Shown: piece by piece, positions 1-64,000 of the stretch
Layout of the letters: every line of letters starts with the position of its first letter
Position numbering within the stretch: the first letter of the stretch is position 1
DNA from: a bacterium
Lineage (GTDB): Bacteria > Omnitrophota > Gorgyraeia > Zapsychrales > Zapsychraceae
DNA length: 64,000 nt
Direction: 5' to 3'
NCBI GenBank assembly: GCA_030429765.1
Contig: JAUIER010000008.1
Span: 1-64,000 of the forward strand
The notes under the pieces: model-generated
Told to the model about the DNA's origin: nothing
The model's database searches: none
The model's input: only the letters and a program-made list of their open reading frames with translations
Position numbers and translations under genes: made by a program

Positions 1-33
1 CTCTTCGACTGATAATCTTTGATACTTGGCCAT
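1..33 (-). CDS. Start of a possible IS30-type transposase (partial)
   Basis: Eleven codons reading MAKYQRLSVEE leave the window at base 1. A good ribosome binding site (AAAGGAG) precedes the ATG at 33. The 'YQRLSVEER'-like opening is typical of IS30-family transposases. The motif 71-100, ending in GTGCAAC when read on the minus strand, resembles the end of such an element. Only the very N-terminus is visible, so this is a tentative call. Nothing else is seen between 34 and 244. Confidence 0.3.
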   Translation of the reverse strand, partial: MAKYQRLSVEE

Positions 34-244
34 TGGCAACTCCTTTGATCTAATATTCTATCAGATTGAAGTGTTGCACTAGCTACTTGAATTTACCCAG
101 AACTCCGCAACGTACACTCACGCATACACTTAGCGATTAATTCGTAAAATGGCTTCATAGGGGGGCAATGTTCATCAGCAAGGCTGTATTTGAATTATGA
201 CTTAAGCTGTTGTGATGGATGGCTTTGGGGAGTTCTGACACCAA

Positions 245-766
245 TTATTTTGTCAGGGCGATTTTGGTGGTGTGGCGGGAGAGACCTTGCTCAGCGGCGC
301 GGGCGTACCAGTACTCGGCGCGCTCGTCGTTCGCCTCGACGCCCAGCCCTTGAGCGTACAGCGTCGCGACATACAGCTGAGCCTTGGCATGACCAAACTC
401 GGCGGCTGATTTCAGATAATTGAATCCTTCGTAATAGTTCACGTCGCCGCCCTGGCCGCGGATGTACATGATACCGACATTGGTCTGCGCGGCCGGCAAT
501 CCCTGGTCAGCGGCGAGCTTGAAATACTTTTTGGCTTTGCGGAAACTCTGACGGATGCCGTCGCCTTTGTAGTAGAGGATGGCGAGATTGTATTGGGCTC
601 GGGGATCCCCTTGTTCGGCGCGATCATACCATTCGGTATTCGCCGCCGCTGAGTTTCGTCGCAGAAACCCATCCCGTCCGCCCGGCCAAAAATCCGCCTG
701 CGCGTGCGCGGTGATGATCAAGATTGACAGGACCGACAGCGCGCCGGCCCGTAGGCATCGTTTCAT
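245..766 (-). CDS. Secreted Sel1-repeat (TPR-like) protein
   Basis: About 173 residues. The start is the ATG at 766, with AAAGGGA just upstream; an earlier in-frame ATG at 808 lacks such a site. The N-terminus (MKRCLRAGALSVLSILIITA, then AHAQA) is a clear signal peptide, so the protein is exported. The mature part carries about three Sel1 repeats, recognised by 'A..GDP.AQYNLA.LYY.G.G' and the repeated 'A..G.A.AQ' pattern. Sel1 proteins are helical scaffolds for protein-protein contacts in the envelope; no specific partner can be named. Stands alone on the minus strand. Confidence 0.8.
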   Translation of the reverse strand: MKRCLRAGALSVLSILIITAHAQADFWPGGRDGFLRRNSAAANTEWYDRAEQGDPRAQYNLAILYYKGDGIRQSFRKAKKYFKLAADQGLPAAQTNVGIMYIRGQGGDVNYYEGFNYLKSAAEFGHAKAQLYVATLYAQGLGVEANDERAEYWYARAAEQGLSRHTTKIALTK

Positions 767-953
767 ATCATCCCTTTGTGTGCCGGACCGTTGACCAGCC
801 CGTGTCACTTCTTCATGTATGCCATATATTTGCGAAAAGGCAAGGGCTCAGGCTGGATATTTACCCTCACACGACAGCCGGGAAAGCGGATGAATAACGG
901 CCGGGGACATGCTAAACTCAAATAGTCCGATAAAATTTGGGACAGGAGAATTT

Positions 954-1421
954 ATGAATAATCACTCAAAAACCAGACCAGCAGTGGCTGCAGATGTGGA
1001 ATCGATCAAACTTATCGCGGGAGCAACTGAGCTGTTTCCCACTGAGATGCTCAATGATATGATCGCGGGATATCTCAAGTGTATCAAGTCCGATCGATGG
1101 TTTGTATACGAAGTCGATCAAAAAGTGGTTTCGTTTGGATTTTGTGAACCTGAGCGGATGACCGAGGGGACTTGGAATCTGTTGGCCTTGGGCGTGCTGC
1201 CCGATTACCAAGGTCGTGGGATTGGTGCGGTGATGATGAGATATATTGAAGATGAACTGCGTAGCGAACAGCAACGCGTCTTAATTGTTGAAACAATGGG
1301 CACGCCGGAGTTTGAGCGAACGCGTGAGTTCTATGGTAAAAAAGGTTACGTGGAGGAAGCCCGTATCCGGGAATTTTACGAGGCCGATGCCGACAAGATT
1401 GTGTTTTGGAAGCATCTCTAA
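954..1421 (+). CDS. GNAT-family N-acetyltransferase
   Basis: About 155 residues. The ATG at 954 is chosen because ACAGGAGAA lies just upstream; the in-frame ATG at 909 has no such site. The GNAT fold shows in its acetyl-CoA motif A, 'LGVLPDYQGRGIGAVMMR' (the Q/R-x-x-G-x-G/A pattern), followed by 'RVLIVETMGTPEFERTREFY..GYVEEARI', typical of the C-terminal half. It should transfer an acetyl group from acetyl-CoA to an amine, but the substrate cannot be told from sequence. The small gene at 1435 begins 13 bases after its stop and may be co-transcribed. Confidence 0.8.
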   Translation: MNNHSKTRPAVAADVESIKLIAGATELFPTEMLNDMIAGYLKCIKSDRWFVYEVDQKVVSFGFCEPERMTEGTWNLLALGVLPDYQGRGIGAVMMRYIEDELRSEQQRVLIVETMGTPEFERTREFYGKKGYVEEARIREFYEADADKIVFWKHL

Positions 1422-1434
1422 AATCAAATATGCG

Positions 1435-1713
1435 ATGGATAAAAAAATTCTCACCCAACATCCTCAAGGCAAACAAGGCGTCAACATTTCTTTGGTGAAG
1501 TACAACACCATGAAAGCCGCGATCCTAAAGGCGTTCAGAAACCGCGACGAAGTCTCTCTAAAGCAATTAACCGTCTTGGTCAAGAAAGACTTAACCGGTC
1601 GCTTCGATGGATCGATCGGTTGGTATTTGATCAGTGTGAAGCAAGATTTGGAAGCGCGAGGAATTCTTGAGATTGTCGCCGGAAAAAAACCGCAACATTT
1701 GCGGAAAATTTAA
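1435..1713 (+). CDS. Small conserved basic protein (DUF6958-like)
   Basis: 92 residues starting MDKKILTQHPQGKQG and ending in a basic tail. The pattern 'Y..MK.AIL.AF...DEVSL.QL...V...L...FDGSIGWYL..VK.DLEARG.LE.V' is a small winged-helix-like domain that I associate with DUF6958 family proteins; function unknown. The ATG at 1435 is preferred over longer readings, which run inside the acetyltransferase gene in another frame. It sits 13 bases behind that gene. Codon choice matches its neighbours. Confidence 0.6.
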   Translation: MDKKILTQHPQGKQGVNISLVKYNTMKAAILKAFRNRDEVSLKQLTVLVKKDLTGRFDGSIGWYLISVKQDLEARGILEIVAGKKPQHLRKI

Positions 1714-1838
1714 GTGTGGAATCTCAGAAATCAATGGCAGGAGTCTAGTATATCAGCAGATGATCCGCCAGAATCTTCGCAGAACTGTAGCCAGTTGCTA
1801 CGTAGCTCCCTACCAATAATTAAAGGAGCGAAGTAGAA

Positions 1839-1927
1839 CGGAGAGGGAGGGATTCGAACCCTCGAGCCGTCTCACAACGACCACACGCTTTCCAAGCGTG
1901 CGCCTTCAACCACTCGGCCACCTCTCC
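1839..1927 (-). tRNA. tRNA-Ser (anticodon GGA)
   Basis: Read on the minus strand, the 5' acceptor GGAGAGG pairs with 3' CCTCTCC, followed by discriminator G (usual for serine tRNAs). The anticodon loop in 'GCTTGGAAAGC' gives GGA, reading UCC/UCU. A long variable arm and the T-arm 'GGTTCGAATCC' complete a class II tRNA of 89 nt. No CCA is encoded. Confidence 0.95.
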
Positions 1928-2339
1928 AAAATTTTTGAGTCCAGATAAACTTGCTCAGACTCAAAAATTTAATAGTGTTTCGAAATGCTTCAATTCGAAA
2001 CACGTAATAAGTCAGGCTTTAAAAAGATCGAAAATATCAAGTTTGTTTCGAAATGCTTCAATCCGAAACAAACACACAAAGTACTAATAGTCTGAGAAAA
2101 AGAGCTCAAAAATTTAACAGTGTTTCGAAATGCCTCAATTCGAAACACATCCATCCAAATTCATCGGAAATTTTCGTTTCAAGGACCGAATAAATGGCCT
2201 GAGCTGCGGTGTTTTCTTAGCTGAAGCCCGTTTCCGCCCGGATTCTGACAATTTCGGCGTCAAATTCCGGTGAATGTTCAAGAGAATATCATAATCAAAT
2301 GGCCATTGCAACGGAATTCTCCCGGTGTTCAGATAGGGC
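1928..2339. repeat. Non-coding stretch with one 13-bp and three related 10-bp hairpins
   Basis: Upstream of tRNA-Ser(GGA). AAATTTTTGAGTC (1929-1941) pairs perfectly with GACTCAAAAATTT (1958-1970). Three copies of a second hairpin follow: GTGTTTCGAA/TTCGAAACAC with a 9-nt loop at 1975-2003, a variant GTTTGTTTCG/CGAAACAAAC at 2041-2073, and GTGTTTCGAA/TTCGAAACAC again at 2120-2148. Copies 1 and 3 are also preceded by the same AAAATTTAAyAG block. Arms are perfect while loops vary (TGCTTC, TGCCTC). No gene is seen. Confidence 0.75.
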
Positions 2340-2367
2340 TTGCATGTCCGACGGGATGGTGTATATT
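2340..2367 (+). promoter_or_regulatory. Possible promoter of the M16/ATPase/DUF58 operon
   Basis: TTGCAT (2340-2345) and TATATT (2362-2367) are separated by 16 bases and lie about 40 bases before the first gene of the operon. Matches to the consensus are moderate. Confidence 0.35.
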
Positions 2368-2405
2368 AATATAACTGTAATCATTCGAAGGGACTACGAC
2401 AATTT

Positions 2406-2936
2406 ATGGACATTGAAAAAGCCTGGAATCAGGCCCTCAAAGGGACCGAAATCATCCGCTCGCGGGTCGCGGCGCTCGAGACCGCCGGATCCACCCGTGT
2501 GCCGTATGTCCTGCTGGCCGAGTCGAGCATCAATGTCGGGGACACCATCGTCCGCCGGGGCGAGGTTGTGGTCGATAAACCTTCAATCATTTTGCCCCCC
2601 AACAACCCGCAATTCAATGGATTTGAGCTGGACGACGATCAATCGTTCGATGAGACATCGATGGTCAACTTCCTGCTGGTCCGGGGGATTTCACTGCCTT
2701 CACTGAATTACAACAACCGAACGTCTTCGTTGGATATCTTCGAGGGCGGTCTGTCCGACGCCATTAAACATTATACCCAGGACTTGCAGCGCAAAGAGGA
2801 TGTCCACACCGGTTTGATCAAGGGACTGGAAGATGCCTGGCCGTTGTCGGTACTGATCTTTGTCTGTTCTCAAGTAACCCGCAATGTCGACATCGATATC
2901 CGTCGGCTGATGCAGCAATACAAAAACGACTCGTAG
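2406..2936 (+). CDS. Hypothetical protein, first gene of the M16/ATPase/DUF58 operon
   Basis: 176 residues, not recognised. It has no signal peptide or membrane segment and is rich in acidic and polar residues. A central stretch 'YVLLAESSINVGDTIVRRGEVVVDKPSIILPP' looks like a small beta domain, followed by an alpha-helical C-terminal half. The final segment 'LIKGLEDAWPLSVLIFVCSQVTRNVDIDIRRLM' may be an oligomerisation helix. It ends 16 bases before the M16 peptidase, so it is probably co-transcribed and functionally tied to that operon. The initiation site is weak (AGGGA about 12 bases upstream). Confidence 0.6.
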   Translation: MDIEKAWNQALKGTEIIRSRVAALETAGSTRVPYVLLAESSINVGDTIVRRGEVVVDKPSIILPPNNPQFNGFELDDDQSFDETSMVNFLLVRGISLPSLNYNNRTSSLDIFEGGLSDAIKHYTQDLQRKEDVHTGLIKGLEDAWPLSVLIFVCSQVTRNVDIDIRRLMQQYKNDS

Positions 2937-2952
2937 TCAAAAACCAAGGAAC

Positions 2953-5553
2953 ATGATGCGAAAATATTTGATTTGGATTTCAATCCTGGCCGTGATGCTC
3001 ACGGCGGCCCCAAAGGGATACACGTATGAACCCGTCGTCTACAAGGAAGTACTGGAATCGAATGGACTTCCGGTGCTGGTGCAGGAGATGCCCGGCAATC
3101 CGATGGTCTCGGTCTATATGCTGGTCAAGACCGGTTCGGCCACCGAAGGCAAGTATCTGGGCGTAGGTTTGTCCCATTTTTTGGAACACATGCTTTTTAA
3201 GGGCACGGAACGCCGCGGGGTCGGCGAGATATCCGCGGAGATCCAGGCCGTGGGAGGAAATCTCAATGCCTCGACGGGCTGGGACTTTACGATCTACACG
3301 ATCAATGTTCCCTATGATGAATTTGACGTGGGACTCGATGTGCTGGCCGACATGATCATGAACTCCACCCTGGACCCGGTCGAAGTTGATAAGGAACGTG
3401 AGGTCGTGTACAACGAGATGCGGCTGCACCGTGATAATCCGTCACGCTATCTGAACGAGATCGCGATCGCCACCATGTATAAAACCCATCCGTATCAGCA
3501 TCCGGTCATCGGATACAAGGATTTGCTCGAGCAGGTCACGCGCGATGAGATGATGGACTATTATAAGTCCAAGTACATCCCCAATAACATGGTCTTTGTG
3601 GCCGCGGGTAACATCAAGACCGAAGAGGTGATGCCCAAGATCCGCGAGGCATTCAAGGATTTCAAGCGGCGTCCGTATCTCAAACGGACCCTGCCGCAGG
3701 AGCCCGATCAAATCCTGCCGCGCCGCACCGACGAGAAATTTGAAACCAATCTGACGCATTTAATGGTACTTTATCCGTCCGTGAGTCTGCTGGACCGTGA
3801 TCTGTATGCGCTGGACGTGCTGGCACAGATCCTGGGCCAGGGTAAGAGCTCCCGCCTGTACACGGATCTGTACAAAAAACAGCAGATTGTCGACAGCATC
3901 GGCGCGGGCAATTACACACCGGTCGACATGGGCGCGTTTGAGGTCTGGGCCAACCTGTCGGACGAAAGCAATCTCGACAAGGTGCTCGAGGAGATCGACA
4001 AGCATATCCAGCGGGTCAAGGAGAATGGCGTGACAGCCGACGAGCTCAAGAAGGCCAAGAAACAGGTCCTGAGTTCGTACATCTTCGGTAATCAAACCAC
4101 GCAGCGTGTGGCCTGGAAGCTGGCGTACGACGAGGCGTTTACCGGCGATTATAATTTCTCGGTGAAATACACGGAAGCCGTCAATCAAGTCACGAATGAA
4201 GATATCAAACGCCTGGCACGCAAATATCTCACCGATCAGACGCGTAATGTCGTCGTGCTGCATCCCAAGGACAGCACCTTTGACGCTCAGACGGCCGGTC
4301 AGGATTTTGCCGGACAGGCGATTCAGAAGCAGCAGCTTGCGAATGGCATGACATTGCTGACGCGCGAAGACCCGATGTTTGAATTGGTGTCGATCCGACT
4401 CAACCTGCGCGGCGGTATTTATGAAGAAACCCCTGACAATAACGGATTGTCCGCGCTTACTGCATCGACGTGGATCAAGGGGTCAGAATCGATGGATGCC
4501 GAAGAGATCGCGCGCTTTACCGATTCGCGCGGGATGTCTTTGAGCCACAGCTCGGGCAAGAACAGTTTCGGGATCGCGCTTGATTGTCTAAGCGAAGACT
4601 GGAAGGTCTGTCTGGACTTGCTGAGCGACTTTGTCCGCACTCCCACCTTTCCGCAAGCGGAGATCGATCTGATCAAACAGCAGCATGTGGTCGCCCTCAA
4701 GCAACGCGAAAAATCAATCTTCCAACTCGCGTTTTACAACCTCAAAAAGACATTATATCCGGGGCATCCGTTGGGACTGGATCCGTTGGGGACGGAAGAG
4801 TCTCTGGCGGCTGTGGACCGCGCCGATATCGTCGACTTTTACCGACGTCTGGTTGTCCCGGGCAACATGATCCTGTCGGTCTTTGGGGACATCGACACCG
4901 ACGAGGTCAGAAACTATGTGAATGACAGTCTCGGACAACTGGAGGCGGCTGATGTCGCCATCGCGTCGGCGCCTGACCGTCCTTTGGATGAGGCGCAATT
5001 GGTGGACCTGCCGCTTGAGAAGACGCAGGCGATGGTCTTGTTCGGATTTCCGGCGGTTGATTTCAAACATCCGGATTACTATAAATTGCGGGTCATGTCG
5101 GAAATCCTGGGCTCACCGTTCAGCGGCCGGCTCTTTACCAAGATCCGCGATCAGGAAGGCAAGGCGTATACCATGGGCGGAAATGTCGCGCCCAGCGTGG
5201 ATGCCGGCTATGTATATTTCTACGTGCTGACCGATCCGCAACATGTGGAAACCGTCGACGGATTGATCCGTGCGGAGATTGAACGCATCAAGACCGAGCC
5301 GGTGGGAGACACCGAGATGAACAATATCAAACGGTACATCAAGGGATCCCACAAGTCCGGGCTGCAGACCAACTCGCAGTTGGGTACACAGAGTAATCTC
5401 AATGAGCTGTACGGGCTCGGGTATGATTATCACGAACAGCATGCCGAGCAAATCGATGCAATTACCGTCGAGGATGTACAGAATGTCGCTAACAAGTATC
5501 TGGACCTGGACAAGTTTGTCACTGTCTATGTCCGGCCAACCGTGAAGGAGTAA
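2953..5553 (+). CDS. Secreted M16-family zinc peptidase (double-domain)
   Basis: 866 residues with an N-terminal signal peptide (to about residue 24) and two fused M16 (pitrilysin-type) modules. The N-terminal half has the inverted zinc motif H75-F-L-E78-H79 and the third ligand in 'EREVVYNE' (E155, 76 residues after H79, the expected spacing), so it should be catalytic. The C-terminal half (from about residue 455) has 'LSALTASTW' at the corresponding place and is a non-catalytic clamp, as in two-domain periplasmic M16 proteases. It degrades or processes peptides in the periplasm. RBS AAGGA; the next gene's ATG starts one base after the stop, indicating translational coupling. Confidence 0.93.
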   Translation: MMRKYLIWISILAVMLTAAPKGYTYEPVVYKEVLESNGLPVLVQEMPGNPMVSVYMLVKTGSATEGKYLGVGLSHFLEHMLFKGTERRGVGEISAEIQAVGGNLNASTGWDFTIYTINVPYDEFDVGLDVLADMIMNSTLDPVEVDKEREVVYNEMRLHRDNPSRYLNEIAIATMYKTHPYQHPVIGYKDLLEQVTRDEMMDYYKSKYIPNNMVFVAAGNIKTEEVMPKIREAFKDFKRRPYLKRTLPQEPDQILPRRTDEKFETNLTHLMVLYPSVSLLDRDLYALDVLAQILGQGKSSRLYTDLYKKQQIVDSIGAGNYTPVDMGAFEVWANLSDESNLDKVLEEIDKHIQRVKENGVTADELKKAKKQVLSSYIFGNQTTQRVAWKLAYDEAFTGDYNFSVKYTEAVNQVTNEDIKRLARKYLTDQTRNVVVLHPKDSTFDAQTAGQDFAGQAIQKQQLANGMTLLTREDPMFELVSIRLNLRGGIYEETPDNNGLSALTASTWIKGSESMDAEEIARFTDSRGMSLSHSSGKNSFGIALDCLSEDWKVCLDLLSDFVRTPTFPQAEIDLIKQQHVVALKQREKSIFQLAFYNLKKTLYPGHPLGLDPLGTEESLAAVDRADIVDFYRRLVVPGNMILSVFGDIDTDEVRNYVNDSLGQLEAADVAIASAPDRPLDEAQLVDLPLEKTQAMVLFGFPAVDFKHPDYYKLRVMSEILGSPFSGRLFTKIRDQEGKAYTMGGNVAPSVDAGYVYFYVLTDPQHVETVDGLIRAEIERIKTEPVGDTEMNNIKRYIKGSHKSGLQTNSQLGTQSNLNELYGLGYDYHEQHAEQIDAITVEDVQNVANKYLDLDKFVTVYVRPTVKE

Positions 5554-5554
5554 T

Positions 5555-6925
5555 ATGTCGCTAGCCGAACACAGAGAGAGACGTTTGGATCTGGAATTCA
5601 GATTGGTGGATATGCTGCGCGGTCAGTTGAACTTACTGCAGCCTCAGGAGGAGAAGGAAGTCCTCGTCGAGAAACAGCTGGACAAAATCTTCAAGAACAA
5701 GGAATTTCCTGAGCTCGCCGAGATCCTGGAAGACCAGAACGAACGCATCGCGTTTATCAAAGAGTTTCTGTCTTACGGCATTCTCACCGACCTGCTATGC
5801 GACGGTTATGTTGAGGATTTGTGTATCAACAATTTGAAGCCGGTTTACATTCACCACGGTCAAAAGGGTTTTGTCTGCACCGACAAGCAATTTGAGACGC
5901 AGCGTGACATGGATCTGTTTATCCAGAAATTGCTGCTGTTTTGCGGCAAGCAGCGTCTGACCAAGATCGTGAACCTTGAGCTTCCCAATCTCGAAGGACG
6001 TGTCAACATCGCCTTGTCACCGTTCGGTCCGCAGCTGACCATCACCAAGGCCAAGGTGACACCGTTGAGTATTCTTGATTTGATCCATCAAGGCAGTATG
6101 ACCCATGAGGTGGCGGCTCAGTTGTGGCTGTATCTCGAGGGGATGTCGATCCGACCGGCGAATATGATGATCTCCGGCGGGCCGGGGGTTGGAAAGACGA
6201 CACTTCTTAACGCGCTGTTTAGTTTTATCCCCAACAGTGACCGCATGGTCGTCATCGAAGACACGCTTGAGCTGAATACCTTTATGGAAGACAGCGCGTC
6301 GCGTCTGGAAAGTGACGACGAACTCTCGCTGGCTGATCTGGTCAAGAACAGTCTGCGGATGCGTCCCGAACGGATTATCGTCGGTGAGGTCCGGGGGCAG
6401 GAAGCCGCCGATATGATCACGGCCTGTAACATAGGGAAGTATTGTATCGGGACCATTCACGCGCTGACATCGCGTGAAGCGATCATCCGTCTGCAGAACG
6501 AACCGATGAACATTCCGGAGATGCTTGTTAACCTGATCGATGTGTTCATTGTTCTCAAACGCTATCACGTCAAGGACCGTCTGTTCCGTGTGGTGGACGA
6601 GGTCAGTGAGACCAGCGGGATGGAACAGGTCAAGATTCTTTTGTCGACCGTTTATAAATACGATTACGACACGCACAAGCTCAATCAAATGAACCCGAGT
6701 ACAGTCTTCCGCGACCGGCTGGCGCAACAATCCGGTCTGACGCCGAAGGACATCATGAAAGAGCATTTGTTGAGGACGTTCTTACTGAAACATCTCGACG
6801 AGAATAATATGACGACGATGAAAGAGATCTCGACATTCTGCCGGGCGTACTCAGCCGACCCGAACGGAACGGTGGCGGATTTGGGATACAATCGAAACGA
6901 ACTTCTCAAGAGCGCCGAGCGGTAA
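5555..6925 (+). CDS. CpaF/TadA-type secretion ATPase
   Basis: 456 residues. The Walker A motif GGPGVGKTTL lies around residue 209 and the CpaF-type Walker B 'RPERIIVGEVRGQEAADMI' around 271-290. The following 'IGTIHALTSREAIIRLQ' is the histidine box of type II/IV secretion ATPases. The N-terminal 'GILTDLLCDGYVEDLCINN' is the usual ATPase N-domain. Such hexameric ATPases power pilus assembly or protein secretion from the inner face of the membrane. No TadB/TadC platform, pilin or secretin lies nearby, so its partner is unclear; the large membrane protein downstream is the obvious candidate. The C-terminal ~90 residues extend beyond the core. GGAG before the upstream stop couples translation. 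Confidence 0.88.
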   Translation: MSLAEHRERRLDLEFRLVDMLRGQLNLLQPQEEKEVLVEKQLDKIFKNKEFPELAEILEDQNERIAFIKEFLSYGILTDLLCDGYVEDLCINNLKPVYIHHGQKGFVCTDKQFETQRDMDLFIQKLLLFCGKQRLTKIVNLELPNLEGRVNIALSPFGPQLTITKAKVTPLSILDLIHQGSMTHEVAAQLWLYLEGMSIRPANMMISGGPGVGKTTLLNALFSFIPNSDRMVVIEDTLELNTFMEDSASRLESDDELSLADLVKNSLRMRPERIIVGEVRGQEAADMITACNIGKYCIGTIHALTSREAIIRLQNEPMNIPEMLVNLIDVFIVLKRYHVKDRLFRVVDEVSETSGMEQVKILLSTVYKYDYDTHKLNQMNPSTVFRDRLAQQSGLTPKDIMKEHLLRTFLLKHLDENNMTTMKEISTFCRAYSADPNGTVADLGYNRNELLKSAER

Positions 6926-6960
6926 TCAAACATTTCAATCAATCCGAAAGCTGGAAGCCT

Positions 6961-9900
6961 ATGACTCAACAGACGGCCATTCGACATCGTGTTTTCAGCG
7001 CGCCATCCATCAAAAAAATCCAGCGTCTGCAGACAGTGTATATCAATCAGCTGGTCATTCCTAAGTGGTCGATCCGTCCGGCCATCCGACGTTATAAAAA
7101 AATCAACAAGGCCTACCGCCGGCTGAATGGATACCTTGCCCGGCTAGAACGGGTGTATACCGGTTCGGACGGCTATATTCAGGAAGTCATCAAGACCTAT
7201 CGGCAGGACCTGACGGGCATTCATGATCAGCATATGCGCTGGTATTTTCAGGTGCTGGACATCTTGCTCAACACGCCCGTCGGAGAAGACTACTGCCGGC
7301 AATGGCGCTACCGTCACATCGTCAACGCCATCCGACGCGGGGCCAATGAGGCGCGTGAGCGGATTCAGACACCGATCCTCAAACATCAATTGCGGACCCG
7401 TCTGCGCGATGCCTACGCGCGCGCCCGCTACGAATTGCGGTACAAATTTGAGACCGTGTTACTGGCGGAATCGGCGGTGGTGATGTCCCAAAAAGAATCT
7501 GACACGCGTGTTCCGCAGGATCCGCGCTGGTATGAACGGTTGCGGGAGTTTATCCGTGACCATATCTACGGATACAATCAGCCGGACCGTCAGTTTTATC
7601 CAGTCACGCAGATGGCGCTGGACCGCGGGCTTGAACCGGAGATCCGGCGATTTGAAAAAGCGCGCCGACAGCGGTTTCGAATGACGGGGTTGGCGCTGGT
7701 CTGCAGCGGTGTGATCCTGACGATTGTCCTGAATCTGACGGGGTGGGACCGCATCGTCGCGCGTAACGCCTGGATGCTGTGGCGTGACATCAAAAGTGTG
7801 ATGACCATCTTTCCGGCGCCCGGCGAGAAGAACAGCTATTTCGAACAGGAGCTGCTGGATCTCAATGTGGACGTCTCGCGTGAGACATTGCGCGCCAATC
7901 TGACGGCCTTTATTGACCAGAAATACTACGAACGGGACAATCGTTATCTGATCTTCGGTGAAATGCTGCTGCGCGATTACATGATCCTGCTGGCCCGTGA
8001 CGAGCTCGACGCGGAATTCAAACGGGACATGTATCGGGCGGGCTTTCTGCTCGACGCTGATTTGGTGGACATGCTGGACCGCCTGACGGTGCAGTATGAT
8101 CGTCCGGTCATTCGCGAATCTGAACTGCGCGATGTGATCTTTGATATGCGCCGGCTGTTTGTCCGAAATGATGTGTATCCGTTTATGTTTCTGGTGCTGC
8201 ATGAGCAGACACCCTATGTATTTGTTTACACGGAGCGGATCACCGGATCGATGCCGTTGCGGCGGGAGGATGTCGCCTCCTTGGGGATTGACCCGTTCTG
8301 GTTTGATGAAGTGCAGGGCAATCGTCTGAAGGCGCACATGATGACCGGTGAGAACTATCCGTTTCACGGCAAGGCGGGATTTTTCGAAGGGGAGTTTGCC
8401 GTGGTCTTCACATCGCTGTCGACCCGGCCCGAGTGGACAGGCTGGCATGAGCTGGCCCACGTCGTCGACTATATGGAATTCACCTACGCCAACATTATTC
8501 CTTTGGACAATGTCGAGGTGACGGCGGTGCTGTTTCCGATGATCTTTGCGGATGATCCGGCCGATTACATGGCCGTTCATGTGTTTCCCAAGATACGTTC
8601 GCGCGATCGCAAGGACTACTACGTGCAGGCGGCCAAGGGGATCCTCAATGGAGCGATCATCTATTTCAATGCGACGTACAATGAAAACCGGCCGTTGATA
8701 ACCAATCGATTTGAGGAAGAACGCATTGCGTGGATTGAACAGCGCCTGGCCTTGCTGTCGGACAGTCAGCTTAGCGCGTTGGGGCGGATCATGTATCAGG
8801 ATCCGTACACGTTTCTGGCGACCGCGGAGAAGGCGCGCTATCGTTCCGTCGAGACCAATGCCGAAGAGATTATTTACGGGACGCATGGGTCGCCGCAGAA
8901 AGAGGTGATTGAGCTGGCCTCGCTGGGCAGTATCTTCGGGTCCAACCAAGGGCCGCGTTTTGTGCGCGACGGGCAGGACGGCGGCGATGATTCTGACGCG
9001 ATCAAACGGGCGGCCCTGATCCGCGCGATTCTGGTATTCGTGTTGTTTGAATTGTTGGCGGTGGCCACACATTTGCTGGCAACGCCCATCCGTCGTCGGA
9101 AGATGCAGGGGATTTTACCCGGACGCATCGTCGATCGGATGTTCGCTTCAGATTGGGCCAAGTCGCATCACAAGGCCGATCATTCGGCCAGCGCGATCCA
9201 GATGCTCAAGTCACTGTTTGATTCTTCATCGAACAAAGGCGAGACCTTCCGCCGCAAGATCGATATGTTTCGGCTCAACGCCAATCACAAAGAACGATTG
9301 TTGTTTCACGCCGGACTGTCTTTAGCGCCGACGATCCCGCAGTCCGCGGTGATCAAGAATGAATTTCAGTTGCTGCTGTTTTATCTGCCGTTTATCGGTC
9401 CGTATCTGGCCCGTCAGCGCTGGATTTTTCCTCGGCAGCGCGCGTTTTATCTGCGGGAGAAATTCAACGCGCGGATCCGCCGCCTGATCATGCGATCACC
9501 GGCCGATATCCCGACATCGCAATTAATTACCGAGTTGAATGCGATCATGGAGGAGTTTGAACAGACCGACGAGCAGGCCGTTCACACGGCGGCGCGTCAC
9601 GCGGTTGATTTTCGGGCCATTGAACAATGGGTGTTGGCCTATCTGGAGCGCGTGTTTGGTCATGTCAAACTCAATTACGACGGGCGGTGGATGGACCTGA
9701 GCAGTTTGAGCAAGGCGATGGACCGCGGGTCAGAGTTTGATCGACTCGATAAATACGAACCAGGCGATGATATCCGGATGATTGACTGGAATGTCACGGC
9801 CCGTTCGACCACACAGACGGCGATGGTCCGCAAACGGATTATGGATAGCGATGTGCAGGTGGCATTCCTGTTTGATCTGACCACGCTGAACACCACCATC

Positions 9901-10329
9901 AATCAGAAGAAATGGGCCGCGGATTTGGCCAAAAGTATTCGTGCCGTCGGACATAACAATCATTTGAAGTCGGTGATATATCTGTATCCCGATGGGACAT
10001 CGGTGGTCAAGCCGGTCAAGATCCATTCCAAGGTCCACTACAAGCAGCTGGCCATCAAGATGGTCCACATGGTGGAGCAGCAATGGCTGCGTTCCAGTGA
10101 GCATCTGCAGACGCATCGGTTCCGGGGTCTGAAATTCTACAGTCTGGAGGAAAACCAGCGCTACCGTCAGCAGCTCAATTGGCTGAGCTTTGATGAAACC
10201 GATCAGCATCCGGTGCTCAAACACCTGAAGATCCAGAATCACACGATCTTTATGATCGGCACCAAACCCCAGAAAAAGCGTCAGATCTCCCGCATGCTCA
10301 GCGCGCGGAACAAGGCGATTTTCTGGTAA
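6961..10329 (+). CDS. Large membrane protein: zincin-like HELAH domain plus C-terminal DUF58
   Basis: 1122 residues in a unique-looking arrangement. Residues 1-235 are basic and helical (cytoplasmic). A transmembrane helix follows at about 241-262 (MTGLALVCSGVILTIVLNLT), then a large loop, a second helix at about 685-710, and a cytoplasmic tail. The loop contains H496-E-L-A-H500 in 'GWHELAHVVDYMEF', a zinc metallopeptidase-type HExxH. The tail ends in a DUF58 (von Willebrand A-like) domain, recognised by 'YEPGDDIRMIDWNVTARS' at about 932-949 and 'VQVAFLFDLT'. DUF58 proteins normally pair with MoxR ATPases; here the neighbour is a secretion ATPase instead. Starts 35 bases after it. Activity is inferred. 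Confidence 0.75.
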   Translation: MTQQTAIRHRVFSAPSIKKIQRLQTVYINQLVIPKWSIRPAIRRYKKINKAYRRLNGYLARLERVYTGSDGYIQEVIKTYRQDLTGIHDQHMRWYFQVLDILLNTPVGEDYCRQWRYRHIVNAIRRGANEARERIQTPILKHQLRTRLRDAYARARYELRYKFETVLLAESAVVMSQKESDTRVPQDPRWYERLREFIRDHIYGYNQPDRQFYPVTQMALDRGLEPEIRRFEKARRQRFRMTGLALVCSGVILTIVLNLTGWDRIVARNAWMLWRDIKSVMTIFPAPGEKNSYFEQELLDLNVDVSRETLRANLTAFIDQKYYERDNRYLIFGEMLLRDYMILLARDELDAEFKRDMYRAGFLLDADLVDMLDRLTVQYDRPVIRESELRDVIFDMRRLFVRNDVYPFMFLVLHEQTPYVFVYTERITGSMPLRREDVASLGIDPFWFDEVQGNRLKAHMMTGENYPFHGKAGFFEGEFAVVFTSLSTRPEWTGWHELAHVVDYMEFTYANIIPLDNVEVTAVLFPMIFADDPADYMAVHVFPKIRSRDRKDYYVQAAKGILNGAIIYFNATYNENRPLITNRFEEERIAWIEQRLALLSDSQLSALGRIMYQDPYTFLATAEKARYRSVETNAEEIIYGTHGSPQKEVIELASLGSIFGSNQGPRFVRDGQDGGDDSDAIKRAALIRAILVFVLFELLAVATHLLATPIRRRKMQGILPGRIVDRMFASDWAKSHHKADHSASAIQMLKSLFDSSSNKGETFRRKIDMFRLNANHKERLLFHAGLSLAPTIPQSAVIKNEFQLLLFYLPFIGPYLARQRWIFPRQRAFYLREKFNARIRRLIMRSPADIPTSQLITELNAIMEEFEQTDEQAVHTAARHAVDFRAIEQWVLAYLERVFGHVKLNYDGRWMDLSSLSKAMDRGSEFDRLDKYEPGDDIRMIDWNVTARSTTQTAMVRKRIMDSDVQVAFLFDLTTLNTTINQKKWAADLAKSIRAVGHNNHLKSVIYLYPDGTSVVKPVKIHSKVHYKQLAIKMVHMVEQQWLRSSEHLQTHRFRGLKFYSLEENQRYRQQLNWLSFDETDQHPVLKHLKIQNHTIFMIGTKPQKKRQISRMLSARNKAIFW

Positions 10330-10371
10330 ATCGGACGATTGGTCGGATTCGACCAAATCCATTAATCACGC

Positions 10372-10399
10372 TTGATTAAAACAAAAGGGCTGATATAAT
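10372..10399 (+). promoter_or_regulatory. Promoter of tRNA-Arg(ACG)
   Basis: TTGATT (10372-10377) and a perfect TATAAT (10394-10399) are separated by 16 bases, 68 bases upstream of the tRNA. The -10 box sits in the loop of the inverted repeat GGGCTG/CAGCCC (10387-10392, 10401-10406). Just before it, TTGGTCG-GATT-CGACCAA (10339-10356) may end the preceding operon, though no T-run follows on this strand. Confidence 0.7.
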
Positions 10400-10467
10400 A
10401 CAGCCCTGTAACAGGCCGCTGGGCGATCCGTCGATCTTGATCGTCCGGTCTGACAAACTCATTTTAT

Positions 10468-10541
10468 GCGCCCGTAGCTCAATTGGATAGAGCACCTGTC
10501 TACGGAACAGGAGGTTGCTGGTTCGACCCCCGCCGGGCGCG
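10468..10541 (+). tRNA. tRNA-Arg (anticodon ACG)
   Basis: 74 nt. GCGCCCG pairs with CGGGCGC, the D-stem is GCTC/GAGC, and the anticodon stem CCTGT/ACAGG holds loop CTACGGA (anticodon ACG). The T-arm carries GGTTCGACCCC. A34 in this tRNA is the classic substrate of TadA, which is encoded about 1.2 kb downstream. Confidence 0.95.
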
Positions 10542-10549
10542 TTTTTATT

Positions 10550-11719
10550 ATGACCTCATCACTTAAATCGTCCCCTCAAGTCAAAACTCCCCCATTAAAT
10601 GTTAACGGTAATCCTGAAGGTCTTTTTCAACAGCTGATTGAACAGGCGGCGGACAGTGTGTTTACACTGGATCTCAACGGGCGGGTTTTGTACGCCAACA
10701 AGGCCGCGCGCGAGTTGACCGGCCGGCCGGGCAAAAAGATCATCGGAAAATATTTTATGCTGTTTCTTGATAAGCCGTCACGGGTCAAGGCGCTCAAGTA
10801 TATCCGCGAGGTGCGAAAGGGTGTGGAGGTGATCCGCGATGAATTGCATATCGTCAATGACAGCCGTAAGGTGATTCCCATTGAATTTACGATGACACCG
10901 ATCCATCGGAAGAACGCGGTGGCGCAGCTGCATGTCAGCGTCAGAAATATTTCCCGGCGACGAGAGCTTGAGGATATCGCGCGTGAGTCGGCCAAGATGA
11001 GCGCGATTCAGCATTTTATTTCCGGGACCACCCACGAAATTCAGTATCCGTTGAAAGGATTGATGGAGCAGACCGAGCGGTTGATCAAGACCTACCGGGA
11101 TCGGGATTTTGAGTACATCGGTTACAAGGAATTTTCACAGATCTTCGAGACGCTGGAGACGATGCGCGACCAGGCGGAATACTGCTACAAGACCACGGAG
11201 CGGCTCTTGAAGATCAGTCAGGAAAAGGCGGGGTTGAATAAAAAGACCTGCGACGCCAACCGGGTGATCCGTGAATCGATCCTGACACTCAAGGACAATA
11301 TTATGAAGGCGGATGTCACGATTCAAACACGCCTGGCCAAGACGCTGCCGCCGGCGGCGATCGGCGAGATCGAGTTGGGACAGGTGATGACCAAGATCAT
11401 CACCAATGCCGTTCAGGCCTTGACGCTGGTCGGGCGTATCGAGATCCGCAGTTCTTATTCCAAACGGGATCACAAGATCCGTATCGACTGTGTTGATAAT
11501 GGGATCGGGATTTCCAAGGATGATCTGTCGCGGGTGTTTGATCCGTTTTTCACAACCAAGGAGCGGGGCCTTGAAAAAAGTTCCGGCCTGGGTCTGGCCA
11601 TTGTGTATTCCATCATCAAGTCCTACCACGGGACCATTGCCATCAAGAGTAATTCGACTGACGGCACACGTGTCACGCTGATGCTGCCGGTCGCTAAAAT
11701 TTCCAAGAAACAAAAATGA
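10550..11719 (+). CDS. PAS-domain sensor histidine kinase
   Basis: 389 residues and no membrane segment, so it is cytoplasmic. An N-terminal PAS domain (about 25-145; 'DSVFTLDLNGRVLYANKAARELTG') is followed by a dimerisation/phosphoacceptor helix with H162 in 'THEIQYPLKGL'. The HATPase_c domain shows N-box 'KIITNAVQAL', G1 'DNGIGISKDDL', 'FDPFFTTKE' and G2 'GLGLAIVYSI'. It should autophosphorylate on histidine in response to a small ligand or redox cue; no adjacent response regulator is seen. The start lies only 8 bases after the tRNA-Arg 3' end and has no ribosome binding site. It overlaps tadA by 4 bases (ATGA). Confidence 0.85.
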   Translation: MTSSLKSSPQVKTPPLNVNGNPEGLFQQLIEQAADSVFTLDLNGRVLYANKAARELTGRPGKKIIGKYFMLFLDKPSRVKALKYIREVRKGVEVIRDELHIVNDSRKVIPIEFTMTPIHRKNAVAQLHVSVRNISRRRELEDIARESAKMSAIQHFISGTTHEIQYPLKGLMEQTERLIKTYRDRDFEYIGYKEFSQIFETLETMRDQAEYCYKTTERLLKISQEKAGLNKKTCDANRVIRESILTLKDNIMKADVTIQTRLAKTLPPAAIGEIELGQVMTKIITNAVQALTLVGRIEIRSSYSKRDHKIRIDCVDNGIGISKDDLSRVFDPFFTTKERGLEKSSGLGLAIVYSIIKSYHGTIAIKSNSTDGTRVTLMLPVAKISKKQK

Positions 11720-12192
11720 ACGACGACATATTGAATCTGGATCAGATTTATATGGCGCAAGCCTATCGGCAGGCACAGCTGGCCGCCGATCAGGATGAAG
11801 TGCCGGTGGGCGCGGTGATTGTGCATGATCAGCAGATTGTCGCCAAGGCGCACAATCAGGTCGAGATGCTTAAGGACCCCACCGCTCACGCGGAGATGAT
11901 CGCGGTCACGCAGGCGGTCAGTACGCTCGGCCAAAAATGGCTGAATGACTGCACAATGTACGTTACGCTCGAGCCGTGCTCGATGTGCGCCGGGGCGCTG
12001 GTGTTAGCGAGGATCAAACGATTGGTTTTCGCCACGGAAGATCCGAAGAGCGGGGCGTGCGGATCGGTGATCAACATCGCGCATCACAATGATCTCAATC
12101 ACCGGATCGAAGTCCAGCATGGATTGATGCAGGCCGAATGTTCGGCGATTCTGTCGGAATTCTTCAAAAAGAAACGTCATCTCAACAATTAA
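11716..12192 (+). CDS. tadA: tRNA-specific adenosine deaminase TadA
   Basis: 158 residues, normal length for TadA. The zinc-binding cytidine-deaminase motif is complete: 'HAEMIAV' (H and catalytic E) and 'EPCSMCAGALV' (two cysteine ligands). 'VPVGAVIVHD' and 'FATEDPKSGACGSV' are further TadA signatures. It converts A34 to inosine in tRNA-Arg(ACG), letting it read CGU, CGC and CGA. The ATG overlaps the kinase stop, so the tRNA, the kinase and this enzyme may share a transcript. Confidence 0.93.
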   Translation: MNDDILNLDQIYMAQAYRQAQLAADQDEVPVGAVIVHDQQIVAKAHNQVEMLKDPTAHAEMIAVTQAVSTLGQKWLNDCTMYVTLEPCSMCAGALVLARIKRLVFATEDPKSGACGSVINIAHHNDLNHRIEVQHGLMQAECSAILSEFFKKKRHLNN

Positions 12193-12244
12193 GCCGATCA
12201 GATTGAGGTTGCTCATTGCGGATGTTCCCTATAAAATAGGGGAT

Positions 12245-12646
12245 ATGAAAATCGGAGTGGCACTGATTTTAATGCTGGCCTGGGCGATGCCGGCCGGGGC
12301 CGAGGTGTTCCGGGTCGACCGGGTGATCAATGGTCACACCTTTAAGCTGTCAAACGACAAGATCGTCCGGCTTATCGGTATCGACGCGTCCGATCCCACG
12401 TCCACGGAATTTGTCCGTCAATTGGTCGAGGGACGCGGGGTCAAGCTTGAATTTGACGAGGTGCGGGAAGATGACGAGGGGCATTGGCTGGCATATGTGC
12501 TGATGATCGAGACGTTTTTAAACGCGTCGATTGTGTACGCCGGATACGCGGTGCCCGAGTCGATGCCGCCGAACACGATGCATGATGAGATGTTCCAGGC
12601 GTTGTATGAGAACGCGCGGGCCAATCATCGGGGGCTTTGGAAATAG
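12245..12646 (+). CDS. Secreted SNase-like (thermonuclease fold) protein, probably inactive
   Basis: About 133 residues. The ATG at 12245 is preferred because AGGGGAT precedes it. It has a signal peptide (to about residue 19) followed by one staphylococcal-nuclease domain: 'VDRVINGHTFKLSN..IVRLIGIDASD' and 'HWLAYVLMIE.FLNASIVYAGYA'. Two of the three catalytic residues look replaced: the glutamate of the usual 'IDAPE' is aspartate, and the arginine of 'GRLLAYV' is histidine ('GHWLAYV'). It therefore may bind rather than cleave nucleic acid. Begins 52 bases after tadA and ends 6 bases before the HTTM gene. Confidence 0.75.
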   Translation: MKIGVALILMLAWAMPAGAEVFRVDRVINGHTFKLSNDKIVRLIGIDASDPTSTEFVRQLVEGRGVKLEFDEVREDDEGHWLAYVLMIETFLNASIVYAGYAVPESMPPNTMHDEMFQALYENARANHRGLWK

Positions 12647-12652
12647 ACGTTT

Positions 12653-14302
12653 ATGGATAAACTGATTCGCAAATATAGAAGTTACCTGGCGCATCCATGC
12701 GACGCGGTCGGACTCGGCCTATTCCGGGCGGTGTTCGGAATAATCCTGCTGATGCATGTGCTGGTCTACCGATCTCCTGCAATCCTGCAAGAGTTTTATC
12801 TGTCCACGGATTTTTATTTCAGTTTTCCACTCTTTCATTGGCTGCATCTGCCGCAGCCCACACCGGAACTGCTGGTGTGGTTGACCCGCGTCATGATTGT
12901 TAGCTCGATCATGCTCGCGCTGGGTGTATTGTATCGGTTCGCGGCGGGCGCTTATTTTGTCGCGTTTGGATATCTGTTCCTGCTCGAGAAGACTTATTTT
13001 AACAATCATTACTACCTGATCCTGCTGTTTCTATTTTTGCTGATCATCACCGGCGCGGACCGTTTCGCGGCGCTGGGGCCCAAGCTGTTGGGCAAGGCCA
13101 AGGAACGGGTGGTTCCGTACTGGCACTTTTTTATCTTTCAGATATTGATCAGCCTGATGTTTTTCTTTTCCGGCGTGGCCAAGCTGCATCCGGACTGGAT
13201 CAGCGGCAAGGTCACGCAGATCATCTTTGCCGGGGCGGACGAATGGTTTATCATCTTTACAGCGCTGATGGGATTGATCATCGATCTGTCACTCGGATTC
13301 ATGCTGATGCGGCGCGATAAACGCAAGTCCGGCATCTTTGTGATGCTATGTTTCGCAGTGTTTGTGAAGTACATGCTCAACATCGGCGTGTTTCCGTACA
13401 TTCTCATCGCCTGCAGTTTGTTGTTTATCGATCCGGATTACATCCGGCGGATCCTGAATGTGTATCGGCGCAGAGACCGGAAACTGAAATTTGACGAAGA
13501 GGAAATCAATGCGTCCCGTCAGGTGTCAATGCCGGTCTTTGTCTTTGTGATTGTGTTTATCTTGATCCAGGTCGTGGTGCCGCTAAGGCACTGGATCTAT
13601 CCGGGGGCCGTGAACTGGAACCGTTTTGGTGATAAATTCGCCTGGCGGATGTTCGCTCAGGAAAATATCGGACACATTGATTTCTTCGTGACGGACGTCC
13701 TGACCGGGGAGACCATTGAGGTCCCGCGCTTGTTGGGGATCAATGTCGCGACATACATGGACATGGCGCAGATCCCGGATATGATCATCCCGTACGCCGG
13801 ATATCTCAATCAGCATTATGCCAAGCAGGGGATGTACAATCCGATTGTGACGGTCAACGCATTGGTCTCCAAGAACGGACGAAATTTCGCGATGCTGATT
13901 GATCCGGTCAAGAACCTGGCCCATGAGTCGGTGCAGAAGGGCAAAGTTTCTGCTGTATTGCTCGACGGCAATGACCCGGCCAATATCACGGCCATCAACG
14001 GTAAGGACGCGGGTAGTTTTTACTCAGCGGCCTATCAGCTGGCGGTGATTGAGCACGAAGGCCTGATCCCGGGTGATCATCCGGATGTCGCCAGGATTCA
14101 GAATCTCATGGATGATTTTTCGACGTCACGGATGGTTAGTCCCTATCAGATTTCCAACCTTGTTGTAGATATCAAAAATGAACTCTACTCGGTGCATGGA
14201 CGGCCGTTTACCGCCATTGAGGTGCTGGAAAAGCTGGGTCAGCAATTCCCGAACGTGGAGTCTCTGCCGTCCTTCGATGAGGCCATCGAACCCTTTCTTT
14301 AA
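12653..14302 (+). CDS. HTTM-domain membrane protein (vitamin K-dependent gamma-carboxylase-like)
   Basis: 549 residues. The N-terminal ~270 residues are a horizontally arranged multi-helix HTTM domain, seen in 'GLGLFRAVFGIILLMHVL', 'LLVWLTRVMIVSSIMLALGVLYR', 'YYLILLFLFLLIITGADR', and 'FFFSGVAKLHPDWISG', which matches the conserved family block around the active lysine. A further helix near 290-310 is followed by a soluble ~240-residue tail without recognised domain. Bacterial HTTM proteins resemble gamma-glutamyl carboxylase, but most lack a known substrate. Follows the SNase-like gene closely, so probably in one operon. Confidence 0.8.
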   Translation: MDKLIRKYRSYLAHPCDAVGLGLFRAVFGIILLMHVLVYRSPAILQEFYLSTDFYFSFPLFHWLHLPQPTPELLVWLTRVMIVSSIMLALGVLYRFAAGAYFVAFGYLFLLEKTYFNNHYYLILLFLFLLIITGADRFAALGPKLLGKAKERVVPYWHFFIFQILISLMFFFSGVAKLHPDWISGKVTQIIFAGADEWFIIFTALMGLIIDLSLGFMLMRRDKRKSGIFVMLCFAVFVKYMLNIGVFPYILIACSLLFIDPDYIRRILNVYRRRDRKLKFDEEEINASRQVSMPVFVFVIVFILIQVVVPLRHWIYPGAVNWNRFGDKFAWRMFAQENIGHIDFFVTDVLTGETIEVPRLLGINVATYMDMAQIPDMIIPYAGYLNQHYAKQGMYNPIVTVNALVSKNGRNFAMLIDPVKNLAHESVQKGKVSAVLLDGNDPANITAINGKDAGSFYSAAYQLAVIEHEGLIPGDHPDVARIQNLMDDFSTSRMVSPYQISNLVVDIKNELYSVHGRPFTAIEVLEKLGQQFPNVESLPSFDEAIEPFL

Positions 14303-14330
14303 ATCGAATTCATTTCCTCTGATCCCAACC

Positions 14331-14346
14331 TACGTATGATCCCGTA
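14331..14346 (+). promoter_or_regulatory. Candidate operator TACGTATGATCCCGTA
   Basis: An interrupted dyad TACG...CGTA about 105 bases before the small helical protein gene. A similar sequence lies upstream of the receiver protein at 16708-16725. The NarL-type regulator between the two is a candidate binder; this is inference. Confidence 0.3.
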
Positions 14347-14449
14347 GAGACAATGGTAGAATCTCGGATTCTCTAATTCGGCAGAACTACTTAGAATGGA
14401 GGTAGCGGTGGTGTCGACGTGTTCCATCGTTCAGCATAAGGAGGGCGAC

Positions 14450-14893
14450 ATGGCGGTTTACAGCCTTGATGAGTTGATTGAGATCTTTATCCAGTGGGAA
14501 GAGGATCTCACCAAGTTTTACAAAATCCTGTCCGGCCATCTGAAAGATGACGAAGCGCTCAATGTGGTGCGCGTCCTGGCCCGAGATCAGGACAAGATTC
14601 TCGCGGCCGTGAAGAGCATCAATCTGGATGACGCGGAAAGTTTTGAGTACAACAAAAGCCTTCCCAATTTCCGTTCAACCCATCTGCTGTCGGATGTCGA
14701 GGTGAGTGACTCGTCCTCGGCGCTGGACATTCTCGAAAAGGTCATGGACTATGAAGAGCAGCTGCTGGAACTGTACCGGCATCTGGCGGAATTTGTCACT
14801 TATGAGCAGTCCCGCGAGCTGATGACGATGTTACGGGATATGAAATTGGGCCAGATCAAAAAAATCAAGTCCTGCATGGATAGTTACACGTAA
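14450..14893 (+). CDS. Small helical ferritin-like (rubrerythrin-type fold) protein
   Basis: 147 residues. The ATG at 14450 has a strong AAGGAGG site; the longer reading from 14396 has none. The sequence is almost fully alpha-helical and contains two similar helical hairpins: 'ELIEIFIQWEEDLTKFYKIL' and 'VMDYEEQLLELYRHLAEF'. These W/Y-E-E-x-L-x-x-x-Y helices recall rubrerythrin or ferritin-like four-helix proteins, but the metal-binding E-x-x-H pattern is not evident, so iron binding is uncertain. It lies just before the sensor-kinase/regulator pair and may belong to the same regulon. Confidence 0.55.
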   Translation: MAVYSLDELIEIFIQWEEDLTKFYKILSGHLKDDEALNVVRVLARDQDKILAAVKSINLDDAESFEYNKSLPNFRSTHLLSDVEVSDSSSALDILEKVMDYEEQLLELYRHLAEFVTYEQSRELMTMLRDMKLGQIKKIKSCMDSYT

Positions 14894-14916
14894 TTTCGGT
14901 GTAGCCATCGCAAAAA

Positions 14917-14944
14917 TTGTCCGTCCGGGAATTGGTGATATAAT
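14917..14944 (+). promoter_or_regulatory. Promoter giving a leaderless kinase transcript
   Basis: TTGTCC (14917-14922), a 16-base spacer, and a perfect TATAAT (14939-14944). The -10 box ends only 6 bases before the ATG at 14951. Transcription should therefore start at or next to the initiation codon, and no ribosome binding site is present. Confidence 0.6.
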
Positions 14945-14950
14945 AATGGC

Positions 14951-16048
14951 ATGTTACGTGAACTCGAAAATCTCAAAGAACAGCATCGGGAAATTGAGCG
15001 TGTACTGGAGCAATCGCTTAAGAAAGAGAGTGATATCCGCTTCGCGCTCGATCAGTCCACCATTGTGGCCATCACCGATGAACGTGGATTGATTACCTAC
15101 GCGAACGATAAATTCTGTGAGATTTCCAAGTATTCGCGCGAGGAGCTGATTGGTCAGGATCACCGGATCATCAACTCGGGGCATCATCCCAAGTCGTTCT
15201 TTATCGATTTGTGGCGAACCATCCGCCGGGGCGAAGTCTGGCGCGGACAGATCTGCAACCGGGCCAAGGACGGATCGATATATTGGGTTGAGACGACGAT
15301 TGTGCCGTTTCGCGACGCCAAGAACAAGCCGTATCAATATGTCGCGATTCGCAGCGATATCACCCGCCTCAAACACTTGGAACGTGAGATCCGCGACCTG
15401 CCGCGGCTGATCATGCAGGCACAGGAGGCCGAGCGCGCGTATCTGGCCCGTGAACTGCATGATGATCTAGGGCAGTCGCTGGCCTCGATGAAGATGTTTA
15501 TTCAGTCTACCTTGGCGCAATACAGCGAGGAGGACGAGGATTTTTCCGAGGCGTCGCGTCAGATCGTGCGTTATCTGGACAACGTGATTGAGAAAACACG
15601 CCGGTTGTCATCGGGGTTGAGCCCTTCCACGCTGGAAATTCTCGGGCTGCCGACGTCGATCCGCCAATTGGTTCAGGATTTCCGCAAGGTCTACAAGATC
15701 AAGATCCGGCTGCAGCTCGGACGGCTGGGGCAGTATCGTTTTCAGGGTGATCCGATCAATATCTTCCGGATCATTCAGGAAGCACTCAATAATATAGTGA
15801 AGTATTCCAAGGCCGGTCAGGCCGAGATCAAATTCAGGAAGCTGCGTCATCAAATTGAATTATCAATCACCGATGACGGATGCGGGTTTGATCTGGTTCA
15901 CGCCCGACGTGAGGGGCTGGGGCTTAAGACCATGCGTGAACGGGTGATTTGTCTGGGCGGAGAATTTAAGGTCGAGTCCCAGGAAGGTCAGGGCACACGG
16001 ATAACCATCCACTTACCCATAGAGGAACACAACGATGTCGGAACTTAG
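14951..16048 (+). CDS. PAS-domain NarL/UhpB-type sensor histidine kinase
   Basis: 365 residues, cytoplasmic. An N-terminal coiled coil leads into a PAS domain of the aerotaxis type (about 45-145; 'TIVAITDERGLITYANDKFCEISKYSREELIGQDHRI'). The HisKA_3 helix has H170 in 'ARELHDDLGQSLASMKM', followed by a HATPase domain ('DDGCGFD', 'GLGLKTMRERV'). This class pairs with LuxR/NarL-type regulators, and the next gene encodes one, overlapping by 14 bases. Possible input is oxygen, redox or a nitrogen oxide given the nearby NrfHA, but the ligand is not known. Confidence 0.88.
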   Translation: MLRELENLKEQHREIERVLEQSLKKESDIRFALDQSTIVAITDERGLITYANDKFCEISKYSREELIGQDHRIINSGHHPKSFFIDLWRTIRRGEVWRGQICNRAKDGSIYWVETTIVPFRDAKNKPYQYVAIRSDITRLKHLEREIRDLPRLIMQAQEAERAYLARELHDDLGQSLASMKMFIQSTLAQYSEEDEDFSEASRQIVRYLDNVIEKTRRLSSGLSPSTLEILGLPTSIRQLVQDFRKVYKIKIRLQLGRLGQYRFQGDPINIFRIIQEALNNIVKYSKAGQAEIKFRKLRHQIELSITDDGCGFDLVHARREGLGLKTMRERVICLGGEFKVESQEGQGTRITIHLPIEEHNDVGT

Positions 16049-16679
16049 GATAATATTGGCAGATGATCATGAAATCTTCCGGGAAGGGCTCAAGAGTCTC
16101 ATCGACCGGGATTCGGATATTGAGATTGTAGGGCTGGCCGCGGATGGCGAAGAGTTGGTCCAAATGGCCGCCAAGAATGATTTTGATGTGATCGTTACCG
16201 ATCTCAACATGCCGAATATGGATGGTTTGGCCGCGATACAGACGATTCGTCAGGACAAGCCGGACGCCAAGATCCTCGTACTGACCATGCTCAAGGATCA
16301 CGAACATTTCAAGCACGCCATGGCCAATGGCGCCAACGGATACTTACTCAAAGACGACGCGTATGATCAGTTTGTGATGGCCGTTCGGACCATCGCCCGC
16401 GGCAAGAAGTTTGTTTCGGCCTCGGTGGCACAGCTGGAGACCGAGCGCTACCTGCGCAGTCTGGAGGAAAGCGACGCGCCGTCGACTGATTTATTGACCA
16501 AGCGCGAAATGGAAATCCTCAAATTTGTCGCCGCCGGACTGGCCAATAAGAATATCGCCTCCCGTTTGGGTATCAGTGTCCGCACTGTCGAAACCCACCG
16601 CAATAACTTTACCAACAAACTCGGCATAAAAACCACCGCCGGGCTGGTGAAGTTTGCCATCTCCAAAGGTCTTGTCTGA
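16035..16679 (+). CDS. NarL/FixJ-family response regulator
   Basis: 214 residues. The receiver domain has acidic pair 'ADDHE', phosphoacceptor D56 in 'VTDLNMPNMDGL', conserved T in 'VLTML' and K in 'YLLKDDA'. The C-terminal LuxR-type helix-turn-helix reads 'LTKREMEILKFVAAGLANKNIASRL' (here split), then 'VRTVETHRNN'. It is the partner of the overlapping kinase and should bind DNA as a phospho-dimer. Targets may include the dyads at 14331 and 16708. RBS GAGGA. Confidence 0.9.
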   Translation: MSELRIILADDHEIFREGLKSLIDRDSDIEIVGLAADGEELVQMAAKNDFDVIVTDLNMPNMDGLAAIQTIRQDKPDAKILVLTMLKDHEHFKHAMANGANGYLLKDDAYDQFVMAVRTIARGKKFVSASVAQLETERYLRSLEESDAPSTDLLTKREMEILKFVAAGLANKNIASRLGISVRTVETHRNNFTNKLGIKTTAGLVKFAISKGLV

Positions 16680-16707
16680 TTCTCACCGTTTTATCCCTAC
16701 GAAAGAA

Positions 16708-16725
16708 TACGTACGTCGATCCGTA
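16708..16725 (+). promoter_or_regulatory. Candidate operator TACGTACGTCGATCCGTA
   Basis: Lies about 78 bases before the receiver protein ATG. It shares TACGTA, GATCC and a terminal CGTA with 14331-14346. A CTATATACT-rich stretch near 16755-16764 may supply a promoter -10. Confidence 0.3.
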
Positions 16726-16802
16726 ATTTAGCCAATTTAGCCGTGGCATCTTCTCCTATATACTAAGTTTAATCAACTTAATCAACCAGGGAGGAGTTGT
16801 AT

Positions 16803-17192
16803 ATGGCAAACCGAATGCTTATTGTCGATGACAATATTGAATTTCGCACGATGACCAAGGCCTACATTCAGAGGTCGGGATTGAACTTTCAGTTTTATGA
16901 AACATCCACCGCAGAGGCGGCCGTGGCCAAGGCCTCATTTACCAAACCGCATGTGGTTTTGATGGATATCAATCTACCCAAGGCCAACGGACTGACCGCG
17001 GCCCGTGAAATTCTACGCGAGCATCCCGAGTGCCGTTTGTTTGTGGTGTCGATGTTTGATTTGGAGCCGTTTAAGAAGGCGGCCCTGTCGCTCAAGGCGG
17101 CGGCCTTTATCCCCAAGAGTCAGATTTATGACCGGCTGATCCCGGCTTTAAAAACAAGTCTCAAGTCTTTAGGTCAACTTCAGCATGCCTAG
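16803..17192 (+). CDS. Single-domain response regulator (CheY-like)
   Basis: 129 residues. The ATG at 16803 follows GGGAGGAG with proper spacing. Only a receiver domain is present: 'LIVDDN', phosphoacceptor in 'VVLMDINLPKANGLTAA', 'FVVSMFD' in the switch position and K in 'AFIPKS'. With no output domain it probably relays phosphate or acts on a protein partner. It lies between the NarL-type regulator and the CBS protein, so it is likely part of the same signalling chain. Confidence 0.85.
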   Translation: MANRMLIVDDNIEFRTMTKAYIQRSGLNFQFYETSTAEAAVAKASFTKPHVVLMDINLPKANGLTAAREILREHPECRLFVVSMFDLEPFKKAALSLKAAAFIPKSQIYDRLIPALKTSLKSLGQLQHA

Positions 17193-17219
17193 TCACGAAT
17201 CAGAACACGGGAGGAGTGA

Positions 17220-17756
17220 ATGAATTTTATGTGTCCGGTCCAGGAGCAGAGCGCACGCTGTTTTTTTGATCAGCAGCTGGAATGCATTATGTCGCAGCCG
17301 GTGTTTGCGTTGTATGTTCATGCGGACCTGAGTATGATTGAAAACAAGTTCACCGAGCATGGCGTGCAGCATCTGCCGATCATTAACGCGGACAATCATC
17401 TGGTGGGAGTGGTTTCCCGACGGAGGTTAAACAAGACATTGATCAGCCGTCATGGAGTGGATGGTCAGGTTATTTACAGCCGGCGGATGGATGGACGTGA
17501 CAGCGGTAGTCCGGTTTCCTGTGACGAATTAAACAGGCATATCCGTGAAGAAATCATGGAGCAGCAACCCACGGTCCTGAAGGCCGAAAGTAAAGTCAGC
17601 GAGGCCGTCGCCCTGATGATGTCTGATAAGACCGATTGCATTGTAATCACAAATATTCTCAGGGAAGTGGTAGGTATCGTGACCAGGTCTGATATAATAA
17701 AATTTATCAATCGCAAATTAAACGAGATCGAAACAACGCTGGACTCTGACGCGTAG
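17220..17756 (+). CDS. CBS-domain pair protein
   Basis: 178 residues with two CBS motifs forming one Bateman module. The first is around 'IMSQPVFALYVHADLSMIE' to 'HLPIINADNHLVGVVSRRRL'. The second is around 'IMEQQPTVLKAESKVSEAV' to 'DCIVITNILREVVGIVTRSD'. CBS pairs usually bind adenylate nucleotides and report energy state. A short Cys-containing N-terminus (MNFMCPVQEQSARC) precedes it. GGAGGAG sits 5 bases before the ATG; an in-frame ATG three codons on is the alternative. NrfH follows by 16 bases, suggesting the CBS protein modulates nitrite reduction or its expression. Confidence 0.82.
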   Translation: MNFMCPVQEQSARCFFDQQLECIMSQPVFALYVHADLSMIENKFTEHGVQHLPIINADNHLVGVVSRRRLNKTLISRHGVDGQVIYSRRMDGRDSGSPVSCDELNRHIREEIMEQQPTVLKAESKVSEAVALMMSDKTDCIVITNILREVVGIVTRSDIIKFINRKLNEIETTLDSDA

Positions 17757-17772
17757 CCCAAGGGGCTCACGG

Positions 17773-18438
17773 GTGCATCAGCGGGAAACAGGAAACTATT
17801 TGCGCTTACCCAAATTACTTACCATACTAAAACCGCCCGCAGGATGGCACGTGCCCGTGCTGATTATCCTGGGTATTCTCGTTGGGGGTGGTCTTTTTAT
17901 TTATCGATTATCGAACGCGGGGTCGTACATGTCATCCGACCCGCAAGCCTGCATTAATTGTCACGTGATGATCCCGCAGTACGCGACCTGGCAGCGCAGC
18001 AGTCATGCGCATGTTGCCACATGTGCCGATTGTCACGTGCCGCACGATAATATCATCAACAAATATCAATTTAAAATGCGTGATGGTCTGAAACATTCGA
18101 CCATTTTCACTTTGCGTAAAGAGCCGCAAGTCATCCGGATCAGTGAAGAAGGCGCGGCGACGGTGCAGCAGAACTGTATCCATTGTCACAACCGTTTTCT
18201 TGATGAAGTGGCGGCCATTGAAGTCAGTTACGAAGACGCGATGCACAGCCAGGGCAAGTTGTGCTGGGAATGTCACCGGGAGATTCCGCACGGGACTGTG
18301 CGGAGTTTATCGTCGACGCCCAACGCTGATATAGGTCAGCAAAACAGTGTCGTGCCTCAATGGCTCAAGAATTTTCTGCCGGTATTAATCAAATCCCAGG
18401 ATCCTCAGAAGGAGAATGTCCATGAAAAAGATCTCTGA
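17773..18438 (+). CDS. nrfH: NrfH, tetraheme quinol dehydrogenase of nitrite reductase
   Basis: 221 residues, GTG start behind AAGGGG. One N-terminal membrane anchor lies at about 28-47 ('VPVLIILGILVGGGLFIY'). Four CXXCH heme sites are visible: CINCH, CADCH, CIHCH and CWECH. The spacing and 'CINCHVM..QYATWQRSSH' match the NapC/NirT/NrfH family. It oxidises menaquinol in the membrane and passes electrons to NrfA, whose gene overlaps by 17 bases. The C-terminal ~45 residues beyond the last heme are an extension. Confidence 0.92.
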   Translation: MHQRETGNYLRLPKLLTILKPPAGWHVPVLIILGILVGGGLFIYRLSNAGSYMSSDPQACINCHVMIPQYATWQRSSHAHVATCADCHVPHDNIINKYQFKMRDGLKHSTIFTLRKEPQVIRISEEGAATVQQNCIHCHNRFLDEVAAIEVSYEDAMHSQGKLCWECHREIPHGTVRSLSSTPNADIGQQNSVVPQWLKNFLPVLIKSQDPQKENVHEKDL

Positions 18439-19906
18439 TATTGTCAATAAGCGTCCCATTGTGGGGTGGGTGCTGTTCCTGTTCACGGTCGCGGCGGTGT
18501 ACCTGCTGAGCCTGCTTGGTTACTCGATCGCCGAACGCAAGCTGGAGTATAAGCTTACCAATCAGCAAAAAGAGCCCATCGCGCGGATGGAAACCCGCAG
18601 TGAAGAATGGAAGAATAATTACCCGCGACAGTACGAGCGCTGGCAGCAGACGGCCGAAGGTGATTTTGCCAGTCTGGAGGGCGGCAATGTCATGATCGAT
18701 ATGCTCGAGCGTGATCCGCGGCTGGTGGTGCTCTGGGCGGGATACGGATTTTCCAAGGACTATAACCAGGGACGCGGTCATTTTCATACCGTCGATGATA
18801 TTCGTAATACGTTACGAACCAGTCCGGCCTCAACCGCCACTTGTTGGACGTGTAAAAGTCCTGATGTCGTACGGATGATGGACAAGATTGGACCGGAGGC
18901 CTTCTACTCCGGCAAATGGGTCGATTTTGGTTCTGAGATGGTCAATGCGATCGGATGTCTGGATTGTCATAATCCTAAAACCATGGAGCTAGAGGTAAAT
19001 CGTCCGGCGTTGATCGAGGCCTTTGAACGGCAGGGGATTGATGTAAACAAATTACCGCATCAGGAAAAACGCACGATGGTCTGTGCGCAGTGTCACGTTG
19101 AATATTATTTTAAGGGTAAAGGCAAATACCTGACGTTTCCATGGGACAAGGGACGTGATGTGGAAGATGTGGAGGAGTATTATGATGAAGTCGGTCATGT
19201 GGATTGGGTCCACAAGATCAGCAAGGCGCCGATGCTCAAGGCGCAGCATCCGGATTATGAAATCTGGGAGAAAGGGATTCATGCCCAGCGCGGCGTTTCC
19301 TGTGCGGATTGTCATATGCCTTACCGTCGGGAAGGCGGTGTGAAGTTTACCGATCATCATGTGCAGAGTCCGCTGGCCAATATCGCTAACTCTTGTCAGG
19401 TTTGTCACCGGGAGAGTGAAGAGACGCTGCGTCAAAATGTATTTGAACGTCAGGAACGTGTGCGTGAACTGCGTCTCACGTCGGAAGATTTGCTGGTCAA
19501 GGCGCATATCGAGGCGGGAGCGGCCTGGGAGGCCGGTGCCTCCGACGCAGAGATGAAGGAGGTCCTGCAGTTGATCCGGCACTCGCAATGGCGTTGGGAT
19601 TATGTCGCGGCCAGTCATGGCGGATCATTTCACGCGCCGCTTGAATCGGCTCGAATTTTGGGGTCGTCCATCGAAAAATCTCAGGAGGCTCGGCTCTTGC
19701 TTAGTCGTATCTTGATGAAGTATAATGTCAAGCAACCGGTTCCCATGCCGGATATTTCGTCGAAGGCCAAGGCTCAGGATTATATCGGACTGGACATGAA
19801 GAAGATAATAGAGGATAAACGCAAGTTTCTGGAGACCTTGGTTCCGCAATGGCAGCGGGAGGCCGAAGAAAAGGGGCTTCTCGACGAGAATTCTCGTAAA
19901 AAATAA
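18422..19906 (+). CDS. nrfA: NrfA, pentaheme ammonia-forming nitrite reductase
   Basis: 494 residues from the ATG at 18422, which has AAGGAG 7 bases upstream; an ATG two codons earlier lies too close to that site. An N-terminal hydrophobic segment acts as signal or anchor. Five heme sites are seen: the catalytic CWTCK (lysine ligand, diagnostic of NrfA) and CLDCH, CAQCH, CADCH, CQVCH. 'KAQHPDYEIWEKGIHAQRGVSCADCHMP' and 'SQWRWDY..ASHGGSFHAP' are characteristic. It reduces nitrite with six electrons to ammonium in the periplasm. Its nitrite could come from the NapA cluster about 19 kb downstream. Confidence 0.95.
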   Translation: MKKISDIVNKRPIVGWVLFLFTVAAVYLLSLLGYSIAERKLEYKLTNQQKEPIARMETRSEEWKNNYPRQYERWQQTAEGDFASLEGGNVMIDMLERDPRLVVLWAGYGFSKDYNQGRGHFHTVDDIRNTLRTSPASTATCWTCKSPDVVRMMDKIGPEAFYSGKWVDFGSEMVNAIGCLDCHNPKTMELEVNRPALIEAFERQGIDVNKLPHQEKRTMVCAQCHVEYYFKGKGKYLTFPWDKGRDVEDVEEYYDEVGHVDWVHKISKAPMLKAQHPDYEIWEKGIHAQRGVSCADCHMPYRREGGVKFTDHHVQSPLANIANSCQVCHRESEETLRQNVFERQERVRELRLTSEDLLVKAHIEAGAAWEAGASDAEMKEVLQLIRHSQWRWDYVAASHGGSFHAPLESARILGSSIEKSQEARLLLSRILMKYNVKQPVPMPDISSKAKAQDYIGLDMKKIIEDKRKFLETLVPQWQREAEEKGLLDENSRKK

Positions 19907-19926
19907 ACCATCCAGCGGAGCGGTGA

Positions 19927-21090
19927 ATGGGTGATTTTGTTGTTGATCTGAACATTATCTTTGTGTGCAGCGCCTTGCTGGCATGTCTAGCGGTCCGTAT
20001 CAAACAACCGATCATTGTCGCCTACATTCTTTGCGGAGCATTGGCCGGTCCATTCGGTTTAGGATGGGTGCGTGACGTCGAGCTCATCGAGCTTATCTCA
20101 CATCTCGGTATTACACTGCTGCTGTTTTTGGCGGGATTATGTCTTCATCCGGCCAGACTTCTCAAAATATTCAAGCGTACATCACTAGTCGCGCTGATCG
20201 GATGCATCATTTCGTTTGTGATCGCCTATGCGTTTGCATTGGCCGTCGGCTTTACGTCGATGGAATGCCTGTGTATCGGATTGGCGTTGATGTTTTCCAG
20301 TACGATCCTGGTCCTGAAACTGCTGCCCACCAGCGAGGTGCATCATGGACGGATGGGCGCGATTTGTATTGGAATTCTCATCCTTCAGGATTTACTGGCG
20401 ATCGCGGTCCTGGCCTTTATCCGATGTCTCGGTCACGGAGACGCGGCGCTGGGAAATTTTGTGATCCTGTCGATCAAACTCACCGGATTTTTAGTATGCC
20501 TGTTTATCGTGGAGCACTTTATTCTGCGCCGTTTGCTGATCCATATGGACCGGTTCCATGAGGTGTTGTTTGTGGTGGGGATCGCCTGGTGTGTGGGGAT
20601 CGCCAATATCTCCAATCATATGGGGCTGTTTTATGAGACCGGCGCGTTTTTCGCAGGTGTGGTTCTGGCCGGGCATTCCATCGCCAAGTTTATCTATGAA
20701 CAGTTAAAACCGCTGCGTGATTTTTTCCTGATCCTGTTTTTTTTCTCGCTGGGCGCGAAGTTAAACTGGCACAGCATTGAGGGGTTATTGCTGCCGGCAC
20801 TGTTGCTGGCCGCGATCTTTATGGTCGTCAAACCATGGATGTTTTGCTGGGCGTTTGGGCTTATCCGGGCCGAACGGAAGTATGCCCGGGAGGTGGGGAT
20901 CCGGCTGGGGCAGCTCAGTGAATTTTCCCTGCTGATCGCCGTTCTGGCGCTGGAGGAGGGGCATATCGGCGAGCCGGCCGCGCATTTTATCCAGTGGGTC
21001 ACGATCCTGACCTTCATTGCCTCGAGCTACTTCGTCGTGTATCGATTCGCCACGCCGATCGGTGTTTCGGCCAATCTGATCCGCGATTAG
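19927..21090 (+). CDS. CPA2-family cation/proton antiporter (Kef-type)
   Basis: 387 residues, almost entirely hydrophobic with about 11-12 membrane helices. 'QPIIVAYILCGALAGP', 'LAGLCLHP', 'FSSTILVLKLLP', 'GILILQDLLAIAVLAFI' and 'FYETGAFFAGVVLAGH' are the classic CPA2 (KefB/KefC/NapA-type antiporter) signatures. It should exchange K+ or Na+ for protons. No C-terminal RCK/TrkA-N regulatory domain is attached, unlike KefC. It starts 20 bases after nrfA and may share its transcript. Confidence 0.88.
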   Translation: MGDFVVDLNIIFVCSALLACLAVRIKQPIIVAYILCGALAGPFGLGWVRDVELIELISHLGITLLLFLAGLCLHPARLLKIFKRTSLVALIGCIISFVIAYAFALAVGFTSMECLCIGLALMFSSTILVLKLLPTSEVHHGRMGAICIGILILQDLLAIAVLAFIRCLGHGDAALGNFVILSIKLTGFLVCLFIVEHFILRRLLIHMDRFHEVLFVVGIAWCVGIANISNHMGLFYETGAFFAGVVLAGHSIAKFIYEQLKPLRDFFLILFFFSLGAKLNWHSIEGLLLPALLLAAIFMVVKPWMFCWAFGLIRAERKYAREVGIRLGQLSEFSLLIAVLALEEGHIGEPAAHFIQWVTILTFIASSYFVVYRFATPIGVSANLIRD

Positions 21091-21215
21091 TCCGTCGACG
21101 AACCCTATCCAGGCCGCCGTTGGAATGGCCCGGAAGTCCTGGAATATCTGCTTTACAGCCCATATAAAGTCTGGTATAAATGACTTTCCTGTGGTAACAT
21201 ATGGACTTCATTTTT

Positions 21216-21304
21216 GGAGAGGTGCCAGAGTGGCCGAATGGAGCTCACTGCTAATGAGTTGACCTGCGCGAGCGGGTCCCAGGGTTCGAATCCCTGCCTC
21301 TCCG
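21216..21304 (+). tRNA. tRNA-Ser (anticodon GCT)
   Basis: 89 nt class II tRNA: GGAGAGG/CCTCTCC acceptor, discriminator G, anticodon stem GCTCA/TGAGT around loop CTGCTAA (anticodon GCT), long variable arm, and T-arm GGGTTCGAATCCC. An abrupt change to AT-rich sequence starts right after it and an integrase fragment lies 560 bases on. It is therefore the likely integration site of the downstream element. I see no second copy of its 3' end in the window. Confidence 0.95.
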
Positions 21305-21861
21305 TTCTCTTAAGAAGTTATATCCCAAGTTTAACATTAAACCAATCATAACTTCCTATCACTCTTGTAGATGCGCCTACTACAAAAAATTGACATTAAG
21401 AAAAAGCGTTAATCTCGGCTTTCAATCCATTATTCCTTCCAACAAATTAGCAAATTTTATAGGCTATTTTTTGCTATATTTTGCTCAATTTGATGCTAAA
21501 TGATGGCACTGTTTTGGCACAATTCTTGAATTTTAGAAAATTTTCTCACTTTAGTCAGATTCCTTAATTTTTAATTTATTCTCACTTTAGTGAGATGACT
21601 TTAAATTTCGGTGTCACGAGTGACGTTTAACCAAATTTCATGAAACCCAATGGATTATTCTTAAACAAAAAATTTGATACAAATCTAGTTGCAATTTGGA
21701 TGGTATTTGTAAAAGAGCTTATGTGTTCTAATTCAGTTACAGGAGTATATGCCGTCAGTCCCGTTTTGTTTCAAGCATTGGTTCAGTTGAATTTAGTGAC
21801 TTATGTGTATATTTAAGAAGAAGTGATGATAGGCAAGCTCACATTAAATAACATTGACTAA
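21305..21861. other. AT-rich non-coding junction with a doubled palindrome
   Basis: No gene is visible. The palindrome TCTCACTTTAGTGAGA lies at 21580-21595, and a one-mismatch copy TCTCACTTTAGTCAGA at 21544-21559, 36 bases apart (start to start). Several runs of A and T surround them. The position between the tRNA and the integrase remnant fits an attachment or regulatory region of an integrated element. Confidence 0.6.
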
Positions 21862-22269
21862 GAACAGTGTTTTTTAAGGATCAACAGCGGAAAGGGCGGT
21901 AAAGACCGGATCGTGCCAATGGGGCGGTTTGCCAGTAGGTATCTGGAAAATTATGTCAAATTCATACGGCCTGAGCTGCTCAATGATGAAAAAGTGCCGT
22001 ATGTTTTCGTGTCGAAAAGAAGGCGGCGGATCGGTTTTTCCACGCTTAAATGCATGGTCTACAAATACGCCGACCTGGTAGGACTCAAGAAACAGGTCTA
22101 TCCGCACCTGTTCCGGCACACCTGTGGCACTCATCTTATCCAGAATCGGGCGAATATCCGCTGTGTTCAAGAAATATTAGGCCACAAATCGCTCGATACC
22201 ATCCAACAATATATCCAGCTCAGCATCACGGACCTAAAAGCTATCCATCGGGAATGCCATCCGAGGTAA
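21862..22269 (+). pseudogene. Tyrosine recombinase (integrase) C-terminal fragment
   Basis: About 135 codons open after a stop at 21859-21861, with homology from 'RINSGKGGKDRIVP' onwards. The C-terminal catalytic motifs remain: 'HLFRHTCGTHL' (H-x-x-R box), 'VQEILGHKSLDTIQQYI' (H and the nucleophile tyrosine of the 'H...Y' box). The N-terminal DNA-binding domain and the first catalytic arginine region are absent, so the gene is truncated and surely inactive. It lies just downstream of tRNA-Ser(GCT), the expected place for an island integrase. Confidence 0.85.
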
Positions 22270-22369
22270 AAAGTCTCGACGAGATAGTAGCCTCCTAACA
22301 ATATTTATGGGGTGATGCAAAAAAAATTTGGAATTTTGATTGACTTTCAAAGAATTACGCTGTACGCTT

Positions 22370-22717
22370 ATGAGGATGGGAGCCCTTGGAAACAAAATTA
22401 AACAAAAACGGCGTGAGCTAAAATTAAGTCTTTTCAAGGTCTGCGAAAAGGTAATTAACGAAGAAACCAAGAAGCCAATTTCAGTTTCTTACCTAAACGA
22501 CATTGAGCAAGGATATCGTCTTAAGCCTGCTGGTTCAATCGTGGTTCAGATTGCTGATGCTCTTGGGCTCAACAGAGATGAACTTTTAGGGTTAGCAGAT
22601 AAGGCTGATCCAGAACTTGAGAAAGGCTTAAAAAATCCGAAACTGGCAGAGCTGTTTAGAATGATCAAAGATGATCCTGAAAAAATAAAAAAGCTCCTCG
22701 ATGAGGATAAAAAATGA
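22370..22717 (+). CDS. XRE-family repressor of an ImmR/ImmA-type pair
   Basis: 115 residues with an N-terminal helix-turn-helix of the XRE (Cro/C1) type: 'LGNKIKQKRRELKLSLFKVC', then 'ISVSYLNDIEQGYRLKPAGS' and 'ALGLNRDELLGLA'. The C-terminal tail is lysine-rich and helical. It overlaps the ImmA-type peptidase by 4 bases. In ICEBs1-like elements such repressors are inactivated by the partner peptidase. The start is uncertain (22370 or 22376; neither has a good ribosome binding site). TACGCTGTA at 22356-22364 recurs at 23460-23468. Confidence 0.8.
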   Translation: MRMGALGNKIKQKRRELKLSLFKVCEKVINEETKKPISVSYLNDIEQGYRLKPAGSIVVQIADALGLNRDELLGLADKADPELEKGLKNPKLAELFRMIKDDPEKIKKLLDEDKK

Positions 22718-23439
22718 AAATAATTGATTCAAAAAGAGGCCCTTACAAGAAAGAACTTCAGTTTTATTATGGAGAGATTGATGAAATAATGCAAGAGCAT
22801 TATCTCAAGTTCAAAAAGGACGACGTGGATAGGAATAAGCCAGCCATAGACATGGATAGGTTTTTTAATAATTATTTGTTGGATATGAATATTGAATTTG
22901 ATCCACAAAAAAAAGACATTGGTCCTGATGTGTTAGGGAAGACTACATTTTATCCCGATGGGTTGGAGTTAATTCAAATAAGCAATCTTATCGACAAGGA
23001 TCAAAATCTTGGTCGATACAACTTTACGCTGGCGCATGAAATTTTTCACGCACTACATCATCGTCCCTTATTTGGAAAAGGAGATTACTCCGAAATTAAG
23101 TGCCTTAATAGAGATATCTTTCCAGCGGAGGGAAGAAAATATAATTTGCCGTTACATGAAATGCAAGCGAACAGCGGAGCGGCGGCATTACTAATGCCCA
23201 AAGATATTTTTATTCAGTGCTACAATAATGAACGAAATGCCTATGGTATACGTTCAAATCACGAGTTGCTAGAAAATCAGGATAGATTTAAGGCTGTCGT
23301 GGGTTATTTATCTAAGACATTTAATGCATCAAAGCATGCTGTTAGAATTAGATTGAGTCATTTAAAGATGCTTCAAGATGAGACAGGACATAGTGTTGAA
23401 TCTGTTGAAGAAATATTGAGAGGAATGGGGGTGAGGTAG
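22714..23439 (+). CDS. ImmA/IrrE-family zinc metallopeptidase
   Basis: 241 residues. The zinc motif H108-E-I-F-H112 occurs in 'YNFTLAHEIFHALHH', followed by 'HEMQANSGAAALLMP', which supplies the third ligand region typical of ImmA/IrrE. The C-terminal 'LSKTFNASKHAVRIRLSHL' is also usual. It is expected to cut the XRE partner and derepress genes of the mobile element after a stress signal. Start codon overlaps the XRE stop (ATGA), so the two are translationally coupled. Confidence 0.9.
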   Translation: MKIIDSKRGPYKKELQFYYGEIDEIMQEHYLKFKKDDVDRNKPAIDMDRFFNNYLLDMNIEFDPQKKDIGPDVLGKTTFYPDGLELIQISNLIDKDQNLGRYNFTLAHEIFHALHHRPLFGKGDYSEIKCLNRDIFPAEGRKYNLPLHEMQANSGAAALLMPKDIFIQCYNNERNAYGIRSNHELLENQDRFKAVVGYLSKTFNASKHAVRIRLSHLKMLQDETGHSVESVEEILRGMGVR

Positions 23440-23507
23440 ATATTTTTTTATATAAAAAATACGCTGTAAGCGGAAGAGAATAGCCAGATTAACGAAAGGA
23501 AATTCAA

Positions 23508-23780
23508 ATGGCAAAAGGTAAAGTTAACAAGGTTTTGGATGGAGATACCGTCCAAATTCAGGGAGGAAAAGTCATTCGATTAGCGAATGTGTGGGCGCCT
23601 GAAATCGGAAAAAAAGGAGCCGCAAAAGCTAAAAATGACTTGTCGAACTTGGTTATGGGAAAGATGATTTCCTACAATACGGTGGCAAAATCATATGGAC
23701 GTGATGTTGCCCAAGTAAAGGTGGCTGGTAAATCAGTCAACCAAGTCATGAGAAACAAAGGGAATAGGAAAAAAAAGTAA
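23508..23780 (+). CDS. Small thermonuclease-like (SNase) protein
   Basis: 90 residues, much shorter than the ~150-residue norm. All SNase catalytic landmarks appear present: 'VLDGDTVQI', 'IRLANVWAPE' (first R and E) and 'SYGRDVAQVKV' (second R). The fold is therefore pared down to the barrel core with a basic tail. No signal peptide, so it acts inside the cell. Good ribosome binding site GAAAGGAAA. It lies behind the XRE-ImmA pair and before a Cys-His small protein. Confidence 0.75.
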   Translation: MAKGKVNKVLDGDTVQIQGGKVIRLANVWAPEIGKKGAAKAKNDLSNLVMGKMISYNTVAKSYGRDVAQVKVAGKSVNQVMRNKGNRKKK

Positions 23781-23810
23781 ATAAGCATATAACACTAAGG
23801 AGTAGTCAAG

Positions 23811-24017
23811 ATGACACGATACTATGTCAATAAAAATGCTCAATCCAATGGCGATCATGAAGTGCATAGGCCTGGTTGTTCCTTTATGCCGGATGCAGAA
23901 AATAGGATATACTTAGGCTATTTCTCAAGCTGTCACGGTGCGGTGAGAGAAGCCAAGAAACACTATCCGCAGTCAAACGGCTGTTACTTCTGCTCTAATG
24001 AATGCCATACCAGCTAG
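23811..24017 (+). CDS. Small Cys/His-rich conserved protein
   Basis: 68 residues. The pattern 'RYYVNKNAQSNGDHEVHRPG' followed by 'C' and ending 'CYFCSNECH' belongs to a widespread family of short hypothetical proteins. The cysteine and histidine set (H-x-x-x-x-C, C-x-x-C-x-x-x-C-H) suggests a metal site, probably zinc. Function unknown. Preceded by AAGGAG. It follows the mini-nuclease by 30 bases and probably shares its transcript. Confidence 0.7.
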   Translation: MTRYYVNKNAQSNGDHEVHRPGCSFMPDAENRIYLGYFSSCHGAVREAKKHYPQSNGCYFCSNECHTS

Positions 24018-24045
24018 CTTGATTCTATAGAACGCGAAATGAATG

Positions 24046-24079
24046 TGAGCCCTTCGATGTGTTTACATGGGAGGGCTCA
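24046..24079 (+). terminator. Hairpin terminator
   Basis: TGAGCCCT (24046-24053) pairs with AGGGCTCA (24072-24079), with a secondary GATGTG/TACAT pairing inside, followed by a T-rich run (ATTTTT). It closes the XRE-ImmA-nuclease operon. Confidence 0.65.
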
Positions 24080-24193
24080 TAAGGTTATTTTTAAGTATAT
24101 TCATACATTTGTAATTACAATCTAAACTCTTAAAGTTATAATAATTACAACACGTCGAAAATTTAATTCCAAGTAATTTAACGCTTGCATATA

Positions 24194-24721
24194 ATGAATA
24201 AAAAATTATTTTTTCTAGAATTTACAATAAAGACGCTTAAGTGGATTTTTCAGGTTTTTTTAAATAATATTCCACTTATGTTGTTAATTTTCTTAATAAT
24301 TTTCTGTATATCGTTTTCTGAAGGTGATGAAGATATAAAGTTTATTTTCAGTTGTCTTGGGTTTTCGTTTATTCTTTGTGGATTGACTTTTCAAAAAGCC
24401 AGTATTTCAGAGGGTAAAGCTAGTAAGATTTATAAACATATTGGTGTCCTGTTTTTTCACTCGACATTAATGTTTATTTTTGCTTTGGTAAGTCATTTCA
24501 GCGCAGATATTGTAACTGAAGTATTGAAGGAAAAAACACATTCTTCGGAATTTTATGCGTTGTTAATCTTACGAAAAATACTTACTATTTCTTTTGTTTC
24601 TACGCTGATTTTTGGATTATTGGAAGCGGGATGGGCTTTACACAATATAAATGGAATGTTGTTTAAGGAGTTGTTCTCAGATGATGCTGGTATTGAAGAT
24701 CAGTGGAAGTTAAAAATTTAG
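24194..24721 (+). CDS. Hypothetical membrane protein
   Basis: About 175 residues with four hydrophobic segments ('FLNNIPLMLLIFLIIFCISF', 'FIFSCLGFSFILCGLTF', 'VLFFHSTLMFIFALVSHF', 'LTISFVSTLIFGLLEAGWAL'), so an inner-membrane protein. No family recognised. Very AT-rich. Isolated in the integrated element, between a terminator and the toxin gene. Confidence 0.6.
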   Translation: MNKKLFFLEFTIKTLKWIFQVFLNNIPLMLLIFLIIFCISFSEGDEDIKFIFSCLGFSFILCGLTFQKASISEGKASKIYKHIGVLFFHSTLMFIFALVSHFSADIVTEVLKEKTHSSEFYALLILRKILTISFVSTLIFGLLEAGWALHNINGMLFKELFSDDAGIEDQWKLKI

Positions 24722-24845
24722 GTTTTTGGTATCTAATGATAGTTAGTATAAGTCTTACGGTTCTGTAATACGTTGATATATTATAAATTAGAATATTTTT
24801 TATATTCACGCCTTGTAAATGTATAGGTAAAGTGGTACACTTATT

Positions 24846-25250
24846 ATGAGATTTGATGAAGATAAACATATTGCATACGATGGAAAAAAATTCCGCGTAG
24901 AATGGTATGTGGATGAAAAGGGTAATGCTCCGGCTCTGGAATATGCGGAAAATATGCCAGAGAAATATATCGGTAAACTTATGCAGTTATTGGAAGTTAT
25001 GGGGGATATTGGGCAAATACGCAATAAAACCAAATATAGAAACGAAGGTGACAAAATATATGCTTTTAAACCACAACCCCATAGATTCCTCAATTTCTTT
25101 GCAAAAGGAAAAAGGATAATCATCACAAATGCATTTTATAAAAAGCAGGATAAAATACCTAAGGAAGAGAAGAAACGAGCTATTGAAGCAATGGAAGAAT
25201 ATTTAGAAAGTGTGAAAGCAGGTAAATACTATGAAAAAAGTAGCAGTTAG
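24846..25250 (+). CDS. RelE/HigB-like toxin (phage Gp49-like family)
   Basis: 134 residues. 'APALEYAENMPEKYIGKLMQLLEVMGDIG' followed by 'KIYAFKPQPHRFLNFFAKGKRIIITNAFYKKQDKIPKEEKKRAIE' is the Gp49-like/HigB toxin pattern, in which the lysine- and arginine-rich strand contacts mRNA on the ribosome. The order toxin first, antitoxin second, and a 20-base overlap with the next gene are typical of higBA-type pairs. Confidence 0.85.
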   Translation: MRFDEDKHIAYDGKKFRVEWYVDEKGNAPALEYAENMPEKYIGKLMQLLEVMGDIGQIRNKTKYRNEGDKIYAFKPQPHRFLNFFAKGKRIIITNAFYKKQDKIPKEEKKRAIEAMEEYLESVKAGKYYEKSSS

Positions 25251-25719
25251 TAAAAAAAGAGCAAAACGTACTTCTGGTACAGTTAAATTAAGTTCTGTTG
25301 CAGGTAGCGGAAGTGTATCAGCTAGAAAAGTTCGTGTTGGGGGTGCTGTAAAAGTAGCAGGCAAGTCTTATTCTGGTGTAAAAGGAAAAGCATCCAAAGC
25401 ACCTAAGAAATCCAGTACTTTTGATAAATGGATGAAGAGCCGAAATATCAAAGAAGCTTATGAAGATGAATTTCAAGAATTTGTTTTATCTGAGTTGATC
25501 AGAGCTTTAATGGAAGATGATGGCGAGTCTGTAAGAGGTTTAGCCAAAAAAGTAGGTTTATCCCCAACGGTTATTCAAGATATTCGATCTGGTAAGCAAA
25601 AAGATATGAAAATAACGAACTTTATAAGTATTATTAATGCATGCGGATTTAAAATGATGTTAATTAAAGGAAAAAAGAGCATGCAACTTGATGATTGTTT
25701 GTCATTGCAAAAGTCTTGA
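25231..25719 (+). CDS. XRE-type antitoxin with basic low-complexity N-terminus
   Basis: 162 residues. The C-terminal ~75 residues are a helix-turn-helix: 'SVRGLAKKVGLSPTVIQDIR', then 'ITNFISIINACGFKMMLIKG', as in HigA-like antitoxins. The N-terminal ~65 residues are unusual: lysine, serine, glycine and valine repeats ('KKVAVSKKRAKRTSGTVKLS', 'KVRVGGAVKVAGKSYSGVKG') that look disordered and DNA- or RNA-binding. It should neutralise the upstream toxin and repress the operon. Confidence 0.8.
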   Translation: MKKVAVSKKRAKRTSGTVKLSSVAGSGSVSARKVRVGGAVKVAGKSYSGVKGKASKAPKKSSTFDKWMKSRNIKEAYEDEFQEFVLSELIRALMEDDGESVRGLAKKVGLSPTVIQDIRSGKQKDMKITNFISIINACGFKMMLIKGKKSMQLDDCLSLQKS

Positions 25720-25781
25720 TCAATTGAGAAAGTCCACCAAAAAATTGTTTAAACTAATAGGAAAAGAATCTTAAAATAATT

Positions 25782-26549
25782 ATGGCAAATTGGTTTAACA
25801 TTAATGTCTTTGGTTATGGTAAGTGGCCCAAGGAAGAAAAGCGTATCACGATAGATGGTAAATGTTTTACACTATGTCCACTTACCAAAGAAAAACAGGC
25901 TTCAATGCATATTGATTTAGAGGCAGAACGTATTTCTTTAGATGATTCTGCAACCTTAATGAATAAGTTCTTGAGTCATTTAAGTTGGTTTTCTCACCAA
26001 CCTTATTGGCTTGGTGATGGTTTTTCTGGAGGCGTTCAAAAGAATTCTAACTTTAAACGAGAGCAAAGAATGTTATTTGAAGGAATGATTGTTGAATTTC
26101 CCGATGAATTTGAGCTTCATCACAATATACTTCATCTTCAGGCATTAGCGTTTTATCGAGACGGGCAAATTTCTAAACTTTATTCTCCAGCCAATGCTTG
26201 TTTGGCGTTTTACAAGATACTTGAAATAGAGAAAAAGAATAATGGGCTGCCTAGTCTAACCAGATGGATAGATGAACAAATGCCAGAGATTAAAAAGCTA
26301 AATAATCATCTAGTCCAAGAGTTAGAAAATTCTGCATGTAATAAAAATATGAATATATCAGAGTATTTATTTAAAGAGGTTCGATGCGGAGCCGCACATT
26401 ATATCACTGATTCGGAAATAAACTTAGATGATATGTCTGCAAGAAATATATTTCGATACGCAACGCAACCTCTTGAAATCTTAGCCGATTATTACATTAG
26501 AAAAGAGCTTGGCATATCAGATCATATATTTTCTGTTTCGCCATGCTAA
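25782..26549 (+). CDS. Hypothetical protein (255 aa)
   Basis: No signal peptide or membrane segment. 'WFNINVFGYGKWP' at the N-terminus, 'NILHLQALAFYRDGQISKLY' in the middle and 'LFKEVRCGAAHYITDSEINL' near the end look like conserved blocks; the last resembles the R-x-x-x-AH helices of HEPN-like RNases, but the match is loose. I do not recognise the family with confidence. Good AAT-rich context and normal codon use for this region. Confidence 0.55.
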   Translation: MANWFNINVFGYGKWPKEEKRITIDGKCFTLCPLTKEKQASMHIDLEAERISLDDSATLMNKFLSHLSWFSHQPYWLGDGFSGGVQKNSNFKREQRMLFEGMIVEFPDEFELHHNILHLQALAFYRDGQISKLYSPANACLAFYKILEIEKKNNGLPSLTRWIDEQMPEIKKLNNHLVQELENSACNKNMNISEYLFKEVRCGAAHYITDSEINLDDMSARNIFRYATQPLEILADYYIRKELGISDHIFSVSPC

Positions 26550-26671
26550 TTCTTTATGTGCATATACCAAGAAAATATAAAAATATTATCAAAGAAGAAA
26601 GTAGTCCAAAAAGAAGGTTTTATGAATTTAGAAAAGACGTTATCAGCCCTTGAAAAGCTTGTAAGGAATTT

Positions 26672-27268
26672 ATGACTAATCAAGAAGCCATAGAAATTCT
26701 GGAAATCTTCAATGAGAATGCCGATAAATTAAAAAATTCTCGATTTGTCAAATGGATTGAAAGTAATGCGCTTAAGGTTCATATGCCCGTTAATCCTGAG
26801 ATAGTGAAAAGTAACTCTTTTCCTGACGATGAAGAAATAGACGCCTTTGTTCTTACCTTTAGAAAGTTTATTCAAAACAACGATAATTCGATCCGTAATA
26901 TTAGTAAAATATACAACGAGTTTCCATTATCTCAAGGTTTAAAAGATGTTTTTGATCGTTCTCGAAGTAATCTTAATGGTTATCTTGATTCATCATGTAG
27001 GGCTAAGGTGGTAGGTGAAAAAGATTTAGAAAATATGACTTCTCGTGAATTAATGGATATTTATATCTATGGATTTCTTTCTCATAATGATCCACAAAAG
27101 TATAAGAAGTATATATTAATCGAAAAGGATGAATTGTTTAAAGATTTCCTGTGGTTGGAATTTAATGTTATATTGCATGCGGTATTTAGAGCTATTTATT
27201 ATTTTATGCATTGTAATAAACGAGCAATTAGGGAACTTCAGCAGTTAAATATTGTTTCACAGAACTAA
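26672..27268 (+). CDS. Hypothetical helical protein (198 aa)
   Basis: Predicted mainly alpha-helical and soluble, without recognisable motif. 'LMDIYIYGFLSHNDPQKYKKYILIEKDELFKDFLWLEFNVILHAVF' shows a mixed conserved-looking core ending in a hydrophobic helix. RBS AAGGAATTT. It follows the previous orphan by about 120 bases in the AT-rich element; its role is unknown. Confidence 0.5.
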   Translation: MTNQEAIEILEIFNENADKLKNSRFVKWIESNALKVHMPVNPEIVKSNSFPDDEEIDAFVLTFRKFIQNNDNSIRNISKIYNEFPLSQGLKDVFDRSRSNLNGYLDSSCRAKVVGEKDLENMTSRELMDIYIYGFLSHNDPQKYKKYILIEKDELFKDFLWLEFNVILHAVFRAIYYFMHCNKRAIRELQQLNIVSQN

Positions 27269-27353
27269 GATATTCAATTTTTGTTATTTCAGAATTAGAT
27301 TAAAGGGTCGAATTTACTCGTCGATAAAATAACGCTTATAAGGCGAATTTTTC

Positions 27354-27464
27354 AATGAATTCGTTGATGGTCACGAAGTAATAGAAGAGTACGACAGCAG
27401 CAATGTTTTTCAAGCAGACTATGTAATGGGATGGGGTATCGATGAAGTGACCGGCCCGCACTAG
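27354..27464 (+). pseudogene. Fragment of an RHS-repeat protein
   Basis: One open frame reads 'FVDGHEVIEEYDSSNVFQAD' then 'YVMGWGIDEVTGPH' and a stop. This matches the conserved 'YDG..VIEEYD..G.L..SYV.G.GIDEVL' core of RHS/YD-repeat proteins, which are polymorphic toxin carriers. No start, no flanking repeat and no remaining toxin domain are visible, so it is a relic. Its presence suggests a former toxin locus here. Confidence 0.65.
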
Positions 27465-27505
27465 TTGTACCAGTTTAAGTGAGAGAATGAAGATTGATTT
27501 TCAAT

Positions 27506-28138
27506 CTATCTTGGTTTAAATGCTTCTGGTGCCGGCAGTCTTTAACCCAATGAACCATGCGGTCGGATGGTATTATATTCCCGCGGCCAGCGTTTGAACA
27601 GCACTTATACTTCCTGCAAGGTATCAAAGATTTTCCGGTTGAGTAACTCATTCCTGAGCCGACCATTGAACGATTCAATCTAACCGTTTTCCCAGGGGCT
27701 GTCAGGTTCAACATACAACGTGTCAACTTCAAAGCTCCGTGACCACCAACGAATCCTTTGCGCGATAAATTCCGGGCCGTTATCTGAACGAATATACTGC
27801 GGCGTTCTTTTTTCAATAAACAGCCTGGATAATACTTCAGTCACATTCACCGAATTGAATTTTCGATCCAATTCAATCGCCAGACACTCGCGAGTGTATT
27901 CATCCATCACGGTCAACATGTGGATTTTACATCCGTTGCTCGTACGATCATGGACAAAGTCATAACTCCAGACATGATTCCGACGTTCAGGGCGCAATCG
28001 TACACACGACCCATCATTTAACCACAGCCGTTTTCGCTTGGATTGTTTCTGCGGAACTTGTAGTCCTTCCCGTCGCCACAACCGTTTAACACGACCTTTA
28101 CTTAACGGCTCATTACGCCATTGTCTTCTAATTCACAC
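27506..28138 (-). pseudogene. IS3-family transposase (OrfB) remnant
   Basis: Reading on the minus strand, 'KGRVKRLWRREGLQVPQKQS', 'LWLNDGSCVRLRPERRNHVW', 'SYDFVHDRT', 'RSDNGPEF' and 'DSPWENG' are the rve/DDE core of IS3 OrfB, with all three catalytic acids (D, D, E) preserved. The N-terminus is cut off. Beyond the third acid the frame contains three stops, two of them where the family has tyrosine ('ENG*IESFNG', 'GSLG*RLPAPEAF') and one after 'LQEV'. The gene is dead. No OrfA or complete terminal repeats are seen. Confidence 0.9.
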
Positions 28139-28400
28139 TTACCATTCTTGTCACTGCGGCTATAAAAATATTTTTAATATAGTCATCAATAGGGACTTTT
28201 TTGTTTACGAGATTGACGATCTCAGAATAAGTTTTTTTATTTAGGGGATTCGGATAAAGCATAGAGCAAGGATTCGCAAAGTTTTAGAGTAGCAGACCAT
28301 GGAAGGTTGTATTTACATAGTTAATAATATATTCCAGAGTATATGAAAATCATGCATACTAAATTACATCTTGTAATGTATTTGTAATTATTGAATGTCA

Positions 28401-28533
28401 CAAGTCCCCGCCGGGCAATGGTCTAGGAGAACGGATGTTCTCCCCGTGCCCAAGACCACTCACACTCTACCAACTTGCGTTGTCCGATTGCGAGTGGTCT
28501 TGGCCACTTAGCCCACTACCCGGCGGGGACTTG
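28401..28533. ncRNA. 133-nt inverted-repeat element folding as a three-way junction
   Basis: The ends CAAGTCCCCGCCGGG (28401-28415) and CCCGGCGGGGACTTG (28519-28533) are a perfect 15-bp inverted repeat. Inside it lie GGAGAAC-GGAT-GTTCTCC (28426-28443, 7-bp stem, tetraloop) and CCAAGACCACTC (28450-28461) pairing perfectly with GAGTGGTCTTGG (28492-28503). GC-rich in an AT-rich setting, followed by TTTTTGA. It could be a structured RNA, a terminator or a small non-autonomous mobile element; strand is undetermined. The rest of 28139-28649 holds nothing recognisable. Confidence 0.6.
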
Positions 28534-28649
28534 TTTTTGAGTGTTGCTTTATGTATTTGAGGATGGTTGGAGTGTTTTTATCGTGAGATTTTGTGGGTCT
28601 AGAAGTATAATATTAGATGCTGAATGAGCAATTTAGGTGATTGTGATAT

Positions 28650-29141
28650 ATGTTCATAAAAGAACCCCAGTACGATACATGGCTTAGCGTTACGGGATAT
28701 AACGGTTTTGGTCATAGCGATTTTCTTTGCAGAGACGAACGAGTGTCTGAGTTTCTAGAGCTATTACCGACAAGTATGCGGTTGGCATTTCCTGTTAGTA
28801 TTGTTGGTAAAAAAGATAAGGGATTTTATAGTGATGACGATTTTATTCCGGAAGGTGCCCCTTATCGTGAGGATCGTGGTGGGGTGGCTATAATCTTTAG
28901 AGGTCCATATACCTTATCACCTTTGTATGTCCCAAAAGCATTTTTTGCTGGTCGTCACTACCATTTGTTTAGGTTAGTATTCAATACGGCTTATAATCCT
29001 TACCGGGTATTCTCCTTGAAAACCCCGTATCGCGTTATTATCAGACGTGATAAATATCATAGGCCAGAATTGACCTTTGTATCCAAAGGAGTTTTGCGAA
29101 AGATACTCAAGCTTTATCCGGAGTTTAAATGGAAGTTCTAG
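28650..29141 (+). CDS. Hypothetical protein (163 aa)
   Basis: Soluble protein without recognised domain. Rich in aromatic and basic residues, with blocks 'YRVFSLKTPYRVIIRRDKYH' and 'VSKGVLRKILKLYPEFKWKF' at the C-terminus. It begins about 115 bases after the three-way-junction element and has no clear ribosome binding site, so the start is approximate. Function unknown. Confidence 0.5.
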   Translation: MFIKEPQYDTWLSVTGYNGFGHSDFLCRDERVSEFLELLPTSMRLAFPVSIVGKKDKGFYSDDDFIPEGAPYREDRGGVAIIFRGPYTLSPLYVPKAFFAGRHYHLFRLVFNTAYNPYRVFSLKTPYRVIIRRDKYHRPELTFVSKGVLRKILKLYPEFKWKF

Positions 29142-29681
29142 CATCTGGTACCAGGTAGAGGTGTTCTATCTGGGCTTTACTTGAGCTTAGACAAAATTGC
29201 TGCGTAGGTTAAAGTATCTTTTTTAGCCCACTGTATTATTGATCCCACCATCTCAATATGTGCCTAAACCCTGGTTGCGTATTCGGTCTTTTTTTAAGGA
29301 TATTAAATTTATTTCTATGGCTATTATACTTGCTATTAATATTTTTATTTCTATCAATTAACGGAAGACTTACCGGCGCTTCTGCTTTCGTCTAAAGGAC
29401 GGGGCTTATGCTCTGATTCTTTGGACGAGCTGGGGTGTTGGGGTGTTTTCGCCTTTCTTAAACCCACCTTTTTGCTTCAATAATTTATCCAACCTGCCAT
29501 ATGAATTTTTGCACTATCAAATAATTTTTTTAACTTTTTTATAGGGCTGCCTTAAAAAACTGAAAAAAATTCTTTGACAGTACCGTGGGTGTGGGGCTGG
29601 GGGATGCCTCATCCCCATACCCACTCAAAAATTATACGGCCTTCTTAAAGATAAATTAATAAATCAAAAAGGAGGCTTTAA
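29142..29681. other. Non-coding stretch with a leader hairpin
   Basis: No gene visible. At 29585-29624 GTGGGTGT pairs with ATACCCAC (one wobble) and, inside it, GGGGATG-CCT-CATCCCC forms a second stem; a six-base GGGGCT bulge separates them on the 5' side. TTGACA lies just upstream (29573-29578). This hairpin is about 60 bases before the next gene and may be a 5' leader or terminator element. Confidence 0.5.
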
Positions 29682-30095
29682 ATGTCAAAAACACCCCAAC
29701 ACCCCTGCTTATCAGAATCAAATCAACGCCCTATCCGTCAAAACTACAGCAAAACCGCCGGTAAGTCTTCTGACCAGTCTCTTAAGGATTTTGATGAGAA
29801 GTTTGCTTCAGACAGTACTCATCATTCATGTGCTTTAACATCTGATGGCTGTATGTCTCGTCACTATATCCCACGTAAGAAGCAATATCTTTCCAGATCT
29901 GAAAGTCGTGCTCGTGATTTTGCCGGATTCAACAGAGTGGAGTTTGAAGATCAGCAGTTAATCGGTATGGTTGCTGAACTTCAGTCTAAAGGTTACGCGT
30001 TACGATCTGATGAGTCACTACAAGAGTATGTGATCCGTCACCGGGACGAGTTGAGCCTTGACGCTCAGGAACGGTTAGAAAGGAGCCAGCGATGA
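29682..30095 (+). CDS. Hypothetical protein of the RadC/SpoVG module
   Basis: 137 residues, starting behind an excellent AAAGGAGG site. N-terminal half is polar and likely disordered; the C-terminal half ('RVEFEDQQLIGMVAELQSKG', 'ESLQEYVIRHRDELSLDAQE') is helical. No family recognised. Its stop overlaps the RadC-like start (ATGA), so the two are coupled. Confidence 0.6.
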   Translation: MSKTPQHPCLSESNQRPIRQNYSKTAGKSSDQSLKDFDEKFASDSTHHSCALTSDGCMSRHYIPRKKQYLSRSESRARDFAGFNRVEFEDQQLIGMVAELQSKGYALRSDESLQEYVIRHRDELSLDAQERLERSQR

Positions 30096-30508
30096 ACGTT
30101 AAGTATCCTGTAAATAAGAAGGTTGCATCGGCATCCAGCGTGGCCCAAGTGCTGCGTGAAGTCCTCAAGGCCGAAGATTCACTGGATCAGGATAAAGAGC
30201 ATTTCTGGGCGATCGGCTTGAACGCGCAGAATTGCATCAAGTATATCGACCTGGTTCATTTAGGCGCATTGAACTGCTGTCCGTGTGCTCCTATGGAAGT
30301 ATTCCGGCGGGCGTGTATTGCGGGAGTGGCTTCCATCATTGTGGCGCATAATCATCCATCCCAATATTGCCAACCGTCCCGGGAAGATCATGTCGTAACC
30401 AAACGATTAAAAGAGGCCGGCAAGATTCTGGGCATTAAACTTCTGGATCATATCATCGTTGGGAGCACGTCCTACTACAGCTTCAATGATGACGGCGCAC
30501 TCATATAA
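30092..30508 (+). CDS. RadC-like JAB-domain protein, copy 1
   Basis: 138 residues, only the JAB/MPN (RadC C-terminal) domain. The JAMM metal site is visible: 'VAHNHPS' followed by S and D in 'SREDHVVTKRL', with 'FWAIGLNAQN' and 'HLGAL' upstream as in other short RadC proteins on plasmids, phages and ICEs. The domain fold is that of zinc isopeptidases, but activity of these short forms is not established. Very similar to the broken copy at 32692-33108. Confidence 0.85.
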   Translation: MNVKYPVNKKVASASSVAQVLREVLKAEDSLDQDKEHFWAIGLNAQNCIKYIDLVHLGALNCCPCAPMEVFRRACIAGVASIIVAHNHPSQYCQPSREDHVVTKRLKEAGKILGIKLLDHIIVGSTSYYSFNDDGALI

Positions 30509-30536
30509 ACAACAACTCAAACGAAAGGAATCCATT

Positions 30537-30806
30537 ATGAAAACACAAACAACAATCCAAGTAACCACAAAACGAATCCATAAGATTAACAATTCCGGAG
30601 CGCTCAAAGCCTATGCGGATATCACGCTCAACGATATTCTCATGGTTAAGGGAGTACGGATAGTCGAAGGGCGAAACGGGCTTTTTATGTCCATGCCTCA
30701 GAACAAAGGCAAAGATGAGCGCTGGTTCGATATAGTCAGTGCCGTCACACCCGAAGCACGTGAAGCCATGCAGGCACAGGTGCTTGAGGCCTACAGCAAG
30801 GCGTAA
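30537..30806 (+). CDS. spoVG: SpoVG-family protein, copy 1
   Basis: 89 residues from the ATG at 30537, which follows AAAGGAA. 'ALKAYADITLNDILMVKGVRIVEGRNGLFMSMPQ' is the SpoVG signature. SpoVG proteins bind nucleic acid and regulate gene expression; mobile-element copies are common. A second copy lies at 33140-33406, and both follow a RadC-like gene by roughly 30 bases. Confidence 0.88.
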   Translation: MKTQTTIQVTTKRIHKINNSGALKAYADITLNDILMVKGVRIVEGRNGLFMSMPQNKGKDERWFDIVSAVTPEAREAMQAQVLEAYSKA

Positions 30807-30813
30807 ACATCAT

Positions 30814-30844
30814 GGGCGGTTGGCGGGTTATCCGTTAACCGCCC
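30814..30844 (+). terminator. Hairpin after spoVG copy 1
   Basis: GGGCGGTT (30814-30821) pairs with AACCGCCC (30837-30844), with an inner repeat of the same bases (GCGGGTTATCCGTT). Weak T-tract follows, so it may attenuate rather than fully stop transcription. Confidence 0.5.
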
Positions 30845-30878
30845 TTAACTTTAATAATACACAAGAAAGGATGGGGCG

Positions 30879-31217
30879 ATGCCGACATTATCAAAATACG
30901 AACTTCAACAATTCAGCGGGACCGAACATTATTACCGTCATTGGTTGGGGATCCATTTTACCGATGGGGTGAAGTATATGGCTGAACGGGCCGGAGCATA
31001 TTGGCTGATAGATGCCATAGGCAGTTATCGAAGAAAGGAGGCGTTTCAGATATGGGAGCTGAAGGTAGATGCGGGTAAGAGGGCGGTTTTGACGATGGTT
31101 GAGGATTCCGATGAGCCGGTACTGGTTCGCCAGGAGATACCTTTTACCGATTTTCCAATGCAGAGCATCAAGTTGTATCTGATTGACGGCATTTTACTGT
31201 TGCCAAGTGAATATTAA
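30879..31217 (+). CDS. DUF6876-family protein
   Basis: 112 residues. 'FSGTEHYYRHWLGIHFTDGV', 'YMAERAGAYWLIDAIGSY' and 'IPFTDFPMQSIKLYLIDGILLLPSEY' (here split) are the conserved blocks of DUF6876, a family of small proteins carried mainly on plasmids and integrative elements. Function unknown. RBS AAAGGATGG. Lies between the first SpoVG and ParB, probably in the same operon. Confidence 0.75.
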   Translation: MPTLSKYELQQFSGTEHYYRHWLGIHFTDGVKYMAERAGAYWLIDAIGSYRRKEAFQIWELKVDAGKRAVLTMVEDSDEPVLVRQEIPFTDFPMQSIKLYLIDGILLLPSEY

Positions 31218-31273
31218 CATGAACTAGGGGGGGGCGAGTTTTGTCCTCTCTGCCTATTGAAAGGAGCAAAATT

Positions 31274-32458
31274 ATGACAATCAAAACAAACGATATTGAA
31301 ATCAAATACAATCCCAGAACGACCTTCGAAGGCATCGATGAATTGGCCCGAAGTATCCGGGAATTGGGCATTTTACAGCCTTTAGCGGTCAGCCGTGGGT
31401 CAAACGGTAAATATGTCCTTTTGGACGGTCAGAGACGCCTTCTGGCGTGTAAAAAGCTCGGTTTAGCCGAGGTTCCGGTCATTGAACGGGACTTGAATGA
31501 GAGTCAGCAGAAAGAGGTGCCGATTGCGACGGATTTCTTCAAAGATAAGCTCAAGATATCGGAGAAGATCATTGGGGTGGCGAATCTGATTAATAAGGAG
31601 CAGAAGGTCACCGATAAGGTGCTGGCCAAACGTTACGGGTGGTCTGTGGCGGAGGTTAGACGGTTGTTGAAGTTGGCAATACTTCATCCTAAAGTTTTGA
31701 ATATGCTGGACAATGAGGGGCTTAAAGTTGCGCAGGCTCTGGAGCTGACCCGTGTTAAACGCGAGGACATGCAAATCAAACTTGCTGATGCAATGAGTCA
31801 ACGGAAATGGTACGGGCTATTGGATGCCTTAGAGGATGTGGCGTTTGAGTTACCGTTTGATGATGTGTTTAATTATGAGGAAGCCAAGAAAGATAAGAAG
31901 ATTGGAATAGCTATAAAGGATGAAGATGGTAATGAGCATGTGTTTACATATGACGAGGGTTATTACAAGGAGAAGCGTGAGGCGTATGACGGGCGGATGA
32001 AATCGGCTTATCATCAGCAGGAAATGCGCGTTCAGTCCAAAGAGAAAAAGGTTGATCCGAAAACGCCGGAAGCTAAGGAACAACGGAAAAAAGAACGGCA
32101 GAAAGCGCAAGATGCGTTTGCGTTGAAGTTGGGGGCGTTTCGGGACGGAACATTGAAATTCTTATCCAATCAGCCGACGGGAGAGGATGTTAGTGGGTTA
32201 TTGGAGAAGTTTATACGGGGTGTGTCGATGGATAATTGCAAGCTGATTTTAAAGGCCTTTGAGGTACCGTTCAAGGCTTCTGAAATGCAAAGTGCGGATT
32301 ACAAAGAGGCGGTTGTTCAGCTATTCAGTCAGCATGTGAAGACTGAATTGCAACTTATTAAACTGATTCAGTATGTGGATTTATTGAGCAATACTTATAA
32401 GACCACGATGTTTGAGTTTGATGGGTTGAAGAAAATGATTGTCCAGCTGAATAAGTAG
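31274..32458 (+). CDS. ParB/RepB/Spo0J-type protein, no ParA
   Basis: 394 residues from the ATG at 31274 (RBS AAAGGAG). The N-terminal ParB/Srx nuclease-like domain (about 1-90) has 'YNPRTTFEGIDELARSIREL', 'GILQPLAVS' and 'GQRRLLACKKLGLAEVPVI', followed by a KorB-like helix-turn-helix ('LAKRYGWSVAEVRRLLKLA'). The CTP-binding 'GERR' motif reads GQRR. The C-terminal half is highly charged and helical. Without a ParA partner it may be a regulator or a plasmid/ICE maintenance relic. A strong terminator follows at 32479. Confidence 0.85.
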   Translation: MTIKTNDIEIKYNPRTTFEGIDELARSIRELGILQPLAVSRGSNGKYVLLDGQRRLLACKKLGLAEVPVIERDLNESQQKEVPIATDFFKDKLKISEKIIGVANLINKEQKVTDKVLAKRYGWSVAEVRRLLKLAILHPKVLNMLDNEGLKVAQALELTRVKREDMQIKLADAMSQRKWYGLLDALEDVAFELPFDDVFNYEEAKKDKKIGIAIKDEDGNEHVFTYDEGYYKEKREAYDGRMKSAYHQQEMRVQSKEKKVDPKTPEAKEQRKKERQKAQDAFALKLGAFRDGTLKFLSNQPTGEDVSGLLEKFIRGVSMDNCKLILKAFEVPFKASEMQSADYKEAVVQLFSQHVKTELQLIKLIQYVDLLSNTYKTTMFEFDGLKKMIVQLNK

Positions 32459-32478
32459 TGTTGCTTTGTTGGGGGATA

Positions 32479-32516
32479 GGCGGGTGTGCCGAGGTTTGGC
32501 GCATCCGTCTTTTTTT
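32479..32516 (+). terminator. Rho-independent terminator of parB
   Basis: GGCGGGTGTGCC pairs with GGCGCATCCGTC (12 bp, three of them G-T) around GAGGTTT, then a run of seven or more T. Confidence 0.85.
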
Positions 32517-32691
32517 GTGTTCGGGACGGGTTCGGTTAAACCGTTGGCTCGAGCGAGAAGCATATTCGATTCTGTTTTTATTCATTATGTCATACGTTCA
32601 ACAATGTCGCTCATTAAATGGCTAGTTGTCGCTCGTTAGTTGACTCGCATGAAACCATAGGAAATAAAAAAAGAATCGAAAGGAGCCAATT

Positions 32692-33108
32692 ATGACTATT
32701 CAATTTCCAGTTAATGAACGATTAAAGTCGTCAGCAAATGTCTACAAAATTCTCAAAGAGGTATTGGGCGCAGAAGATGAGCTGGATCGGGACAAGTAGC
32801 ATTTTTGGGCGTTGGGATTAAACGCTCAGAATCAGATTAAGTATTTGGACTTGATTCATCTAGGGGCGATTACGCATTGTCCGTGTCAGCCGATGGAAGT
32901 ATTCCGTCGGGCATGTATAAGCGGGGTTGTCTCGATTGTGGTTGCGCATAACCATCCTAGCGGGTCAACATTACCATCTAATGAAGACATTAAAGCCACC
33001 AAATGGCTCAAAGATGCCGCTCAGATATTGGGAATCAAATTATTAGATCATATCATCGTGGCAGAGGGCGGTTATTACAGTTTTGCCGATGAAGGGCCTT
33101 TGCGATAA
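32692..33108 (+). pseudogene. RadC-like JAB-domain protein, copy 2, with in-frame TAG
   Basis: Same 138-codon length as the first copy, starting behind AAAGGAG. The frame is intact apart from TAG at 32797-32799, exactly where copy 1 has GAG in 'DKEHFW' (here 'DK*HFW'). Downstream, 'VAHNHPSGSTLPSNED' keeps the JAMM residues in an even more canonical form. A single substitution explains the break. A downstream ATG could restart only a shortened protein. Clearly paralogous to 30092-30508. Confidence 0.85.
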
Positions 33109-33139
33109 ATTTACTAACCAACTAAAAAGGAGAAGTGAG

Positions 33140-33406
33140 ATGAAAAAACAAACATTAAACATTCAAGTTAAACGAATTCACCGATTCAACAACGATAAGC
33201 CACTTAAAGGATATGCGGATATTGTTGTCAATGATGTACTGATGATTAAAGGTGTCCGGATCATTGAGGGGCGAGAAGGGGTATTTGTTGCGATGCCTCA
33301 ATCTCAGGCTAAAGACCAAAAATGGTACGACACGGTTTATCCTGTGACTAAAGAGGCGAGATTCAGCCTGCAGGATCAAGTGATTGAAGAGTTCAATCGG
33401 AGTTAA
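33140..33406 (+). CDS. spoVG: SpoVG-family protein, copy 2
   Basis: 88 residues, start behind AAAAGGAGAAG. 'LKGYADIVVNDVLMIKGVRI', 'IEGREGVFVAMPQ' identify SpoVG. Clear paralogue of copy 1, sharing the same position after a RadC-like gene. It remains intact although its RadC-like neighbour is broken. A terminator-like repeat follows immediately. Confidence 0.88.
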   Translation: MKKQTLNIQVKRIHRFNNDKPLKGYADIVVNDVLMIKGVRIIEGREGVFVAMPQSQAKDQKWYDTVYPVTKEARFSLQDQVIEEFNRS

Positions 33407-33451
33407 TCAAACAGGACGGTCTGTTCCAACGAGAACGGATCGCCCTGTTTT
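33405..33451 (+). terminator. Terminator-like repeat, copy 1
   Basis: AATCAAACAGG (33405-33415) opens a hairpin in which AACAGG..CGGTCTGTTC pairs with GAACGGATCGC.CCTGTT, ending in TTTTC. The same AATCAAACAGG...GTCTGTTC...GAACGG...CCTGTTTT design occurs at 47974-48022. Confidence 0.75.
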
Positions 33452-33676
33452 CTTGAGTCTGGCTGTTTAGAATATCTTTCAGTAACTTTCAGATTCATAG
33501 ACTAACTTTTATATTCTACGAAAAGAGAAAAGAGGGGTTGTATTTCTTGTCGGGGTTGATGAGGGTGCGGGCTCATTTGTGGATGCCGAAGTGGGTTCTA
33601 GAAAAGGCAGACAATATATTATGTCGTTTACGGAACGACAAAACTAATTGTATTTTTATGTTGATTAAATGTTTAA

Positions 33677-33698
33677 TTATGGATAAAATGTTCCATAA
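33677..33698 (+). promoter_or_regulatory. Palindrome before the Rrf2 regulator of the nap cluster
   Basis: TTATGGA (33677-33683) and TCCATAA (33692-33698) form a perfect 7-bp dyad with an 8-base gap, 21 bases before the GTG start. Probable operator for the Rrf2 protein itself; Rrf2 regulators often repress their own operon. Between 33452 and 33676 nothing else is recognised. Confidence 0.45.
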
Positions 33699-33718
33699 AT
33701 ATCTGTGAGGAGAATGCT

Positions 33719-34135
33719 GTGTTTAAAATTTATTCAAAAGGATGTGAATATGCTTTAAGGGCTTTGACACAAATACCTTCGGATAATATCGATAGTCCAT
33801 TTATAGCAAAGGAATTGTGTAAGAAAGCGAAGGTCCCTGAAGCATCGACGAGAAAAGTGTTCCAGAAGCTTGCAAGAGAAGGGTTTCTTTCGGCTGTTCC
33901 CGGGCCTGGCGGAGGGTATAAATTAGTCAAAAGCCCGGATAAAATTTCGTTACTTGGAATTGTAGTCGCTGTCGATGGGCAGGACGTATTTGATAAATGT
34001 ATTATGGGTCTACCTAATTGTAGCAACAAAAAGCCCTGTCCTGTTCATAATACCTGGCAGAAACTTAAGAAAGTTATGATGAAAGAAATGGAAGAGAAAA
34101 CATTGTTAAAGCTTATGAAAGCAGTTAAAGGCTAA
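33719..34135 (+). CDS. Rrf2-family Fe-S transcriptional regulator
   Basis: 138 residues with GTG start behind GAGGAG. N-terminal winged helix ('YSKGCEYALRALTQI', 'VPEASTRKVFQKLAREGFL', 'PGGGYKLVKSPDKISLLGIV') is Rrf2-like. Three cysteines C94-x6-C101-x5-C107 fit an iron-sulfur cluster, so it probably senses redox state, NO or iron. First gene of the nitrate-reductase cluster, likely controlling it. Confidence 0.88.
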   Translation: MFKIYSKGCEYALRALTQIPSDNIDSPFIAKELCKKAKVPEASTRKVFQKLAREGFLSAVPGPGGGYKLVKSPDKISLLGIVVAVDGQDVFDKCIMGLPNCSNKKPCPVHNTWQKLKKVMMKEMEEKTLLKLMKAVKG

Positions 34136-34145
34136 GCCAAATTTT

Positions 34146-34763
34146 ATGCGGACTGATAGTACAAATTATATGTGGTGGATGTCAGGTGTTTTTGTTGTAT
34201 TGACCTTAAGTTTTATGTTCAATGTTTGGGGAGATAAGAGAGATATAATACAGCATCCTTTAACAGAAGAAAAACATTTTACTAAGCAGCCTGTCCGAGA
34301 GGTTAAATTGGAGCCAACCCTTTACCAGGATGGATATATGTATCGTTGTAATGATTGTCACAAGAATATCGAACCCTCAACTGTACAAAAATCTTTTTTC
34401 TCGGCACATCCTGATATTGTCTTGGAGCATGGTGCTAACAATTATTGTTTGACCTGCCACAATGTAACCAATAGAGAAACATTTACTGATCTTAATCATA
34501 ATGAGATCCCTTTTACGAAAAGTCATCAAACGTGTCTTCAGTGTCATGGTCCCATTTATAGAGATTGGGAAAAAGGTGTACACGGTCGCATGAATGATTT
34601 TTGGGACTCCAGTAAAGGAGAAATCAGAAAGCTAAGTTGTGTTGCTTGTCATGACCCGCATCAACCCAAATTTAAACCAATGAAGCCAGCGCCGGGGCCG
34701 AATATTCAGAACCTTCGCAAATATTTACAAGATTTAACTACGGAGGAGCATTCTCATGAGTGA
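34146..34763 (+). CDS. Membrane-anchored tetraheme cytochrome c
   Basis: 205 residues. An N-terminal membrane segment ('WWMSGVFVVLTLSFMFNVWG') is followed by a periplasmic domain with four CXXCH sites: CNDCH, CLTCH, CLQCH, CVACH. Extra histidines ('FFSAHPDI', 'FTKSHQT', 'KGVHGRM') can supply distal ligands. It is not NapC/NrfH-like in sequence. With the following ferredoxin and NrfD protein it forms a cytochrome/FeS/integral-membrane set reminiscent of DsrJOP or Qrc-type quinol complexes, and probably hands electrons to NapB/NapA. Overlaps the next gene by 8 bases. Confidence 0.8.
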   Translation: MRTDSTNYMWWMSGVFVVLTLSFMFNVWGDKRDIIQHPLTEEKHFTKQPVREVKLEPTLYQDGYMYRCNDCHKNIEPSTVQKSFFSAHPDIVLEHGANNYCLTCHNVTNRETFTDLNHNEIPFTKSHQTCLQCHGPIYRDWEKGVHGRMNDFWDSSKGEIRKLSCVACHDPHQPKFKPMKPAPGPNIQNLRKYLQDLTTEEHSHE

Positions 34764-35745
34764 AGATAATAGAAAGAAGTGTGGATGTGGGGCTGGTTCT
34801 GATGAAGGGTGTAAATCTAACCAAGACGGATTTTTTAATGCCCCGATTAGCCGACGAGATTTTCTAAAGCGGTCAGCCGTAATCGGATCAGGTGCGGCTG
34901 CGCTTATTGCTGCGATGTCTCCATTAAGGCTTTTAAAAGAGTCCATTACTGCAGAGGAGTTTGTGCAGAAGCATTATAAGGAGATGACCAAAGAGGAGAT
35001 GGATCGGGTTATTGAGCGTATCTCAAACAAAGTTAAAGATAAATATGGTGTGAATCCGAATTTACGTGATGTCAAACCAATGGATGGGGTTGAGTATGTT
35101 TATGCGCTTAATCTTTCACGTTGCAATGGATCACGACGATGTGTTCATGCCTGTGTCAATGAGAATAATCAATCCCGCAGCCCTGAAATCCAATATATCA
35201 GCGTTTTTAAAATGCCTAAAGGGACAATGGATATGGAACAGGGAACAAGACATTATGACCCCAAAGAAGTTCCTGAAGATGATTCTTATTATTTGCCTGT
35301 CCAGTGTTTACAGTGTGAGAATCCGCCATGTGTGAAAGCTTGCCCTGTGGAAGCGACCTGGCAGGAAAAAGATGGTATTACGGTTATTGATTATAATTGG
35401 TGTATCGGGTGTCGCTATTGCGAGGCTGCATGTCCCTATTGGGCCAGAAGATTTAATTTTGCCGAACCAGATATACCTAAAGATAGAATAAATCCGGATA
35501 TGGGGTATCTTTCAAATCGACCCAGGCAGAAAGGTGTTGTCGAGAAATGTCACTTTTGTCTTCATAGGACCCGTGAAGGAAAGCTCCCAGCGTGTCTTGA
35601 GGCTTGTCCAACAGGAGCGAGAATTTTCGGAAATATATTGGACCCGAAGAGTGAAGTGTCGTATGTATTGAAGAATAAACGTGTGTTTGTACTAAAAGAA
35701 GAAGCAGGTACATTGCCTCGCTTCTTTTATTTTTTTGATAAGTAG
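34756..35745 (+). CDS. TAT-exported 4Fe-4S ferredoxin (DsrO/HmcB-like)
   Basis: 329 residues. A twin-arginine signal 'SRRDFLKRSAVIGSGAAALI' sits at about 33-52. Four cysteine clusters follow: 'CNGSRRCVHAC', 'CLQCENPPCVKACP', 'CIGCRYCEAACP', 'CHFCLHRT...CLEACPTGA', enough for four [4Fe-4S] centres. It would sit on the periplasmic face beside the NrfD subunit. RBS GGAGGAG inside the preceding gene. Confidence 0.9.
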   Translation: MSEDNRKKCGCGAGSDEGCKSNQDGFFNAPISRRDFLKRSAVIGSGAAALIAAMSPLRLLKESITAEEFVQKHYKEMTKEEMDRVIERISNKVKDKYGVNPNLRDVKPMDGVEYVYALNLSRCNGSRRCVHACVNENNQSRSPEIQYISVFKMPKGTMDMEQGTRHYDPKEVPEDDSYYLPVQCLQCENPPCVKACPVEATWQEKDGITVIDYNWCIGCRYCEAACPYWARRFNFAEPDIPKDRINPDMGYLSNRPRQKGVVEKCHFCLHRTREGKLPACLEACPTGARIFGNILDPKSEVSYVLKNKRVFVLKEEAGTLPRFFYFFDK

Positions 35746-35761
35746 AGGAGTTGTAAAGACG

Positions 35762-37000
35762 GTGAAAATACCTTACTTAGTGCTTTATATTTTAATTATT
35801 AGCGCATGTGTTGTCCAGGCAGATGCTTCGCTTAAACAAGCCGTTAGGAGTAGTAAATTATATGCTGATATTCGCCTCCGTTATGAATTTGTTGATCAAG
35901 ATGGTTCCTCACCTGCTGCTGAAAATGCACATTCGAGAACCGCACGGACAAGGTTGGGGATTAAGACAGGAGAGTTTATTGGCTTATCTGCTGTTGTTGA
36001 AGGAGAGTATGTTGTTTATGTTGGACATGATAATTACAACGACACTGTTAATGGGCGAACTAATCATCCTGTTGTTGCGGATCCGGAGAATTTTCAAGTG
36101 AATCAGGCGTATGGACAATATGCGGGAGTTCCAGACACAACGATTCGCGGCGGTCGGCAGGTGATAGCTTTAGATAATCAACGATTTATTGGGCATGTGG
36201 GCTGGAGACAAAAAAACCAAGTGTTTGATGCCGCCACAATTCTTAACAATTCATTTGAAAATATAAACATGCAATATGGATATATTTATAATGTTAACCG
36301 CATTTTTGGAGAACAATCCGTGGCTGGTGATTGGGGCTCTAAAAGCCACTTTTATCATATCACCCATTCCAACTTGCCTATTGGGAAAATTACCACTTAT
36401 GGATATTTATTAGACTTTTGCAGTGATTCAGCAGCAAATTCTAGTCAAACATTTGGTGGCTATATTTCCGGGAATAAAGAATTAAGTGATGATTTGAAGC
36501 TAGTATACTACGGCGAATATGCTTATCAGTCGGATTTAGGGAACAATGCTATAAAATATGATGCCAGTTATTTTCATATTGCACCGGCTATTCTTTGGAA
36601 AGGTTTAACGGCAACCGTCGCATATGAGGTTTTAGGTAGCGACAATGGTACTTTTGCTTTTAGGACACCCTTGGCAACAGGACATAAATTTAATGGTTGG
36701 GCGGATAAGTTTTTATCGACGCCGGCTGATGGCCTTGAAGATTTCTACATTGATCTAACCTATAAAGTTAAGAATTTAGAAGGAAACTGGGATGTTTTAA
36801 ACGGATTGTCGGCTAAAATTCAATATCATAATTTTTCGGCGGAAGATGGTGGAATGGACTATGGTGATGAGTGGGGTATTTTCCTTAAGAAGCCAATTAA
36901 TAACTATGTGACAACATCTATCAAGTATGCACATTACATAGCAGACGAGTTCGCAACCGATACTCAGAAGGTAACAATAGACATTGGGATTAAGTTTTAA
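35762..37000 (+). CDS. Outer-membrane porin (alginate-export-like beta barrel)
   Basis: About 412 residues with GTG at 35762 behind GAGGAG; a TTG at 35735 inside the previous gene is less likely. A signal peptide ends near 'VVQADA'. The mature protein alternates polar and aromatic residues in beta strands, contains 'IRGGRQVIALDNQRFIGHVG' (typical of alginate-export-type porins) and ends in 'DIGIKF', a terminal aromatic barrel signature. It shows that the cell has an outer membrane. Its placement inside the nap operon suggests it lets nitrate or nitrite through. Confidence 0.82.
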   Translation: MKIPYLVLYILIISACVVQADASLKQAVRSSKLYADIRLRYEFVDQDGSSPAAENAHSRTARTRLGIKTGEFIGLSAVVEGEYVVYVGHDNYNDTVNGRTNHPVVADPENFQVNQAYGQYAGVPDTTIRGGRQVIALDNQRFIGHVGWRQKNQVFDAATILNNSFENINMQYGYIYNVNRIFGEQSVAGDWGSKSHFYHITHSNLPIGKITTYGYLLDFCSDSAANSSQTFGGYISGNKELSDDLKLVYYGEYAYQSDLGNNAIKYDASYFHIAPAILWKGLTATVAYEVLGSDNGTFAFRTPLATGHKFNGWADKFLSTPADGLEDFYIDLTYKVKNLEGNWDVLNGLSAKIQYHNFSAEDGGMDYGDEWGIFLKKPINNYVTTSIKYAHYIADEFATDTQKVTIDIGIKF

Positions 37001-37011
37001 AGGGATGCTGA

Positions 37012-38250
37012 ATGTTTAAATGGCTTAGAGATTATTTATATTTCTTATGGCGTTGTTTTATCATCAGTTTTGATGGAAGGCGAGGTTTTTACATTTGGAT
37101 GACTTTTTTGACTTGCCTGGCATTGATTGGATTGAATGCTTATTGTAAGCAGTTGGTATATGGATTAATTACGACTGGAATGACTGATCACGTATCTTGG
37201 GGGCTATATATTGCGAATTTTACCTATTTGGTGGGTATGGCTGCCGCCGCTGTTATGTTGGTTATACCTGCTTACGTATACAAGAAGAAAGAAATACATG
37301 AAATTGTTATTTTTGGAGAGCTTTTTGCTGTCGCGTCAATAGTGATGTGCCTTTTGTTTGTAACGGTTGACTTGGGGCGACCTGATCGGTTCTGGCATTT
37401 AATTCCCGGGATAGGCAGGTTTAATTTTCCAATCTCAATGTTAAGTTGGGATGTTGTTGTGCTGAATGTTTATTTATTGATAAATCTTCATGTCACCGGT
37501 TATCTTCTTTATATGAAGTATCTCGGTCGTAAACCGAATAAATGGCTCTATCTGCCTTTTGTTTTTCTTTCTATAGTTTGGGCGATCAGTATTCATACTG
37601 TTACCGCTTTTCTTTTGTCGGGCTTTGCGGCGAGGCCATTTTGGAATACAGCTGTTATGGGACCACGTTTTATTGCTTCGGCGTTTGCCGCCGGGCCCGC
37701 CGTTATTATTATCACACTTCAGTTAATAAGAAAAGTCTTCAACTATCGTACTTCACAGGAGGCTATATTTTTATTGCGAAAAATTATCCAGGTTTCTATG
37801 AGTGTGAATATGTTTTTGCTGATCAATGAATTGTTTAAAGAATTTTATACGGATACTTTGCATAATGCTTCGGCAAAGTATTTGTTTTTTGGCCTTCATG
37901 GTCACGATGCTCTGGTTCCTTGGATATGGACGGCACTTACTATGAACGCGATAGCTTTGGTTTTATTAATGTCGCCTATCACACGACGTGTCGTACCGCT
38001 TAATTTTGCGTGTGTTTTATTGATTATAGGAATTTGGATTGAAAAGGGTATGGGTTTGATCATCCCAGGATTTATTCCAAATCCTCTTGGCGAGATTGTT
38101 GAATATTCTCCGACATGGAATGAAATATTAGTTTGTGTTGGCGTTTGGGCGACAGGCGGCATTATCTATACAGTTTTGTTACGATGCGCGACACCTATTT
38201 TAAAAGGTAAATTAAATATCAACTTAAAGTATACACAAAGAAGGATTTAA
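37012..38250 (+). CDS. NrfD/PsrC-type integral membrane quinol dehydrogenase subunit
   Basis: 412 residues with about 9-10 membrane helices. 'WGLYIANFTYLVGMAAAAVML', 'ASIVMCLLFVTVDLGRPDRF' and 'GFAARPFWNTAVMGPRFIAS' belong to the NrfD/PsrC/DsrP/HmeB family, which oxidises or reduces quinones in the membrane. Together with the ferredoxin and the tetraheme cytochrome it should pass quinol electrons to the nitrate reductase, taking the place of NapC or NapGH. Confidence 0.9.
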   Translation: MFKWLRDYLYFLWRCFIISFDGRRGFYIWMTFLTCLALIGLNAYCKQLVYGLITTGMTDHVSWGLYIANFTYLVGMAAAAVMLVIPAYVYKKKEIHEIVIFGELFAVASIVMCLLFVTVDLGRPDRFWHLIPGIGRFNFPISMLSWDVVVLNVYLLINLHVTGYLLYMKYLGRKPNKWLYLPFVFLSIVWAISIHTVTAFLLSGFAARPFWNTAVMGPRFIASAFAAGPAVIIITLQLIRKVFNYRTSQEAIFLLRKIIQVSMSVNMFLLINELFKEFYTDTLHNASAKYLFFGLHGHDALVPWIWTALTMNAIALVLLMSPITRRVVPLNFACVLLIIGIWIEKGMGLIIPGFIPNPLGEIVEYSPTWNEILVCVGVWATGGIIYTVLLRCATPILKGKLNINLKYTQRRI

Positions 38251-38265
38251 AATAAGGACTACGCA

Positions 38266-38505
38266 ATGCCTATTTCAAGCCTAATTATTCGTACTCAAGA
38301 AGAAAAAACCAGTGAAGTAGCCGATAAGTTAAAAGATTTTAAAGCTGTGAACGTAGAAAATATTGAAGGATCTAATATTGTCATTATTACAGATACTATA
38401 GAACAAAAAAATGACAAAGAACTGTGGAGCAATATCGAAAATATTTCAGGCGTGCTTCAGTGTGATCTGATTTATCACAATTTTGAAGACGAGGAAGGAT
38501 TATAA
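38266..38505 (+). CDS. napD: NapD chaperone
   Basis: 79 residues, standard size. 'ISSLIIRTQEE' at the start, 'VENIEGSNIVIITDTIEQ' and 'ISGVLQCDLIYHNFEDEE' at the end match NapD. NapD binds the twin-arginine signal of NapA and delays export until the cofactor is inserted. Ends one base before the napA ATG. Confidence 0.88.
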   Translation: MPISSLIIRTQEEKTSEVADKLKDFKAVNVENIEGSNIVIITDTIEQKNDKELWSNIENISGVLQCDLIYHNFEDEEGL

Positions 38506-38506
38506 A

Positions 38507-40861
38507 ATGTTAGAAAAGAATATGGATAGAAGGGAGTTTTTGAAGTTATCCGCCAAAATGGCTGCGTTAGGCGCGCTAACCTTAAGCGGAGGAATATCGA
38601 CATTGGCTTACGCCTTTGATGATGAATCGGTTGGATTGAAGTGGCACAAGGCACCATGCCGTTTTTGCGGAACGGGTTGTGGTGTTTTGGTTGGAGTACG
38701 TGATGGCAGGGTGGTGGCTGTGCAAGGTGACCGCCATGCTCCGGTCAACAAAGGATTACTATGCGCCAAAGGATATCATGCTGGTGCGGCACTATACGGG
38801 AAGGATCGACTAAGGCATCCAATGATCCGCCGCAACGGGAAGTTGCAACAAGCTTCTTGGGATGAGGCCATTGATTTGATTTCCGACAAAATTATTGCGG
38901 ATTCAAAGAACTTTGCCATCTATGGTTCGGGACAGTGGACAATCCCTGAGGGTTACACGGCAATGAAATTTCTTAAAGGTGGATTAGGAAGCAATGAAAT
39001 TGATCCAAACGCTCGATTATGTATGGCGAGTGCTGTTGTCGGTTTTGTAACGACATTTGGTGTTGATGAACCTTCTGGTTGCTATGACGATCTAGACGAG
39101 TGTGATACGGTAATTTGTTGGGGAAACAATTGGGCGGAAATGCACCCGATACTTTTTTCAAGATTTATTGACCGTAAACAGTTTGGCCATAAAGTTAAAA
39201 TGATTGATATTGCGACACGACGAACACGGACGACTGAAGCGGCAGATTATTATTTAGAGTTTCAGCCGCAAACCGATATGGCGATTATCAATGGAATTTG
39301 TTACTTGCTTCTAAAGCGCGGAACGTATGACAAGGATTTTGTGAAGCATAAAGTTCGTTTTAAATCCAATGACAATGCGACTATCACAATGGAAGAATAC
39401 CAATCATTTCTGAATGACTATACACCTGAGAAAGTTTCTAAACTATCAGGTGTATCTATCGAGCATCTTAATTTGTTGGCCAATTTGTTTTCTGATCCCA
39501 AAGAGAAAATCGTTTCCTTATGGTGCATGGGATTCAACCAGCATACAAGAGGAACAGCCGTAAATAACCTTATCTATAACCTACATCTTTTGTCAGGTAA
39601 AATCGGTAAGCCCGGCAGCACGGCTTTTTCATTGACTGGCCAACCCGCTGCTTGCGGAACATGCCGTGAGGTTGGAACATTGGCGCACGCCTTACCTGGA
39701 GGACGTGTTGTTAAAGATGAAGAGCACCGTAAAGACACAGAGAAAATTTGGAACCTTAAGCCCGGTACAATCAATCCTAAACCAGGTCATCATACCGTAG
39801 CGATGTTTAAGGCCTTGATGAGTGGTAAGTTGACCGGTATGTGGGTGCAGGTCACAAACCCTGGCCAAACGATGCCGAATTTGCATGACAACTTCAGGAA
39901 TAACAAACAGTTTCTTGTTGTTTCAGACGTTTATCCAACGAAAACAACAGAACTGGCAGATGTAATTTTACCTTCCGCCATGTGGGTAGAGAAAGATGGT
40001 CTTTATGGGAACTCTGAACGTAGAACGCATCAGTGGTTTAAGATGATCAACCCACCAGGTGAAGCGAGGGATGATAAATGGCAGATTATTGCTGTTGCCC
40101 GTCGGATGTATGAGAAAGGTTTTGAGGGTATGAAAGATAAGGATGGTAAGTTTTTGTTAGCAATAAAGGACGAAAAGGGCAATGAAATTGAGGCTTGGAA
40201 ATGGGAAGTTTATAGATCCAAAAATATAGACAAGCCATTATTTGAAGATTATAGGAAGTTCACCACGAAGAAACATAAGGATTTGGCTCCTTACGAAGAG
40301 TACGTAAAGCATCGAGGGTTACGTTGGCCGGTCGTTCAGGATTCATTAGGGCAATGGAAAGAGACACCTCGTCGTTTTGTTGAAGGTGAAGATCCATATG
40401 TTCCAAAGGGGGCAGGAATAGCATTTTATATGGATAAAGGAAAAGAGAATCGGGCCAATATTTTTGCGCGGCCTTATGAAGCACCGCCTGAAATTCCAGA
40501 CAAAGAGTATCCTTTTTGGTTATGTACCGGACGTGTTTTGGAGCATTGGCATTCCGGGACAATGACACGTCGTGTGAAGCAGCTGTATAATGCAAATCCT
40601 CATGCTTATGTTGAACTGAATCCTGATGATGCTAAGAAAATGGGGGTCTACACAAATGATAAATTAAAGATTGTCTCGAGAAGGGGTGAAATGATTCTTC
40701 CTGTATCCTTAGATGGACGAGGAACTCCACAGAAAGGATCTGTCTTTGTGCCGTTTTTTGATGAAACGAAATTGATTAATCTAGTTACGCTGGATGCATA
40801 TTGTCCGCTATCAAAAGAGCCGGATTATAAAAAATGTGCCGTAAGGCTTGAGAAAGTATGA
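38507..40861 (+). CDS. napA: NapA, periplasmic nitrate reductase catalytic subunit
   Basis: 784 residues from the ATG at 38507 (GAGGAAGGA upstream). A TAT signal 'MDRREFLKLSAKMAALGALT' opens it. The [4Fe-4S] ligands are C51, C54, C58 and C86 ('CRFCGTGC', 'LLCAKGY'). 'NARLCMASAVVGF' carries the Mo-coordinating cysteine, and 'GQPAACGTCREVGTLAHALP' is a NapA hallmark. Bis-MGD molybdenum enzyme reducing nitrate to nitrite. Size and motifs are normal. napB overlaps by 4 bases. Confidence 0.96.
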   Translation: MLEKNMDRREFLKLSAKMAALGALTLSGGISTLAYAFDDESVGLKWHKAPCRFCGTGCGVLVGVRDGRVVAVQGDRHAPVNKGLLCAKGYHAGAALYGKDRLRHPMIRRNGKLQQASWDEAIDLISDKIIADSKNFAIYGSGQWTIPEGYTAMKFLKGGLGSNEIDPNARLCMASAVVGFVTTFGVDEPSGCYDDLDECDTVICWGNNWAEMHPILFSRFIDRKQFGHKVKMIDIATRRTRTTEAADYYLEFQPQTDMAIINGICYLLLKRGTYDKDFVKHKVRFKSNDNATITMEEYQSFLNDYTPEKVSKLSGVSIEHLNLLANLFSDPKEKIVSLWCMGFNQHTRGTAVNNLIYNLHLLSGKIGKPGSTAFSLTGQPAACGTCREVGTLAHALPGGRVVKDEEHRKDTEKIWNLKPGTINPKPGHHTVAMFKALMSGKLTGMWVQVTNPGQTMPNLHDNFRNNKQFLVVSDVYPTKTTELADVILPSAMWVEKDGLYGNSERRTHQWFKMINPPGEARDDKWQIIAVARRMYEKGFEGMKDKDGKFLLAIKDEKGNEIEAWKWEVYRSKNIDKPLFEDYRKFTTKKHKDLAPYEEYVKHRGLRWPVVQDSLGQWKETPRRFVEGEDPYVPKGAGIAFYMDKGKENRANIFARPYEAPPEIPDKEYPFWLCTGRVLEHWHSGTMTRRVKQLYNANPHAYVELNPDDAKKMGVYTNDKLKIVSRRGEMILPVSLDGRGTPQKGSVFVPFFDETKLINLVTLDAYCPLSKEPDYKKCAVRLEKV

Positions 40862-41433
40862 AGAAAAAAAAGGCTATTATAGTTTGTGTTTTGCTTTATG
40901 GTCTGTTGACCTGTTTTTTCTATGTTAGAAACGTTGTATTTGCAAAAGAAAGAACGTTGATTCAGCATATTGTAGAAGAAGAACGAATAGAAAGTCGGGA
41001 TGCCCGATCAATATTACGGGCATTTTATACAGCGCCTCCCGTTGTTCCACATGAAATTGAAATGCAAGACACCCAGGATTGCCTGAGGTGCCATTTAAAT
41101 GTCACCAGGTTAGATGATGGGCGGGTTGCAAAAGAGACGCCACATCCACAATTTTCAAGTTGTTTGCAATGCCATGTGCCTGGAGCTAATAATGAATTTA
41201 ATACTAACGGCACATCGTGGGAAGGTCTTGAAGAGCCCAAAAGGGGTGACCGTTGGGCAACGATGGCCCCGCCCATGATACCGCACCGTATTAAATTGAG
41301 AGAAAATTGCTTATCTTGTCATGGTTCTCAAAATCCTGATATGCGTTTAAGAACAACGCATCCCGAGCGTACAAGCTGTTTACAATGTCATGTGCCGAAT
41401 TACAATAACGAATTTGAATTGGATCAAGAATGA
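40858..41433 (+). CDS. napB: NapB-like cytochrome with duplicated diheme unit (tetraheme)
   Basis: 191 residues with an N-terminal membrane/signal segment. NapB normally holds one PPxxPH...CxxCH...PH...CxxCHVP unit. Here the unit is repeated: 'PPVVPH', CLRCH, 'TPHPQ', CLQCHVP, 'NNEF', then 'PPMIPH', CLSCH, 'TTHPER', CLQCHVP, 'YNNEF'. So four hemes are expected, each with a distal histidine supplied by the same spacing. It should take electrons from the upstream cytochrome or FeS protein and pass them to NapA. Confidence 0.88.
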   Translation: MKKKKAIIVCVLLYGLLTCFFYVRNVVFAKERTLIQHIVEEERIESRDARSILRAFYTAPPVVPHEIEMQDTQDCLRCHLNVTRLDDGRVAKETPHPQFSSCLQCHVPGANNEFNTNGTSWEGLEEPKRGDRWATMAPPMIPHRIKLRENCLSCHGSQNPDMRLRTTHPERTSCLQCHVPNYNNEFELDQE

Positions 41434-41888
41434 CGGAAGAACTTAAACCCTTAAAATTGACATTGGAAGATGGCAGGCGAGCCTTAGGAGTGCATGTTCT
41501 GGAGAAAGGGCATAAATTGTGTGAGAAATATGGCAAGTTTATTGATTGTGATACATTGCAGAGAATCTTACAGGATGAGGAATTTGTCCGGTATCCCACA
41601 AAAATCGTATTTGATTCTACTAAGATTGAAGAGGGCATGTTTGGGTGTGCTGAGAAAATGACGGATGATGCTACGGATGGGTATACAATATACATACATA
41701 AAAGTTTTATGAACAGATGGGGTGATGTGCCGGCATTGGTCTTTTATCATTTAGTGACAGTTAATTATGGTGATTTTGCTACCTACAATGAGGCAGAAGA
41801 ATTCGCCTCTGCCGCTTTGGGAATGGAAAAGGATTATTACTATCAGTATATATGTCGCCTAGCCGATTCAATCTCTAGAAAGGAGTAA
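41430..41888 (+). CDS. Unknown protein embedded in the nap operon
   Basis: 152 residues, no signal peptide or membrane helix, not recognised. Contains four scattered cysteines ('HKLCEKYGKFIDCDT', 'GMFGCAEK', 'YICRLAD') and a hydrophobic helix 'VPALVFYHLVTVNYGDFATY'. It overlaps napB by 4 bases (ATGA) and precedes tatA by a few bases, so it is tightly co-translated with the nitrate reductase genes. A cytoplasmic maturation or regulatory role for Nap is plausible but not shown. Confidence 0.6.
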   Translation: MTEELKPLKLTLEDGRRALGVHVLEKGHKLCEKYGKFIDCDTLQRILQDEEFVRYPTKIVFDSTKIEEGMFGCAEKMTDDATDGYTIYIHKSFMNRWGDVPALVFYHLVTVNYGDFATYNEAEEFASAALGMEKDYYYQYICRLADSISRKE

Positions 41889-41892
41889 TCAT

Positions 41893-42180
41893 ATGCTTGG
41901 TCGAATAGGAATGCCTGAACTAATTGTGATCTTTCTGGTATTTATTTTGCTTTTTGGTGCAAAGAAATTGCCGGAGTTGGCAAAGGGGTTGGCACAGGCT
42001 ATACAGACTTTTAGGAAAGAAGTTCGTGAAATACAACAAGATCTTGATGTCAACGAAACAGCAAAGACAGCAACTATAACATCAGCAAAAAAGGATACGT
42101 CGAACGACTATGCTCCAAGTACCCCTAAAAGGAATTGGAGACCTAAGAAAGAAGGTAGTACGGATGTTGAAAAGGTGTAG
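41893..42180 (+). CDS. tatA: TatA/TatE-like twin-arginine translocase subunit
   Basis: 95 residues. 'GMPELIVIFLVFILLFGAKK' and 'LPELAKGLAQAIQTFRKEV' show the TatA membrane helix, the FG hinge and the amphipathic helix. It helps export folded TAT substrates, here NapA and the ferredoxin. Good AAAGGAG site. Tail is lysine- and threonine-rich. Confidence 0.9.
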   Translation: MLGRIGMPELIVIFLVFILLFGAKKLPELAKGLAQAIQTFRKEVREIQQDLDVNETAKTATITSAKKDTSNDYAPSTPKRNWRPKKEGSTDVEKV

Positions 42181-42192
42181 TGAGGTGATTTG

Positions 42193-42651
42193 ATGAGTAT
42201 AGCTAGGGTAATTTCTATAAATATTTCCGAAGGTGGAGTTCCAAAGCTTCCTGTTGAATCCGTCTATGTCTCGGAAGCGGGGCTTGAGGGTGACGGGCAT
42301 AACCATGAAAAGCATTACCGGTTATCACAAGCAGTTTGTATTCAGGATATGGAGTGTCTTGAAGAATTAAAAAGTATGGGCTATTCACTAGAGCCAGGAA
42401 CAGCTGGTGAGAACCTAACAGTTCGGGGGCTAAATGTTAATGCTTTGCCAATCGGTTCAATATTAAAATTTTCAGGTGGTCTTGTATTAGAAGTTACCCG
42501 TGTCCGACCGACCTGCTATGTGATGGATCAGATTCACCCTAAACTAAAAGTAGATGCAGAAAATCGTCATGGAATGTATGCCAAGGTTCTAAAGTTCAGC
42601 AATTTAGTCGTAGGTGAATCTATTGAGTTATCACTAAGCAGTGTAAGGTAA
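42193..42651 (+). CDS. MOSC-domain protein
   Basis: 152 residues from the ATG at 42193. 'EAGLEGDGHNHEKHYRLSQA', 'PGTAGENLTVRGL' and 'VTRVRPTCYVMD' (the conserved cysteine) define a stand-alone MOSC domain, linked to molybdenum-cofactor handling and N-hydroxylated base reduction. Its place beside napA and mobA favours a role in Mo-cofactor supply or sulfuration. Confidence 0.88.
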   Translation: MSIARVISINISEGGVPKLPVESVYVSEAGLEGDGHNHEKHYRLSQAVCIQDMECLEELKSMGYSLEPGTAGENLTVRGLNVNALPIGSILKFSGGLVLEVTRVRPTCYVMDQIHPKLKVDAENRHGMYAKVLKFSNLVVGESIELSLSSVR

Positions 42652-42664
42652 AGAAAAGATATTT

Positions 42665-43210
42665 ATGACAGGCGCAATATTTTGTGGAGGCAAAAGTTCT
42701 CGAATGGGTTTGCCTAAAGAGGCAATCATTCTAAAATCAGGTATTCCCATGATTGAACATGTCTATAACACTCTTTCAAGTTTCTGTACGAAGATTGTAT
42801 TAGTAGGAAGTTCCTCAAGTCTGCCTATCTCCTTAAAAGGTTTAGAAGAAATTAGTGATAATTATTATGATATAGGCCCTATCGGTGGTTTGGAAGCCCT
42901 TTTATCTTCCGGTATTGATCATGAATATTTAACCGTTCCATGTGACTTGGATCAATTAAGTAGTGAAGTGCTAAAGATATTGTTAGAAGCTGATGGGAGG
43001 TTGCCCATTGTTTTTCGGAATGATAACCATTTGGAACCGTTAATCGGCCGTTATACAGCCAGTATTCTTCCCATCGTCAGAGGCAAAATTATAGATAATG
43101 TGTACTCTCTAAATGCCGTTCTATCTGATACTGGATATACAGATATTACGGTTCCTAAAAATTTGAGCGTGGCTCTGAATAATGCTAATACCATAGGTGA
43201 TTTTAAGTAA
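42665..43210 (+). CDS. mobA: MobA, molybdenum cofactor guanylyltransferase
   Basis: 181 residues. 'GAIFCGGKSSRMGLPKEAII' is the nucleotide-binding loop of MobA-type guanylyltransferases; 'YDIGPIGGLEALLSSG' and 'YLTVPCDLDQLSSEVLKILL' (the metal-binding D) follow. It makes the MGD form of molybdopterin that NapA needs. It ends the nap cluster; MobB is not in the window. Confidence 0.9.
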   Translation: MTGAIFCGGKSSRMGLPKEAIILKSGIPMIEHVYNTLSSFCTKIVLVGSSSSLPISLKGLEEISDNYYDIGPIGGLEALLSSGIDHEYLTVPCDLDQLSSEVLKILLEADGRLPIVFRNDNHLEPLIGRYTASILPIVRGKIIDNVYSLNAVLSDTGYTDITVPKNLSVALNNANTIGDFK

Positions 43211-43267
43211 AAGTTTTCAGAGAAAAAATGAAAGACTATTAATTTATTCATAGACACATAAGAATTT

Positions 43268-43528
43268 ATGATATTTAATCAAATAAATAATATTCTTAAA
43301 AAATGTCCTATGGTATGTATCATAGGAATTTCCTTAATGGTCCTTTTTATCTGTTCCATCGGATTATCATTTGCTGATGTTTTGGATGATGATCTTGTAT
43401 ATGTCCCATCCCTGATTTGTTTAAAATTCAATTTTCACATCCAGATACAATCCATTCCTAAGAAAGATGTATTACATATATCTTTTTTAACCAGCGATAT
43501 CCATAATCATTCCCCTCCAGTGGCATAA
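43268..43528 (+). CDS. Possible small secreted protein
   Basis: 86 residues with a hydrophobic N-terminal helix ('MVCIIGISLMVLFICSIGLS') and a likely signal-cleavage site. No ribosome binding site is clear and no family is recognised. It could be a small exported or anchored protein, or a chance reading frame. Confidence 0.3.
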   Translation: MIFNQINNILKKCPMVCIIGISLMVLFICSIGLSFADVLDDDLVYVPSLICLKFNFHIQIQSIPKKDVLHISFLTSDIHNHSPPVA

Positions 43529-43611
43529 TTTTTCCAATTAATTAAACTTTATTATTATAGAAACTCAAATTATTTTCTATTTAGCTTAGAAAATAAAGAT
43601 TGGAGAAATTC

Positions 43612-44368
43612 ATGGAAGAGGAGAAAATACTTACAACCCAAGAGTTAGCCGATTATATGAAAGTCAATGAGAAAACGGTTATTGAATTAGCCCAAGTTGG
43701 GGAATTACCTGGATTCAAAGTCGGAGATCAGTGGCGGTTCAGCTGGACAATGATTGACCGTTATATGCAGGGACATGTTTTTGATTCGTCAGATGATGAG
43801 CTGGACTCAATTTTAAACACAAAGGAGCATTTAATTCCATTTTCAAGACTAACAGGAAAAACTCTGATAGACCTAGATTTGCATGCGGATAACAAAAAAC
43901 AAGTTATTTCACAACTAGCACGATTATCTCACGCAAATCACCTAACACCATCATATGAAGGCCTTTATATAGCACTTGAGGAGAGAGCAATTACTTAGCA
44001 CAGCAATCGGGCAGGGAGTTGCTATACCACACCCACGCTTTCCGGATAAGTTAACATTTAAAGAGCCGCATATTATTATCGCACGTTCTAAAGTAGGTGT
44101 AGATTATGATGCCCCGGACAATAAGAAGGTGCACTTATTTTTTCTACCATGTGGGCAATCCCAGTTTGTTCATTTGCGGCTTGTGGCAAAAATATCTAAA
44201 CTATTGCACATTCCAAATGTAATAAAACGTTTTATGAAGGTTGAATGTGCGCAAGACATCATTCAAATCCTAATTGCCTTTGAACAACAGCATTTACTTC
44301 CTACTAATGAAGTAAGCATGGTACAGAAAGTGATTGGGGAACAAGAAAGAAATTCAAAGGATTCATAG
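43612..44368 (+). pseudogene. HTH-EIIA (PTS-type) fusion gene split by a frameshift
   Basis: The first frame (start 43612, RBS GGAGAAATT) encodes an excisionase-like helix-turn-helix ('EKILTTQELADYMKVNEKT', 'VGELPGFKVGDQWRFSW') and the start of a PTS EIIA domain, ending in a TAG at 43996-43998. The second frame continues EIIA with 'EQLLSTAIGQGVAIPHPRF' (phospho-histidine) to 44368. The break lies in GAGGAGAGAGC (43978-43988); restoring one GA or removing one base joins the frames. This fusion is known as an HTH-bearing EIIA regulator. It may be a real inactivation, a phase-variable switch or a sequencing error. Confidence 0.8.
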
Positions 44369-44452
44369 CATTACCTAATTTGGGTGTAAATATGAATACT
44401 TGATAGTATATGCGATTAAATTAATTATTGAATTCAGTGCGGGGTAGAATAT

Positions 44453-44677
44453 ATGAAACCAAATTTATTTAATATTACTTGGATCGGAATTATATTACTT
44501 ATACTTGGCGTTGTTAGCTGGATAATCGAACAAGTTTTTTACAATAAGATTGATGAAAAAGGCATTCTTCAAGAAAGTTTTTTCCTACCACTCTCATTCA
44601 TTCTGGGAATAGTTGGAATTTACTTGATGACTATTGGCATTCTTAAAGGTTTTGGAAATAGGCGAGGGGCGGGTTAA
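44453..44677 (+). CDS. Small membrane protein with two helices
   Basis: 74 residues; helices 'WIGIILLILGVVSWIIEQVF' and 'LPLSFILGIVGIYLMTIGIL'. Good GGGG-type ribosome binding site upstream. No family recognised. It could sit with the neighbouring LysR/EIIA region but lies convergent with the LysR gene. Confidence 0.5.
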   Translation: MKPNLFNITWIGIILLILGVVSWIIEQVFYNKIDEKGILQESFFLPLSFILGIVGIYLMTIGILKGFGNRRGAG

Positions 44678-44710
44678 GTGAAAAGCATACTGTGTTTGAT
44701 GTAATAACGG

Positions 44711-45616
44711 TCATAGTGCTTCAGGGGAGATTTTATGTTGTTTGATGAAATCTAAGAAGTGTCTGGTTTTCTTTGGGATATATTGATTGTTTGGGTAAAG
44801 TGCATAGACTGCCGTGCTTGATATAATCGAGTCTTCTATTTTCAATTCTACCAGCTTTCCATCATTTATAAGTTCTCCAACATTCCACCTAGAGCGGACG
44901 GCAATACCAACACCTTCAACACATAATTGATTGATGATTTCACCAGAATTCACTTTGATGGGCCTGTATTTACTTATTTTTTTGAGTAATTGGCCACTGT
45001 TTTTTAGTCGATGATTAGCATGAGACTCCAAATACAATAAGGGGTGTTCTTTTAGATGGGTAAGATTACTTATTTTCTTATGCTTTTTTATGTAGGCCGG
45101 ACTGGCACAAAAGATTAATTCATTATCTTCAAGTTTAACGGCTTTTAGTGTTGAATCTGTTGGTTTATAAACTCGAATGCTAAGATCAATATTCTGTTCA
45201 ATTAAGTTTAAAATGTTGTTTGTGAGAATTAAATCCAGCTGGATATTAGGGTATTTCTTTAGAAAAAGAGGAATAAGTTTGGTTATGCGTGACTTTGCAT
45301 AGGTTTCGGTAGTCGATATCCTGAGGATCCCTCCCATGGATGAGGGTTGAGAATACTGATCTGAGAAGGCTTCCATATCAGAGAGTTGGGAAAGAATCGC
45401 TTCCGCGACAGGAAGCAGCTGTTGTCCTTCCTGTGTTAGGGTAATAATCCTTGTTGTCCGTTGAAATAATGTAATATTTAGTAGTTTCTCAAGCTGACTG
45501 ATTTTCTTAGAAATCACAGAGGGTGCTACATTTAATTGAGAGGCTGCCTTTGAAAAGCTTTGTGCTTGATTTGCCTCCACGAATGCTTTGAGTAGGAATA
45601 GGTCGTTAATTTTCAT
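44711..45616 (-). CDS. LysR-family transcriptional regulator
   Basis: 301 residues. The N-terminal winged helix reads 'LFLLKAFVEANQAQSFSKAA', 'LNVAPSVISKKISQLEKLLN', 'LFQRTTRIITLTQEGQ', followed by a periplasmic-binding-type effector domain. Start 45616 is chosen because of the GGAAAT just before it; an ATG three codons earlier is possible. It is transcribed divergently from the deacetylase/OYE pair, so these are its likely targets. Inducer unknown. Confidence 0.88.
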   Translation of the reverse strand: MKINDLFLLKAFVEANQAQSFSKAASQLNVAPSVISKKISQLEKLLNITLFQRTTRIITLTQEGQQLLPVAEAILSQLSDMEAFSDQYSQPSSMGGILRISTTETYAKSRITKLIPLFLKKYPNIQLDLILTNNILNLIEQNIDLSIRVYKPTDSTLKAVKLEDNELIFCASPAYIKKHKKISNLTHLKEHPLLYLESHANHRLKNSGQLLKKISKYRPIKVNSGEIINQLCVEGVGIAVRSRWNVGELINDGKLVELKIEDSIISSTAVYALYPNNQYIPKKTRHFLDFIKQHKISPEAL

Positions 45617-45797
45617 AATTTCCATATTAGAATAACTAATTTAAAAAATCAAGTATTTATCACTTAATGAAAATAGATTATGCTTGAATGAGTTAGAAGG
45701 CAGCAAAGGGTTTTTGTCAATTTCATTTCTTGGAGCATGGTTGCATTAGAATAGACAAGCCGTATTAAAATAATCTTTTACCACGAAAGGATTCAAA

Positions 45798-46760
45798 ATG
45801 AATAATAGTAAAAGTATATGGAGCATTTTGCTGGGATTGATGGTTTTGTTGATATGCACAAAGGTACATGCCCAGGAAGCAATAATGAATACAAAAGAAC
45901 AAAAATACTGGCCTAATGATGCCAGGCTTGTGGTGTCATTTTCCATGCAGTTTGAGACCGGAGGACAACCGGAGGGTGCGGAAAGCCCATTTTCTGGAAA
46001 TCCACTTCCGAAAGGTAATCCCGACTTACCGGCTGAGAGCTGGTTTCGGTACGGAGCCAAAGAAGGGGTGTATCGTATGTTGGAATTATGGAAAAAACAC
46101 GACATTAAGGTGACTTCCCATGTTGTTGGTGAAGCTGCGGTGAAATATCCAGAGGTTGCTAAGGCTATTGCGAATGACGGGCATGAAATTGCTGCGCATG
46201 GAATAGGTTGGAGTGATCAATGGAACATGAACTATGAGGAAGAATTGGCATTTGTAAAAGAAGGCGTAGATGTTGTTGAGAAAATTACGGGACAACGCGG
46301 TGTTGGATATAATTGCAACTGGCTAAGGCGAAGTCCAAATACATTGAAAGTTTTGCAGGAGCTGGGTTTTTTATATCACATCGATGACCTCAGTAGAGAT
46401 GAACCTTTTATAACTACGGTTCTAGGAGAAAAATTTGTGGTTATACCATACACCCTGCGTAACAATGATATTGTCAACATCGAAGGAAAAAATTGGTCGC
46501 CTGATCAATTCTTGAATCAACTGAAGATGGAATTTGATCAGCTATACAAAGAGGCTGGAAGTCAGCGGCGCATGATGTCAGTTAGTTTGCATGACCGTAT
46601 TGGAGGATCACCGGCTATCGTACAAGCAGTGGATAAATTCATTCAATATGCCAAGACGCATGAAGGTGTTGTTTTTATGCGAAAAGATGCCATTGCTAAT
46701 ATGATTAAAAATGATCCTAATACACCTACTGATAATTCGGAAATCATCTACAACAAATAA
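45798..46760 (+). CDS. Exported polysaccharide-deacetylase-fold (NodB) protein
   Basis: 320 residues with a signal peptide ('WSILLGLMVLLICTKVHAQ'). NodB-type barrel motifs: 'VVSFSMQFETGG', 'VTSHVVGEAAVKYPEVAKAI', 'GHEIAAHGIGWSDQWNM', 'VGYNCNWLRRSPNTLKVLQE', 'LHDRIGG'. This subtype resembles PuuE/HpPgdA-like cyclic-imidase or peptidoglycan deacetylases rather than chitin deacetylases. Substrate unknown. RBS GAAAGGA. First gene divergent from LysR. Confidence 0.8.
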   Translation: MNNSKSIWSILLGLMVLLICTKVHAQEAIMNTKEQKYWPNDARLVVSFSMQFETGGQPEGAESPFSGNPLPKGNPDLPAESWFRYGAKEGVYRMLELWKKHDIKVTSHVVGEAAVKYPEVAKAIANDGHEIAAHGIGWSDQWNMNYEEELAFVKEGVDVVEKITGQRGVGYNCNWLRRSPNTLKVLQELGFLYHIDDLSRDEPFITTVLGEKFVVIPYTLRNNDIVNIEGKNWSPDQFLNQLKMEFDQLYKEAGSQRRMMSVSLHDRIGGSPAIVQAVDKFIQYAKTHEGVVFMRKDAIANMIKNDPNTPTDNSEIIYNK

Positions 46761-46780
46761 ATATAAAAAAGGGGAGTATA

Positions 46781-47878
46781 ATGAGTTCGATTTCGTTGTT
46801 TGATGAAATAACGCTTGGAAACTTGAATCTAAAAAACCGTTTTGTGATGGCGCCTATGACGCGCTCCCGTACTACACAACCGGGGAATATTCCTAACGAC
46901 ATGATGGCCGAGTACTATGCGCAACGAGCGCCGTATCCCGGTTTGATAATTACTGAAGCAACACAAATATCTGAACAAGGACAGGGGTATTCGTTCACAC
47001 CTGGAATACATTCCAAAGAGCAGATTAACGGTTGGAAGAAGATTACGCATGCCGTTCATGATCAAAACGGAAGAATTTTTTTGCAGCTATGGCATGTCGG
47101 AAGGATGTCACATCCAAGTCTACATCCAGATGGTCAAACGGTTGCTCCTTCAGCGACTAATCCTGGCGCCCGTGTGTGGATTGTGGGCGATGATGGTGTT
47201 GGAAGGATGGAGGATTGTCCAACGCCTCGAGCGTTGAAAGTAGATGAAATTAAATCAATCATCAATGACTTTAGGATAGGGGCACGAAATGCTATTGAAG
47301 CCGGATTCGATGGGGTTGAAATCCATGGTGCTAATGGGTATCTTATAGATCAGTTTTTGAGGAGAACATCTAATAAGAGGACGGATACATATGGAGGAAG
47401 TATCGAGAATAGAATTCGATTCGCCACTGAAGTCGCCGAAGTTGTTTCTAAGGAGGTTGGAGCCGAACGAACTGGCATCCGCTTAGCCCCTTTTATCAAG
47501 CAGCGGGGTATGGATGATGATCAAGCGGTGGATGCCATCTTGGTCCTGTCAAAGAGGTTGAATGATTTGGGGTTAGTCTATGTTCATTTGGCGGAAGCGG
47601 ATTGGGATGACTCTCCAGAGGTTTCCATGGATTTTCGTAGGGAGTTACGATCCAGCTACAAAGGACGAGTTATTGTTGCAGGAAATTATACAGTTTCATC
47701 TGGAGAGGAGTTACTTAACAAGAACCTAGTTGACTTAGTGGCATTTGGAAGGCCTTTTATTGCTAACCCTGACTTTCCAGAAAGAATAAGGAATCAATGG
47801 CCAATATCCGAGTATGATCTTAATAAGTTATTTGGAGGAAATGAGGAAGGGTACAGTACCTATTCACCTTATAAATAG
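46781..47878 (+). CDS. Old Yellow Enzyme (NADH:flavin oxidoreductase, NemA-like)
   Basis: 365 residues, one FMN-binding TIM barrel. 'LKNRFVMAPMTRSRTTQPGN', 'GRIFLQLWHVGRMSHPSL', 'EIHGANGYLIDQFLRRTSNK' (H/N pair binding the substrate), 'DTYGGSIENRIRFATE' and 'LVAFGRPFIANPDFPERI' are strong OYE signatures. It reduces electron-poor alkenes, nitro-compounds or nitrate esters with NAD(P)H. It follows the deacetylase by 20 bases in one operon. Confidence 0.93.
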   Translation: MSSISLFDEITLGNLNLKNRFVMAPMTRSRTTQPGNIPNDMMAEYYAQRAPYPGLIITEATQISEQGQGYSFTPGIHSKEQINGWKKITHAVHDQNGRIFLQLWHVGRMSHPSLHPDGQTVAPSATNPGARVWIVGDDGVGRMEDCPTPRALKVDEIKSIINDFRIGARNAIEAGFDGVEIHGANGYLIDQFLRRTSNKRTDTYGGSIENRIRFATEVAEVVSKEVGAERTGIRLAPFIKQRGMDDDQAVDAILVLSKRLNDLGLVYVHLAEADWDDSPEVSMDFRRELRSSYKGRVIVAGNYTVSSGEELLNKNLVDLVAFGRPFIANPDFPERIRNQWPISEYDLNKLFGGNEEGYSTYSPYK

Positions 47879-47973
47879 TCATATTGTAAAAGTATGTCGA
47901 TATGCTAAAAAATGATATTTCTTTTCATCAGTGAGAAGAGATCCAATTTTTGTAATCAAATCAATCAAGGATA

Positions 47974-48022
47974 AATCAAACAGGGAGGTCTGTTCTTATA
48001 AGAACGGTTTGTCCTGTTTTTT
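47974..48022 (+). terminator. Terminator-like repeat, copy 2
   Basis: AATCAAACAGG starts a hairpin with GTCTGTTC-TTATAA-GAACGG and closing CCTGTTTTTT. Same design as 33405-33451. Probably ends the OYE transcript. From 47879 to 48317 no gene is seen. Confidence 0.75.
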
Positions 48023-48172
48023 AGAATTGAGTTCGCTACAGTATATTTTTGGGCCTCTAAAATGGGTTCAGATTCTTCTTGGTTTATTTAGAGGTATTGA
48101 TCTCCTTTTGTGATTCGATTCTATCACAATAACTGGATCAAATTTTTGAAGCCAGGTCAACCCATCTAAGAA

Positions 48173-48200
48173 AGCCTTGGATATTTATCCAGGGCTTTTT
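48173..48200 (+). terminator. Rho-independent terminator
   Basis: AGCCTTGGAT-ATTT-ATCCAGGGCT, a 10-bp stem with one G-T pair, followed by TTTT. It separates the OYE region from the haemoglobin operon. Confidence 0.8.
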
Positions 48201-48240
48201 CATGATTGCGCGAAGGCTAGGCTAAAAATCTATACATTTC

Positions 48241-48273
48241 TTGACAAATTTAATGGTATATATAAAATATACC
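48241..48273 (+). promoter_or_regulatory. Promoter and palindromic operator of the truncated haemoglobin operon
   Basis: TTGACA (48241-48246), 16-base spacer, TAAAAT (48263-48268). The palindrome GGTATATATAAAATATACC (48255-48273; arms GGTATAT/ATATACC) overlaps the -10. Rrf2/NsrR repressors bind such AT-rich dyads, and an NsrR-like gene ends this operon. Binding is inferred. Confidence 0.65.
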
Positions 48274-48317
48274 AATAATTGATGGAACAAATTTAATTGT
48301 TTTAAAAAGGAGAAATT

Positions 48318-48686
48318 ATGAGTACGCTTTATGAAGATATAGGTGGGGAAGCTGCTGTTGATGCAGCGGTTGAAATATTTTATCGAAAGGTATTGGTCGA
48401 TGATCGAATTAAAAGTTTTTTTAATGATGTTGATATGGAAAAGCAGATGGCTAAGCAAAAGTCTTTTCTTACTTTTGCTTTTGGTGGTTCAAGCAAATAT
48501 TCTGGTAAGAGCATGAAAGATGCTCATAGTCACCTTGTGGAAAGGGGATTAGTTGATTCTCATGTTGATGCAGTGGTTGAATTACTTGGAGAAACATTAA
48601 AAGAATTAGATGTCGCGGATGATAAGATTCAGCAAGTAGTAACGATTGCTGAAAGTGTAAGGGGTCAAGTATTGGGGAGAGAATAA
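48318..48686 (+). CDS. Group I truncated haemoglobin
   Basis: 122 residues, normal length. 'LYEDIGGEAAVDAAVEIFYRKVLVD' and 'FFNDVDMEKQMAKQKSFLTF' with 'KDAHSHLVERGLVDSHVDAV' (proximal histidine) match trHb group 1. It binds O2 and NO; with the reductase encoded right behind it, it probably acts as an NO dioxygenase. RBS AAAAGGAG. Confidence 0.93.
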   Translation: MSTLYEDIGGEAAVDAAVEIFYRKVLVDDRIKSFFNDVDMEKQMAKQKSFLTFAFGGSSKYSGKSMKDAHSHLVERGLVDSHVDAVVELLGETLKELDVADDKIQQVVTIAESVRGQVLGRE

Positions 48687-49664
48687 ATGCCGACATTTAT
48701 CTTTAAAGAACAAAAGTACCAAGCCAATGAGAATCAAACAGTCCTAGATGCTCTCATAAATAATGGTATTGAAATTCAAAATTCTTGTCGTAGTGGCGTC
48801 TGTCAATCGTGTTTGCTTAAGACGGAGAGTACAGTGGAATCTTTGGCTCAAAAAGGTTTAAAAGATACACAGAAAAAGGAAGGACTGTTTTTTTCCTGCC
48901 AACAGACAGTGGTTGAAGGTATGGAAATATTTGAGTGTCATGAATCAAATAAAAGTTCAGTAGGAGTTATCATTGCCCAAGAGCCTCTTTCCGCGAGTGT
49001 TGTCTTGGTTAAGATTGATATTAAAGACAAATCCTTTGGTTATAATGCAGGTCAATTTATTAATCTTGTAAGAAGTGATGGGCTATGTCGGCCTTACTCT
49101 ATTGCCAATCAGTCTGGTAGAAATATAATAGAATTGCATGTTCGCCGAATACCAGGGGGAGTTATGTCTGAGTGGTTATATGGGGATGATCTTTTAGGTC
49201 AGGAAGTTAAAATCACAGGACCAATCGGCGAATGCTATTATCAAGATGTATACAGCGATCAAGACTTATTACTTGTGGGTACCGGGACTGGATTAGCCCC
49301 TTTGTGTGGTATTTTGTTAGATGCTTTGGAAAGTAATCATTCAAAGAAAATATATCTTCATCATGGAGCTCTAGATGAGGAAGGTTTGTATTATGTTGAG
49401 AAACTTAAGAGCTTAGCAAACGAAAATCCTAACTTTGAATATATTCCAGCTGTTCTTAAGGGTGATTCTGATAAGTATAATGTAGGAAATATTGTTGATA
49501 TTATTAAAGAAGCGAAGCTTAATGTAAAGGATACTACGACCTTTATTTGTGGTGACCCAGATATTGTTAAGGCAATTAAAGAAATAGTATTTCTCAAAGG
49601 TGTTTCATCAAAAAAAATATTCAGTGATCCATTTGTGATTTCGAAAAAGACATGTTCAGTTTAG
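48687..49664 (+). CDS. 2Fe-2S/flavin reductase for the haemoglobin
   Basis: 325 residues. N-terminal plant-type ferredoxin with C34, C39, C42, C71 ('CRSGVCQSC', then C28 residues on). Then an FAD domain ('RPYSIANQSG') and a C-terminal NAD-binding domain ('LLLVGTGTGLAPLCGIL'). The order Fd-FAD-NAD resembles dioxygenase reductases, and the location suggests it re-reduces the truncated haemoglobin. Ends with 'KKTCSV'. Begins directly after the globin stop. Confidence 0.9.
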   Translation: MPTFIFKEQKYQANENQTVLDALINNGIEIQNSCRSGVCQSCLLKTESTVESLAQKGLKDTQKKEGLFFSCQQTVVEGMEIFECHESNKSSVGVIIAQEPLSASVVLVKIDIKDKSFGYNAGQFINLVRSDGLCRPYSIANQSGRNIIELHVRRIPGGVMSEWLYGDDLLGQEVKITGPIGECYYQDVYSDQDLLLVGTGTGLAPLCGILLDALESNHSKKIYLHHGALDEEGLYYVEKLKSLANENPNFEYIPAVLKGDSDKYNVGNIVDIIKEAKLNVKDTTTFICGDPDIVKAIKEIVFLKGVSSKKIFSDPFVISKKTCSV

Positions 49665-49715
49665 GAAAATGCTTTCTGTTTTATTTGTTAATAAAACTTA
49701 TGAGGGATATGAATT

Positions 49716-50108
49716 ATGTATTTAACTAACAAGACTGATTACAGCTTGAGAGTTGTTATTTTTCTTCTGAAAAGTTCGGATAAAAAAGTTAAAATTCAGG
49801 AGATGTCAGATTTCTTCAAAATACCAAAGAATCATTTAAAGGTGATTGTTTCTCAATTGTCTCGCTTAAACATAATTATAACAAGTACAGGCGTTTATGG
49901 AGGCATTGAGTTAAATCCTAAGGCATTGAATATGAAGTTAGGAGAATTTGTAACAAAGATAGAGAACTTTCATATAGTTGAATGTTTTAATGAACAAGAT
50001 AATAAGTGTGTTATTTCTGGCCGATGCAAACTTAAAGGTATTCTTATAAAGGCAAATAAATCCTTTCTGGCGACTATGAATGAATCCACTTTAAGGGATT
50101 TAAAATAG
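49716..50108 (+). CDS. NsrR-like Rrf2 regulator
   Basis: 130 residues. Winged-helix 'TDYSLRVVIFLLKSSDKKVK', 'VIVSQLSRLNIIITSTGVYG', and Fe-S cysteines C90-x7-C98-x5-C104 ('CFNEQDNKCVISGRC'). NsrR uses a very similar set to sense NO. It most likely represses the globin operon through the palindrome at 48255-48273. RBS GAGGGATATG. Between 50109 and 50367 no gene is recognised. Confidence 0.85.
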   Translation: MYLTNKTDYSLRVVIFLLKSSDKKVKIQEMSDFFKIPKNHLKVIVSQLSRLNIIITSTGVYGGIELNPKALNMKLGEFVTKIENFHIVECFNEQDNKCVISGRCKLKGILIKANKSFLATMNESTLRDLK

Positions 50109-50367
50109 ATAAACATACTGAGATTACTAGAGAATAACGGATACGTGTGAGGGGAATTTCTTATGCTTGGTTTTTTTGAGAATATAAATAGTAATCAGAA
50201 ATAATGCTTTGTACCACAAAGACAATACCAGAGAGTTTGTTAAAAAATTATAACATTGATTCCTGAGCATGCGAGTATTGCGAGAGGGTTGTAGCTATAC
50301 ATTTTGTTTAGCAAAGATTCAACTTATATGAGAGACATATAAACGGATATCCTAGATAAAGATTTTC

Positions 50368-50916
50368 ATGAAATATTATTTTAGACGAATGAAAAGTAAG
50401 GGGAAATGTCCTCCAAGAGTGCCACTTAAACATATTTTATGGTCTGGGTTAGGTTCGTTTCTTGGGATTTTCTCAATAGGACTATTAGGGAGTATTTATC
50501 AATTTTCAACAACCGAATGTTTGTTTTTAATTGGATCATTTGGGGCAACTGCTGTTCTGGTCTATGGAGCCCCATTAGCACAATTGTCGCAACCGCGTAA
50601 TCTAATAGGTGGTCATGTTATATCTGCTCTCATAGGTGTTACGGTTTTTATATTATTAGGTGATTCGCAGATATTGGCTAGCGCGGTTTCTGTATCGGCA
50701 TCAATAATGATTATGCATTTAACACGAACATTGCATCCGCCAGGTGGAGCGACGGCGTTGATTGCCGTAATCGGAGGCGATAAGATTCATGCATTAGGTT
50801 ATACCTATGTGTTTATGCCTGTTTTAGCCGGAGCCTTGATAATGTTGATTGTTGCGTTAAAAATAAATAATCTTTCAACAAATTCAAACAGGCATTATCC
50901 AGTCTATTGGTACTGA
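50368..50916 (+). CDS. HPP-family membrane protein
   Basis: 182 residues with four or five membrane helices. 'GSFGATAVLVYGAPLAQLSQ', 'PRNLIGGHV', 'TLHPPGGATALIAVIGG' are the HPP signature (His-Pro-Pro). Some HPP proteins carry nitrite in plastids, so nitrite or NO-related transport suits its place between NsrR-like and NnrS genes; this is inference. Start has no strong ribosome binding site. Confidence 0.88.
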   Translation: MKYYFRRMKSKGKCPPRVPLKHILWSGLGSFLGIFSIGLLGSIYQFSTTECLFLIGSFGATAVLVYGAPLAQLSQPRNLIGGHVISALIGVTVFILLGDSQILASAVSVSASIMIMHLTRTLHPPGGATALIAVIGGDKIHALGYTYVFMPVLAGALIMLIVALKINNLSTNSNRHYPVYWY

Positions 50917-50951
50917 ACTAAAATTATTTAACGCAAATTAAGAAAAAGATT

Positions 50952-52133
50952 ATGAACAATTCTATGTCAAACTGTCCAGTTGTACTGCAAACAGGGTTTC
51001 GTATATTTTTCCTCGGCGCCGCTTTGTATGCTGTTGTCGGAATGGCTTTCTGGTATCTCTTTTATGTGGCGGGTATCAACATTTTTGTGGGTATGCCGTT
51101 AACTGTTTGGCATGGGCATGAAATGATTTTTGGATTCACGATGGCGGTTGTTGCAGGATTTTTACTAACGGCTGTGCAGAATTGGACTGGGCTGCCAACA
51201 GTAAATGGACGGTCTCTATTCTTTTTATTTCTCTTATGGAGTATGGCGCGTGTATTTGCTTTTATGCCCACAAGTTTTCCTTATTGGCCGGCTGCGGCAT
51301 GCAATATACTATTTATTACATTACTCTCAGTTGCAATTATAAAGCCCATCATCACTGTAAAACAATGGAAGCAGTCTGCGGTCTTTTCCAAACTAATTCT
51401 AATCCTAATAAGCGGTATTGCGTTTTATGTATATCTTGCACAGGCTGATTTGGATGCTGAAAGAAAAGCTCTTCGATTCATGGTGTATATGATTATCAGT
51501 TTAATATTTACGATTGGGAGAAGGGTGATTCCATTCTTTATTGAACGCGGAGTAGGTTATTCAGTTACACTAAAAAATAGCAAATCGTTAGATATGACCA
51601 GTCTTGTTTGCCTCGTATCGTTTTCTATTATTGACGTGTTATGGCCTCAACCATACGTCATCACAATGCTAAGTGGTATTTTATGTATAGTGCATATCCT
51701 GAGACTTTCCGGTTGGTACACACCAGGAATATGGAAAAAACCACTATTATGGATATTGTTTATTGGATATGTGTTTTTAATATTAGGCTTCCTGTTCAAA
51801 ATATTTGCTGTTATCGCTAATCGTCCGGACGATGCGGCGCTGCATGCTTGGACGGTGGGAGGTATTGGTATTTTTACGCTGGGAATGATGGCGAGGGTGT
51901 CCTGGGGGCATACGGGTAGGAATATTGCACAACCCCCTAAGGCTATCACTACAATGTTTGTAATGATTATTTTAAGTGCAGTGGTTCGTGTTTTTCTTCC
52001 ACTCCTTTTTGAACCGCAATATATTATGTGGGTTGCCATTAGTCAGATTTTCTGGATGTTGGCATTTGGCATGTTTGCCGTAATATATTTTCCGGTTCTT
52101 ACCTGTGCCCGTCCTGATGGCAAATGGGGATAG
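50952..52133 (+). CDS. NnrS-family membrane heme protein
   Basis: 393 residues with about 12 hydrophobic helices. 'GFRIFFLGAALYAVVGMAFW', 'WHGHEMIFGFTMAVVAGFLL', 'TAVQNWTG' and 'GMMARVSWGHTGR' are characteristic of NnrS. It protects against NO by dealing with dinitrosyl-iron complexes; histidines in the helices may bind heme. Belongs with the other nitrosative-stress genes here. Confidence 0.9.
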   Translation: MNNSMSNCPVVLQTGFRIFFLGAALYAVVGMAFWYLFYVAGINIFVGMPLTVWHGHEMIFGFTMAVVAGFLLTAVQNWTGLPTVNGRSLFFLFLLWSMARVFAFMPTSFPYWPAAACNILFITLLSVAIIKPIITVKQWKQSAVFSKLILILISGIAFYVYLAQADLDAERKALRFMVYMIISLIFTIGRRVIPFFIERGVGYSVTLKNSKSLDMTSLVCLVSFSIIDVLWPQPYVITMLSGILCIVHILRLSGWYTPGIWKKPLLWILFIGYVFLILGFLFKIFAVIANRPDDAALHAWTVGGIGIFTLGMMARVSWGHTGRNIAQPPKAITTMFVMIILSAVVRVFLPLLFEPQYIMWVAISQIFWMLAFGMFAVIYFPVLTCARPDGKWG

Positions 52134-52153
52134 ATTGGTTTGAAAATAGTGCA

Positions 52154-52195
52154 TTGACAAACTTTTATTCTGTGTTATTATTTAGGTAACCTAAA
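52154..52195 (+). promoter_or_regulatory. Promoter with MarR operator TTTAGGTAACCTAAA
   Basis: TTGACA (52154-52159), 16 bases, TATTAT (52176-52181), then the palindrome TTTAGG-TAA-CCTAAA (52181-52195) overlapping the start of transcription. The same half-sites recur at 52895-52909 before the thioredoxin-like gene. Autoregulation by the MarR-type protein is the simplest explanation. Confidence 0.75.
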
Positions 52196-52234
52196 CAAAT
52201 AGGGATCTAAGTGGTTCGAGAAAGTAAATGAGTT

Positions 52235-52876
52235 ATGGAAAATACAATAGATGAACATATAACAAATGGATTGGTCAAAATCAGCCAGGCATTAAAGAGC
52301 GGAGACTGGGAGAATTTTGCCAAGAAAGGGATCACTCCTACTCAGAAGCAGGTGATGGTTTTTTTGAATAAAAGAAAAAAGAGTATACCCGCATCCTTAA
52401 CAGATATTGCGGAAAATTTGGCATTCTCACCGGCTACTGCCAGTGACGTGGTTCAAAAGTTGGTTGATAAAGGCCTTGTCCAAAAGGAATCGGCTCCAGA
52501 TGATAAAAGAAAAATTATGATCCGGCTAACTAAAAAAGGCCAATCATTGTCAGGACAAGTAATGGATTGGTCAAACTTTCTTACATCTGCAGTCGGTGGG
52601 TTATCAGATAAAGAAAAGAGTATTTTTCTTGGAGGGCTTATTAAAATCATTAAGTCATTGCAGGATCAAGGGAAAATACCATTTGTACGCATGTGCTTAA
52701 CCTGCAATTATTTTAGGCCCAATCAACATAAGAATACAAAGCGGCCACATCATTGTGCGTTTGTTGATGAGCCGCTGGCTCACGAGCAACTTCGTTTAGA
52801 CTGTGATGACCATGAGCAGTTAGAGAAATCGGGCTCAATTGATGTTTGGAATAAGTTTCAACAGATGACAAAGTAA
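52235..52876 (+). CDS. MarR-type regulator with C-terminal cysteine motif
   Basis: 213 residues. The MarR winged helix covers about 30-145 ('SLTDIAENLAFSPATASDVV', 'KLVDKGLVQKESAPDDKRKI'). Beyond it is a tail with C154-x2-C157-x16-C174-x15-C190 and several histidines ('CLTCNYFRP', 'HHCAFVDEPL', 'LDCDDHE'), likely a zinc or Fe-S or redox switch. Presumably represses itself and the thioredoxin-like gene. Confidence 0.85.
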   Translation: MENTIDEHITNGLVKISQALKSGDWENFAKKGITPTQKQVMVFLNKRKKSIPASLTDIAENLAFSPATASDVVQKLVDKGLVQKESAPDDKRKIMIRLTKKGQSLSGQVMDWSNFLTSAVGGLSDKEKSIFLGGLIKIIKSLQDQGKIPFVRMCLTCNYFRPNQHKNTKRPHHCAFVDEPLAHEQLRLDCDDHEQLEKSGSIDVWNKFQQMTK

Positions 52877-52894
52877 ATTTTTTTAACCCAAATA

Positions 52895-52909
52895 TTTAGG
52901 ATACCTAAA
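52895..52909 (+). promoter_or_regulatory. MarR operator TTTAGGATACCTAAA
   Basis: TTTAGG-ATA-CCTAAA, extended to TATTTAGG/CCTAAATA, 23 bases before the thioredoxin-like ATG and a few bases after the MarR stop. Matches the dyad at 52181-52195. Confidence 0.75.
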
Positions 52910-52931
52910 TATATAACAAAGGAGAGAAACA

Positions 52932-53162
52932 ATGAGTAAAGCCAAGTTTTATCATGCAGGATGTCCAGTATGTACTGATGCAGAAACCGCCATGCTTAAT
53001 GCGATTAAGTATGAGGTGGAGGTAGTGCATTTGGGTCAAGACAAAGAATCAATAGATCAGGCCGAATCAGAGGGGGTAAAATCTGTCCCAGCATTGGTTT
53101 TAGACGGAAAGGTGTATCACATCAATTTTGGTGCAAAATTAGATGATGTTCGCAAAGTATAA
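52932..53162 (+). CDS. Thioredoxin-like protein (CPVC)
   Basis: 76 residues. 'AKFYHAGCPVCTDAETAML' holds the redox CxxC and 'GVKSVPALVLDGKVYHINFG' the cis-proline loop. A compact glutaredoxin/thioredoxin fold. Its promoter shares the MarR dyad, so it is probably induced with or repressed by that regulator under thiol or nitrosative stress. RBS AAAGGAGAG. Confidence 0.88.
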   Translation: MSKAKFYHAGCPVCTDAETAMLNAIKYEVEVVHLGQDKESIDQAESEGVKSVPALVLDGKVYHINFGAKLDDVRKV

Positions 53163-53174
53163 TCGTCATTAAAT

Positions 53175-53206
53175 AGTAGGGGCGTATGAACAGTACGCCC
53201 CCTACT
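53175..53206 (+). terminator. Hairpin terminator
   Basis: AGTAGGGGCGTA pairs with TACGCCCCCTACT (one bulged C), followed by AATTATTTT. Closes the thioredoxin-like gene; because the stem is symmetrical it may act for the minus-strand genes too. Confidence 0.8.
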
Positions 53207-53310
53207 AATTATTTTACTCAGGCGCGATCTTGCCTCCAAAACTGCTCCAATCAGGGGCTAAGAATTTTGTCCTCAGATGTTTGTTTTAGAATCTCTTCAA
53301 ATCCAGTGGG

Positions 53311-53490
53311 TTAATTTTCGACTTCGACGACTTCGGCGTTGGGGGCTTCGCGTTTGACGGCATCAATGCCCTTTTCGCAGGCTTGTTTGGAGGAGTATCC
53401 TTGCCCCTGTGCAATGGTTTCGCCGTTTCCGGCTTTTAGTCTCCAGCGGTATTTGCCTGCTTTGTCGGGGTACATCTCAAATTTTGACAT
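53311..53490 (-). CDS. Small DUF1508 (YegP-like) protein
   Basis: 59 residues starting MSKFEMYPDKAGKYRWRLKA, then 'GNGETIAQGQGYSSKQACEK' and 'GIDAVKREAP'. This is one DUF1508 repeat, a small beta-beta-alpha domain of unknown function. AAAGGAG lies upstream of the ATG at 53490. It lies just downstream of the XRE gene on the same strand, 27 bases apart. Confidence 0.82.
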   Translation of the reverse strand: MSKFEMYPDKAGKYRWRLKAGNGETIAQGQGYSSKQACEKGIDAVKREAPNAEVVEVEN

Positions 53491-53517
53491 GATGCTCCTT
53501 TCGTTGTAAGGGTCGTA

Positions 53518-53742
53518 TTATTCGAGTAGTTGATGGGGTTTAATTTTCAGAGCTTTGGCAATTTTAAACAGCGCCTTTAATGACGGTAAATCCACTTGCG
53601 ATGTCATTTCCAGGCGTTGCCAGTATTTATAGGTCACACCGGCCTTTTCAGAGGCTTCTTCCTGGGTCATGCCGGATTCTGTGCGGTAGCGTTTGATATT
53701 CCGGACAAGAATGGTTTTGATTTTTTTGATTTCACGGGACAT
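53518..53742 (-). CDS. Small XRE-family regulator
   Basis: 74 residues, mostly one helix-turn-helix: 'LVRNIKRYRTESGMTQEEAS', 'EKAGVTYKYWQRLE', then 'LPSLKALFKIAKALKIKPHQ'. Probably controls its own promoter and the small DUF1508 gene downstream. The dyads at 53762-53774 and 53804-53820 lie directly upstream on this strand. Confidence 0.8.
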   Translation of the reverse strand: MSREIKKIKTILVRNIKRYRTESGMTQEEASEKAGVTYKYWQRLEMTSQVDLPSLKALFKIAKALKIKPHQLLE

Positions 53743-53761
53743 GCCATATTATCGCTGAGCA

Positions 53762-53820
53762 TACCTTAAAGGTACACTCAGGTAGAGGTATGTTTATTTC
53801 TTGCATACCTATGGGGTATG
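53762..53820 (-). promoter_or_regulatory. Two GGTA-type dyads upstream of the XRE gene
   Basis: TACCTT-A-AAGGTA (53762-53774) and CATACC-TATGG-GGTATG (53804-53820), with more 'AGGTA' half-sites (53781-53789) between. Both face the XRE gene start at 53742 and could bind it. Confidence 0.5.
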
Positions 53821-53840
53821 TGTTATAAATAGGGCTATTC

Positions 53841-53931
53841 ACCCCCGATTTAGGGGGGTATTCTGTGTGACGCTCACCAATAGCACAGTCTTAGCCTTCT
53901 TCAACCCGAAATCCTTGCGGTTTCAGCTATT
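53841..53931 (+). promoter_or_regulatory. Structured 5' leader of the PEP-CTERM gene
   Basis: ACCCCC-GATTTAG-GGGGGT (53841-53859) is one hairpin. Further on, AATAGC (53879-53884) pairs with GCTATT (53926-53931), enclosing GAAATCC-TTGC-GGTTTC (53908-53924). The fold sits 27 bases before the ATG. It does not match a riboswitch class I know, including c-di-GMP-I. Confidence 0.4.
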
Positions 53932-53958
53932 CAACACATCAATAGGGAGACAACTCAA

Positions 53959-54720
53959 ATGACCAGAAATCTATGGAAAACTCTAAGCTTAGTGACTATC
54001 ACTTTGTGTATCCAGCTGGTAGGTAGTCCAGTTTACGCAATTACGTATTCATTATTCAAGCTCCAAACAACGGCAGATTCTCGGGTTCCGGGTCAGGAAT
54101 TCGTGGTTTCTACAGGGGACCTATCGTTTCTGACAGATTCATCTGATCCAGAAAGTGTGATTTTCGATGTCAGAACGACAGGGGAGTTAATAAATAGTGG
54201 ATTATTCGACTCAAATGAGCCGTTTGCATCTACCCGGGCCGATTTCCAAATTCGTGTGGATGCGACCCAGGCTAGTTTTTCCTATTTGGGGAATGGAGTT
54301 TTGGAGAGTGATGCCGCAAATACGACATATCAATCCATGTTCCGACATGATGGCTTTGTTCCAGATGGAGGCTTTGATATTGATTCGACAATTGTACGGG
54401 GTGATCCATTGAGAGAGCAGCGCCGATTGATTAGAGATTCGTACTTGACTACCAGAACTATTGAACCAGAAACTATGGTTCAGATGTTCAGCAGAATCGA
54501 ATTATTTACGTTCGGTATAAATTCCTATGGAATGGCAGATTTTGGAAGCACATTAGAATTGACGGCGACAGTTCGGGATGGGGTATTGCTAACAGATGAG
54601 AACGGACAGCCTTTTGAAGTTGTTTCAGGTCCTGTGCCGGAGCCTGTAACGATGTCCTTGTTCGGAGGAGGATTTATTGCTAGCTGGGTGCTAAGAAGGA
54701 AAAAACAAATATTAGTTTAA
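53959..54720 (+). CDS. PEP-CTERM anchored secreted protein
   Basis: 253 residues. Signal peptide 'LSLVTITLCIQLVGSPVYA'. The tail 'PVPEPVTMSLFGGGFIASWV' followed by LRRKK is a PEP-CTERM sorting signal (PEP motif, hydrophobic helix, basic end), recognised by an exosortase. The central part is beta-rich and unrecognised. No exosortase is in the window, so it must lie elsewhere. RBS AGGGAGA. Confidence 0.9.
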   Translation: MTRNLWKTLSLVTITLCIQLVGSPVYAITYSLFKLQTTADSRVPGQEFVVSTGDLSFLTDSSDPESVIFDVRTTGELINSGLFDSNEPFASTRADFQIRVDATQASFSYLGNGVLESDAANTTYQSMFRHDGFVPDGGFDIDSTIVRGDPLREQRRLIRDSYLTTRTIEPETMVQMFSRIELFTFGINSYGMADFGSTLELTATVRDGVLLTDENGQPFEVVSGPVPEPVTMSLFGGGFIASWVLRRKKQILV

Positions 54721-54922
54721 AATGGATTCATTGAATTTTAAATTTCCCAGACTTCCCCCGATAAACATAAAATGTGCAGATTAGGTTTCAAACTATTTAT
54801 ACCATGACTTTTGTTTCAAGAAGGTGGTATGAATTCACTGAGTGCAGTTGACGAGCATGTATTATTATAATACAATAAATTAAATACGTGATTGCTCTCT
54901 ATCAGTTAAAAAAAGGCTTTAC

Positions 54923-57900
54923 TTGAAATTTGTTAAACCATTCTTATTTCCTATCATATTAGTTTTTCCCATCTGTTTTTTTTATTCGTCGACCGTTTTT
55001 GCACAAGTAATATCTGATTTCACTATCTTTGCCTCTGATCAAATTACCATAAAAGCGGGAGCATCTGTTCTCTCAGGGTTTATTGGTGTTAATGATGATC
55101 CTTCAAGTTCTACGACAAATTTGGATATTGGATCAGGGGTTGTTTTGGCAGATGGAGTTTCTGTTTTTGCTCCAAAAATAAATATTGGTCCCAGAGGTAG
55201 TCTAGGTGGTGATGTATACTATAGAGATGGCTTGAAAATAGGTACTAATGTAAGCATAGCAGGTGATATTATTAAAAGAAATAATCCTGATTGGCCCGTG
55301 ATTGAGCTTCCTGATATTCCAACCTGCATAACTGATAACAATAATCCCATTAATGTGCCAATAAATAGAAGCGGTGTTCTGTCACCGGGTAATTATGGTG
55401 ATGTCAAAGTTGGTAGCAGGGGAGCTTTGGTTTTTGACGGTGGGGAGTACCATTTGAATTCATTAGAAGCCGATATAAATTCTAAAATATTATTTTCTTC
55501 AGATACCGTAATATGTGTAGAAAATAACTTTGAAGTCAAGTCTAAATCTATTTTTGGACCAGATACCAATAGCGGTAACAGTTCAGATTCAAAAATAGTA
55601 GTAAATGTTAAGGGGGGAGACGTAAACTTTGGGGTAAATTCAACAATATTTGGGAACTTTATAGTACCGAATGGTGAAATTAGTATAGGTGGCCGTGCCA
55701 CTGCTATGGGTACATTTGTTGCCCGGAAAGTGGAGGTGGGAATCAATTCTAAAATTAGTAAGGTTTCCCACGGAGAAGGTGATATCTCTCCTCCAGTGAT
55801 ATTCAATGTTTTTCCGGGTAATGGGTCGATAGTGTCAAATTCGAATCCGGAAATTTCAGGAGAATATAGTGATTCAGAATCAGGAATTAATTTATCGAGT
55901 ATAGTGATATTGTTTGAAGGAATCGATGTTTCGAGTCAGGTGGTCATATCGGAAGGAAAGTTTGTATTCAAACCAGATACATTAGATGATGGATTATATC
56001 AATTAGAAATTACAGTAACTGATAATGCTGGAAATAAAGCCTCACGACAAGTGAATTTTGAAGTAGATTCAAAATTAGTTGAGGTTAGTATTGCTTTTCC
56101 TGGTTCCGGATTGATTACAAAAGATGCAACCATTGAAGTAACTGGCACGATTAGTCAATTTGTTGATTCAGTGCGGGTCAGTGATATTGAAGTGGATATA
56201 GAGGGATTAGAATTTAGGCATACTTTACAACTGAGCGAGGGGAATAATACCATTGTGGCTGTTGCGGAAAGCGCGAGTGGGAAAATTGCTACTGATAATG
56301 TGAGAGTTATTTTGGATACAAAGCCTGCAACTATAGTTGTGGAATCTCCGCAAGAGGGCGAAAGTATAGCGGTTGATACCATAGATGTTGTCGGTTCAGT
56401 CAATGATATAGTAACTGGCACAACCATAAATGCAGATGATGTAACCATCACAGTTAACAATATAGAGGCCCAAGTTGTCAATCGAACTTTTTTATTGGCG
56501 AATTTGAATCTGAAGCCTGGGCCGAATATCATTAGTGTAAAAGCCACTGATCGAGCTGGAAATATATCAGAAGAGAACATTAACGTAATTCGAAGAAATG
56601 TAGTTGGTCAAAAAATCAAATCTGTCTCTGGCAATAGCCAATCCTCAGAAATTTTGTCCAGGTTGCCGGAACCTTTGGTTGTCGAACTAATTTCGTCGGA
56701 AGGGGTTCCGGTTGTAAACCGAACAGTGAACTTTAAAGTTAGCAAAGGTGATGGATTAATTGGTCTGACTGATGACAGTGAGGAAAAAAAGCGAGTCTTG
56801 ACTATTCAAACCAATGAGATGGGGCAAGCAAAAGTATATTTTCAATTAGGTCAAAAAATGGGAGCGGGAAATCAACGCGTCAGTGCCTCAGCGAACGGTT
56901 TTGTGGGTGAAGTTGTTTTTTGTGCTACTGCACAAGGGGCAGCGCCTATTCGGATTACACCGGTTTCGGGGAAAGTTCAGGATGGTTTGCTAAATCAGGT
57001 ACTATCCAACCCCTTTGTCGCTTTGGTTACCGATAAAGGAGGTAATCCAGTGCAGGGTGTGCCTGTTAAATTTGAGCTAATTGAGGGGGGTGGTAATTTT
57101 GATAATTCACAGACGTCTGTTGCAAAATTAACAGATATGGATGGTCAATCAATTGTGTCATTTCGAATGGGAGGGGAGGCCGGAATTAATAATACTGTTG
57201 TTCAGGCATCCTTTGAAGAATTGAATGAACGTCCTGCATTTTTTTCTATTTCTGGGAAAGAGATTGGTAAAGCCGAGGATACTAAAATTAGTGGAACTGT
57301 ACTTGATACTGAAGATATTCCAGTTGCAGGGGTAAAAATACAAATTGAGGGCACCGAATTGTTTGCTGAAAGCGATGCAGAGGGGAGATTTGTAATTGAT
57401 CTAGCCCCGGTGGGGCCTGTCAGGTTGCTTGTGGATGGATCAAATGTGACACGTCCTGGACAATGGGCTCCTTTGAAATTTGATTTAGTTACATTATCTG
57501 GACAAAACAATACATTAGGAATGCCAATTTATATGCTGGAACTTGATGCTGAGAATTCAAAAATAGTCGGAGGTAATCAAGATGTTAAGCTAGAAATGAA
57601 AAATGTACCGGGTGCTGAATTGACTGTATTCGCAAATTCCGTGACATGCCCAGATGAATCGACTGAGTGTCGGGTGTCATTTACGCAGGTAAATAATGAA
57701 CATATGGCGATGCCTCCTCCTTTAGGATCAATTGCAATGTTAGCTTGGACGGTTAAACCAAATGATGTGCGATTCGACCCACCTGCGAGAATATGCATAC
57801 CAAATGGAGATATGCCCCCGGGTCAGCAGGTCGAAATGTTTAGTTTTGATTCTGATTTGGCGGATTGGGTTGCAATTGGTCCGGCCACTGTAACAGAAGA

Positions 57901-58897
57901 TGGATCACAATTGTGCGCTAATACTGGATTTGGAATTGTAAAGACGGGATGGGGGTGCTGTTCTCCTGCGCCTCCGCCACCTACTGACATCGGAGGTCCA
58001 GGAGATGGTGTGGGCGGAGAGGATGAGCCTTGTGGGGAGAATGGGAATTGTGATTCTGATTGTTTAATGTGTGAGGATGATGTTTGTATTATTAATCCTG
58101 CTAATATGTGTGAACCTGGTTGTATTGATGCAAATAATTCAATTGTTGTTAACCAACCTTCTGATGCCTGCCAAGATCCAGTTGTTACTTTCAGTTTAGC
58201 CGAGGCTCGACCAGGAGTACATAGTAATCGAGCAGTTACTTTGACTGCAACAATTTTTCCAAATAACGTTGCTATTGATTTTGTTTCGTCTGATACCAGG
58301 GCAAAGGTGTCACCTTCATCTGGGCAAGGAGCTGTAAGTTTAACTATTGAGGGTAATAGTCTTAGTGGTGCCAATGAAGATACTTATTTGCAGGCATTAA
58401 TAAATGGGCAAGAATTGTCGTCGATTCCAATTACAGTAGTTGAGCCATTTGATCATACTCAGCAAACAAATGTAGTTGATACACTGCCTAGTGCCTCTGG
58501 ATCTGTGCTTGTCTGGGATTTGCCACTTGAAATAACAATACTCGATCAATTTGGAATACCGTTACAAAATAATTGGGATGGTTTGCCAATTCAAGAGTTG
58601 GTACCTGGATCGGGAAATGGTTGGACTGGGTTTTCATCAGGGCAATCTAATGCGCTGTTAATAAATGGAAAAATCATAGACGATGTAAAAGCTTTTTTTA
58701 TGACTCCCATACCACAAGTTGCCCAAAACATTGTAACTTGTACGCAAACGCTAAATGGGACAAGCCCAAGCACAAGAGATCAGTTTATTCGAGCTAACAT
58801 GGATGATGGTACAAATCTTATGTTAACAGGCAAGAATATCAGAACAATAACTATAAATATGCCCGCTAAGGGTGCGACCTGTGTGAATTCCAAATGA
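54923..58897 (+). CDS. Giant secreted protein: polymer-forming-like N-domain, Ig-like and Big-1 domains
   Basis: 1324 residues, TTG start with AAAAAGG upstream and a clear signal peptide ('FLFPIILVFPICFFYSSTVF'). The first ~270 residues are beta-helical ('ASDQITIKAGASVLSGFIGV', 'VNFGVNSTIFGNFIVPNGEI'). Several Ig-like repeats follow at about 290-590 ('DDGLYQLEITVTDNAGNKAS', 'NIISVKATDRAGNISEENIN'), then two Big-1/invasin-like domains (about 600-790, 'VNRTVNFKVSKGDGLIGL', 'NPVQGVPVKFELIEGGGNF'), a carboxypeptidase-regulatory-like domain near 800-890, and a cysteine-rich low-complexity part near 1015-1075. A surface adhesin or matrix protein. No anchor motif is seen at the end. Confidence 0.8.
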   Translation: MKFVKPFLFPIILVFPICFFYSSTVFAQVISDFTIFASDQITIKAGASVLSGFIGVNDDPSSSTTNLDIGSGVVLADGVSVFAPKINIGPRGSLGGDVYYRDGLKIGTNVSIAGDIIKRNNPDWPVIELPDIPTCITDNNNPINVPINRSGVLSPGNYGDVKVGSRGALVFDGGEYHLNSLEADINSKILFSSDTVICVENNFEVKSKSIFGPDTNSGNSSDSKIVVNVKGGDVNFGVNSTIFGNFIVPNGEISIGGRATAMGTFVARKVEVGINSKISKVSHGEGDISPPVIFNVFPGNGSIVSNSNPEISGEYSDSESGINLSSIVILFEGIDVSSQVVISEGKFVFKPDTLDDGLYQLEITVTDNAGNKASRQVNFEVDSKLVEVSIAFPGSGLITKDATIEVTGTISQFVDSVRVSDIEVDIEGLEFRHTLQLSEGNNTIVAVAESASGKIATDNVRVILDTKPATIVVESPQEGESIAVDTIDVVGSVNDIVTGTTINADDVTITVNNIEAQVVNRTFLLANLNLKPGPNIISVKATDRAGNISEENINVIRRNVVGQKIKSVSGNSQSSEILSRLPEPLVVELISSEGVPVVNRTVNFKVSKGDGLIGLTDDSEEKKRVLTIQTNEMGQAKVYFQLGQKMGAGNQRVSASANGFVGEVVFCATAQGAAPIRITPVSGKVQDGLLNQVLSNPFVALVTDKGGNPVQGVPVKFELIEGGGNFDNSQTSVAKLTDMDGQSIVSFRMGGEAGINNTVVQASFEELNERPAFFSISGKEIGKAEDTKISGTVLDTEDIPVAGVKIQIEGTELFAESDAEGRFVIDLAPVGPVRLLVDGSNVTRPGQWAPLKFDLVTLSGQNNTLGMPIYMLELDAENSKIVGGNQDVKLEMKNVPGAELTVFANSVTCPDESTECRVSFTQVNNEHMAMPPPLGSIAMLAWTVKPNDVRFDPPARICIPNGDMPPGQQVEMFSFDSDLADWVAIGPATVTEDGSQLCANTGFGIVKTGWGCCSPAPPPPTDIGGPGDGVGGEDEPCGENGNCDSDCLMCEDDVCIINPANMCEPGCIDANNSIVVNQPSDACQDPVVTFSLAEARPGVHSNRAVTLTATIFPNNVAIDFVSSDTRAKVSPSSGQGAVSLTIEGNSLSGANEDTYLQALINGQELSSIPITVVEPFDHTQQTNVVDTLPSASGSVLVWDLPLEITILDQFGIPLQNNWDGLPIQELVPGSGNGWTGFSSGQSNALLINGKIIDDVKAFFMTPIPQVAQNIVTCTQTLNGTSPSTRDQFIRANMDDGTNLMLTGKNIRTITINMPAKGATCVNSK

Positions 58898-58910
58898 GAG
58901 AAGAACTAGC

Positions 58911-59606
58911 ATGATACCTAATGTAAGAAAATTAATAGTTACTGCGTTAGTTTTCCTTTCATCTTTATGCTACGGTGAGAACGAGCCTCTTATTTGGCCC
59001 GGAACGAATGACAAACAACTTACGACTTATGTTGATTTGAGCCAATTTAATTTAGTAGCTAAAGCAAATGATTTGTTTTTCATGAAGAAGTATGGCCAAG
59101 CGTTGACAGAATATGACAGAGTATTGGAGGACCATCCGAATTGCAAGATTGCGAAAATAGGAAAGATGAATACATTGATAGAATTAGACAGAATAGATCA
59201 GGCTATTTTCAATGCAAATGAATTCATAAAAGAGTATCCTGACGATCTAGATGGTTATGCGGTCCTTTCAAAGGTATACCATGATAAGAAAATGTATGAA
59301 AAAGAAAAAGATGCTCTTATTGAAATTGTCAGATTATTTCCGTATGCATACGCATCAAGAGCAAGGATAAAAGAAATCGAGAATAATTTTGAAATGGCGG
59401 AAAAAATATTAATTGCAAATTTGAACAATGCACCGACACGTGTTAAGGCGTTTTCATATATGTGGCTAGGAAAATTCTATGAACGGCAAGGAAGAATTGA
59501 AGATGCATTGGAATGTTATTTAAAATCAAAAAAATTAGTAGACGATGGATATTTAGGCGACAAACAGGAAATATCCGATGGAATAAGAAAAATTCAGGGT
59601 TTATAG
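58911..59606 (+). CDS. Exported TPR-repeat protein
   Basis: 231 residues, signal peptide to about residue 23 ('VTALVFLSSLCYGENEP'). Several TPR helices: 'ANDLFFMKKYGQALTEYDRV', 'AVLSKVYHDKKMYEKEKDAL', 'KFYERQGRIEDALECYLKSK'. It probably scaffolds assembly or export of the neighbouring large surface proteins; it lies 13 bases after the giant gene. Confidence 0.82.
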   Translation: MIPNVRKLIVTALVFLSSLCYGENEPLIWPGTNDKQLTTYVDLSQFNLVAKANDLFFMKKYGQALTEYDRVLEDHPNCKIAKIGKMNTLIELDRIDQAIFNANEFIKEYPDDLDGYAVLSKVYHDKKMYEKEKDALIEIVRLFPYAYASRARIKEIENNFEMAEKILIANLNNAPTRVKAFSYMWLGKFYERQGRIEDALECYLKSKKLVDDGYLGDKQEISDGIRKIQGL

Positions 59607-59753
59607 AGTAGTTGGATTGTATTTTAAAACTACATGCCAAATGGAGCGTGATATAATCACTTCCGAAAGCTTAGTTGACAGCTATAAATAAAGCATATAA
59701 ACATCTAATCGTGTGCCCACGGTCAGAAGCAAATAAATATTTAGAGGATATGA

Positions 59754-62700
59754 ATGTTGTTGTGGATCAGAGAAAAATATTGGAAAATTGTGGTATGCGT
59801 ATTGGTATCACTTTCGTTTTCTAGTGAAGTCTCTGCCCAATTTTCCAGTTCCTGTATAGTTAGTTTGCTAAATAGTACAGCGCAAGTTAACTCGAATGGA
59901 AGGTTCCTTATTCGGAATGTTCCAGCTTGGCCGGGTTTGTATAGGGCTAGGGTTATATGCGCTGATGGCGATAGCAATATGTATGGGATATCGGAATTCG
60001 TTCAGTTGCTTTCCAACGAAATAACAATAATAAATCAAATCACTTTTCAGGATGAAGGTATAGTTCCGACATCGGTATCAGTTTCTACTTCAAAATCAAT
60101 ACTGAATATGGCTGGTGATAATAGTCAAATGACTGCTATGGCAACTTTTCGGGGAGGCAATGTCCAAAACATTACCTCTAGACAAACAGGAACCCTTTGG
60201 TCTTCAAGTAATTCGAGTATTGCGACAGTAGATCAGGATGGTTTGGTTACCGCCAAATCTAGAGGGCCTGTTTTCATCCAAGCTCGAAATCAAGGAGTTG
60301 TGAGTTCATTAAAATTGAATATACTGGTTGATGAGCTTGATTCCGATGGAGATTTTTTGCCTGATAGTTATGAAAATCTACATGAATGTCTTGATTCAAA
60401 TACTAATGATGCCCTGCAAGATCCTGACGGCGATGGGTTGAGTAATCTAGAAGAATATAATGGGGATTCACTAGGGATATTTAATGGCGGAACGGAGCCG
60501 TGTTTGGCCGATACTGATGGGGATGGTGTTGTTGATGGGATAGAAGTAAGTGATGGAACTTATCCATCTATTGCGGATAGTGATTCTGATGGGTTAAGTG
60601 ATGGTGATGAAAAGTCTTTTGGATCTAATCCTCTTAACAGCGACACAGATGGTGATTCTTTGCCTGATGGTATAGAGGTTGAACTTTCTGGGCGTCCTAC
60701 GCATGCAGGAGGGCGACAGGATTACGATGGGGATGGTTTATCTAATGCAGAAGAAGTTTCTGCGTATACTGACCCCACAAATCCGGATACTGATAGCGAC
60801 GGGTTACTGGACGGAGAAGAGGTAGCTCTGAATAGTGACCCGCTTACTCCGGATAGTACTAAACCATCGGTAAATATAACAGTGCCAGTATCTGGTACCA
60901 AATTCTTATATGGCGAGCAAGTCTTTGCTAAAGTTAGCGCTACCGATGATGGTCGACTAAAAAGAGTAGATATTATTGTTAACGGTGAGCTTGCTGATAC
61001 AGTTGATCAATCTCCATACGAATTTAATTTTAGGGTTCCTGCCGATGTAAATGAATTGATAGTAGAAGCCATAGCAGTAGACACCAACAATAACGTTGGG
61101 CGATCGGAAATAGAATTTTTTTCAGTAATTTCTGAATTGGAACCTCCGGTGATTAATTTAACCAATCCTGATTCTGGTACTAAATTGATTCAAGGTAGAA
61201 TACTCGATATACAGGTGCAAGCAAATGATAATGTGGGTGTTAACAGGGTTGATTTCATTATAAACAGCCAATTGGTTTCCTCTGATACGATTTCACCTTA
61301 TTCTTCAAAGTACATGATTCCCGGAGATGCAACCCAGTTAAATATTGAAGCAATAGCATATGATTATAGTAATAACTCTGCGACGACAGGTATCCAAACT
61401 TTCTTGGTTGACGTTGAATCTAAAACAACTCTTCAAGGGATTGTCTTGGATGAAAATGGGACAGCTCTTCATAATGTCAAAGTAAAGACTATCGCAGGAC
61501 TCTCAACTGTAACAGATAGCAGCGGAATGTTTGGAATTTCGAATGTGCCTGTGCTGGGGGATCAAATATTTTTGTCTGCATCTAAAACGATAGATCGAGA
61601 AATACTTACAGCATCAAAAACATTTATGCCTAGTGCCGGTAGTGTTACCGATCTAGGAGCAATTAAACTTCATCCATATCCTATGGCTAGGCGTGATTTT
61701 CTTGTTGGAAAGAATCCTAGTTCTGTTGTATTCGAAGATTTTGATAATGATGGTCTTAAGGATATTGCAGTGGCTGTTACATCGGATAATTCAATTGTCA
61801 TATTAAGAGGCGTCGGTAATGGAGATTTTATTGAAGATGCGAACTTAACGGTTGGAAACGCGCCTGTATTTCTTGCGCTAGGAAATATTAATAAAGATCA
61901 ATATCCAGATTTGTTGGTGGTAAATAGGGATGATGACCAGATTCAGGTTTTATTGGGTCAGGATTTCGGGGGATTTATCCCTACAGAGCAAACATTATCG
62001 GTTGGTGATAGTCCAATTTTTGTGGAATTGTCGGATTTGAACAGGGACGGGAATTTAGACTGCATTGTGGTAAATAATTTGTCGCATTCGATGTCAGTTT
62101 TATTAGGTAATGGTACGGGTGAATTTTTCCAAACGGATGACTATAGTGTGGATTTAAATCCTATTTCAATTGAAGTAGCAGATTTAAATAATGATGGTAA
62201 CTTGGATATATCCGTTGCTAATAATGGAGCTGACAATGTTTCAGTACTTTTAGGGAATGGGTTAGGTGATTTTTCCGAGGGGCAAGTATATGGCACAGGT
62301 GCCAGGCCGGTTTCAGTAGTTGCAGAAGATATGAATGGTGATGAATTCTTGGATTTATATGTTGCAAACTCAGCTTCTCAGACGATATCTATGTTGATCG
62401 GTGATGGCAAGGGTGCTTTTGAAAGTGCGCCGAATATTGGATTGCTTAATCATGGGCAATTCTCGGGCTTCTCATTTATAGATTCAGGTGATTTTAATGG
62501 TGATGGGCAAGAAAATATAATTCGGTCTAGCGCTGAACTTGAAATCTACCAAGGAAAGGAAAAAAGACCATTTCTTGAATTGCAAAGCACAGTTGAAACA
62601 GGAGTAGTCAGTGATTTGGATTATCATGATGTTAATGGCGATGGCTATCTTGATATTGTTTCTATAACCGCGACAGGAGGGTTGGTTGGTGGGGTTGTAA

Positions 62701-64000
62701 CAACATCGCTTTATACGAACAATGGTGATAATACGTTTAGCCCACCTGAAATCATAGATACTGAGGAGGTTTTAGGGGGAGGACCAACGAGTGGTTTTCA
62801 AAACGCAGTCGTGTTGTTGGAAGATTTGACAAATGATGGGATCGCAGATTTATTAACAAGCTATGCATCGAGTAGAAATCCAAGTTTTACTAAATTTTTT
62901 GAAGGGAGAGGTAATGGTGTCTTTCAAGAAACACGTAGGACAACGGATTTTATACTTAATGGAAGAATTTTGTTTGATGATATTAATGAAGATGGGCATA
63001 AGGATATGCTTGTGCCACAGTCCTTTATCGATTCTCCAGGTGGAGTGCAAGTATATTTAGGGAATAGCGATGGTACTCTAACTTTCTTAAATGAAATTGA
63101 AACTGGTGGGAAATTATTCAGTCTCGAAATAGGTGATTTAAATCAGGACAATCATACGGATTTAATTGTAACTCATAGGCCTTCGGTATCTCCATTTCCA
63201 GGAGCTCCTTCTTTTATAACACCAACTGTGTCCATATTCTTAGGGAATGGTGATGCAAGTTTTCAAGAACCGTCTAGAATTTTTGGTGAGGAACCTTTGT
63301 ATGCACTTGGGAAGGATATCAATCTTGACGGTGAAGTAGATCTGATTGTTGCGGATAAAGCTAATCCGAAAGAGGGTCTAATTGGTCAAGTAAAGATTTA
63401 TTTTGGAAATGGAACCGGTTTATATGAAGATTTTACCGCATATAACGTTGGATCATTACCAACGAGAATATTTGTGTCAGACTTTTCTGCGGATGGGGCA
63501 TTAGATTTAGTTACAGCGAATTCTTCTGGAAATTTGACGGTTTTAGAAGGAAATGGTGATGGAACATTTAAAGATGTTGCTGATTCTATTTTTGTTAAAG
63601 ATAGTCCAGTTACTATGGATATTAGTGATTTAAATGGTGACGACATTAGCGATATTTTGTTGATAAATGAACCTCAGCATAATCTGAGAATCCTGATCGG
63701 CAAAGAAAATAATGAGTATTCAACAATTGTAAAGAACCTTGGGAAATCTCCTGTTGATTTTTATTTAGGGGATTTAGATGGAGATTCCCTAAATGATTTG
63801 AGCGTTGTCAATCAGGAATCAGACACTATATCCATATTATTAGGCAGTGATCAGGACATTTTTCAGTCTACACCTGAGATTAATGTTGCTGGAACATTTA
63901 TCTTCCCGGTTAGTGGTGTGCTTACAGATTTAAATAATGATCGTTATGTAGATATTGCGGTACAATTTATTAATGCCAATCTTACAAGTGTATTGCTAAA
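59754..64000 (+). CDS. Giant secreted protein with thrombospondin-3 and VCBS/FG-GAP repeats (partial, 3' end beyond window)
   Basis: At least 1415 codons without stop, running off the window. ATG at 59754 behind GAGGA, signal peptide '[18 protein letters not shown]'. A Big-2-like domain ('[20 protein letters not shown]') is followed by calcium-binding thrombospondin-3 repeats ('[16 protein letters not shown]', '[12 protein letters not shown]', '[12 protein letters not shown]'), two Ig-like domains, a carboxypeptidase-regulatory-like domain, and from about residue 645 a long series of VCBS/FG-GAP repeats ('[14 protein letters not shown]', '[15 protein letters not shown]', '[16 protein letters not shown]'). 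Expected to be a Ca2+-stabilised beta-propeller adhesin. Terminal sorting signal not visible. Confidence 0.88.

Follow-up and report, generated by a model that had tools for sequence, protein, structure and literature searches.

ATPases of secretion systems and pili are normally defined by the machine that they serve, and the locus described here raises the question of what such an ATPase serves when no machine adjoins it, and whether the genes around it belong to one apparatus. The window, that is, the whole 64,000-nucleotide stretch analyzed, corresponds to positions 1-64000 of contig C10 in a 3.3-Mb, 34-contig genome (G000). As shown in table 1, four genes follow one another on its plus strand, separated by 16, 1 and 35 bases, and no terminator-like site was found in any of these intervals. 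Both this layout and the domain content that an earlier note had read from the sequence (a hypothetical protein, an M16 peptidase, a CpaF-type ATPase and a zincin/DUF58 protein) were confirmed by the ORF coordinates, the Pfam matches and the motif positions, and the statement that the set matches no named system holds. The note had further proposed that all four genes encode one ATP-driven export or envelope-processing machine, for which the tight, terminator-free spacing on one strand speaks.

Table 1. Features of the four-gene locus and its surroundings in the window.
Feature	Coordinates	Strand	Description
tRNA-Ser(GGA)	1838-1928	-	upstream of P0001; tRNA-Ser genes precede P0003 in related loci too
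P0001	2406-2936	+	176 aa, soluble; Omnitrophota-conserved family; module core
P0002	2953-5553	+	866 aa, M16 peptidase
P0003	5555-6925	+	456 aa, T2SSE-superfamily ATPase of the FlaI/CpaF/archaeal GspE clade; module core
P0004	6961-10329	+	1122 aa, two-TM protein, outside the conserved module
tRNA-Arg(ACG)	10467-10542	+	downstream of P0004; follows P0003 in several related loci
PAS-histidine kinase	10550-11719	+	often downstream in the order
MafB19/dCMP-type deaminase	11716-12192	+	frequently nearby within the order, as well as in other families of the class

We compared this neighbourhood across 81 genomes of the order, incomplete genomes among them. Orthologues of P0001 (49-67% identity) were present in 67 of the 81, and those of P0003 (49-85% identity, a range that takes in fragments and the extra copy of G056) were likewise present in 67. 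Both genes occurred in 65 genomes and neither in 12, a co-occurrence that is inflated by physical linkage in incomplete genomes, but both were missing from G003 (96% complete) and from G048 (95% complete, about 9 contigs). In 61 of the 65 genomes, the two genes lay on one contig and on the same strand with P0001 first, and in the other four they lay on different contigs. The distance between them was 2.6-3.5 kb, which fits an M16 gene, in 52 of the 61 adjacent loci, and an M16 gene was indeed seen inside the gap in the loci with mapped ORFs; in the other nine, only 28-137 bp separated the two genes, leaving no room for an M16 gene. Because the string is conserved in dozens of genomes, the arrangement of the first three genes is more than chance, and P0001-M16-P0003 represents an order-wide conserved module of Omnitrophota with an orphan ATPase at its heart. 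Across the phylum, P0001 was found in 168 of 384 genomes, in many cases in the absence of P0003 and among unrelated genes, and P0003 extended beyond the order to further families of its class, often alone between tRNA genes; an orthologue of P0003 at 62% identity was present in a 'Candidatus Omnitrophota bacterium' MAG, which places G000 in Candidatus Omnitrophota. The string was therefore assembled in, or before, this order, and P0001 and P0003, which occur separately outside it, are not obligate partners.

The expectation that the neighbourhood would recur in other genomes thus held for the first three genes and failed for the fourth. Among the loci examined, P0004 lay downstream of P0003 only in G000, and its homologues were found in about 10% of the order, compared with about 80% for P0001-P0003. 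G062, the sister species (85% identity in P0003), lacked P0004 and carried tRNA-Arg about 110 bp after P0003. Seven homologues, one of which runs off its contig, were recovered in the order at 25-30% identity in the alignment, and none of them had P0001, an M16 gene or P0003 beside it. In contrast to the window, where no MoxR gene adjoins P0004, a MoxR gene (AAA_3 E 5e-62 or better) followed the homologues L026, L055 and L056 at about 20-120 bp, and MoxR was thus directly downstream in three of the six homologues with a readable downstream side; L051, L052 and L053 were followed by other genes, and the downstream side of L054 was off the contig. MoxR is the usual partner of DUF58. P0004 resembles the MoxR-DUF58 systems in its DUF58 domain and in the MoxR genes following these three homologues, but differs from them in that DUF58 shares one protein with a large membrane zincin-like domain and in that the window copy stands without MoxR. 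As judged from these sequence comparisons, P0004 was shown to be placed outside the conserved module, apparently as a lineage-specific insertion between P0003 and tRNA-Arg. One machine made of all four genes is contradicted by this distribution, and we consider it highly improbable, although P0004 may have been recruited once, in this lineage only. The puzzle of a DUF58 protein paired with a CpaF-type ATPase disappears, because P0004 is unrelated to the module and its relatives stand elsewhere or before MoxR.

P0004 itself consists of an N-terminal helical part, an HExxH-x18-E zincin-like domain (about residues 297-651), a TM segment and a C-terminal DUF58 domain (residues 931-991, E 4e-9, 36.4 bits against a Pfam cut-off of 23.4), with hydrophobic segments at 238-263 and 678-711. 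The HExxH motif occupies residues 496-500, and H496, E497, H500 and E519, the zinc-motif residues expected of a gluzincin metallopeptidase, were invariant in all eight sequences. The AlphaFold model was mostly confident over about 301-620 and gave no PDB match at E<=0.001; the fold search with the whole model returned nothing significant, and a scan of the genome contigs with P0004 gave no match. The zincin domain recurred, with HExxH conserved, in very long Omnitrophota ORFs of 6,433 aa (G244), at least 4,123 aa (G044), at least 3,604 aa (G096) and at least 3,046 aa (G169). The giant ORFs of this phylum carry few annotated domains (Seymour et al. 2023, PMC10066038); P0004 shares its zincin domain with them but is of ordinary size and has a DUF58 tail. 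The common domain offers an enzymatic clue for these poorly annotated giant ORFs.

The ATPase at the center of the module matched Pfam T2SSE with 104.3 bits (cut-off 24.9, E 7.1e-30), and its Walker A, Asp box, Walker B and His box residues were invariant in an alignment of 28 orthologues of 56-85% identity. Near-full-length members of the family scored at least 480 bits, whereas other T2SSE ATPases scored below 190 (truncated contigs apart), and this sharp break in the scores indicated that P0003 forms a separate family. Its best PDB profile matches were 2oap (203.9 bits over residues 15-439), which the PDB lists as 'Type II secretion system protein' and which we take to be archaeal GspE, followed by CpaF (172 bits) and FlaI (159 bits). 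P0003 remained under the NCBIfam cut-offs for FlaI (203.2 vs 550 bits) and TadA (136.8 vs 373.15 bits), and also under that for VirB11. Thus, P0003 resembles FlaI of the archaellum and archaeal GspE, which were its top profile and PDB matches with the C-terminal extension included, but it is bacterial, falls far short of the FlaI cut-off and has no FlaJ-like gene adjoining. Similarly, it resembles the CpaF/TadA ATPase of Tad (type IVc) pili in that the NTD and the T2SSE core aligned over about 340 residues with the Walker and His boxes kept; however, its locus has no TadB, TadC, pilin or secretin, and where GspE, CpaF and FlaI have an Arg in the 'TIRKF/TVRKF' segment, nearly all P0003 proteins have Thr164. 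The catalysis or the partners of P0003 may differ, given this replacement. On its profile matches, P0003 is classified as a diverged FlaI/CpaF-clade member of the T2SSE superfamily, and the module is a new variant within that superfamily. A literature search on orphan CpaF proteins or on a P0001-M16-P0003 module found nothing specific.

The absence of a TadB/TadC platform beside the ATPase, already remarked upon in the earlier note, was borne out by the whole genome: all T2SSF matches of G000 were on contigs C4, C18, C31 and C34, and none was on C10. The PilC-type T2SSF genes, on C4, C31 and C34, each adjoined a PilB/GspE-type ATPase, so no platform is visibly free for P0003 in this genome. 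C18 carried the one TadB/TadC-like pair, and the region expected to hold the Tad ATPase is masked in G000; an apparent 24,300-aa protein with a T2SSF domain proved to be an artefact produced by masked N (72 kb) on that contig and was discarded. This pair, together with the membership of P0003 in the CpaF/FlaI clade and the presence of TadC in 29 of the 36 genomes that have P0003 and are at least 90% complete, would be compatible with P0003 being an extra motor (e.g. for retraction or alternative extension) of a Tad pilus encoded elsewhere in the genome. However, in other genomes of the order a CpaF paralogue of 720-730 aa lay about 14 kb from the TadC orthologue, and the presence of P0003 and that of TadC were uncorrelated (Fisher p 0.76, 81 genomes): P0003 occurred without TadC in seven genomes of at least 90% completeness, and TadC without P0003 in G003 and G048. 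Since Tad has its own CpaF and the two genes are distributed independently, P0003 is not simply the Tad motor. The use of Tad genes in trans, which the note had named as grounds against its proposal, was not upheld, and Tad as an obligate partner of P0003 is disfavoured; we regard the role of an extra Tad motor as improbable.

In the loci mapped, the surroundings of P0003 contained no recognizable gene for a platform, a secretin or a canonical pilin. Nevertheless, a gene for a protein of 135-146 aa lay 1-8 bp upstream of P0001 in G022, G024, G025 and G036, and a profile of this protein found, in other genomes, proteins that have GFTLxE-like N-terminal prepilin motifs and are encoded in minor-pilin-type clusters, next to further pilin-like genes (E down to 5e-24). 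The protein has no prepilin motif at its own N-terminus, and its gene was not found in G000. This minor-pilin-like gene, the only hint of such a role, suggests that the module may be connected with a type IV filament. The small protein P0001 gave no Pfam domain and no PDB-sequence match in profile searches against both databases, and its predicted structure (mean pLDDT 72) gave no usable match in a PDB fold search. The peptidase P0002 resembles the M16 peptidases of the pitrilysin/YmxG/PqqL type in its two M16 halves (Peptidase_M16, E 2.8e-44; M16_C, E 2.7e-73; Pfam), with HxxEH at residue 75 of the first half and none in the second, but remained under every NCBIfam equivalog cut-off. Its N-terminus, judged by eye, looked like a signal peptide.

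Another reading is suggested by the loci outside the order, where the typical string was archease - RtcB - serS - membrane protein - tRNA-Ser - P0003 - tRNA-Arg(ACG) - deaminase - tRNA-Ser(GCT) - dnaX - recR, with P0003 standing alone. The deaminase, which has a counterpart in the window, was read there as the tRNA adenosine deaminase TadA. The membrane protein of this string, a hydrophobic protein of about 200 aa (e4), was considered as a substitute for the platform and rejected: it follows serS, tRNA genes separate it from P0003, and it is probably only a positional neighbour. According to this reading, P0003 and P0001 would act outside any filament or secretion machinery, the ATPase having been co-opted for cytosolic housekeeping; besides the position, the loss of the 'IRKF' Arg would fit. 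A second CpaF-type ATPase without a platform, found between rseP and proS in seven genomes, points in the same direction. The order serS-tRNA-tadA-dnaX-recR is an old bacterial gene order, however, so the position of P0003 within it says little about function. Moreover, P0003 aligned with CpaF, FlaI and archaeal GspE over most of its length, and its putative operon contains an M16 gene and, in four genomes, the pilin-like gene. We hold a housekeeping role to be unlikely.

Taken together, the explanation that we favour, with confidence a little short of even, is that the locus combines two unrelated things: an order-wide ATPase module whose type IV filament-like partner is encoded elsewhere, and a separate P0004 of the MoxR/DUF58 kind. 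P0003 would most likely act in the cytosol as a hexameric motor, and its ATP hydrolysis would drive a type IV filament-like apparatus of the T4aP or pseudopilus type rather than Tad, with the membrane platform of that apparatus encoded at another locus. P0001 may be a dedicated cytosolic accessory of P0003, and the M16 peptidase may process or clear envelope substrates. P0004 would be a membrane protein that was either gained by horizontal transfer or kept sporadically. Its zincin-like domain and DUF58 would face opposite sides of the membrane, and a MoxR AAA+ ATPase acting in trans would probably remodel it, although just half of the homologues with a readable downstream side have a MoxR neighbour. 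A bolder proposal appears to us unlikely: P0001 and P0003 would be central to an Omnitrophota machine that has yet to be described, in which a dedicated FlaI/CpaF-clade motor and its new small partner, possibly with a new fold, work without a classical TadC/PilC platform.

Members of the Omnitrophota are reported to be largely ultra-small and in part predatory or host-dependent, and their apparatus for attachment or predation is a current question. An ATPase subfamily that keeps 56-85% identity throughout most of an order, and that is accompanied by a small neighbour of its own but by no machine, provides in P0001 and P0003 two concrete targets for addressing the role of orphan T2SSE motors.

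The zincin-like domain of P0004, the 1122-residue zincin/DUF58 membrane protein (residues ~297-651, HExxH-x18-E), was also observed within very long Omnitrophota ORFs at loci L057, L211, L212+L213 and L214; these zincin-bearing ORFs span 3,046 to 6,433 aa, and most of them are cut by contig ends. Three further very long ORFs showed, near the C-terminus, likeness to the transmembrane and DUF58 half of P0004 or to its DUF58 part (table), and the L058 ORF is followed downstream by a STAND-type AAA ATPase, not by MoxR.

Coordinates of features in the window and at related loci
Feature	Location	Remark
Very long ORF, region like the P0004 C-terminal half or DUF58	L058:475-9378	2,967 aa
Very long ORF, region like the P0004 C-terminal half or DUF58	L059:2-4855	at least 1,617 aa
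Very long ORF, region like the P0004 C-terminal half or DUF58	L060:3332-7162	at least 1,276 aa
Second platform-less CpaF-type ATPase	L063:9504-10772 (G000 C1)	~422 aa
HTTM / vitamin K-dependent gamma-carboxylase-like membrane protein	window 12653-14302	Pfam E 4e-51
tRNA-Ser(GCT)	window 21215-21305	GC drop begins just past it

The second platform-less CpaF-type ATPase gene of this genome is flanked by rseP and proS, in what looks like the string uppS-cdsA-dxr-rseP-[CpaF]-proS-nusA-infB, in which RseP (M50) and ProRS alone were identified by Pfam and the remaining genes were named from position and size. The rseP-[CpaF]-proS order was kept in six further genomes (L200-L205; 57-66% identity). In four f3 genomes (L126, L128, L129 and L135), P0001, the 176-residue protein of the conserved module, is preceded at 1-8 bp by the gene of a minor-pilin-like protein, in which the prepilin motif was absent.

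On contig C18 of this genome (G000), positions 32001-104000 (L071-L075) comprise 72 kb of masked N. At the unmasked 3' end lies the tail of an ORF in which LamG-like repeats were recognized by eye; this ORF, probably a giant one, and the TadB/TadC pair are on opposite strands.

Window 22000-64000 is a probable island, with GC down from ~0.51 to values that lie mostly at 0.32-0.42. It encodes ParB, an M78 peptidase, NnrS, a molybdopterin oxidoreductase/NrfD/Fe-S gene set, an Ig-like protein of 1,324 aa and one ORF that is 1,415 aa or longer.

A deaminase gene lies close to tRNA-Arg(ACG) at window 10467-12192 and at L172, L177, L184 and L185, a proximity common to the order and to other families of the class. 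The deaminase is probably TadA, and, if so, it would edit anticodon A34 of that tRNA.
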